From positions 1 through 37,326 of the forward strand of contig JAQTQH010000008.1 of assembly GCA_028712355.1 (NCBI GenBank): 37,326 bases of DNA, read 5' to 3'. The notes beneath the pieces were generated by a model. The model was not told the origin of the DNA. It did no database searches and saw only the letters and a list, made by a program, of their open reading frames with translations. Source of the stretch: Dehalococcoidales bacterium. Its GTDB lineage: Bacteria > Chloroflexota > Dehalococcoidia > Dehalococcoidales > RBG-16-60-22. A program made the position numbers and the translations under genes. Below are positions 1 to 37,326 of the stretch, piece after piece. The stretch's first letter is position 1; each line of letters opens with the position of its first letter.

Positions 1-243
1 GTATTTGCCGGACTACCCGACCCGTTTTCCGCTATCCGCTATCACTCGCTGATGGTCCAGCGCGAGGGGCTACCCGACTGCCTGGAGGTTACCGCATGGA
101 CCGATGATAATACAATCATGGGGCTGAAGCATCGCCGGTATCCGGTCGAGGGCGTACAGTTCCATCCGGAATCCTTCATGACCGAAGCCGGTAAAGACCT
201 GCTGAAGAATTTTTTGACGATGGGGAGCAACAATCATGATTAA
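1..243 (+). CDS. trpG: Anthranilate synthase component II / glutamine amidotransferase, C-terminal part (5' truncated by window)
   Basis: Frame 1 is open from base 1: [20 protein letters not shown]...[22 protein letters not shown]. Class I GATase C-terminus ([13 protein letters not shown]); overlaps trpD start. Confidence 0.9.
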
Positions 244-1258
244 GGAAGCTATCAATAAATTAGTAGAAGGAAACTCGCTGACGGTGGAGGAAGCCGCCGC
301 CGCGATGGAAGAAATTATGAGCGGCAACACCACACCAACCCAGCTGGGCGCCTTTCTCACCGCACTCAGGATTAAAGGCGAGACGGCGGAAGAAATTGCC
401 GGGTTTGCCAGCGTGATGCGTGCCAAGTCAACCCGTGTGTTCGCCACCGGACCATTACTCGACGTCGTGGGGACAGGCGGCGACAACGCCGGAACTTTCA
501 ACATCTCCACCACCGCCGCCTTCGTGGCTGCCGGGGCGGGGATTAAGGTCGCCAAGCACGGCAACCGCGCCGCCAGCAGCCAGTGCGGCAGCGCCGATGT
601 GCTGGAAGCACTGGGGGTTAAAATCGACCTTACCGCGGAGCAAGTACAGCAATGCATCGAGCAGGTGGGCATCGGCTTCATGTTCGCCCAGGTCTTTCAC
701 CCCGCCATGAAACACGCCGCCGCTCCCCGCCGCGAAATCGGCATCCGCACCGTATTTAATATCCTGGGACCTCTCACCAATCCGGCAGGCGCCCAGTACC
801 AGGTGCTCGGCGTTGCCAGTGAAGCTCTGGTAGAAAAGATGGCGCGAGTGCTGCGCGGCCTGGGCTGCCAGCACGCCATCGTCGTGCACGGCGCAGACGG
901 GCTGGATGAAATCACCACCTGCGATCGCACCAAATTATGCGAATTGAAAGAACGGGATATCCGAAGCTATACCTTCACCCCGGAAGACTTCGGCTTCCCG
1001 CGCGCCACAATTAATGACCTGAAAGGCGGCACCGCCATGGAAAACGCCGTCATGCTCCGCAGTATCCTGTCCGGCGACGCCGGACCAAGGAGGGACATCG
1101 TACTGCTGAATGCCGCCGCCGCCCTCCTCGCCGCCGATAGAGTGGACTCGATGAAAAAGGGCGTAGCTTTAGCCGCCGAGACTATCGATAGCGGCCACGC
1201 CCTGTCCAAGATGGAGCGCCTCATTGAATTCAGTCAGGACTTTCAAAGAGTGAATTGA
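236..1258 (+). CDS. trpD: Anthranilate phosphoribosyltransferase
   Basis: 340 aa; [52 protein letters not shown] and [11 protein letters not shown] motifs; trp operon context. Confidence 0.97.
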
Positions 1259-1259
1259 G

Positions 1260-2039
1260 ATGATTCTGGAGCGCATCATCACCGATACCCGGACAGAACT
1301 TGAGCGCCGTAAAAAAACGGTAGCGTTGGCGGAGCTGGAAAAGCGAATTAAAACACAATCCCCGCCGCGCGACCTCGCCGCCGCGCTCAAGGGCGACCGC
1401 ATCCGGCTTATTGCGGAGGTCAAGAAGGCATCCCCTTCCCGGGGCGTTATCCGTGCTGATTTCCGCCCGGTGGAGATTGCTCAGACCTATACCGAAAGCG
1501 GCGCTGCTGCCATATCGGTACTGACCGAGACCCGTTACTTCCAGGGCAGCCTCGATTACCTGCGCGATATTGGAAAAGTACTGGATGAAAACCGAATCCC
1601 TCTGTTACGCAAGGACTTTATCATTGACCCTTACCAGGTGTATGAGTCGCGGGCTTATGGCGCAGACAGCCTGTTGCTCATCGTAGCGATTCTCACGCCA
1701 GCAAAACTGAAGGAACTGCTCAATCTAAGCCATGAACTGGGGATGGGCTGTTTAGTTGAAGTGCATGATGAGAAAGAAGCGGCAATCGCCCTTGCCAGCG
1801 ACGCCAGGATTATCGGCATCAATAACCGCAACCTGAAGACTTTTAAGGTTGATATCAATACCACACAGCGGCTGCGCCTCCTGATTCCGCCCGGCCGCAC
1901 CGTGGTCAGTGAAAGCGGCATCAAAGAACGCAGCCACCTGCTCATGCTGAAAGATTGGGGCGTTGACGCGGTGCTCATCGGCGAGGCGTTCATGGCAGCG
2001 CCAGACATCGCAGCTAAAATGAAGGAATTCCTGCCGTGA
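1260..2039 (+). CDS. trpC: Indole-3-glycerol phosphate synthase
   Basis: 259 aa; LIAEVKKASPSRGVIRADF, LLRKDFIIDPYQVYESRAYGADSLLLI, IGINNRNLKTF, VVSESGI motifs. Confidence 0.97.
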   Translation: MILERIITDTRTELERRKKTVALAELEKRIKTQSPPRDLAAALKGDRIRLIAEVKKASPSRGVIRADFRPVEIAQTYTESGAAAISVLTETRYFQGSLDYLRDIGKVLDENRIPLLRKDFIIDPYQVYESRAYGADSLLLIVAILTPAKLKELLNLSHELGMGCLVEVHDEKEAAIALASDARIIGINNRNLKTFKVDINTTQRLRLLIPPGRTVVSESGIKERSHLLMLKDWGVDAVLIGEAFMAAPDIAAKMKEFLP

Positions 2040-2692
2040 CCAGAACCAAGATTTGCGGGTTCTCGCAAGTAGAGCCTGCCATGGCGGCGGCGCAGGCAGG
2101 CGCCGATTTTATCGGCATGGTCTTTGCGCCCGGCAAGCGGCAGGTCATCCCGGAACAGGCGGTACTCATTTCCGCCGCGATTCACAGGCTGAATCTCAGA
2201 CCGGAAATCGTGGGGGTTTTCGTGAATACGCCGCCAGATGAAGTAAACCGCGCCGCCGACGACTACAGGCTCGACCGGGTGCAGCTCAGCGGCACGGAAA
2301 GCCTGGAATACTGCCGGGCAATCGCACGTCCTGTTATCAGGGTAATCCACGTTACCGCAGCCATGCCAGTTCGTGATATTCTAACCGGCATCGAAAAAAG
2401 CTACAACGCACTCGCCGATAAAGATCTCATTTTACTGCTGGACACACACCATGATACCGCCTACGGCGGCACCGGGCAGACCTTCGACTGGCATATCGCC
2501 GTAGAGATCGCCGCTCGCTTCCCGGTGATGATTGCCGGCGGGCTGAATGCCGGCAACATCGGGCGACTGGTCAAGATGGTTCACCCCTGGGGCGTTGACG
2601 TTTCCTCAGGCGTGGAAACTGGCGGCAAGAAAGACATTGAAAAAATCAGAAATTTTATCACGGCGGCAAGAAAAGCGGACAAGCAAGGATAG
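2036..2692 (+). CDS. trpF: Phosphoribosylanthranilate isomerase
   Basis: GTG start overlapping trpC stop by 4 bp; TKICGFSQVEPAMAAAQAGADFIGMVFAPGKRQV, MIAGGLNAGNI, GVDVSSGVETGGKKD. Confidence 0.95.
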   Translation: MTRTKICGFSQVEPAMAAAQAGADFIGMVFAPGKRQVIPEQAVLISAAIHRLNLRPEIVGVFVNTPPDEVNRAADDYRLDRVQLSGTESLEYCRAIARPVIRVIHVTAAMPVRDILTGIEKSYNALADKDLILLLDTHHDTAYGGTGQTFDWHIAVEIAARFPVMIAGGLNAGNIGRLVKMVHPWGVDVSSGVETGGKKDIEKIRNFITAARKADKQG

Positions 2693-2721
2693 TCTTTAAT
2701 ATAGTTATGTCATATTAAAGA
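2693..2721. terminator. AT-rich 10-bp inverted repeat between convergent genes (possible bidirectional terminator)
   Basis: tctttaatat - 9 nt - atattaaaga directly after the trpF stop. Confidence 0.45.
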
Positions 2722-2745
2722 GGCGGGACGAAGCCGCTTGCCGCC

Positions 2746-3120
2746 TCACTCTGGCTTCTCGATAACAATATCATCCCCGGAAGCTACCTTTTTAAAAGCC
2801 CGGGCATCTCCGATTATTTTACCGAATACCGTCACCGCGCTCGCCGGGCGGATTTCGCCCTGCCGGCTTGCCGGCGTAGGTCCGAAGAAGATACAAAAAG
2901 CATCGCCGTCCGGCCAGTAGCCAAGGTCGCCGGCATTAACCAGTTCCTTGCCGTTTTCCAGCGGCAGGTGTACCGGAATCGAAAAATAGACCTCATCGCC
3001 CCAGAGCTCCGCAATACTCTCAATCGGCAGCGCCTGCCAGATTGCCTGAGCGGTACGTGAATCATCGAGCACTGCCATTGCCTGAACCCGCCCTGCTTTT
3101 ATCCTGATTTGTTTTGCCAT
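2746..3120 (-). CDS. Cyclophilin-like (TM1367-type) small protein
   Basis: 124 aa; AQAIWQALPIESIAELWGDEVYFSIPVHLPLE...GDLGYWPDGDAFCIFFGPTPAS, typical of cyclophilin-like family proteins. Confidence 0.75.
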   Translation of the reverse strand: MAKQIRIKAGRVQAMAVLDDSRTAQAIWQALPIESIAELWGDEVYFSIPVHLPLENGKELVNAGDLGYWPDGDAFCIFFGPTPASRQGEIRPASAVTVFGKIIGDARAFKKVASGDDIVIEKPE

Positions 3121-3299
3121 TTTACCGCTCCTTCGCGATATTATCCTATATTATAACGTGATGGGACTCTTATTGATACATTTGTTTATGGATAGTTCAG
3201 ATTATCGGCGCCGGTATTTATGATTTGTTTACGCCGTTTCTGTCATTCTAATACTGTATAAATAGCCCGACCACCTGACGGAGTATACTGAGGACAAAA

Positions 3300-5003
3300 A
3301 TGTTTAGCTTTGCGGGGAACGGTAAGGATTCCAAAAAAGAGGAACAGGTACGAAAGCCCCTCACCATCGAAGAGTACCGCGAAAGATTAGAGCTTCTCTA
3401 CGATGTCGCTCAGCAGGCTAACTCTTTTTCGGAAGTCTCCAATTTGCTGCAGGAGATTCTGCTGGTTATTGAACAACTGCTGCACGCCTCCGCCTCTTCT
3501 TTGCTCCTGATTGACCAGGAAAAACGTGAGCTTTACGCCCAGGCTGCCGGAGGTATGGCGGCGAATACCCTGAAGCAACTGCGGTTGAACCTTGATACCG
3601 GCATCACCGGATGGGTTGCCCGCCACGCTAAACCGACTATCGTCAATGACGTCGCGAAGGACAAGCGCTTCAATAAGGAAATCGATAATCTTTCCGGGTT
3701 TGTCACCAAGTCCATGATTGCCGCACCTATCTTCCGGGGACGCGAGATTATCGGCGTGATTGAGGCGCTCAACAAGTCTGATGGTGCCACCTTTACCGAG
3801 CGCGACCTCAGCGTCCTGACCGGCTTTGCCGCCACGGAAGCCCTGATTTTACTCGTTTCTATGGCAGGCACCGCCATAAACAACATCAAGCTGCACCAGG
3901 ACATGATGGACGGCTACAAGAGCACGGTGGAAGCGCTGGTAACCGCCGCCGACGCCAAAGACCCCTATGCTTGCGGTCATTCCCGGCGGGTCAGCGAATA
4001 CACTCTGATGGCAGCCCGCAACCTGAATTTTCCCGAGGGCGAACTGCGGATTCTCGAATTCGGTGCGCTTCTGCACGATATCGGCAAAATCGGCATCGAT
4101 GACAGTATCCTGCGCCGCCCGCGCCCGCTTACCGACGAGGAATGGTATGTCGTCCGCAAACACCCCATGCGCGGCGCGAATATCATCGCGGAAATTCCTT
4201 TCCTGGAAAAAGCAAAAGACATAGTACTCAGTCACCATGAAAGGTATGACGGCACCGGTTATCCCCAGGGACTCAAGGGGGAAAACATCCCCATGGGTGC
4301 CCGCATTGTCGCCGTTGCCGATGCCTTCGATACCATGACCACCGACCATGCCTACCGCCCGGTGCTCAACACCGAAGCTGCTGTGAATGAACTCATCGCC
4401 GGGACCGGTACCCAGTTCTGCCCGGTGGCAGTGGGCGCATTTATCAATGAACTCAAGAAAAATAAAGAGCTTTATACCACAAGTAACGCCACCATTGAAG
4501 CCATGAAGGATGCCGGGATAGCAACCGCCGAAGTTTCCGCGCTGCCGGACGTCGAGGACAATGCCCCAAACAGCACCGGGAACACCGAAGAAGCCGGGCA
4601 AGACCAGCCATTCAATCAGTCTGAAATAACAGGAAAAGAACCCACCCTGGCACAGCATGGAGCCAATGCGACACAAACTGTAGAACTATCGGAACCCGCC
4701 AGGGATGGTGAATCACCGGAAGAAGAAAAAGAACTCTTCCACGGAGACATTCAGATAAGATTCGATTCCACGTCGAGCTTCGCCCAGATAAGGCAGTGTA
4801 AAGAATGCCTGCGACAGATGGCAGACCTGAAGATTGTGCTGGACAGCTGGTCGGATGAAGAAGGAACCGCCATTACCGTGCGCACGCAGCAGCCGATTGA
4901 CATGGAACGCATCCTCAGCTTGTTACCGGCGGTACAATCCGTTGAAAAACGCCGTGACAATGTTGTTATTATCACCGCTGCTGCGGCGGTAGTCATGAGT
5001 TAG
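3300..5003 (+). CDS. GAF domain / HD-GYP domain protein (putative cyclic-di-GMP phosphodiesterase) with extra C-terminal domain
   Basis: N-terminal GAF-like region; HD-GYP signatures LLHDIGKIGI and HHERYDGTGYPQGLKGENIPMGARIVAVADAFD; acidic linker, then a C-terminal alpha/beta region. Confidence 0.9.
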   Translation: MFSFAGNGKDSKKEEQVRKPLTIEEYRERLELLYDVAQQANSFSEVSNLLQEILLVIEQLLHASASSLLLIDQEKRELYAQAAGGMAANTLKQLRLNLDTGITGWVARHAKPTIVNDVAKDKRFNKEIDNLSGFVTKSMIAAPIFRGREIIGVIEALNKSDGATFTERDLSVLTGFAATEALILLVSMAGTAINNIKLHQDMMDGYKSTVEALVTAADAKDPYACGHSRRVSEYTLMAARNLNFPEGELRILEFGALLHDIGKIGIDDSILRRPRPLTDEEWYVVRKHPMRGANIIAEIPFLEKAKDIVLSHHERYDGTGYPQGLKGENIPMGARIVAVADAFDTMTTDHAYRPVLNTEAAVNELIAGTGTQFCPVAVGAFINELKKNKELYTTSNATIEAMKDAGIATAEVSALPDVEDNAPNSTGNTEEAGQDQPFNQSEITGKEPTLAQHGANATQTVELSEPARDGESPEEEKELFHGDIQIRFDSTSSFAQIRQCKECLRQMADLKIVLDSWSDEEGTAITVRTQQPIDMERILSLLPAVQSVEKRRDNVVIITAAAAVVMS

Positions 5004-5055
5004 AGCCGGCACGGTATCAAGTATCCTGTCTCTGTTGGCTCCCAAAAACGCGTCA

Positions 5056-6477
5056 TTAAGCGTTGCCACCGCGGCGGCGGTAGTAGTCCAAAACCTTCCT
5101 GAGGGCGATGGCGCTGCGGCGGGTCGAGGGAAAAGCCGGAATACCTTTTGTCTGGAATTTCTTCGTAACGCTTCGCGCCTGCTCCATGCCCCGCGGCGTG
5201 GAATAAGAAACAATGGCCATGACCGGCTTGGCAAACCGGTCTCTGATATCCGCCATCAGGGAAACCTGGCTGTTCACATCCTCATCGGTGGCGAATCCCA
5301 TGGTAATGAAGTGCGTGGAAATCATCAGTATCAGACTATCGATATTCGCATCACGCGCCAGGATTTCCATGATGCGCTTCACCTCCTTGCTGTTCGGGTT
5401 GCCGGTATCTACCGGGTTGCGGTAGCTGCCGCCGACCAGGCTGAAAAACGTAGACAGCTCATCGTAGGACTGCCGGGTGAGTAACGGTATGGCGAGACCG
5501 GCTTCGCCGAAGTCATCGGCAATAGCTACAGACTGCCCTCCGGAACCGCCCGCGACGGCAACCCGCGCGCCTTTTACCGGCGGAAGATAGATGAGCGCCT
5601 TCAGGGTATCAATCAGCTCATCCATGTCGTCCACGTTAATTGCCCCGCACTGGCGGATGGCCGAATCCCATACTGCCTGGGGTACGGCCAGCGACCCGGT
5701 ATGGGATGCAATGGCACGCCCGCCCGCCTCGGTGCGGCCGCCTTTCCAGATAACCACCGGCTTCCGGCGCGAGACCTCGCGCAATACCTTTAAAAACCGC
5801 TTCCCGTCTTTGATGCCTTCCAGGTACATGCCGATGGCTTTGGTCTCCGGGTCATGACCGAGATATTCCAGGTAGTCCGCCGAATCCAAAACGATGCCGT
5901 TGCCGAAGCTAACCGACTTGCTGATATCCATGCCCTGCAAATGGGCTTCCAGACTGAAGAAAATGGCATGGGTGCCGCTCTGCGAGATAAAACCGATTTG
6001 CCCGGATGTGCCGGTATACTGCTCTACCGTCTGCTTGATGCCGATTTTAGGATTGAAAATCCCCATGCAGTTCGGCCCGATGAGCGGGAAACCTGCCTGA
6101 TGACTCTTTTCCCGCAAAACAGCTTCCATCTTCTTTCCTTCTGCCGTCCCCGTCTCGGAGAAACCAGAGGTGAAAAAATGGGCGGCACCCACCTTCTTGC
6201 GGATGCAGTCCTCCAGGATTTGCACGCTGACCGTCCTCGGTACGGCGCAGATAACAAGGTCAATATCACCTGGGATATCCATGAGACTCGTGAAATTTTC
6301 GATCCCCAGTTTTTTGATGCCTTCAATCGATTTAGGACTGACCTGAACGGAATACAGCTTTCCTTTGAAAGCGCGCTGGGCGCGCAGCCAGCGGAAATCG
6401 CCTTCCTGCTTATCGCCGACCACGACGACGCATTTAGGATTAAACGCCCGGTCCAGCCTGGTAAAGTCTAATTCCAT
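5056..6477 (-). CDS. CoA-binding / succinyl-CoA ligase-like protein (ADP-forming acyl-CoA synthetase alpha-type)
   Basis: 473 aa; N-terminal CoA-binding Rossmann fold, GPNCMGIFNP, FISQSG, IASHTGSLA (catalytic His region). No ATP-grasp beta domain. Confidence 0.85.
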   Translation of the reverse strand: MELDFTRLDRAFNPKCVVVVGDKQEGDFRWLRAQRAFKGKLYSVQVSPKSIEGIKKLGIENFTSLMDIPGDIDLVICAVPRTVSVQILEDCIRKKVGAAHFFTSGFSETGTAEGKKMEAVLREKSHQAGFPLIGPNCMGIFNPKIGIKQTVEQYTGTSGQIGFISQSGTHAIFFSLEAHLQGMDISKSVSFGNGIVLDSADYLEYLGHDPETKAIGMYLEGIKDGKRFLKVLREVSRRKPVVIWKGGRTEAGGRAIASHTGSLAVPQAVWDSAIRQCGAINVDDMDELIDTLKALIYLPPVKGARVAVAGGSGGQSVAIADDFGEAGLAIPLLTRQSYDELSTFFSLVGGSYRNPVDTGNPNSKEVKRIMEILARDANIDSLILMISTHFITMGFATDEDVNSQVSLMADIRDRFAKPVMAIVSYSTPRGMEQARSVTKKFQTKGIPAFPSTRRSAIALRKVLDYYRRRGGNA

Positions 6478-6581
6478 ATGACCACCTCAATATTTTCGGT
6501 TAAAAAAGCACCGCAACCTCTATGACCTGTACTATTATACCGTAATTTGATGCCCTCCCTGAAATTTAAGCAGGCGGGGAT

Positions 6582-6770
6582 GCCATTGAAACCGCCATTT
6601 CAAAAGAATGGCGACAGACACAACTGCAGATTGCCGAAAGCGAATTGGTTTCCCGGATAACGTGCACAGCTTATTTGAATTTGCCCCGGGCGATAGTGAT
6701 TATATAGCCGGGGATATCCGTAGGTGAGTCTTACCCGCTGCAGGAAAAAGCAGGAATCACGCAATTTCGA
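6582..6770 (+). pseudogene. Possible decayed ORF remnant (frameshifted)
   Basis: Protein-like text resumes in successive frames: AIETAISKEWRQTQLQIAESELVSR / DNVHSLFEFAPGDSDYIAGDI / SVGESYPLQEKAGITQFRL*. No intact ORF; family not recognised. Confidence 0.3.
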
Positions 6771-6889
6771 TTGTAAGAATGATACCGCCTACGAGTAGTC
6801 GGCATTACCAGTCAAGCTTCTTGAAAATCATCTTGATTCCCCATTAGCTAAGGTGTTACTATGCAGATGGAGTCTCCCGAGGAGGCACA

Positions 6890-7774
6890 TTGCTGGGCGA
6901 ACTTGAAGCACTACTGACTGCCCTTATCTGGGCCATCGGCACATCCATGCTGAAGCCGCTCAGCCGGTTCCATCCCGTTCTCCTCAACCAGGTGCGCTGC
7001 TTCGCCGCGGCGTTCCTCTTCGTCCCGATACTGGCGGCAACGGGCGGTTTCGCCCATCTGGGAGAGGTACCACCCCCTGCAGCGCTGTTTGCCATTGCCG
7101 GTACCTTTTCCGGCATCATGATTGGGGATAGCCTTTTCGTGCTGGCGCTGCGCCATATTGATGTCTCACGTGCCTATCCCATCGCCAACTGCACCAATCC
7201 GCTGATCACCATCGTCGTCGCCTATTTTGCCCTCAGCGAGCGCATTTCCAGCCTGGCATGGGTCGGCGTGGTACTGGTGCTGGCGGGCATCTATTTCGTT
7301 GCCTTCCCCAGGGGGCCGCTTCTGGTGAAGTTCTCCGTTGATTCACCGCAGGAGAGAAAAGGCTTAATGATACTGCTGGCAACCATCTTCTTCTGGGGCA
7401 TCAGCATCATCGGCATCAAGATGGGCACCCGCGCAATGGATATGCCGACCGCCAATTTCGTCCGCTTCCTGGGGGCAGTGATACTTATGATCCCGTTTAC
7501 CTTTTCCCGATGGAAACAGTTTAAAAAAGACATTGGATGGCGCACGATGTCCCTGGCTGCTTTTAACGGCGCTTTCACCTACGGGGTCGGCGGCATTTTC
7601 TTCCTGTGGGCTTTACAGCAGACCGGGGCGGCGATGACTGCGGTACTTTCGGCAACTTCGCCACTGTTCCTTGTGCCGATGGCAGTCTTCTTCCTTAAGG
7701 AAAAGGTAACACCCAAGCTGATTATGGGAGTGGTGCTGAGCGTGGCAGGAATCTGCGTGGTCTTCCTGGCTTAG
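6890..7774 (+). CDS. EamA/DMT-family transporter
   Basis: 294 aa, about 10 hydrophobic segments, two EamA-like halves; TTG start with ggagg upstream at 6881. Confidence 0.88.
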   Translation: MLGELEALLTALIWAIGTSMLKPLSRFHPVLLNQVRCFAAAFLFVPILAATGGFAHLGEVPPPAALFAIAGTFSGIMIGDSLFVLALRHIDVSRAYPIANCTNPLITIVVAYFALSERISSLAWVGVVLVLAGIYFVAFPRGPLLVKFSVDSPQERKGLMILLATIFFWGISIIGIKMGTRAMDMPTANFVRFLGAVILMIPFTFSRWKQFKKDIGWRTMSLAAFNGAFTYGVGGIFFLWALQQTGAAMTAVLSATSPLFLVPMAVFFLKEKVTPKLIMGVVLSVAGICVVFLA

Positions 7775-7805
7775 ATTTTTTCACTTTACCCCATAGAAAA
7801 TACGC

Positions 7806-7824
7806 AGAGGGGCTTCGCCCCTCT
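7806..7824. terminator. Strong GC hairpin between convergent genes
   Basis: agagggg-cttcg-cccctct, 7-bp perfect stem. Confidence 0.6.
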
Positions 7825-7854
7825 TAAACGCCACGGCAAAATATCATCTGTAGA

Positions 7855-9279
7855 TTAGTGCCTAGATTGCCGGTATTGCACCACCTTGCTGATAGCACGG
7901 GCGGCGCGCGCGATATTCGGAAATACCGGAAAACCCGCCGCAAGGCACCGCTTCTGCAGTTCGTAAGCCACCGCCCAGTTCGGCGGCGCCCCCGCCGTAA
8001 GCACCGCCACCGCCACAGGCTTGCCGCAGGTCTTACCAACTTCAATTAACGCGGTTATCATCTGGTCTAACCTGCCTTTGCCATCCGGCAAAAGCATCGT
8101 CCAGTCCACGCTGATATGCACGATGAGCGAATCGACTAAGCCGTAACCCGCCACCAGCTTGATGATACTCTGGAAATCAGCAGGGCTTTGCACTGAGATG
8201 GGCGAGTCTACCGGATTTCTTGTGCTGGTGCCCGCCTTAGGAATTAGACGGCGCAATTCCCGCCGCATATCTTCTGGAACCGGGGGCAGGGATAACCCCG
8301 CACCGATGCAATCATCCGAAGCCAGCACGCTGATACCGCCGCCTTCCCCAATAAGGGCGGTATTGAATCCCCGCGGCGCGGGCAGGAACCTCAGAGTCAT
8401 TAATACATCAAGCAGTTCGCTAAGACCGTACACCGGAATTACTCCTGCCTGCCTGCCGAGAGCCGCCCATGCTTCGGCACTACCAGCCAGCGAGCCTGTG
8501 TGGGAATTCGCCGCCCGTTTACCCGCCTCCGTCCTGCCTCCCTTAAGAAACACCACCGGTTTACGCTGTGCCGCTTCTTTTAGAGCCCGGGCAAAACGTC
8601 TGCCGTCGCGGACGCCTTCAAGATAAAGACCGATAATACTGCTTTCATCATCCCGGGTATAGTACTCCAGCAGTTCGCTCTCATTAATATCGGAGGCATT
8701 GCCGAAGCTGGTCATACGGCTAAAGTGCACGTCCTGGGCATCACCCATGCGAATTAAATCTTCGCAGAGACCGCCGCTCTGAGAAAGAAAAGCCACCGGA
8801 CCGCTCTGATGGGAAAGACCGGGATAGAAGGTCAGTCCTGCGGGAGGAGAATAGATGCCCATGCAATTGGGACCGAGCACACGAATCCCGCCCCGGTGCG
8901 CGATATTCAGGATTTCCGTCTGGAGCCGGGAATCTTCCGCCTCACCGGTCTCGCTCATGCCTGCGGTGAACATGTGGACAAACCGGACACCTCGCTCCAC
9001 GCAGTCTTCCATCACGCCGGGAACGACCCGGGCGGGAACGGCGAAGATGACATAGTCTACCGGTTCGGGGATGTCACGCACACTCTTGAAACCGGGATAG
9101 CCCAGCAAGGTCTCGCCGGTCAGGTTGACCGGGTAAAGCTTACGCAGGACACCCATCCCCGCGATACCGGCGAAATAGCCGAACCCTGCCTTGGAAATAT
9201 CGCCGGGAGCGGCTCCCACCACCGCCACCGAACGCGGATGGAACAGGTATTCCAACTGGTGCTGTGTCTTGCTATTCAA
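7855..9279 (-). CDS. CoA-binding / succinyl-CoA ligase-like protein (ADP-forming acyl-CoA synthetase alpha-type), paralog of 5056-6477
   Basis: 474 aa; VAVVGAAPGDISKAGFGYF, GPNCMGIYSPPAG, FLSQSGG, NSHTGSLAGS. No ATP-grasp domain. Confidence 0.85.
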   Translation of the reverse strand: MNSKTQHQLEYLFHPRSVAVVGAAPGDISKAGFGYFAGIAGMGVLRKLYPVNLTGETLLGYPGFKSVRDIPEPVDYVIFAVPARVVPGVMEDCVERGVRFVHMFTAGMSETGEAEDSRLQTEILNIAHRGGIRVLGPNCMGIYSPPAGLTFYPGLSHQSGPVAFLSQSGGLCEDLIRMGDAQDVHFSRMTSFGNASDINESELLEYYTRDDESSIIGLYLEGVRDGRRFARALKEAAQRKPVVFLKGGRTEAGKRAANSHTGSLAGSAEAWAALGRQAGVIPVYGLSELLDVLMTLRFLPAPRGFNTALIGEGGGISVLASDDCIGAGLSLPPVPEDMRRELRRLIPKAGTSTRNPVDSPISVQSPADFQSIIKLVAGYGLVDSLIVHISVDWTMLLPDGKGRLDQMITALIEVGKTCGKPVAVAVLTAGAPPNWAVAYELQKRCLAAGFPVFPNIARAARAISKVVQYRQSRH

Positions 9280-9371
9280 GCAAACTCCACGACTGAGATT
9301 TCACCTATCGCAGATAAAAAATCACCCTGCTGTGAAAAACCAGTATTCTGTTTTGTGAGGAGACCGAGTGA

Positions 9372-9746
9372 TTACTGCTTGCCGGAAAGCCTTTTATCCA
9401 GCGCGACCGTGGAATCTTTCAAAGCCGCACGGATAAGCTCACCGAGCGCCAGCGCCTCGCGGACAAGCTGTTCAACCTTGGCAATCTTCTCAGAAGCGAC
9501 ACGGGCAGCTTCGTTAGCTGCCTTTTCACCGGCCAGTCTCGCTTCTTCTGCCGCCTTACGGGCATCTTTCGCCGCTTCGTCGGCACCTCTTATACTATCC
9601 TCAATCTCATCCAGAATTTGAGGAAGCGGTTGCGTCATAATTTTCTTGGGTTTGACTTCGGGGACCATTTTCTCCGCTCCTTTTTTATTTTCTAACGTTT
9701 CTTTCGATTTATCAACTCCTGACGAACTATCACTTTTCTTAAACAT
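9372..9746 (-). CDS. Small Ala/Lys/Glu-rich coiled-coil protein with PLPQILDE motif
   Basis: 124 aa; KKIMTQPLPQILDEIEDSIRGADEAAKDARKAAEEARLAGEKAANEAARVASEKIAK; N-terminal motif shared with the downstream-coordinate large ORF. Confidence 0.75.
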   Translation of the reverse strand: MFKKSDSSSGVDKSKETLENKKGAEKMVPEVKPKKIMTQPLPQILDEIEDSIRGADEAAKDARKAAEEARLAGEKAANEAARVASEKIAKVEQLVREALALGELIRAALKDSTVALDKRLSGKQ

Positions 9747-9779
9747 GGACTCTTTCCCTTACCTGACACCATCAAACAC

Positions 9780-9811
9780 CGAAAGCCTTCCGGATAAGTG
9801 ACCGGCTTTCG
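9780..9811 (-). terminator. Hairpin downstream of the large Ala-rich ORF
   Basis: cgaaagcc - 16 nt - ggctttcg, 8-bp perfect stem; no clear T-tract, so it may be a processing or attenuation site instead. Confidence 0.35.
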
Positions 9812-9849
9812 TGTTAGTTCTGTATTCCGGTTTTATCTTTGCTCTTTCG

Positions 9850-12258
9850 TTAGCGCGGCAGCAGGGCAGACAAGCCGATGCTGATTGCCACGGAACCGAA
9901 CACCGACGCCAGGATAACCAGCGCGGCAAACAGGATAAATTCGGTTGAAGAGAGTATCTTACGCACCAGTGCGACGGGCATTGCCGCCTCGGCTTTCGCC
10001 GCAGCTTCTTCGGCTGCCTTGGTCGCCGCAGCAGCAGCTTCCTGCGCGGCACGGGCTAGTTCACCGGTCTTCCGCCCAGCTTCTTCCGCCGCCGCTCGGG
10101 CCGATTCCGCAACACGCTCCGCTCTTGCCGCTGCTTCTTTGGATGCTTTCATAGCAGCTTCCGCAGATGCCTTGGATTCCTCTGCACGGCGGGTCGCTTC
10201 TTCCGCACCGGCTTTCATTGAAGCTTCGGCGGCTTCTTTTGCCTTCCGGGCCGCTTCCTCTGCTTTGGCCGCCGCTTCCTGAGCTACCTTCATGGCGGCA
10301 TCTGCTGCTGCCTTGGCATTCCGGCCGGCTTCTTCGGCTTTTGCCGTCGCTTCCTGAGCTGCCTTCATGGCGGCATCTGCTGCTGCCTTGGCATTCCGGC
10401 CGGCTTCTTCGGCTTTGCGGACGGCCTCCTGAGAAGCCTTAACCGCCGCATCCGCCGCTGCTTTAGCTGCCGCAGCAGCCTCTTCGGCAGCAGCTTTGGC
10501 TGCCTTGCTAGCTTCTTCCGCTTTGCGAGTGGCTTCATCAGCCGCCGCTTTGGCCGCCTGAGCTACTTTCTCCGCCTTAGCCGCCGCTTCTTTGGATGCC
10601 TTCATAGCTGCTTCGGCGGATGCCTTGGCTTCCTCTGCACGGGCGGCAGCTTCTTCGCCGGCTGCCTTCATCGCGGCCTCGGCAGCTTCCTTGGCAAGTC
10701 GCGCGGCTTCTTCCGCCCGGAGACCTGCATCTTCCGCAGCTTGCTTCGCCAGCTTTGCCGCTTCTTCTGCTCTCGCTCCGGCTTTTTCCGCCGACTGCTT
10801 GGCTTCCTGGGCTCTGGCCGTAGCTTCTGCCCCGGCTGATTTCATCGCGGCGGCAGCAGAATCACGAGCATTAACCGATGCCTTAGTAGCTGCATCCGCA
10901 GCTAACTCGGCTGCGCGGGCCAGGTCAGCCGCCTTGGAAATCAATTGATGGAGCGTCTGAGACGCCACTTCAATTGCCTCATCACCGGCGATATCCGCCT
11001 GCTCCGCCTTTTTCCGGGTCTTATCGGCTACATCGAACCCAGTCGCCGCAATCTCTTTCGCTTCTTTCCCGGCTTCGTCAACCCTGGTCGCAATCTTACC
11101 GGATACTTTGACCGCCGCATTGATGGCATCGTCTCCGGCGACCACCGCGACCTCAGACTTCCGGGCTACTTCCTCGGCAGCCTGATATGCCGACGCAGCG
11201 GCCCTCTTGGCCACCCGTCCCGCCGATTCTGCCGCGATGGCAGTCTCAGCATTAGACACCTTGGCCACTTTCGCAGTAGCTGCACGGGCTGACTTGGCGC
11301 TCTCCGCAGCTTTTTCCCCGGAGGCCTGCGCCAGTTGAATCGCTTCTTCAACAGACTGTTTCGCCATCCTGGCTTTTTCTTCAGCATTGATGGCGGCTTC
11401 TTCCGCAATGCGGGCCGCTAACTCAGCGGCCTCTTTAGCCGACATATCGACTTCCTCGGCCCTGCGGCTTGCTTCTTCCGCCGCTAACTTGGCAGCTTTA
11501 GCAGTTTCTTCCGCACGCGCTGCTGCCTCTTCGGCACGGCTTGCAGCTTCTTCCGCGGCATTAGTAGCGGCTTCCGCAGCAGCCCGCGCCGCTTCACTGG
11601 CTTCCTCGGCGAGCCGCGCTGCTTCTTCCGCCTGCCGACGGGCTTCCGCCGCGGCTTCTTGCGATTCTCTCTTGGCAGCTTCCGCAGCTTGTTGAGCAGC
11701 CAGGCTTGCCTGTTCCGCTCGCTGTGCCGCCTCTTCCGCTTTCTTATTGGCATCAAGAGCAGCTTGCTCCGCTCTCTTGGCAGCTTTCGCTGAAGCCAGA
11801 TCTGCTTCTTTCGCCGCCGCTGTAGCGGCAGCGCTGGCTTCCTCCGCCCGGCGGGCGGCTTCTTCCGCAGTCTGGCGGAAGGCTTCGGCAGCCTTCTTGG
11901 CGCCTTTGTCCGCATCATCAGCTTTGCGGACGGCTTCTTCCGCTGCCATGCGGGCGGCTTTTGCCGTTTGTTCCGCCTTGGCCGCAGCTTCTTGAGCTGA
12001 TTTAGTGGCATCAGCCGCAGCTTTCTGTGCCGACCCTCGGGCTTCTTCCGCCCGTTTAGCCGCTTCATCGGAAGCTCTGGTCGCCGAAACTGCTGCCTGG
12101 CTGGCAGACCGGGCGGCTTCCTCCGCCCGCCGCGCCGCCTCCGCCGCTGCCCGGATGTTGTCATCCATTTCATCCAGAATCTGGGGGAGCGGTTTAGTTA
12201 AAATCCGCGGAGATTCCTTGGGAGCTTCCGAAACCGGTTTTTTAGATCTGTCCGCCAT
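9850..12258 (-). CDS. Giant Ala-rich repetitive coiled-coil protein with C-terminal transmembrane helix
   Basis: ATG at 12258 (MADRSKK) with AGGAGG upstream is preferred over the track start at 12285. About 802 aa, mostly KAEEAAK-type repeats; C-terminus ILSSTEFILFAALVILASVFGSVAISIGLSALL is a predicted TM segment. Confidence 0.85.
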   Translation of the reverse strand: MADRSKKPVSEAPKESPRILTKPLPQILDEMDDNIRAAAEAARRAEEAARSASQAAVSATRASDEAAKRAEEARGSAQKAAADATKSAQEAAAKAEQTAKAARMAAEEAVRKADDADKGAKKAAEAFRQTAEEAARRAEEASAAATAAAKEADLASAKAAKRAEQAALDANKKAEEAAQRAEQASLAAQQAAEAAKRESQEAAAEARRQAEEAARLAEEASEAARAAAEAATNAAEEAASRAEEAAARAEETAKAAKLAAEEASRRAEEVDMSAKEAAELAARIAEEAAINAEEKARMAKQSVEEAIQLAQASGEKAAESAKSARAATAKVAKVSNAETAIAAESAGRVAKRAAASAYQAAEEVARKSEVAVVAGDDAINAAVKVSGKIATRVDEAGKEAKEIAATGFDVADKTRKKAEQADIAGDEAIEVASQTLHQLISKAADLARAAELAADAATKASVNARDSAAAAMKSAGAEATARAQEAKQSAEKAGARAEEAAKLAKQAAEDAGLRAEEAARLAKEAAEAAMKAAGEEAAARAEEAKASAEAAMKASKEAAAKAEKVAQAAKAAADEATRKAEEASKAAKAAAEEAAAAAKAAADAAVKASQEAVRKAEEAGRNAKAAADAAMKAAQEATAKAEEAGRNAKAAADAAMKVAQEAAAKAEEAARKAKEAAEASMKAGAEEATRRAEESKASAEAAMKASKEAAARAERVAESARAAAEEAGRKTGELARAAQEAAAAATKAAEEAAAKAEAAMPVALVRKILSSTEFILFAALVILASVFGSVAISIGLSALLPR
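10282..10431 (-). repeat. 75-bp (25-aa) tandem duplication inside the Ala-rich gene
   Basis: Two 75-bp units; a 55-bp core (10287-10341 and 10362-10416) is identical. Encodes AEEAGRNAKAAADAAMK(A/V)AQEA(T/A)AK twice. Confidence 0.95.
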
Positions 12259-12338
12259 CTTATTATCCTCCTGAAGGCACCTCACTTGAATCAGGCGCCA
12301 TACAACTCAGATAGTTACACCAGTTCCCGAAAATAAAA

Positions 12339-12378
12339 AGCCCGGCCCTCCACAATATTCGAAAGTGAAAACCGGGTT
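12339..12378 (-). terminator. Putative rho-independent terminator for the HDAC-family gene
   Basis: Minus strand reads acccgg...ccgggc followed by ttttta; lies between the HDAC stop and the Ala-rich ORF start. Confidence 0.35.
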
Positions 12379-12519
12379 GTGTATTTCAAGAGCAACATGC
12401 CCTTCTTAATTCATGAATTATACTGCTTCTATTTTAATCTTATCCGGTGTTGAAGTCAACACTTTTTACGATGTATTTCCAACTTTTTTAAAAAAGGGTT
12501 TATCAGATTCATTACCTAT

Positions 12520-13623
12520 TCACCGCAAGCACTTCCAGTACTCTTTAAGATTGTTCCGGAGTTCAGCAATGACCCTCTGCGTGGCGGCATAAGAGCGGTC
12601 CGCCATCATCGGCTGGCTTGTCAGTTCTTCTATTTCAAGCTCGATTCCCACCAGTCCGCAGATAAGCGCCAGCCAGGCACGAGGCAAGACCTCACGGTTG
12701 TAGCCGGAAGCAATCAGGTCGATTTCCCGGCCGCCGCAGACCCCGGCTATCTGCCTTATCTTATCGCCAATCATTTTAAAACCACTCATCGGCAGTCCCA
12801 ACCCGGTCAGCTCATCATTAAAATGCGGGTCGGAGCCACCGTTACGGATAATAATCTGCGGCTGGAACTCTTGAACGAGAGGCTCGACCAGCGACTGGAA
12901 GACCAGTTCGTAAGATTCCTGGCTCGCACCCGGCGGCAGCGGCACGTTGACGGTAAATCCCTTGCCGGCGCCGGCGCCGATTTCGTGGGCGAAACCGGTA
13001 CCCGGATAGAGCGTCCGCGGGTCCTGGTGCAGGTCTATGAATAAAACACGCGGCTCCTCATAGAAATATTCCGCGGTACCGTTGCCGGCATGGGCATCAG
13101 TATCTAAGATGAGGATACGTTCCAGTCCAAACTCTTTCATCAGGTAAATGCCGCAAAAAGCCACATCATTATACAGGCAAAAACCTTCGCCGTAGGAAGG
13201 CTTGGCGTGGTGCAGCCCCCCTCCGATGGAGACTACTTTCTGGAATTCCCCACCCTGCACCAGACGGCAGGACTGCTTAGCCTGCCCCACCACCAACCGG
13301 GCAGCTTCCTCAACGCGGCCAGGATTATCAATCGGCATGTTGTCCATGCTGTGATAGCTGAAAAATTTCTCGGCGGTGTGGCTTTCGCCCAGCTGCGCGG
13401 CGCGGTAAAACTCGCGGGTGAAATCGATGTATTCCTGCGTGCAGATAAGCCTCAGATCATCGTCTGTCGCCGGGTCGGCGCGCAATATCCGGTAGTTATC
13501 ATCCTCCGGCAATTTCTCCTTAAGCAACCGCAGGAACAACTGATAGCGGTCGCCGCGGAAGGGGTGCCCGGGACCGAAATCATATTCTTTGAGACCGTCC
13601 TGATACAATATACCGATAGTCAT
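12520..13623 (-). CDS. Histone deacetylase family (AcuC/HDAC-like) protein
   Basis: 367 aa; GGGLHHAKPSYGEGFCLYNDVA, LDTDAHAGNGTAEYF (DxH metal ligands), GSDPHFNDELTGLGL, ASGYN. RBS ggagg before ATG. Confidence 0.92.
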   Translation of the reverse strand: MTIGILYQDGLKEYDFGPGHPFRGDRYQLFLRLLKEKLPEDDNYRILRADPATDDDLRLICTQEYIDFTREFYRAAQLGESHTAEKFFSYHSMDNMPIDNPGRVEEAARLVVGQAKQSCRLVQGGEFQKVVSIGGGLHHAKPSYGEGFCLYNDVAFCGIYLMKEFGLERILILDTDAHAGNGTAEYFYEEPRVLFIDLHQDPRTLYPGTGFAHEIGAGAGKGFTVNVPLPPGASQESYELVFQSLVEPLVQEFQPQIIIRNGGSDPHFNDELTGLGLPMSGFKMIGDKIRQIAGVCGGREIDLIASGYNREVLPRAWLALICGLVGIELEIEELTSQPMMADRSYAATQRVIAELRNNLKEYWKCLR

Positions 13624-13635
13624 TTTTACCTCCCG

Positions 13636-14850
13636 TTAGCCGGGCGACTGTTTCCGGCAAATGGATAATGTGGTCAAAACCGCAAGGGCAACCAGCAGAA
13701 GATTGCGCCCAAGCATCATCGTTACCGCATAGGGCTTGAAACGTTCGAACTCGAAATAGCCGTAGGGGAAAAGCCACTGCGTCAAACCGGCGGCGAGCAC
13801 CAGCAAGACCCAGAGGATATCCTCCCCTTTCCGAACAATCAGTGGCAACAGCGGGCAGAGCCAGATGAGGTACTGCACGGAAAGGACTTTACTGGTAATA
13901 ATAAATAGGAGAATAGCTAAAAACACGAACCGGACCAGCCGCAGGTCAGCCGATTGCCCGGCAGCGCCTCTCTTTTCCCTGAGGATACCGGCATAACAGC
14001 CGAATACCAGCAGCAGCAAACCCGATGAAATGTAAAATGATAATTCCGCCAGCCGGTCCGCCAGCGGTGAAATAAGGTTCCATGAGCCTGATGACAGCCC
14101 TCCTGTCACACTCACCAACCCCAGTACCTGCCCCAGCAGCAAAAAAGTACCATAGATGCTCTCGGAATGAAGCCCGCGCCCGATGTGATAGCCCAGCAAA
14201 TCCCCGATGCTTGCATGGAGCAGCAGCGCCAGCACTACCACCAGTGCTAAACAGCCGAGAAAAACAATGACCCCGGACAACAGCGCGCGGTACTGCCGAC
14301 GGGCGAAATGGCTTATCGCTAGGATCGGCGCCATGAGGAGCGGATAGAGCTTGGCAGTCACCCCGAACGCCAGCACCGCCCAGGCGGTCTTGTTCCTGCC
14401 CGCGAAGAACGCCTCTAGCGAGACCAGCACCAGCAGGGCTGGTAGCAGATCGAAGCGGATAATTACCAGGGGACCTACCGCCGCCAACAGCACGGTATAA
14501 ATGACCAGCACCCTCCCTGCCGAAAGCCCTAGTTTTGCCGCGAGACCGCTCAGTACCTTGATAATAAGCAGGTCACAGATAAGCATTTCTAGATAGAAGA
14601 CGATATTATAAGCAACCTGGGTTTTTGTCACCAGCGCCGGCAGGAAAAAGACGAGTAACGCCAGCGGCGGATATTCGCAGGGAAAGTCGCGGTAAGGCAC
14701 TTGCCCCTCCATGATTTTCATGGCGAGGTAACGCTCCAGCGCACCGGGGTCGAAGTAGACCGTCTGGGCGGGTACAACAAAGGAACAAAAGAGGAAAACG
14801 TGCACCGTACTGAAGAGCAACAGGTTACGTCTTGGTTCGGTCAACGGCAC
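13636..14850 (-). CDS. Polytopic membrane protein, GT87 (DUF2029)-like glycosyltransferase
   Basis: 404 aa, many TM segments, VPYRDFPCEYPPLALLVFFLPAL and AFGVTAKLYPLLMAPI as in GT87-type mannosyltransferases. Confidence 0.7.
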   Translation of the reverse strand: MPLTEPRRNLLLFSTVHVFLFCSFVVPAQTVYFDPGALERYLAMKIMEGQVPYRDFPCEYPPLALLVFFLPALVTKTQVAYNIVFYLEMLICDLLIIKVLSGLAAKLGLSAGRVLVIYTVLLAAVGPLVIIRFDLLPALLVLVSLEAFFAGRNKTAWAVLAFGVTAKLYPLLMAPILAISHFARRQYRALLSGVIVFLGCLALVVVLALLLHASIGDLLGYHIGRGLHSESIYGTFLLLGQVLGLVSVTGGLSSGSWNLISPLADRLAELSFYISSGLLLLVFGCYAGILREKRGAAGQSADLRLVRFVFLAILLFIITSKVLSVQYLIWLCPLLPLIVRKGEDILWVLLVLAAGLTQWLFPYGYFEFERFKPYAVTMMLGRNLLLVALAVLTTLSICRKQSPG

Positions 14851-14936
14851 GATAGCTCCGTGATTGATAAATTAATACTTACCATCCTGTTTACCAGCTT
14901 TTATCTTAGCATCTCTAACCAGCTTTGTCGCCCCCT

Positions 14937-14965
14937 TTGAATATTCAGGCTGGAAAGTGTAAAAT
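14937..14965 (+). promoter_or_regulatory. Sigma70-like promoter upstream of micro-ORF 1
   Basis: TTGAAT (14937-14942), 17-nt spacer, TAAAAT (14960-14965). Confidence 0.5.
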
Positions 14966-15013
14966 TAATAATATTAAAGGTAAATTAGATTCTATAAAAC
15001 TGGAGAAAGTACA

Positions 15014-15136
15014 ATGGGAAGAAAACAGGAGAAAGCAGCACAGCGCCGGGGCTACAATGAAGCCTTTAAAAACGTCAAGCACGGTCACGGCACACGTTCC
15101 ATCCGCAAGAAGGAAGAATCAGCACTGGGCAAATAA
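15014..15136 (+). CDS. Micro-ORF 1: 40-aa basic protein
   Basis: ATG with ggagaaag upstream; MGRKQEKAAQRRGYNEAFKNVKHGHGTRSIRKKEESALGK*. Below the 60-aa track cutoff. Confidence 0.55.
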   Translation: MGRKQEKAAQRRGYNEAFKNVKHGHGTRSIRKKEESALGK

Positions 15137-15219
15137 CCTTGCATGGTTTGGATGCCGGCACAACACTATCTATGCCGGTACCCAATTCCTTTTAAGTTAA
15201 TAATGGGAGGTGACCTCTG

Positions 15220-15321
15220 ATGGCAGAAAAGATTACCAAGACAACCGGGTGCGGTTGTGGCTGCGGTTGCGGCGCCAAGAAACCGGCGAAAGCCAAACCC
15301 GCCAAAACAGCAAAAAAGTAA
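15220..15321 (+). CDS. Micro-ORF 2: 33-aa Cys-Gly repeat peptide with Lys/Pro/Ala tail
   Basis: Strong SD gggaggtg upstream; MAEKITKTTGCGCGCGCGAKKPAKAKPAKTAKK*. Below track cutoff. Confidence 0.6.
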   Translation: MAEKITKTTGCGCGCGCGAKKPAKAKPAKTAKK

Positions 15322-15359
15322 ACCCCTCAAGTTACCCATACCCTGCATATCTTGATACA

Positions 15360-15421
15360 ATGCGGAAGATTTAAAAAACCTTCCCGAAGTTGGTTTTTGG
15401 TACTTAAAACCACTTCCGCAT
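15360..15421. terminator. Nested inverted repeats between micro-ORF 2 and the DUF5752-like gene
   Basis: Outer atgcggaag (15360-15368)/cttccgcat (15413-15421); inner aaaaacc (15374-15380)/ggttttt (15392-15398); alternative ggtttt/aaaacc (15406-15411). Confidence 0.5.
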
Positions 15422-15442
15422 CTATTCTCGCCTTGACCACGA

Positions 15443-15451
15443 TGCTATAAT
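15443..15451 (+). promoter_or_regulatory. Extended -10 promoter element upstream of the DUF5752-like gene
   Basis: TGcTATAAT at 15443-15451, no good -35. Confidence 0.4.
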
Positions 15452-15515
15452 TAACACATCCAAAAGATTCCCGGGGTTAAATATCTGATAGAATACCGAC
15501 AAGGAGGCGAGGAAA

Positions 15516-15818
15516 ATGGTGAAATTTACCAGAGATATCGCTCGTAAAATGCTGGGTGATGTACCCGCTGAAAATAGTTTCTGGTGCCATGGCGGCAGAA
15601 CGCTAAAAAACCTCTCGGAACTGGAATCCGGCATCAAGGAGATGACCGACGAAACCTTCGCCTATCATGCCAACGCCGAGAAGAATGACTTCAGCAACTG
15701 GGTGCGGGAAGTAATCGGCGACGGAAAGCTGGCTACAGACCTGAGCCGCGCCCGCAACCGTACCGAAGCCGCACGTCTCGTTACCGGACGCATCGCATTT
15801 TTGAAGGGCAAGATTTAG
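15516..15818 (+). CDS. DUF5752-like small protein
   Basis: 100 aa; FWCHGGRTLKNLSELESGIKEMTDETFAYHANAEKNDFSNWVREVIGDGKLATDL; SD aaggagg upstream. Confidence 0.7.
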   Translation: MVKFTRDIARKMLGDVPAENSFWCHGGRTLKNLSELESGIKEMTDETFAYHANAEKNDFSNWVREVIGDGKLATDLSRARNRTEAARLVTGRIAFLKGKI

Positions 15819-15860
15819 TAATTAGAATGCCTGAAATAGGCGACGTTTGGAATTGAGAAA

Positions 15861-17105
15861 TTACAGAGTTAAGAACAGCCAATAGACCAGCATATTCACC
15901 ACCGTTAGCGGCACACCTACCTTCACGAAATCCCAGAACGTTAGGCTCTCATTAAAGCCCCTCTCGGCATTCTGGATAATAATCACATTGCTCGCTGCCC
16001 CCAGGATAGACAGGTTCCCTGCAATCGTACTGCCTGCCGCCAGAGCTACCATTCCCCGCGTCGAAGCGCCCAGCTGCGCCAGCATGGGCAGATACAGCGC
16101 CACCATCGGCACGTTGGAGATAAACTGACTGAGCACCACGCTGACCACCAAAATCATAGAGACCGAGAGCAGGTTCACGTGCAGAGTACCGATGACCGAT
16201 TGGAAGAAGCCGCCCTCCCAGACACACTCCATGAGGACAAACATCGCGGCAAAGAATACCAGCGTGTACCAATCGACCTGTTTGACGATATTTATCCGTG
16301 ATGGGCTGAAAAGCAATATTGGCAATGCCGCCACCAGAGCGATGTAGGTCAGACGGAAGTCAACCGGCACGCCGAGCGACACCACGATAATCTTCGCCAG
16401 TATCAAGACCCCCAACAGCACCAGCGAGACACGGCACAAAGCCGCCAGTTTTACGTCTTTGATGGGTTCCGGCGCGCTCTGGAACGGCTTTGCCTTAAAC
16501 TGGTCCCAATAGAAGACCCGCAGGAAAACATAAGCGAGAAACAGGTTGAGCGCCGTGGGCAGGAATAAATACCGCAAAAAGGTAACAAAAGGATTGGTTA
16601 CGTTGCCGTTCAGCGCAATCAGCAAGTTCTGAGGATTACCGATGGGACTCATCACGCTGCCGATGGTGACGGCAAAAGCAAGCGCCAGCAGCAGCACCTT
16701 CGCCTTCAGTCCATTCCGCCGTGCGATAAGCAGTACTACCGGCGTGCCGATGATTGCCATCGTATCGTTCATCAGGAAGGCGGAAAGTGCTCCCATGTTA
16801 ATCAAGATGAATAGCACCAGAGCATCCAGCGATTTTGCTTCTTTAAAGAGCCGATAGGACAGGTGGGAAAGATAGCCGCTGGCTTCCAGCGCCTGCCCCA
16901 CGACGAACATACCGAAAAGAAAAAGCATGACATCCGGATTAATGGAACGCATTGCGTTCTCCAGCGAAATCTGCCCGGTAACCAGGGAAAGCAGAGCGCC
17001 GCCCAGCATGACCTGCCATATCTGGAACCTGAGCGTGCCTATCCTCCGTACCGAGATAAGCACAAAGACGGCAATTAGTATGACTACCGAAAGCATATTA
17101 AACAA
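15861..17105 (-). CDS. SLC13/ArsB/NhaD-type permease
   Basis: 414 aa polytopic; MNDTMAIIGTPVVLLIARR, SVMSPIGNPQNLLIA, SQFISNVPMVALYLP motifs of the ion transporter superfamily. Confidence 0.85.
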   Translation of the reverse strand: MFNMLSVVILIAVFVLISVRRIGTLRFQIWQVMLGGALLSLVTGQISLENAMRSINPDVMLFLFGMFVVGQALEASGYLSHLSYRLFKEAKSLDALVLFILINMGALSAFLMNDTMAIIGTPVVLLIARRNGLKAKVLLLALAFAVTIGSVMSPIGNPQNLLIALNGNVTNPFVTFLRYLFLPTALNLFLAYVFLRVFYWDQFKAKPFQSAPEPIKDVKLAALCRVSLVLLGVLILAKIIVVSLGVPVDFRLTYIALVAALPILLFSPSRINIVKQVDWYTLVFFAAMFVLMECVWEGGFFQSVIGTLHVNLLSVSMILVVSVVLSQFISNVPMVALYLPMLAQLGASTRGMVALAAGSTIAGNLSILGAASNVIIIQNAERGFNESLTFWDFVKVGVPLTVVNMLVYWLFLTL

Positions 17106-17227
17106 CCACAGCAGAGAAGACTGTAAATACTCCTCTGTGGCGGTCGGTCCTGTTTCCTGTTACAATAATAAGGTACAAGCCTGGCCTGCTATTTATTATT
17201 ATACTGAATTTATCGGAATTTTGCATC

Positions 17228-18292
17228 ATGAATCAATCAACCTGCATTACTGACCTGACCGGTGCCCAAATCAAAGAACTGGTGCTGGCGCTGGGGGCAC
17301 CCGCCTACCGCGCTAAGCAACTCCAGCAATGGGTCTACCAGAAGCTGGCAATATCATTTGATGAGATGACCAACCTGCCCGCGCCTTTTCGCGCGAAGCT
17401 GGCGGAGCAGACCCGGCTGCACAGCCTGATTCAGGTCAAAGAACTCACCGACCCCGATAGAACCGTAAAGACCCTCTTTACCCTCGCCGACGGACAGACC
17501 ATCGAGTCGGCTTTGATGGCATACCCCGGCTCCGGAGGACATGCCCGCTATACCGTCTGCGCCTCAACGCAGGTCGGCTGCGCCATCCGCTGCGCTTTCT
17601 GCGCCACGGGGCAGCAGGGCTTCGAGCGCAACCTCACCGCGGGAGAAATCATCGACCAGGTACTTTATTTTGCCCGGCGTCTCCGCGACACGGGCGACGC
17701 AGTAAGCAACATTGTCTTTATGGGCATGGGCGAGCCGATGGCGAACTACGATAATCTGTGGCAGGCTATCGAAATGCTCAACTCCCCGGACGGCTTCGGG
17801 CTGGGAGCGCGCCATATGACCATTTCCACCGCCGGTGTGATACCCATGATTGAGCGTCTGAGCCGAGAAAAGCTTCAGGTTGGGTTGGCGATTTCCCTGC
17901 ATGCCGCCGACGATGACCTGCGCAACCAGCTGGTGCCGCTCAACAGGAAATATCCGCTGAAAGAACTGATACCTGCTGTCCGCGCTTACTTTGAAGCCAC
18001 CGGGCGGCGACCCAGCTTCGAATATATCCTCTTTGAAGGTATCAATGACTCGCTGCCGCAGGCGCGCGCGCTGGTACACCTGGTGCAGGATTTAAATTGC
18101 CACGTCAATATCATCCCGGCGAACAATACGGCAGATTCCCGTTTCCGCCCGCCGAACCAGGATACACTGCTCGCTTTTGAGGAAGAACTCAAGCGCCTGC
18201 GTTTGAACTACACCATGCGCCAGCCGCGCGGACTGCACATCGATGCCGGCTGCGGACAGCTGCGCAGTCGATTTCTTAAAGACCGGCGATAG
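17228..18292 (+). CDS. rlmN: Dual-specificity rRNA/tRNA adenosine-C2 methyltransferase RlmN
   Basis: 354 aa; CASTQVGCAIRCAFCATGQQGFERNLTAGEI, GMGEPMANYDN, SLHAADD motifs. Confidence 0.96.
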   Translation: MNQSTCITDLTGAQIKELVLALGAPAYRAKQLQQWVYQKLAISFDEMTNLPAPFRAKLAEQTRLHSLIQVKELTDPDRTVKTLFTLADGQTIESALMAYPGSGGHARYTVCASTQVGCAIRCAFCATGQQGFERNLTAGEIIDQVLYFARRLRDTGDAVSNIVFMGMGEPMANYDNLWQAIEMLNSPDGFGLGARHMTISTAGVIPMIERLSREKLQVGLAISLHAADDDLRNQLVPLNRKYPLKELIPAVRAYFEATGRRPSFEYILFEGINDSLPQARALVHLVQDLNCHVNIIPANNTADSRFRPPNQDTLLAFEEELKRLRLNYTMRQPRGLHIDAGCGQLRSRFLKDRR

Positions 18293-18403
18293 ATAACTCT
18301 ATAATAATAATTGTAAACCGCTCAAGGTGAGCGAGTGAAGTAGCTTGTGCTTGATTCGTGGCAACTTATCGGCTCAAGAGACCTCACCAGAAGGAGTTGT
18401 CCC

Positions 18404-19561
18404 ATGGATTATGTCAAGACACTGCAAGACCTGATTACGATTGACACCTCCGCGCCGCCCGGACTGAATTATGAAAAAGCGCTCGATTATCTTGAACCCC
18501 TTTTCCGCCATGCCGGCTTTATCACCGAGCGCATCTCCATTCCCCGGGAACACTGCGACGGCAACGAAGCGAGAGTAAACCTGCTGGCGCATCGCCGCAG
18601 CCCGGGCAAGCCGCGTCTGGTCTTTTATTCACATATTGATGTAGTGCCAGCCGAAGGCTGGGCGGCTTTCACGCCCCGGGTGGCGGACGGCAAAATCTAC
18701 GGTCGCGGCGCTTCTGATATGAAAGGTTCGCTGGTCGCTCTCCTTCACGCCCTGGATGAAGTCAGAGATAAACCACTCAGGTATGACATCTCGGTGATGG
18801 TCACCACTGATGAAGAGGTCGGCCAGGCGAACCAGCTGCGCTATCTGGGCAAGTTCCTGCAGCCGCTGGACGGCTCATATTTTTTCGACCTGGATTCCAG
18901 CTTCGGGGCGGTCTTCATCGCCAGCCTGGGTGCCATCCACCTGGATATCAAGGTCAAAGGCAAGTCCGTGCACTCGGCGATGGCACACCTCGGGGAAAAT
19001 GCCGTCGAGGGTGCCAACCGGCTGGTGAATGCCCTGCTCAAGCTCAAGCCGAAGGTCGTCCGGCGCAAATCTAAGATTGATGCCGAGCCATCTTCGGGAC
19101 TCAAGAAGATGGAATCGCGGCTGAATATCAATGTGATGAAGGGCGGGCTCAAGGTCAACATCGTGCCCGATGAATGTCTGGTCTCCATAGACCGCCGCCT
19201 CATCCCGGAAGAAAACCTGGCGGATGCCGAAGAAGAACTGATGCAGACTATCTCGTCAGTCAAGGGTGTTGACTGGGAAGTGGCGCGTATCTTCCGCATT
19301 CCCACCGTTACCCCCGCCGATGACGCCATCATCGATGAGCTGGCGGGAATTATCCGGCAGGTTACCGGCAGCTCCGGCAAATACGGCGAGATGGGCTCCG
19401 GAGACTTCGCCCCGATTTCCACGTTGGAATGGGGCGCCCGCCACTTCGGCTCCGGCGTTATCCGTCCTAACAATAATATTCACGGTAAAGATGAGTTCGT
19501 TTTTGAAAAAGACATTGCTGACTTAGCTACTATCATTACCCGATTTATCTCACTATCCTAG
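18404..19561 (+). CDS. M20-family peptidase (ArgE/DapE/succinyl-diaminopimelate desuccinylase-like)
   Basis: ATG 18404 with agaaggag SD is preferred over the track start at 18347; VFYSHIDVVPAEGW, YGRGASDMKGSLVALLHAL, TTDEEVG. Confidence 0.9.
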   Translation: MDYVKTLQDLITIDTSAPPGLNYEKALDYLEPLFRHAGFITERISIPREHCDGNEARVNLLAHRRSPGKPRLVFYSHIDVVPAEGWAAFTPRVADGKIYGRGASDMKGSLVALLHALDEVRDKPLRYDISVMVTTDEEVGQANQLRYLGKFLQPLDGSYFFDLDSSFGAVFIASLGAIHLDIKVKGKSVHSAMAHLGENAVEGANRLVNALLKLKPKVVRRKSKIDAEPSSGLKKMESRLNINVMKGGLKVNIVPDECLVSIDRRLIPEENLADAEEELMQTISSVKGVDWEVARIFRIPTVTPADDAIIDELAGIIRQVTGSSGKYGEMGSGDFAPISTLEWGARHFGSGVIRPNNNIHGKDEFVFEKDIADLATIITRFISLS

Positions 19562-19596
19562 GTCTTCGTTCTGCCCGCGCCGCGAAGGAGGTCAAG

Positions 19597-20229
19597 ATGA
19601 AGATGAGACAACTGGAAATTAACACCGGCGAACTGCTCCGGAAACTACGCCTGCAATTCTTCGAAGGAATTCTCATTGTGGTGCCGGTGGTGGTCGCCAC
19701 GCTTATCGTTATCTGGATTTTCAGCACCATTGATAATATTCTTCAGCCGATAATTAAAAGGATAGCGGGGGAAGCCATCATCGGAGCCGGCTTCGGATTG
19801 ACGGCATTGCTTATTTACCTGGCGGGAGTCATCGCCAGCACCGATACCGGACAAAGAATTATCCGCAGCGGCGAATCATTCCTGACCCGTATCCCGGTCT
19901 ATAACCTGTTTTACGGCGGCATCAAACAAGTCGTCCTCAGCTTTTCCGAACCCCGTCAGACCGGCTTCCTGCAAGTCGTGCTGGTCGATTTCCCCCGCAA
20001 GGGCACCAGGGCAATCGGCTTCGTGACGCGGGAATATGAAGGCGATGGTGGTAAAAAAATGCTGAACGTCTTTGTACCCACCGCTCCGAATCCCACTTCC
20101 GGCTTCCTCGAGATGCTTCCCGAAGAAGAAATCACCCGTACCAGCATATCCGTTGATGATGCGATTAAAATGGTGGTATCCGCGGGAAAAATGACCTCTC
20201 CGGGCGCGATGAAACAAATCTTAAGTTGA
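19597..20229 (+). CDS. DUF502 family membrane protein
   Basis: 210 aa; FFEGILIVVPVVVATLIVIWIFSTID, IPVYNLFYGGIKQVVLSF, VFVPTAPNPTSGFLEMLPEEEI are hallmark DUF502 segments. Confidence 0.9.
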   Translation: MKMRQLEINTGELLRKLRLQFFEGILIVVPVVVATLIVIWIFSTIDNILQPIIKRIAGEAIIGAGFGLTALLIYLAGVIASTDTGQRIIRSGESFLTRIPVYNLFYGGIKQVVLSFSEPRQTGFLQVVLVDFPRKGTRAIGFVTREYEGDGGKKMLNVFVPTAPNPTSGFLEMLPEEEITRTSISVDDAIKMVVSAGKMTSPGAMKQILS

Positions 20230-20250
20230 ATATCCTGTGATTACCCGTAA

Positions 20251-20280
20251 TTGACAGCTCCGGCGGCTTAAGGCTATTAT
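20251..20280 (+). promoter_or_regulatory. Sigma70-like promoter upstream of the aldo/keto reductase
   Basis: TTGACA (20251-20256), 18-nt spacer, TATTAT (20275-20280), 41 nt before ATG. Confidence 0.6.
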
Positions 20281-20320
20281 GGCGCTAGTAGCCGGAAAAA
20301 GTGGTAAGTAAAAGGAGCTC

Positions 20321-21367
20321 ATGGATAAGATAAGACTGGGCAGAACGAACCTTATGGTATCACGGCTGGGCTTCGGCGGCATTCCCATCCAGCGTGACAC
20401 CGAGGAAGAAGCTATTGCCGTCGTGAAAAGATGCCTCGAGCATGGCGTTAATTTCCTCGATACCGCCAATGCCTACACTAACAGCGAAGAGCGCATCGGC
20501 AAGGCAATCAAGGGAGTACCGCGGGAGAAACTGGTGCTGGCGACCAAGACACAATCGCGCCACCGCGAAGGACTGGAGAAGCACCTCAAGCTCAGCCTCG
20601 AGCGGCTGCAGGTGGATTACATTGATATTTACCAGTTCCATAATGTCAGCGATAAGAAGGGGATGGAAACTATCCTCGCGCCCGGCGGCGCTTTGGAAGC
20701 CGCCCGCGACGCGCAGAAGGCGGGGCTCATCCGGCATATCGGCGTCACTTCGCACAACTGGGAAATCGCCCAGGACATTATTAAGACCGGGCATTTTGCC
20801 ACGCTGATGGTACCGTTTAACTTTATCACCCGCGAAGCCGTAAACGACCTCCTCCCTCTGACGCGCAAGCTTGACGTCGGCTTTATTGCCATGAAACCGC
20901 TTTCCGGCGGCATGCTGGACAATATCAGACTCGCCTTCAAGTTCTTCCTGCAGTTTCCTGATGTCGTCCCCATCCCCGGCATCCAGAAACCGCACGAGAT
21001 AGATGAGATTGTTCAAATCATGAACGGACCCCATAAGCTGACCAAAGCCGAGCAGGTGGAAATGGAGCACCTGCAAAAGACCATGGGCAACCGCTTTTGC
21101 CGACGCTGTGATTACTGCCAGCCCTGCAGTGCCGGCATCCAGATATCTACCGTCATGGTAAGCTCCGGATTTGAAAAACGCATGCCGCCCGCCAGCCTCT
21201 TGAGCGGCTGGATTAAAGACGCCATGGCTAAAGCCGCCGACTGCATCGAATGCGGCGACTGCGAAAGCCGGTGTCCCTACCACCTGCCCATCCGCGATAT
21301 GATTAAAGAGCAGATACAGTGGTATCAGGACTTCTGTAAAAAACACGCTCACCTTGCCAAGGGCTAG
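20321..21367 (+). CDS. Aldo/keto reductase with C-terminal Fe-S cluster region
   Basis: 348 aa; RLGRTNLMVSRLGFGGIPIQ, LDTANAY; C-terminal CRRCDYCQPCSAGI and CIECGDCESRCPYHLPI. Confidence 0.93.
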   Translation: MDKIRLGRTNLMVSRLGFGGIPIQRDTEEEAIAVVKRCLEHGVNFLDTANAYTNSEERIGKAIKGVPREKLVLATKTQSRHREGLEKHLKLSLERLQVDYIDIYQFHNVSDKKGMETILAPGGALEAARDAQKAGLIRHIGVTSHNWEIAQDIIKTGHFATLMVPFNFITREAVNDLLPLTRKLDVGFIAMKPLSGGMLDNIRLAFKFFLQFPDVVPIPGIQKPHEIDEIVQIMNGPHKLTKAEQVEMEHLQKTMGNRFCRRCDYCQPCSAGIQISTVMVSSGFEKRMPPASLLSGWIKDAMAKAADCIECGDCESRCPYHLPIRDMIKEQIQWYQDFCKKHAHLAKG

Positions 21368-21376
21368 AGGATTATC

Positions 21377-23128
21377 TTGCTGCTGGAACTAAGGGTCAAA
21401 GACTTCGGCATCATCGAAGAGATTGACTGGAGCCCGGGTCCCGGCCTGAACGTGATTACCGGCGAGACCGGCGCCGGCAAATCGCTGGTGGTGGATGCCG
21501 TCGCCGCCCTGCTTTCCGGCAAGCTGGACGAAGCAGCTATCCGCCACGGCGCCGACGCTGCCTGCCTGGAAGGAGTCTTTTCTCTTCCGCAAAGCCAGCC
21601 ATCACCTGTGAAAGACCTGCTCATCGAAAAAGGACTTGCCGCTGATGACGATAGTCTGCTGCTCAGCGCCGAGTTCCGACGGCAGGGGCGCAGTACCCTG
21701 CGCGCCAACCGCCAGGCCGTCCCGCGGGCATTAATGGGCCAAATCGGGCGCTTTTTCATCGACATCCACGGGCAGAGCGAACACCTTTCCCTGCTCAATA
21801 AGGACTATCACCTGGACTTCCTCGATACCTACGCCCATTCGCTGGAGATGCGGCATGAATTCACCGGAAAAGCCGAGGGGCTCGCCAGGGCGGAAAATGA
21901 ACTCAAATCGATCCTGGCCGCGGAGCAGGAACGTGCCCGCCGCGAGGAATTCCTGCGCTTCCAGATTGACGAAATCAAGCGGGCGAAGCTGCAGGAAGGA
22001 GAGGAAACCGAACTGGAGAAAGAACGTAACATCCTCGCCTCCTGCGAAAAGCTGAAGAGCGCCGCTTACGAAGCTTATCAGGCTATCTACGGAGAAGACA
22101 GCACAGCGTCACCATCAGCGCTGGAGCGGCTGAACGAGGCGGTGCACGCCCTCAGCCATTATGTCGAGCTGGACGGCTCGCTCAAACCATCGCTGGAATT
22201 CCTGGAAGCCACCGCCCGCGGGCTGGCGGACACCGCCCGCGATCTGAATGCTTACGCGAACAGGCTGGAGTTCGACCCCGCGCGGCTTGAGGAAATCGAG
22301 GCGCGGCGCGACCTTATTCACAGTCTCCAGCGGAAATACGGCAAGACCGTCGCTGCGATACTGGAATACCAGCGAAAGGCGGAGCAGGAATTGACGGGAC
22401 TGGTCCGCTCTTCGGAAAGGCGAGGCGAACTTGAAGCACTCTGCCGCAGCCTGCGCAAGGAAATGGGCACGCTGGCCGCCAGGCTGTCTCAGGCACGTGC
22501 CGCCGCCGCGCAAAAGCTGACCACCGAAGTAAAAAAGGAACTGAAAGAGCTGGGCATGGCACAGGTCGAGTTCGCAACCGCCATCACCCAGAATGCCGCC
22601 GCAGGCGGCATTCCTCTTCCTGATGGACGGTACTGCGCCTTCCACAAATACGGCGTGGACAATGTGGAATTCCTCGCCTCGACCAACCCCGGCGAGCCGC
22701 TCAAACCGCTGGCGAAAATCGCTTCCACCGGTGAAATTTCCCGCTTTATGCTCGCATTAAAGAGCGCCCTTTCCGAAGCGGACAATACGCCGGTTCTCAT
22801 TTTCGATGAGATTGATATCGGAGTGGGAGGACGGAGCGGCGAGATACTGGGCAAGAAGCTGTGGAAGCTGGCGCGCCACCGCCAGGTTATCTGTGTGACG
22901 CATTTGCCCCAGATTGCCGTCTTTGCCGACGCCCACTACACGGTGCGCAAAGAAACGGCGGGCAGCCGCACGATGAGCCGCATCAAAGCGCTGGAAGGTG
23001 AAGCACGACTTGCGGAAATCGCTACCATGCTCTCCGGCGCCCGCTTTACCGGGACCGCCCTTGATAACGCGCGTGAGATGCTTGCCAGGGCGCAGGAATG
23101 GCAGCGCGGGACGAAAAAGAAGAGGTAG
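21377..23128 (+). CDS. recN: DNA repair protein RecN
   Basis: 583 aa, TTG start; ITGETGAGKSLVVDAVAALLSGK, FFIDIHGQSEHLSLL, STGEISRFMLALKSAL, LIFDEIDIGVGGRSGEILGKKL, CVTHLPQIA. Confidence 0.96.
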   Translation: MLLELRVKDFGIIEEIDWSPGPGLNVITGETGAGKSLVVDAVAALLSGKLDEAAIRHGADAACLEGVFSLPQSQPSPVKDLLIEKGLAADDDSLLLSAEFRRQGRSTLRANRQAVPRALMGQIGRFFIDIHGQSEHLSLLNKDYHLDFLDTYAHSLEMRHEFTGKAEGLARAENELKSILAAEQERARREEFLRFQIDEIKRAKLQEGEETELEKERNILASCEKLKSAAYEAYQAIYGEDSTASPSALERLNEAVHALSHYVELDGSLKPSLEFLEATARGLADTARDLNAYANRLEFDPARLEEIEARRDLIHSLQRKYGKTVAAILEYQRKAEQELTGLVRSSERRGELEALCRSLRKEMGTLAARLSQARAAAAQKLTTEVKKELKELGMAQVEFATAITQNAAAGGIPLPDGRYCAFHKYGVDNVEFLASTNPGEPLKPLAKIASTGEISRFMLALKSALSEADNTPVLIFDEIDIGVGGRSGEILGKKLWKLARHRQVICVTHLPQIAVFADAHYTVRKETAGSRTMSRIKALEGEARLAEIATMLSGARFTGTALDNAREMLARAQEWQRGTKKKR

Positions 23129-23494
23129 TTATACTCCGCCTTCCTGCAGTTCTATCGAAACATTATCCGGCGCCTGAATAAAAGAAATCTTCAACGCGGG
23201 GTTAATCTGGGTCACTCCCTGCGTAAAATTCACTCCCTTTTCTTTAAGCTCGGCGACAGCGTTCTCCAGCTTGTCCGTCCTGATGCCGAAGTGCACCAGA
23301 CCCGACGGTGAATTCTCTCTGGCTTTAGAAATAAGCATGGTAATACCGTGAAGATTGAGCTTTATGATGAACCGCCCCGGAGCAAGCTCGGTGACGCCCA
23401 CACGCTTAGCGCCCAGTTTCTTTTCGTAATACTCGGCGGTCTGCGGGGGGTCGGGGCTGTAGATATGAATATGGTCGAATGAGTAGCTGGGCAT
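23129..23494 (-). CDS. VOC (glyoxalase/bleomycin resistance fold) family protein
   Basis: 121 aa; FDHIHIYSPDPPQTAEYYEKKLGAKRV...LVHFGIRTDKLENAVAELKEKGVNF. Confidence 0.85.
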   Translation of the reverse strand: MPSYSFDHIHIYSPDPPQTAEYYEKKLGAKRVGVTELAPGRFIIKLNLHGITMLISKARENSPSGLVHFGIRTDKLENAVAELKEKGVNFTQGVTQINPALKISFIQAPDNVSIELQEGGV

Positions 23495-23560
23495 CCGATT
23501 ACCTCCTCGATATTCGTCAGCTAATTATGCCATCAAAGGTCATCCGGCGCAACCCGACAC

Positions 23561-23589
23561 TTGGCTTTAACCCCGCTTTCCAGTATAAT
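23561..23589 (+). promoter_or_regulatory. Sigma70-like promoter upstream of the epimerase-like VOC gene
   Basis: TTGGCT (23561-23566), 17-nt spacer, TATAAT (23584-23589). Confidence 0.55.
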
Positions 23590-23619
23590 TCAGGCAGATA
23601 ATTAAGTCGGAGGTATTGA

Positions 23620-24012
23620 ATGAAAGTAAAGAGACTAAGCCACGTTGCCATCATGGTGAAGGACATGGACAAAGCCGGCAAGCTGTTCAAGGACCTGTTC
23701 GGGTTCGAGTTCGACCCGCCCCACATTACTAAAGAGACTGACACCCGCACGCTGATGGCGGCCAAGCAAAACGTGGAAATCGTCGCGCCGCTGACCGCAG
23801 ACGGCCCCGCTTCCAAATCGCTGGAGAAGCGCGGCGAAGGGCTGACGATGATGGCCTTCGACGTAGAGAATCTCGAAGAAGCCATCAAGGACATGCAGGC
23901 GCACAATATCCGGATGATCGGCCGCGCCGACCTGCCCATCGGCAAGACCGCCAGTTTCCATCCCAAGGACCTCTTCGGAGTCATGGTGGAGCTTATCGAG
24001 CGCCGCAAATAG
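23620..24012 (+). CDS. VOC family protein, methylmalonyl-CoA epimerase-like
   Basis: 130 aa; RLSHVAIMVKDMDKAGKLFKDLFGFEF, EGLTMMAFDVENLEEAIKDMQAHNIRMIG, FHPKDLFGVMVELIERR. Confidence 0.75.
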   Translation: MKVKRLSHVAIMVKDMDKAGKLFKDLFGFEFDPPHITKETDTRTLMAAKQNVEIVAPLTADGPASKSLEKRGEGLTMMAFDVENLEEAIKDMQAHNIRMIGRADLPIGKTASFHPKDLFGVMVELIERRK

Positions 24013-24024
24013 CAGAAAACAAAG

Positions 24025-24055
24025 AGGGGGGACATAAGTCCCCCCCTGCACTTTT
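24025..24055. terminator. Rho-independent (bidirectional) terminator
   Basis: aggggggac-ataa-gtccccccct followed by gcacttttt; T-rich also on the minus strand. Confidence 0.85.
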
Positions 24056-24068
24056 TAAATTCGCCAGA

Positions 24069-24500
24069 CTACAACGCGTAAATCTCTTTACCGAAGGTAT
24101 CCACCCAATTCTTCTTGAGCACCTCAACTGCCTCGTCGGTGCGGTCGGCGCCCACAATGACTATCGGCTGACCGCTCTCGCCCCGGCCCAGAAACGGGTA
24201 CAGGTAGAGAACATTGATATTACGGGCTTTAAGCGGCTTGAGCACCGCCTGTAGTCCGCCGGGATGGTCCGGGACTTCCACCGCGATGACATCCGTTTCT
24301 TTCACAGCATAGCCGTGACTCTTCAAGACGTTTATTGTCTTATCCGGATTATCCGTAACGAACCGTACCGTGCTGATATCCGAAGTATCGGCGACTGAGA
24401 TAGCCCGTATGTTAATGCCTTCTACGCCCAGCAGCTCGCTGATGGCGAGAAATTTTCCCGGAGTGTTGTCCAAGCTCACGGATATCTGTTTTACGTTCAT
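24069..24500 (-). CDS. Tandem ACT-domain protein
   Basis: 143 aa; KQISVSLDNTPGKFLAISELLGVEGINIRAIS and VIAVEVPDHPGGLQAVLKPLKARNINVLYLYPF. Confidence 0.88.
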   Translation of the reverse strand: MNVKQISVSLDNTPGKFLAISELLGVEGINIRAISVADTSDISTVRFVTDNPDKTINVLKSHGYAVKETDVIAVEVPDHPGGLQAVLKPLKARNINVLYLYPFLGRGESGQPIVIVGADRTDEAVEVLKKNWVDTFGKEIYAL

Positions 24501-24556
24501 AATGTTTGCTCCGTAACAATAGTTGCCCCGCCCTCGAAGGAAGAAAAGACCAGCGG

Positions 24557-25087
24557 CTAAAAAAGGTTATATCCGGCCATCAGGGCTTCTTCGTTAATGG
24601 CGACCAGTTTCGTTTTGCCCTTCAACGCCGTCTTCAAGCCGTCCACAATACTGGCGATAGAGACAAGTCGGCTCTTCCTGGTGAAAGCGCCCAGCATCAC
24701 CATGTTGGCGGAGCGGGCGCTGCCCACTTTCTCGGCGATGGCATTCGCCGGGACGTTGACTATCTCAATATCCCGCCGCAGGATTTCAATATCAATCAGC
24801 GATGAGTTCACAAATAAAACGCCGCCGGCATCGACCTGGTTCTGGAAACGCACCAGCGAGGGCGCGTTCATCACCACGACAAACTCCGGCGACGAAGCCA
24901 CCGGAGAGGCAATCTCCTCATCGGATATCGCCACCGTACAGTTGGCGGTGCCGCCCCGCACCTCCGCCCCGTAAGCCGGCAGGTAGGTCACATGCTTGCC
25001 TTCCATCATGGCGGCCTGCGCCAGGTTCAGCCCCATGGAAAGCACGCCCTGCCCGCCGAAACCGGCGAAAATCGTCTTAACCAGCAT
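24557..25087 (-). CDS. 2-oxoacid:ferredoxin oxidoreductase, gamma subunit
   Basis: 176 aa; IFAGFGGQGVLSMGLNLAQAAMMEGKHVTYLPAYGAEVRGGTANCTVAISD. Confidence 0.93.
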   Translation of the reverse strand: MLVKTIFAGFGGQGVLSMGLNLAQAAMMEGKHVTYLPAYGAEVRGGTANCTVAISDEEIASPVASSPEFVVVMNAPSLVRFQNQVDAGGVLFVNSSLIDIEILRRDIEIVNVPANAIAEKVGSARSANMVMLGAFTRKSRLVSIASIVDGLKTALKGKTKLVAINEEALMAGYNLF

Positions 25088-25832
25088 TCTTGTTACCTGT
25101 CTCGTCTTTAATCAGCCCCAGCGGGAACTCCTTGCTCATCACATCGTCAATCCACTGCCATGACTCGCGCGGGGTCATCTTCCAGTTGGTGGGACACGGC
25201 GAAAGAACTTCTACCAGCGCGAAGCCAAGCCCGTCAATCTGTGTTTGAAAGGCTTTTTTAATCGCTTTTTTAGTCTTGCGGATATTCGCCGGCGAATTGA
25301 CCGCCGTGCGCTCCACATAGACTGCCCCTCTGGTCAAGGCGATTATCTCGCTCATGCGGATAGGATAACCTTCGACTTTCAAATCGCGGCCGTAAGGAGT
25401 GGTGGTCGTTTTCTGCTCGAGGAGAGTGGTCGGCGCCATCTGCCCGCCGGTCATGCCGTAGACAGCGTTGTTAATAAAGATAGCGGTGATACGCTCGCCG
25501 CGATTGGCGGCGTGGACTGTTTCCGCCGTGCCGATGGCCGCCAGGTCGCCGTCGCCCTGGTAGGTGAAGACGATACAGTCCGGGTTCGCCCGCTTCATGC
25601 CGGTGGCGACTGCCGCTCCGCGCCCATGCGCCGATTCCAGCATATCAACATCGAAATAATGGTAGGCAAAGACCGAGCATCCCGGCGGCGGCACCCCGAC
25701 CACCTTCTCCTGAATGCCTAACTCGTCAATCACTTCGGCGATAAGCCGGTGCACGATGGAATGCCCGCAACCCGGGCAGTAGTGAAAGACCGCCGGTTTC
25801 AATGACTTTGGACGGGTATAAACTTTCTTCAT
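25077..25832 (-). CDS. 2-oxoacid:ferredoxin oxidoreductase, beta subunit (TPP-binding)
   Basis: 251 aa; FHYCPGCGHSIVHRLIAEVIDELG, GRGAAVATGMKRANPDCIVFTYQGDGDLAAIG, NNAVYGMTGGQMAPTT. Confidence 0.94.
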   Translation of the reverse strand: MKKVYTRPKSLKPAVFHYCPGCGHSIVHRLIAEVIDELGIQEKVVGVPPPGCSVFAYHYFDVDMLESAHGRGAAVATGMKRANPDCIVFTYQGDGDLAAIGTAETVHAANRGERITAIFINNAVYGMTGGQMAPTTLLEQKTTTTPYGRDLKVEGYPIRMSEIIALTRGAVYVERTAVNSPANIRKTKKAIKKAFQTQIDGLGFALVEVLSPCPTNWKMTPRESWQWIDDVMSKEFPLGLIKDETGNKNAG

Positions 25833-25834
25833 AA

Positions 25835-26887
25835 TTAAGTCAGACCTTCCTGGACGTAGATGCGAGAAATCACGCGGGCAACCTCGCTGGGGGTGGGAAT
25901 CACGCCGCCGGGGCGCCCGTAGAAAGAGACTTTTCCCTTGCCTTCCAGCGCCAGCTTAACATCGTCAACCATCTGCCCCATGTTCATTTCAAAGACAAGG
26001 AATTGCTTGGTTTTTTTGGCCGCTTCCTTCACTGCCTCCGTCGGAAATGGCCAGAGGGTAATGGGCCGCAGCATGCCTACCTTGAGACCTTCGGCGCGCA
26101 CGGTCTTGATCGCGCCCCGGGCGATACGTGCCGCAATGCCGAAGGCTACGATAATCAGCCTGGCATCATCGGTCAGAAACGCTTCGCTGGTGGTCTCCTC
26201 CTTCTGAATTAGCTGATAGCGACGGAAAAGGCTCCAGTTAAGCTCTTCCAGTTCGGCGGGTTTGGAGGTAAAGGTTTTAAAAATGCGGCTGGGACGTCCT
26301 TTGGCGCCCCGCAGCGAGCGGCTGCGTACTGAAAAGACTTCCGGGGCTTCATGGTGGAACGCCACAGGCTCCATCATTTGCCCCAGCATACCGTCGCCCA
26401 GTATCATCACAGGAACCAGGTATTTATCAGCCAGGTCGAAGGCGCGGTGGGTGAATTCCGCCAGTTCCGGCACCGAGGACGGCGCCAGAACGATAGTACG
26501 ATAATCACCGTGACCGCCGCCGCGCGTCGCCTGGAAATAGTCCGACTGCGCTGCCGAGATACTGCCCAACCCCGGTCCACCCCGCGACATGTTGACGATG
26601 ACGCAGGGCAGCTCGTTAGCCGCCAGATAGGAAATCCCCTCCTGCTTGAGGCTGATGCCCGGGCTGGAGGACGAAGTCATCACCCGCACGCCGGCGGCAC
26701 TGGCGCCGTAGACCATGTTAATTGCCGCCAGTTCGCTTTCTGCCTGGACGAAAGAGCACCCCTTGCGGCGGCTCAGGTTGAGCGCCATGTACTCGGATAG
26801 CTCATTTTGGGGAGTAATAGGGTAACCGAAATAGCACTGACACCCGGCACGGATAGCCGCTTCGGCGATGGCGCTGTTGCCGTTCAT
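25835..26887 (-). CDS. 2-oxoacid:ferredoxin oxidoreductase, alpha subunit (VorB/KorA-like)
   Basis: Start MNGNSAIAEAAIRAGCQCYFGYPITPQNELSEYM at 26887 (track start 26971 extends into the delta gene); SRGGPGLGSISAAQSDYFQATRGGGHGDYR. Confidence 0.92.
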   Translation of the reverse strand: MNGNSAIAEAAIRAGCQCYFGYPITPQNELSEYMALNLSRRKGCSFVQAESELAAINMVYGASAAGVRVMTSSSSPGISLKQEGISYLAANELPCVIVNMSRGGPGLGSISAAQSDYFQATRGGGHGDYRTIVLAPSSVPELAEFTHRAFDLADKYLVPVMILGDGMLGQMMEPVAFHHEAPEVFSVRSRSLRGAKGRPSRIFKTFTSKPAELEELNWSLFRRYQLIQKEETTSEAFLTDDARLIIVAFGIAARIARGAIKTVRAEGLKVGMLRPITLWPFPTEAVKEAAKKTKQFLVFEMNMGQMVDDVKLALEGKGKVSFYGRPGGVIPTPSEVARVISRIYVQEGLT

Positions 26888-26894
26888 GAGTACT

Positions 26895-27131
26895 TCAGGC
26901 ACGGTAGACCTCGATGGCGACTTCCGGGCAGACCAGCGCGCAGGTGGTGCAACCGGTGCAACCGCCCTCATCTTTGAATTCCGCCGGCAGGTAGCCGGTG
27001 GCGTTCAGTTTCGCCGAAATAGAAATCAGCCCGTTGGGGCATACTGAAACGCAGAGTTCGCAGCCCTTGCAGCGCTCACGATCGATTTCAATACGTCCTT
27101 TAGCTTTAACTTCCGTTTTTGAAGAATCCAT
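26895..27131 (-). CDS. 4Fe-4S ferredoxin-type delta subunit of the 2-oxoacid oxidoreductase
   Basis: 78 aa; CKGCELCVSVCP and CTGCTTCALVCP, two 4Fe-4S motifs. Confidence 0.93.
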   Translation of the reverse strand: MDSSKTEVKAKGRIEIDRERCKGCELCVSVCPNGLISISAKLNATGYLPAEFKDEGGCTGCTTCALVCPEVAIEVYRA

Positions 27132-27163
27132 TAAGCCACCTCAACCGCACAACAAAAAACGAC

Positions 27164-27200
27164 CACCTGCAGGTGAATCTATTTGGATTATATATCCAAA
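27164..27200. promoter_or_regulatory. Two palindromes in the divergent intergenic region (candidate operators)
   Basis: cacctgcaggtg (27164-27175) and tttggat-tatat-atccaaa (27182-27200). Confidence 0.5.
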
Positions 27201-27229
27201 CTGGCGAAAGCTGCAAGAAAGGTGTAAAA

Positions 27230-27259
27230 TTGCATATCCAGTTTTGTTTCCGTTAAGAT
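27230..27259 (+). promoter_or_regulatory. Sigma70-like promoter upstream of glucan phosphorylase
   Basis: TTGCAT (27230-27235), 18-nt spacer, TAAGAT (27254-27259). Confidence 0.45.
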
Positions 27260-27301
27260 AGTAAAATAAAGACATATGCCACAAAGCAGCAACAAAACAT
27301 A

Positions 27302-29107
27302 ATGCTATCCGATATTGCGGTAACGCCTTCTCAATCACTGAACGTCGCCTACTTTTCCATGGAGTTCGGGCTGGACCCCGCCATGCCCACCTACAGCGGC
27401 GGACTGGGCATCCTGGCGGGTGATACAGTGCGTGCCGCCGCCGATAACGGACTGCCGATGGTCTGCATCAGCCTGCTGCACCGCAAGGGCTACTTCCGCC
27501 AGCACATCGACAGCAGCGGCAACCAAACCGAAACCGAAGTAGACTGGGCGCCGGAAAAGTTTTTGCAGCTGCTGCCCGCCCGCATCATCGTCCCTATCGG
27601 GGGAAAACAGCTACAGGTACAGGTATGGCGCTACCTGGTGCACGGGCAGTCCGGTTATGACATACCGGTCTATTTCCTGGATACCGCCGTGCCGGAGAAC
27701 CCGAAGTGGGAGCAAAGCCTGAGCGGGCAGCTCTACCGGAACGACCCACGCTACCGTATCTACCAGGAGGCAGTGCTGGGGCTGGGCGGCGTCGCCATGC
27801 TGCGTGCGCTGGGCTACCGCGTTGTCCATTCCTACCACATGAACGAAGGCCATTCCGCTTTGGTCACGCTGGCGCTCATAGAAGAGCGGATGTGGGGGAA
27901 CAGTCTCAGTGCCGTTACCGAAGACGATAAAGAGGCGGTACGGCAGCGATGCGTTTTTACCACCCATACCCCTATCGCGGCAGGGCATGACGAGTTCCCC
28001 ATGCCCCTAGTTCGCGAGGTCCTCGGGGAAGAGCGCACTAATTATCTGCTGACGACCGGGGGCTGCCGTAACGATACCCTCAACATGAGCAACCTGGCGG
28101 TGGATTTTTCACGTTATATCAATGGCGTTTCCATGCGCCACGAAGCCGTCTCTCAGTGCATGTACTGTAACCGTGCCATCGACGCGGAACACTGCTACGT
28201 CAACGGAGTCACCGTACCCCGTGCCAAGATTATGCCTTGCCAGTACTCGGAGCACCCGATTGATGCGATTACCAACGGCGTGCATGCTGTAACCTGGGCT
28301 TCTTCCGCTCTCAGCAAAATCTATGACCACTATATCCCCGAGTGGCGCCGGGACAACCGCTACCTGCGCTACGCCATCGGTATCCCGCTGGAAGTCATCT
28401 GGCAAGCGCATCAAGAAGCCAAGCAGGAACTGTTCAATGAAATAAACCGCCGCACCGGCATTACCCTCAAACCCGATGTAATGACCCTCGGCTTTGCCCG
28501 GCGCGCCACCGGCTACAAGCGCACCGACCTCATGTTCTCCGACCTTAACCGCCTGCGGCAGATTGTCCGGCAGTCGGGGCCACTACAGATTGTCTGCGGC
28601 GGGAAAGCCCATCCCAACGACGGCAGCGGCAAGGAAATTATCCGCAACATCTACAAAGCCGCCGCCGAGTTGAAAGATATTATCCCCGTGGTCTACCTGG
28701 AAGAATACGATATGGCTCTGGCGAAGTACGTCTGCGCCGGCGTTGACCTGTGGGTGAACACCCCCCTCAAGCCGCTGGAAGCCTCCGGGACGAGCGGCAT
28801 GAAGACCGCCCTCAACGGAGTACCAAGCCTGAGCATCCTCGATGGCTGGTGGATTGAAGGACACGTAGAAGGCGTGACCGGCTGGTCTATCGATAACGGA
28901 TGGCAGGAAGAAAGTAACCGCGAACGGGAAATCGCCTCGCTCTATGATAAACTGGAGCGGCTGATTTTACCGATGTATTATAAGTCCCCCGCCGATTTCA
29001 TGACGGTCATGCGCTACGCGATTTCCCTGAACAGCTCACATTTCAACGCCCAGCGTATGGTCCTGCAATACCTCCAGAACGCCTACCGCAACACGGGCAA
29101 CTCGTAA
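27302..29107 (+). CDS. glgP: Alpha-glucan (glycogen) phosphorylase
   Basis: 601 aa; VAYFSMEFGLDPAMPTYSGGLGILAGDTVRAAADNGLPM, FARRATGYKR, KPLEASGTSGMKTALNGVPSLSILDGWW. Confidence 0.94.
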   Translation: MLSDIAVTPSQSLNVAYFSMEFGLDPAMPTYSGGLGILAGDTVRAAADNGLPMVCISLLHRKGYFRQHIDSSGNQTETEVDWAPEKFLQLLPARIIVPIGGKQLQVQVWRYLVHGQSGYDIPVYFLDTAVPENPKWEQSLSGQLYRNDPRYRIYQEAVLGLGGVAMLRALGYRVVHSYHMNEGHSALVTLALIEERMWGNSLSAVTEDDKEAVRQRCVFTTHTPIAAGHDEFPMPLVREVLGEERTNYLLTTGGCRNDTLNMSNLAVDFSRYINGVSMRHEAVSQCMYCNRAIDAEHCYVNGVTVPRAKIMPCQYSEHPIDAITNGVHAVTWASSALSKIYDHYIPEWRRDNRYLRYAIGIPLEVIWQAHQEAKQELFNEINRRTGITLKPDVMTLGFARRATGYKRTDLMFSDLNRLRQIVRQSGPLQIVCGGKAHPNDGSGKEIIRNIYKAAAELKDIIPVVYLEEYDMALAKYVCAGVDLWVNTPLKPLEASGTSGMKTALNGVPSLSILDGWWIEGHVEGVTGWSIDNGWQEESNREREIASLYDKLERLILPMYYKSPADFMTVMRYAISLNSSHFNAQRMVLQYLQNAYRNTGNS

Positions 29108-29187
29108 TGCTCATCCTAAAATATTTTCTTAAAATAGCCCCCCAAACCCTTGAAATTTGTCCGGAAATACTTTATACTTTATACTTA

Positions 29188-29211
29188 AAATAAGGAGAAA
29201 AATAAGGAGAA
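29188..29211 (+). repeat. Perfect 12-bp tandem repeat carrying two Shine-Dalgarno sites
   Basis: aaataaggagaa twice (29188-29199, 29200-29211), directly upstream of the GTG start at 29218. Confidence 0.85.
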
Positions 29212-29217
29212 TACCAG

Positions 29218-30570
29218 GTGAAAACAGAATCACAAATGAGCTTGTTTGACGTGTCCTCAGACGACAAACCCCCCAGTAACAGTTTCAACAGCAGGGAGGC
29301 TGAAGAGCCTCCAAGTACCAGCTTGTCCTCAAAAGACGACGAACCTCCTCTTAAACGCAGCAACGCCACCAGCCGCGACCGGTTTTTCCGCCACGTGCCC
29401 GAAAGTGATTGGAATGACTGGAAATGGCAGTTCCGCAACCGTATCACCACTGTTGATGAGCTAAGGAAAGTTTTTCCTCTTTCCGCCGAAGAACCGGCAC
29501 AGCTCAAGCTGGTCATGATGCGGTATCCCCTCTCGGTGACCCCTTACTACCTCTCGCTCATCAATCCGGATGACCCCGCCGACCCCGTGCGCCGGCAGGC
29601 TATCCCCTGCCTGGACGAGGTCACCATGGGCTCTGTAGGCATGGAAGACCCTCTCGAAGAGAAGCGCGACTCCAAGGTGCCCGGACTGGTGCACCGTTAC
29701 CCGGACCGCGTCCTGATGGTACTCACGGACATCTGCCCCATGCTCTGCCGCCACTGCACCCGCAAGCGGGAGTGGCAGCACGGCGGCTGGGTCCGCAGCA
29801 TGGCGGAAATCGAACGAATGCTGGACTATATCCGCAAGCACCGGGAAGTACGTGATGTCATCATCTCCGGCGGCGACCCCTTGACCCTGGCGACCAGCCG
29901 ACTGGAAGAAATCATCTCGCGCATCCGAAGCATCGAGCACGTGGAGATTATCCGTATCGGTACGCGCTGTCCGGTGGTCATGCCGCAGCGTATCGATGAT
30001 GAGCTCTGCGCGATGCTATCTAAATACGGACCCATCTGGGTGAATACTCACTTCAACCACTATCACGAGTTGACCCCGGAAGCCGCCCGCGCCTGCGATA
30101 AGTTATTGCGCGCCGGCGTGCCGGTGAACAACCAGTCGGTACTGCTGCGCGGCGTCAACGACTCGGTAGAGACGCAGTTGAAGCTGGTGCGCGGTCTCCT
30201 GCGCATCAAGGTACGCCCGTACTACCTCTTCCAGTGTGACGAGGTACAGGGTACGGAACACCTGCGCACACCGGTCGAAGTTGGTATCAAGATAATCGAA
30301 GGCTTGCGCGGTCATACGTCGGGTCTGGCGGTGCCGCACTTCGTAATTGACCTGCCCTTTGGCGGCGGCAAGGTGCCCCTCCAGCCGAACTACGTACTGG
30401 AGCATAACAAAGACGAACTGCTCATCCGGAACTACCAGAACAAACTCTTCCGCTTCCGCAACCCGCACGGTGAAGAGAGCCCCGATGCTGTTCTGGAAGC
30501 GGTGGCACTGACCTATCAGCCAAACAGCATTACGAAGGAAAACACCGATGCGGATAGGATTATCGTTTGA
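29218..30570 (+). CDS. KamA-family radical SAM aminomutase (lysine 2,3-aminomutase-like)
   Basis: 450 aa, GTG start; CPMLCRHCTRKREW (CxxxCxxC), VIISGGDPL, NNQSVLLRGVNDSVETQ, RPYYLFQCDEVQGTEHLRTP, GLRGHTSGLAVPHFVIDLPFGGGKVPLQPNYV. Confidence 0.94.
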   Translation: MKTESQMSLFDVSSDDKPPSNSFNSREAEEPPSTSLSSKDDEPPLKRSNATSRDRFFRHVPESDWNDWKWQFRNRITTVDELRKVFPLSAEEPAQLKLVMMRYPLSVTPYYLSLINPDDPADPVRRQAIPCLDEVTMGSVGMEDPLEEKRDSKVPGLVHRYPDRVLMVLTDICPMLCRHCTRKREWQHGGWVRSMAEIERMLDYIRKHREVRDVIISGGDPLTLATSRLEEIISRIRSIEHVEIIRIGTRCPVVMPQRIDDELCAMLSKYGPIWVNTHFNHYHELTPEAARACDKLLRAGVPVNNQSVLLRGVNDSVETQLKLVRGLLRIKVRPYYLFQCDEVQGTEHLRTPVEVGIKIIEGLRGHTSGLAVPHFVIDLPFGGGKVPLQPNYVLEHNKDELLIRNYQNKLFRFRNPHGEESPDAVLEAVALTYQPNSITKENTDADRIIV

Positions 30571-31552
30571 CCTGAAAGACGCCCTTCCGCACCCAATCGG
30601 TGAGCCGGAAGACGCTTTAGAAGAATATGACTCTGCCGAGACGGTGCAGATTATCGAAGATACCATCTCGGCAGAGGGACACAGGGTTATCCGTCTGGGC
30701 GGCGGTCAAGAATTCCTGAACAACATCCTGCACGAGAAGGTCGACTGCGTTTTCAACATTGCCGAAGGCCGGGGCAGCTACCGCAGCCGTGAATCGCAGG
30801 TGCCTGCCGTCCTGGAGATGCTGGACATATCGTACTCCGGTTCCGACCCACAGTGCCTTGCCGTGTGTCTGGACAAGCCGCTGACCAAGCAACTGGTGGC
30901 GGCGGCAGGGATTAAAATACCACAGTCACTAACTGTTGCTGATACTAAAGAACTCGCCACCGTCAACTGGCCGGACTTCCCTTTTCCGGCAATCATCAAA
31001 CCCGCCTTCGAAGGCTCCAGCAAGGGCGTGCGCCTCACTTCGCTGGTGGAGGACGCTCGCCAGGTGCAAGAATCCGTAATTAATCTGCTCAAGATCTACA
31101 ATCAGCCGGTCATGGTTGAAGAATTCATCGATGGAGATGAGGTTACGGTAGGCATGGTGGGTAATACGCCCCCGCAGGTGCTCGGCATGATGCGCATTGT
31201 CCCCAAGACTGTTAACAGACACTTCGTCTACTCCCTGGAAGTCAAGCGGGACTACAAGAGGCTGGTCGAATATGAATGTCCGGCAAAGCTCGCGGAGTCA
31301 ACCCTGAAGGCAATCTCCGATGCCAGCCGGAAATCATTCGAAGTGCTGGGCTGCCGCGACTTTGCCCGGGTTGATTTCCGCATCGACGCTTCGGGCGTTC
31401 CTTATTTCCTGGAAATCAACCCGCTGCCGGGATTAGGCACTTACAGCGACCTGGTCATCATGGCGCTCAAGGTGGGCTGGACCCACCACGGGTTAATCAG
31501 CGCGGTATTAAACGCCGCGTTGAAGAGGTACCCGCAATGGCAAAAAACGTAG
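30548..31552 (+). CDS. ATP-grasp ligase, D-Ala-D-Ala ligase-like (copy 1)
   Basis: 334 aa; VFNIAEGRGSYRSRESQVPAVLEMLDISYSGSDPQCLAVCLDKPLTKQL, ATP-grasp IIKPAFEGSSKGV, VEEFIDGDEVTVG, FARVDFRIDASGVPYFLEINPLPGLG. Overlaps kamA by 23 bp. Confidence 0.9.
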   Translation: MRIGLSFDLKDALPHPIGEPEDALEEYDSAETVQIIEDTISAEGHRVIRLGGGQEFLNNILHEKVDCVFNIAEGRGSYRSRESQVPAVLEMLDISYSGSDPQCLAVCLDKPLTKQLVAAAGIKIPQSLTVADTKELATVNWPDFPFPAIIKPAFEGSSKGVRLTSLVEDARQVQESVINLLKIYNQPVMVEEFIDGDEVTVGMVGNTPPQVLGMMRIVPKTVNRHFVYSLEVKRDYKRLVEYECPAKLAESTLKAISDASRKSFEVLGCRDFARVDFRIDASGVPYFLEINPLPGLGTYSDLVIMALKVGWTHHGLISAVLNAALKRYPQWQKT

Positions 31553-32532
31553 CCATCGTTTACAGCGAGCCGGTTACCAGCCACTACCACGCCACCGGTG
31601 AGGAAGCCGCCGAAGCCGGGGTGCTCAATGCTTTAGCTGCGGTACATCAAGCCCTGCGGGAGCTTGGTTACCGCGTAACGCGGGTACCTCTGGCGCCTCA
31701 GGATTCCATACCTGAAAAACTAAGCCGGTTAAATGCCGACTTGGTCTTCAATCTTTTTGAGGGATTCCCCGGCAACCCCGCCACCGAAGCCGAGGTGCCG
31801 GAGTTCCTCACCCGGTGTGGTATTCCTTATACCGGATGCGGAGCGGAAAGCCTGAGGACGGCACTCAATAAACCGGCTACCAAGACATTACTCAAGCAAG
31901 CCGGGATACCGACGCCGGACTTTCAACTGCTCACGCCGGATACCATCACTGATTTTCGCCTCAATTACCCGTGCATCGTCAAGATGAGCGGAGAACACGC
32001 CAGCCACGGGCTATCAGAAAAGAGTGTCGTCCATGACGCTGCTTCGCTGGCGGAACAGGTACGCCGGATTGTCTCCCTTTACGGCGGCAGCGCCCTGGTG
32101 GAAGAGTTCCTCACGGGACGCGAGTTCAACATTACCGTCATGGGAAATTCAAAATGCAGCGTACTGCCGCCATCGGAAATATGCTACTCTTTGCCTGAAG
32201 AGATGCCTCAAATCCTCACCTTCGCCGCTAAATGGGAAGAGGAAAGTGCCTACTACAAGGGCACGAAGGCAGTCTGCCCTGCCCCCATCACTCCCGCCCT
32301 GCGCCGCGATATCGTGCGGATAGCGCAGAAGACCTTCCGGCTGCTGGGATGCCGCGGCTACGCGCGCGTGGACTTGCGCCAGGATAGCGCAAAAAGGTTA
32401 AATGTAATAGAGGTAAACCCCAACCCGGATATCTCCCCGGGCACAGGAGCCGCCCTACAATCAGAAGCAGCGGGCATGTCCTATAGCGAACTTATCCGCA
32501 GAATCGTGAACTTCGCTCAGGAAAAGGACTGA
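31537..32532 (+). CDS. ATP-grasp ligase, D-Ala-D-Ala ligase-like (copy 2, divergent)
   Basis: 331 aa; LVFNLFEGFPGNPATEAEVPEFLTRCGIPYTGCGAESLRTALNKPATKTLL, VEEFLTGREFNITVMG, YARVDLRQDSAKRLNVIEVNPNPDISPGTG. Overlaps copy 1 by 16 bp. Confidence 0.88.
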   Translation: MAKNVAIVYSEPVTSHYHATGEEAAEAGVLNALAAVHQALRELGYRVTRVPLAPQDSIPEKLSRLNADLVFNLFEGFPGNPATEAEVPEFLTRCGIPYTGCGAESLRTALNKPATKTLLKQAGIPTPDFQLLTPDTITDFRLNYPCIVKMSGEHASHGLSEKSVVHDAASLAEQVRRIVSLYGGSALVEEFLTGREFNITVMGNSKCSVLPPSEICYSLPEEMPQILTFAAKWEEESAYYKGTKAVCPAPITPALRRDIVRIAQKTFRLLGCRGYARVDLRQDSAKRLNVIEVNPNPDISPGTGAALQSEAAGMSYSELIRRIVNFAQEKD

Positions 32533-32534
32533 AC

Positions 32535-33014
32535 ATGAATCTGAAAATACGCCCCATGACTCATCCGGACAAGGCGGCGATAATACGCATTCTCAAAGAA
32601 TTACCGGAATTCCTGCCCTTCGAGGTCATTATCGCCGAGGAAGTAATTGATGCCTATTTGCAAGACCCTTCAGGGTCGGGCTATTGCATTGAAGTGGCCG
32701 AGATTGATGGTACGGTGGTGGGCTACATCAATTACGGGCCGACTCCGGTCACCCAGGGCACCTGGGACATTTACTGGATGGCGGTAGCTGCCGACCGCCA
32801 GGGACAGGGCATCGGAAAGGCGCTTATCCGCTCTGCGGAAAGACACATTGCGAAAGCACAGGGCAGGCTTATTATCATCGAAACCGCCGGCAAACCCCAA
32901 TACGAAAGGACCCGCCGCTTTCACTTTGCCCAGGGTTATCACGAAGTAGCCCGCGTCCCGGAATACTACGCCCCCGGCGATGATAAACTGATTCTGTGCA
33001 AACGTATAGAATAG
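32535..33014 (+). CDS. GNAT-family N-acetyltransferase
   Basis: 159 aa; YWMAVAADRQGQGIGKALIRSAERHIA (acetyl-CoA site), IIETAGKPQYERTRRFHFAQGYHEVARVPEYYAPGDDKLILCK. Confidence 0.92.
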   Translation: MNLKIRPMTHPDKAAIIRILKELPEFLPFEVIIAEEVIDAYLQDPSGSGYCIEVAEIDGTVVGYINYGPTPVTQGTWDIYWMAVAADRQGQGIGKALIRSAERHIAKAQGRLIIIETAGKPQYERTRRFHFAQGYHEVARVPEYYAPGDDKLILCKRIE

Positions 33015-33027
33015 AGAGAAAAGACAC

Positions 33028-33633
33028 ATGCCAGAATGGCTGGAACAACTTGTGCTGGCGTTTGTCCCGCTGTTTATCGTACTGGACTCGCTGGGCAACA
33101 TGCCCTTTGTTGCCACTCTGACAGAAACGAAGACCGCAGCAGAGCGACGCCGGGTCATTAATGTCGCCGTCATGACCGCCGCCCTGGTTGGACTGGCTTT
33201 CCTGTTTTTCGGCAAACTTATCCTCAGCGTGCTTGGGATTTCGGTAGGCTCCTTCGCGGTTGCCGGCGGTATTATTCTGCTGGTACTGGCAATCCGTTAC
33301 ATGACCACCGGCAAAATGATTGAATCTTCCCGCGAAGAAATGGTGGGGGTGGTGCCTCTCGGCACCCCGCTCACGGTGGGGCCGGCTGCTATTACCACCC
33401 TGCTGCTTCTGGCCAGCCAGTCCCCGCTCTATACCGTTTTACTTGCTTTTGTACTCAACCTGATTCTCGTATGGGTTATCTACCAGTTCAGCGGCAGCTT
33501 CGTCAGAATCGCCGGCAAAGGCGGACTCGCGGTTGTCTCCCGAATCTTTGACCTGCTCCTGGCAGCGATAGCGGTAAGCATGATTATCCGCGGGCTTACC
33601 TTGCTCGGCATCCTGAGCGCTGCCGGCGGTTGA
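33028..33633 (+). CDS. MarC-family integral membrane protein
   Basis: 201 aa; FVPLFIVLDSLGNMPFVATLTE, GVVPLGTPLTVGPAAITTLLLLA, LLLAAIAVSMIIRGL. Confidence 0.9.
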   Translation: MPEWLEQLVLAFVPLFIVLDSLGNMPFVATLTETKTAAERRRVINVAVMTAALVGLAFLFFGKLILSVLGISVGSFAVAGGIILLVLAIRYMTTGKMIESSREEMVGVVPLGTPLTVGPAAITTLLLLASQSPLYTVLLAFVLNLILVWVIYQFSGSFVRIAGKGGLAVVSRIFDLLLAAIAVSMIIRGLTLLGILSAAGG

Positions 33634-33647
33634 TTCTCACAAATAAC

Positions 33648-33683
33648 ATCCCCCCTTCCTGGCTATTTCCGGAAAGGGGGGAT
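33648..33683. terminator. Strong inverted repeat between convergent MarC and dctM genes
   Basis: atcccccctt ... aaggggggat, 10-bp stem with extra ttcc/ggaa inside. Confidence 0.65.
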
Positions 33684-33715
33684 TGGTTAGGACAACACTA
33701 TCCTTATTGTATTAC

Positions 33716-35041
33716 TTATCCTATCGGCACCCCGAATATCAGGTTGGGGAACCAGAGCACAATCTGCGGGAATATCATGCACAGAGCAAGTCCAACAACC
33801 TGCATCAGTACCCAGGGGACTACCGAACGATAAATATCCACCATGGTGATATCCTTAGGTGTACAGGCACGCATGTAGAAAAGGTTGATGCCGAAAGGCG
33901 GGGTCAGGAAGCCGGCTTCCATGTTGACGATAAAGAGCACGCCGAACCAGACCGGGTCAAAACCGAGCTCAATGATAACTGGGATAAAGATGGGCACGGT
34001 AATCATGATAATACCGATGGGATCAAGGAAACAGCCCAGCATCAGGTAAATGACCTGAATAATCACCATGATAATCCACCGGTTCACCGCCATACCTTCC
34101 ATGAGGTTTTTGACCACCTCAACGCCGCCGATGGCTTCGTAAACACTGGCGAATCCCGAAGCACCCATCGCGATAAACATTATCATACAGGTATGCTTTA
34201 AAGTTGACTGGCTGCTTTTGACGAACATCTGCCAGTTAAATTTGCGATAGACGACAGCGCACAACGTCGCTCCCGCCGCGCCCACTGCCGCTGCCTCAGT
34301 CGGCGTTGCGACGCCCATTAAAATCGAACCCAGCACAACTAAAATCAAGAGGATGGGTAGAATAACACCTTTAAGAGAAGCAAACTTATCTTTCCAGCTG
34401 GCGCGTTCTTCCGGTGGCAGTGACGGTCCCAAATTGGGATTGAGATAACACATGACGGTAATATATATCACGTATTCCAGAGAGAGCACCAGGCCGGGGA
34501 AAAGCCCGCCGAAGAACAGCCGTCCTACCGATTCATTCGCCCAGAAGGCGTATACCACCATGGTCACACTGGGAGGAATAAGAATACCCAGCGCACCGCC
34601 CGCCATAATACAACCCATGGCCAGGCTTTTGTTATAGCCGCGTTTCAACATTGCCGGTAAAGCAATGACGCTCATCGTCACGGTAGCCGCCGCGCTGACG
34701 CCTGCCATCGCTGCGAAAATGGTGCAAATCAAGACAGTGCCAATCGCCAGGCCGCCGCGTACCGGACCAAACCAGCGGTACATCATAACGTAGAGCGCTT
34801 CCGCAATACCGGAATGCTCCAGCATTTCGCCCATGAAAATAAACATAGGCACGGCAATCATGACGATAGTCAACATGGAACCGATGGCAGTCGTCACAAC
34901 CATGCCAAGCATTCCCGAGCCGAAGTTTATCCAGGCAAAGACCACCGCCAGAAAGCCGAGACCGAAGGCAATAGGCACACCGGTCAGCAGCACCACCAGG
35001 ATACTGCCGAACATCAAGGCCGTCATTAATTCAACGCTCAC
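33716..35041 (-). CDS. dctM: TRAP transporter large permease (DctM-like)
   Basis: 441 aa; VPMFIFMGEMLEHSGIAEALYVMMYRWFGPVRGGLAIGTVLICTIFAAMAGVSAAATVTM, GGALGILIPPSVTMVVYAF. Confidence 0.94.
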   Translation of the reverse strand: MSVELMTALMFGSILVVLLTGVPIAFGLGFLAVVFAWINFGSGMLGMVVTTAIGSMLTIVMIAVPMFIFMGEMLEHSGIAEALYVMMYRWFGPVRGGLAIGTVLICTIFAAMAGVSAAATVTMSVIALPAMLKRGYNKSLAMGCIMAGGALGILIPPSVTMVVYAFWANESVGRLFFGGLFPGLVLSLEYVIYITVMCYLNPNLGPSLPPEERASWKDKFASLKGVILPILLILVVLGSILMGVATPTEAAAVGAAGATLCAVVYRKFNWQMFVKSSQSTLKHTCMIMFIAMGASGFASVYEAIGGVEVVKNLMEGMAVNRWIIMVIIQVIYLMLGCFLDPIGIIMITVPIFIPVIIELGFDPVWFGVLFIVNMEAGFLTPPFGINLFYMRACTPKDITMVDIYRSVVPWVLMQVVGLALCMIFPQIVLWFPNLIFGVPIG

Positions 35042-35562
35042 GGGCGTGGTACCTCCTTTCCGGTAACCGTGAAGTAGAGGTCACGGAGGAACTTACTGAA
35101 CGCCTGAAGCAGCAGAAGTGAAGCGCCGATAGGAACGGCAGTCTTAAGAGGATAATACGGTGGCGCCCACACGGACATGGTCACTTCCATTCTTTTCCAG
35201 GAATCGATGACCATCGGAACACTCTTAACAAGCATGGTCCCGAAGTATAGAGCGATGATGAAAAAGACAAAACAGGCAATCCCGGCCTGAACGCGGTGCG
35301 GGAAACGCCGTACCAGAATATCGACGTTTACATGTGAGCCATGAAGCAACGCATACGCACCACCAAACATAATGGAGAAACCGAAGAGATGCTGAGAAGC
35401 CTCATGTGCCCAGATTGTGGGTCTGCCCAGAAAATAGCGGGCAAAGACCTCGTAAATCAAGACCAGTCCCACCATCGGTAAAAGGTATTTTGCTAACTCG
35501 CCGACACGCAAATTTATTTTATCAATTATTCCGGTCAAACTCCGGACCAAGTCCCCTACCAT
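35038..35562 (-). CDS. dctQ: TRAP transporter small permease (DctQ-like)
   Basis: 174 aa, four TM segments; LVLIYEVFARYFLGRPTIWAHEASQHLFGFSIMFGGAYALLHGSHVNVDIL; 4-bp overlap with dctM. Confidence 0.92.
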   Translation of the reverse strand: MVGDLVRSLTGIIDKINLRVGELAKYLLPMVGLVLIYEVFARYFLGRPTIWAHEASQHLFGFSIMFGGAYALLHGSHVNVDILVRRFPHRVQAGIACFVFFIIALYFGTMLVKSVPMVIDSWKRMEVTMSVWAPPYYPLKTAVPIGASLLLLQAFSKFLRDLYFTVTGKEVPRP

Positions 35563-35729
35563 ATCATCCTCTCGCTTTCTTGCCGGGATGCATTAATCAG
35601 AATACCCGTTTGAAATATGAGCAACAAATCTATAATTATCACTAAACGATACAATACCATAAAGCCGGAAAAGCGAGCGGCGCCGGACAGTCACCTGCCC
35701 GGCGCACGCTCCATCTACTATTACAGGTA

Positions 35730-36896
35730 TTAGTCCTGCAGGTAACCTACAGACCTCATGTAGGTCTTGATGATTTCGCCCATTTCCTTACAGCGGGCAT
35801 TCGCCTTCATCGCGTCCTCAAGAAGTACCAGGCCACCTTTGGCAGCAGCAGCGAGGACATCGCTAGGCAGTTGTACGATAGTGGTGCCCCACAGCTTGGG
35901 GGCCTTGGCTTCCATCTTGGTCGCCATGTTATCGTTGTACATGCGGGCATCGGCATAGGCGAGCTTAATCATCTTCTCAACAAGTACCTGGAGGTCATTG
36001 GGCAGCGTCTTCCATGACGCCATGTTGGCGGCATAGGTCCAATGGCCGGGGGCGCCGATGTACGGTACATGATAGTACTTGGCGAACTCATAGTATTTCG
36101 CTGTTTCATACATGGTGCCGGAAGTGCAGGAGGCATCAATCGTGCCGAGCTGGAACGCCATATAGACCTCTTCATGCGGGATGAACGCAGTCGCCACGCC
36201 CATCGTCTGGAGGACCTTGGCGCTGTTGCCGGGAGCGCGCATCTTGATATCCTTCAGGTCTGCCAGTGATTTGATGGGTTTCTTGGTCCAGAAGGTATGC
36301 GCAATGTTGCCGGAAACCGCCACAAGCTGAATATTCTGTGCGGAATAAGCTTCGCGCAGTACGGTGATCAGGTTTTTCGGCTGCATCCGATAGAAGATTT
36401 CTTCGTTATCCTGGACGGTACGCCAGGTGCCGGGGAAGCCGGCTTCAATAACCGCTTCGGGCATCATGCCGGGCCAGTATTCACAAGTGGAGTTTATCAG
36501 CTGGACAATGCCGCTTTTCAAGCCGTTGAAGTGCTCGGCAGTGGGCATCAGGGCGCCGCCCGGGTAGTCGGTGATGACCATGCGTCCGCCGGAGGCTGCC
36601 TCAATCAATTTAGAATACTCCGCGACCATAAAGTATTCGGCAGTGCCGGGGACCCAGGAAGACTGGCATTTCCACTTGAAGACTTCTGCCGCCGGTTTCG
36701 GGGCAGGGGTCGTCGCGGTGGTAGTCGGCTTTACAGTCGTTGGGGCTGTCGTGGTCACTCCGGGAGTGGTCGGCTTCGGAGTGGTCGGGGCAGGAGTTGT
36801 CGCCGTCGGTGCCGTCTGCTTGGCACAGGCGGGCAGCAACAGCGCAACCATTAACATGAGAGTCGCGATTACGAGTATTATCCTTTTCCTTGTCAT
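35730..36896 (-). CDS. dctP: TRAP transporter substrate-binding lipoprotein (DctP-like)
   Basis: 388 aa; lipobox LLPAC; Thr/Pro-rich linker; DctP-type body ending in GEIIKTYMRSVGYLQD; SD aggaggaaagg. Confidence 0.9.
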   Translation of the reverse strand: MTRKRIILVIATLMLMVALLLPACAKQTAPTATTPAPTTPKPTTPGVTTTAPTTVKPTTTATTPAPKPAAEVFKWKCQSSWVPGTAEYFMVAEYSKLIEAASGGRMVITDYPGGALMPTAEHFNGLKSGIVQLINSTCEYWPGMMPEAVIEAGFPGTWRTVQDNEEIFYRMQPKNLITVLREAYSAQNIQLVAVSGNIAHTFWTKKPIKSLADLKDIKMRAPGNSAKVLQTMGVATAFIPHEEVYMAFQLGTIDASCTSGTMYETAKYYEFAKYYHVPYIGAPGHWTYAANMASWKTLPNDLQVLVEKMIKLAYADARMYNDNMATKMEAKAPKLWGTTIVQLPSDVLAAAAKGGLVLLEDAMKANARCKEMGEIIKTYMRSVGYLQD

Positions 36897-37224
36897 CCTT
36901 TCCTCCTATAACTGATTTGTGTCATCTTATTTTGGCCAACCGCTATAATATTAATTTGGTTTTGCCTGCAACCACCCCCTTCCCGTTATCTCAATAATTA
37001 ACCGGCATTGATATTTCACAAAGCTCACCGAGACTGTTAATTAATTTTTAACTCCGGAAGTTTATTGATTGAATGGAAAATGCCGCCGAGGGCATTAAAT
37101 TAATTACTCAAGTTTATGGAATGATAGCACCTATTAATACGTCTGTCAATAACTCATCAAGCCGCACGCTAATCGTCATGATAGAAAACACCATATCATG
37201 GCAAAGTACACTCTTTGAATCCCA

Positions 37225-37326
37225 TTAGGCACTCTCCCCGCTAGGCTTTACGGGTATCAGGGTAGCATCCAGCACGGGCTTACCCTTCTTTACCGATTTC
37301 CTTCTGGTTAGTCTAACCTGATAGTC
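37225..37326 (-). CDS. C-terminal end of a possible CDS entering from the right window edge
   Basis: Frame is open from the window edge: DYQVRLTRRKSVKKGKPVLDATLIPVKPSGESA*. Family not recognised. Confidence 0.4.
   Translation of the reverse strand, partial: DYQVRLTRRKSVKKGKPVLDATLIPVKPSGESA

Follow-up and report, generated by a model that had tools for sequence, protein, structure and literature searches.

A conserved operon of a KamA-family aminomutase, two Ddl-fold ligases and a GNAT in Dehalococcoidia: a candidate pathway for acetylated beta-lysine peptides

Dehalococcoides and Dehalogenimonas are reported to be without peptidoglycan, and orders including Dehalococcoidales to have lost core peptidoglycan genes; ddl is nonetheless reported widely across the Dehalococcoidia (PMC10284905). 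The question addressed here is what two ligases of the Ddl fold do in a four-gene operon found in a 37,326-nt stretch of Dehalococcoidales DNA (contig JAQTQH010000008.1, here the window), an operon which makes bacteria without a classical wall seem to retain a cell-wall gene. As claimed in the preliminary description, the genes are consecutive on one strand, and the open reading frames confirm its overlaps of 23 bp and 16 bp and its gap of 2 bp (Table 1). One translationally coupled biosynthetic operon is the best explanation of this layout.

Table 1. Coordinates of the operon genes and adjoining features in the window
Feature	Positions	Strand	Remark
KamA-family radical-SAM aminomutase gene kamA	29218-30570	+	GTG start, 450 aa
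LigA, ATP-grasp ligase of Ddl fold	30548-31552	+	ATG start, 334 aa
LigB, second ATP-grasp ligase of Ddl fold	31537-32532	+	ATG start, 331 aa
GNAT N-acetyltransferase	32535-33014	+	ATG start, 159 aa
MarC/NAAT-family membrane protein, possible transporter, optional neighbour	33028-33633	+	family match
Possible sigma-70-type promoter TTGAAA-17-TATACT, 5' of operon	29150-29178	+	consensus match only

Matches to sigma-70-type promoters numbered 6 in the region, with 2.9 expected from shuffles, and no riboswitch or other RNA was found upstream of the operon among the seven sources searched. The marC gene begins 13 bp after the GNAT gene and was found 3' of GNAT in six fetched loci besides the window, a subset of relatives; it is not a core part of the cassette. 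The other recurrent neighbours are likewise confined to subsets (an MFS transporter in approximately five loci and a 5'-nucleotidase-like protein in approximately seven), and neither a universal nor a stress-linked fifth gene was found among the neighbours of the cassette loci. A link to zinc uptake was considered and set aside, as fur and znu-type genes follow KamA-LigA only in Dehalococcoides-like genomes and were judged to be lineage-specific neighbours.

Both ligases match Dala_Dala_lig_C (E values of 3e-35 for LigA and 3e-28 for LigB), and their predicted models are confident and Ddl-like in fold (pLDDT of 89.8 and 91.4). The ATP-grasp catalytic residues K97, K144, K215, R255, D257 and N272 are invariant in LigA and LigB, and E270 is invariant in LigA and either E or D in LigB. 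The motifs quoted in the preliminary description are present at LigA residues 289 to 301 (EINPLPGLGTYSD) and LigB residues 292 to 304 (EVNPNPDISPGTG), and its doubt over a cell-wall Ddl role was borne out by family-model scores, pocket residues and phylogeny. LigA scored 170 bits and LigB 149 bits versus a cut-off of 243 (PRK01372), both falling below every NCBIfam Ddl cut-off; a control Ddl adjoining ftsQ scored 299 bits. Of the E. coli DdlB residues that we take to line the D-Ala pocket (H63, S150, Y216, S281, and L282), H63 is replaced by E in both ligases (38/38 and 33/33). The window LigA additionally has R for Y216 and D for L282, while LigB has A or G for S150, W for Y216, and D for G276. 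When the possibility that the ligases group with bona fide Ddl was tested in a tree, they did not, Ddl being set apart from both with 100% support. It is thus well supported that LigA and LigB are not Ddl, and LigB is placed as a separate ancient clade. D282 and E63 of LigA were also considered as proof of beta-lysine binding, an argument that was dropped because solo LigA relatives in Thermotogota, with no KamA nearby, carry both residues.

The only KamA in the window genome contains radical SAM and LAM_C domains, the latter model being matched at only 60 of 127 positions at the C-terminal end. Against the NCBIfam KamA subfamily it scored 350, above the cut-off of 199, and against the AblA equivalog 476 bits, below the cut-off of 525 (462 to 489 for cassette relatives); it is also under the NCBIfam glutamate and arginine aminomutase cut-offs, and its 244 bits against EpmB, which acts in EF-P beta-lysylation, are below the 369 required. 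The Fe-S motif CxxxCxxC (C125/C129/C132), the PLP lysine K337 and the carboxylate arginine R134 are invariant in all 26 cassette KamA sequences. Lysine-type residues were likewise found in every member: D293 and D330, the positions at which lysine 2,3-aminomutase (LAM) presumably binds the lysine epsilon-ammonium, are both Asp in 26/26, and BlsG, an arginine enzyme used as a control, has T at position 330. KamA is therefore a predicted lysine 2,3-aminomutase, converting alpha-lysine to beta-lysine.

In loci fetched using LigA alone, KamA was present in 39 of 42, LigB in 41 of 41 and GNAT in 37 of 40, with all four genes together in 30 of the 34 that were testable. The conserved co-occurrence of the ligases with kamA and GNAT thus holds; the gene arrangement is far beyond chance, and the linkage of the four genes is well supported. 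The set spans Chloroflexota and Planctomycetota, and in the latter it is kept, sometimes reordered or split; reordered cassettes were found at two loci (L102 and L117), and a split one lies across two loci (L111 and L112) of genome G152. The junction of KamA with LigA is preserved from phylum to phylum; in Dehalococcoides-like genomes these two genes recur on their own as the smallest unit, and LigB with GNAT can move as a second one. Among Dehalococcoidia carrying an adjacent pair of weak Ddl-domain genes, KamA was directly upstream in 14/14, versus 0/10 genomes with a strong Ddl. Within the family, the cassette was found in 13 of 31 genomes, a patchy presence that fits an accessory metabolite.

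From these features we infer the substrates, step order, product and role of the cassette. Judged by its residues, KamA would turn L-lysine into beta-lysine. LigA and LigB, given their fold and retained ATP/Mg machinery, would each use ATP to convert a carboxylate to its acyl phosphate and then link it with an amine, so that a di- or tripeptide containing beta-lysine results. With KamA-LigA as the minimal unit and LigB-GNAT as a mobile one, LigA probably takes the KamA product directly, and LigB and GNAT would extend and cap it. GNAT would acetylate a free amine, lowering the charge, and the product would most plausibly be a small soluble metabolite, retained or exported, with a compatible solute as the leading guess. 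That the coupled operon makes beta-lysine, joins it once or twice through amide bonds and then acetylates it is a reading to which we give an even chance.

An unlikely but serious alternative is that the cassette product is a small acetylated peptide or amide and that beta-lysine is not among the substrates of the ligases, with KamA using another amino acid or supplying just one optional block and the product depending on lineage. LigA and LigB, sometimes with GNAT, do occur without an adjacent KamA (L100, L101, L104, and L072), and in two genomes (G037 and G154) KamA is present elsewhere and not beside the ligases. LigA relatives lacking a neighbouring KamA were found in some Planctomycetota and Chloroflexota as well as in the Thermotogota mentioned above. 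Position 216 of LigA is R, E or W depending on lineage, which could mean that substrates differ or that this residue does not determine them, and the sub-AblA score of KamA points the same way. Against this stand the invariance of D293 and D330, the recurrence of KamA-LigA alone and the consistent tie of the Dehalococcoidia ligase pair to KamA.

That the ligases are divergent Ddl, or that they assemble a modified peptide of the wall or envelope for which KamA supplies beta-lysine as a building block, is improbable. The Ddl fold of both ligases and the wide reporting of ddl in the class (PMC10284905) would suit it, as would the distribution across 98 genomes of the class, where a strong Ddl was found in 41, weak cassette ligases in 19, and both in none, with approximately 8 expected without allowing for kinship. 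However, the D-Ala pocket and tree argue otherwise, the window genome has no MurC-F (its single Mur_ligase_M match is FolC), and no other Ddl was found in it; Dehalococcoides and Dehalogenimonas are themselves reported to be peptidoglycan-free (PMC10284905). Given the division of the class between strong Ddl and cassette, the leftover ddl of wall-less lineages is plausibly the cassette pathway and not a peptidoglycan relic.

Still less probable is an operon for the osmolyte N-epsilon-acetyl-beta-lysine, with GNAT in the role of AblB and the ligases unrelated, for all that a KamA and an acetyltransferase occur together as in ablAB (PMC1224877). The GNAT is only 159 aa, its closest solved relative being 2r7h, a "putative D-alanine N-acetyltransferase" of a Desulfovibrio. 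The AblB model TIGR03827 has no match in the window genome (G000) and scores above its cut-off in G007, G020, and G048. In Dehalococcoides-like genomes, a genuine fusion of AblA and AblB (754 bits against a cut-off of 525, and 346 against 205) occurs in addition to KamA-LigA, and the ligases are conserved as much as KamA. The absence of ablB and the separate fusion together indicate that the cassette is not the N-acetyl-beta-lysine route, a separation that the preliminary description had drawn. As a cassette marker on plasmids, GNAT was rejected, since the annotated plasmid relatives inspected stand alone.

Least probable of all is that KamA serves lysine catabolism beside a merely co-transcribed module: lysine 2,3-aminomutase initiates lysine fermentation in clostridia and the modules can separate, but neither the cassette nor its recurrent neighbours included a further recognisable gene of lysine fermentation, and the KamA-LigA join is constant.

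If the beta-lysine chemistry is right, the operon would give widespread sediment bacteria a route to peptides that bypasses the ribosome and would add two Ddl-fold ligases of new specificity, its product perhaps a stress-protecting solute. No earlier description of the cassette was found in the searchable literature, beyond the reach of which lie most subscription papers. More tentatively, and with somewhat less than an even prospect of being correct, we propose that the aminomutase, the GNAT and a dedicated pair of Ddl-fold ligases produce a widespread, undescribed class of acetylated beta-lysine di- or tripeptides. These would serve as a stress solute of wall-less Dehalococcoidia and of Planctomycetota, and their pathway would account for many of the ddl annotations given to bacteria without peptidoglycan.

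Among known systems, ablA/ablB (PMC1224877) likewise pairs a KamA-type lysine aminomutase with an acetyltransferase, with beta-lysine the likely shared intermediate, whereas the cassette has two intervening ATP-grasp ligases, a GNAT that is not AblB and a KamA below the AblA cut-off. The N-acetylglutaminylglutamine amide (NAGGN) pathway, in which a single protein, Ngg, acetylates and forms the peptide bond and AsnO amidates, resembles the proposed one in arriving at an acetylated dipeptide osmolyte by acetylation and a ribosome-free peptide bond (PMC8070244). It differs in its glutamine substrate, its bifunctional Ngg and its lack of an aminomutase, and neither Ngg nor AsnO genes were found in the operon, which comprises KamA, LigA, LigB and GNAT alone. 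The Ddl and Van ligases share their fold and ATP/Mg residues with LigA and LigB, which differ in the replaced H63 and Y216, in scores of 149 to 170 versus 243, in their separate clades and in the lack of a Mur pathway. A cluster on plasmid pTHIMO01 of Thioflavicoccus mobilis (L067) has a LigB-like ATP-grasp adjoining a divergent KamA, but with SbnA/SbnB-type 2,3-diaminopropionate genes, a class-III aminotransferase and no GNAT seen. In the blasticidin S cluster, the ligase attaches beta-arginine. That cluster differs in having an arginine-type enzyme (blsG, arginine 2,3-aminomutase, with T at 330), one ligase, a nucleoside acceptor and no GNAT in the stretch examined; nevertheless, its KamA-family blsG lies near an ATP-grasp-type, ATP-dependent carboxylate-amine ligase, which makes it a precedent for this gene pairing.

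Genes of the cassette and one further feature in the window
Feature	Position	Strand	Pfam match
kamA	29218-30570	+	radical SAM, LAM_C
LigA	30548-31552	+	Dala_Dala_lig_C
LigB	31537-32532	+	Dala_Dala_lig_C
GNAT gene	32535-33014	+	GNAT
811-aa repeat protein	9850-12285	-	

The spacing of the four genes was confirmed, with overlaps of 23 bp (kamA/LigA) and 16 bp (LigA/LigB) and a 2-bp gap between LigB and the GNAT gene. A sigma-70-like site, by consensus match only, lies ahead of them, and a riboswitch search at the cassette found none. The genome containing the window is 1.53 Mb and 96% complete; the closest locus belongs to a Dehalococcoidales MAG (82% LigA identity). Elsewhere in the window, an 811-aa protein consists almost entirely of Ala/Glu/Lys-rich repeats with a hydrophobic stretch at the C-terminus, where AT skew is strong (-0.42).

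Using LigA alone as a query, 48 loci were retrieved, with neighbors counted only where flanks were long enough. LigA was adjoined by KamA in 39 of 42 loci and accompanied by LigB in 41 of 41 and by GNAT in 37 of 40, with all three present in 30 of 34. As these loci are mutually related, two further tests were made, using Dehalococcoidia genomes and Planctomycetota loci. A scan of 98 Dehalococcoidia genomes with the Ddl (D-alanine--D-alanine ligase) domain family identified a strong match (160 bits or more) in 41, two adjacent weak matches in 16, and a lone LigA-like match in three; strong Ddl and cassette ligases never occurred together, versus approximately eight genomes expected if independent, kinship not being allowed for. 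KamA was then found directly upstream of the weak pair in 14 of 14 genomes, five of them previously known KamA carriers (G039, G057, G066, G074, and G082) and nine not, whereas none of 10 strong-Ddl genomes had a match at E 1e-60. Planctomycetota loci hold the same set, with altered gene order in L102 and L117; in one genome (L111, L112) KamA-LigA and LigB-GNAT lie apart, and partial forms also occur. The recurrence in other genomes on which the preliminary description had hinged was thus found. Within the window's own family, 13 of 31 genomes (many incomplete) carry the cassette, a patchy distribution as expected of an accessory trait. No universal fifth gene was identified among neighbors of the compared loci. 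LigA and LigB also occur without adjoining KamA (L100, L101, L104, L072), and the annotated plasmid-borne GNAT relatives that were inspected stand alone.

Both ligases score below every NCBIfam Ddl cut-off. Beyond LigA and LigB, the genome has just two Ddl-domain matches, both weak and in a single 1083-aa frame, which we infer to be carbamoyl-phosphate synthase; the genome's one Mur-ligase match is FolC. Peptidoglycan is reported to be absent from Dehalococcoides and Dehalogenimonas, with loss of core peptidoglycan genes inferred before Dehalococcoidales (PMC10284905). Confident predicted models of LigA and LigB matched Ddl structures best, and alignment to E. coli DdlB showed the ATP and Mg residues to be kept. 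In the first alignments, H63 is replaced by E in every member of both ligases and Y216 by R (LigA) or W (LigB); LigB also has A or G for S150 and D for G276. Across a wider set, LigA position 216 is R, E, or W according to lineage, which may reflect a family of related products. The trees included bona fide Ddl encoded next to ftsQ or murC, and these separated from LigA and LigB with 100% support. The two ligases fell in different parts, each spanning Chloroflexota and Planctomycetota, and both are therefore old cassette parts. Scores, replaced residues, trees, and the lack of a Mur ligase uphold the earlier doubt that either is a cell-wall Ddl.

Solo LigA relatives in Thermotogota have the same E63 and D282, which are therefore no proof of beta-lysine binding. 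Another Ddl-like ATP-grasp family in Thermotogota-type genomes (L155 2103-4719, L158, L159, L160, L115) has T at DdlB position 63 and L or M at 276 and forms a conserved pair with a ~545-aa protein; its one member tested, from L155, had no NCBIfam match. Rhizobial symbiotic plasmids (L065, L066, and others from Sinorhizobium, Rhizobium, Mesorhizobium, and Bradyrhizobium) carry LigA/LigB-like ATP-grasp genes of 31 to 37% identity. At Chloroflexota f15 loci, a lone LigA-like ligase gene adjoins the genes for F-type ATP synthase; these are annotated in L074, and L075, L076, L082, and L086 have the same layout. Thioflavicoccus mobilis plasmid pTHIMO01 (L067, 3611-11296) combines an aminotransferase, SbnA/SbnB-type diaminopropionate genes, a LigB-like ATP-grasp gene, and a divergent KamA followed by two proteins without a Pfam match over cut-off; a diaminopropionate/beta-lysine conjugate is a possible product.

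The KamA of the window, the only one in its genome, scores above the general NCBIfam KamA cut-off and below those for AblA and glutamate and arginine aminomutases; no ablB was found in the genome. All 26 cassette members examined share the lysine 2,3-aminomutase Fe-S cysteines, R134, K337, D293, and D330, whereas position 330 is T in the arginine enzyme BlsG; this points to lysine as the likely substrate despite the sub-AblA score. Three Dehalococcoides-like genomes (G007, G020, G048) have KamA-LigA and, at a separate site, a fusion of KamA with AblB. One of these fusions was checked (L108 in G007, 5647-7872) and exceeds the cut-offs for both AblA and AblB, which suggests that N-acetyl-beta-lysine is made in that genome; the KamA-LigA product is thus probably a different compound. 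Behind KamA-LigA in Dehalococcoides-like genomes (L068 in G007, 7157-10042, and L069) come a Fur-family regulator and a ZnuA/ABC/ABC-3 metal-uptake set.

The four-gene pathway is real and conserved and apparently new to the literature, no description having been found in a search that most subscription papers lay outside. We are highly confident that the four genes act jointly and that neither ligase is a Ddl, and moderately so, from residue conservation, that beta-lysine would be made. In the simplest pathway proposed, KamA would convert lysine to beta-lysine, LigA would join this to a second building block through an ATP-driven amide bond, LigB would form a second amide, and GNAT would acetylate last. 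This order is suggested by KamA-LigA being the minimal recurrent unit and LigB-GNAT being separable (L112); for the complete model of an acetylated beta-lysine peptide, the chances are roughly balanced. By parallel with abl and N-acetylglutaminylglutamine amide, our guess is that the product is a solute. Each join has a precedent: in the blasticidin S cluster, the gene of an arginine aminomutase of KamA type lies close to that of a carboxylate-amine ligase, and Ngg and AsnO make acetylated dipeptide osmolytes (PMC8070244).
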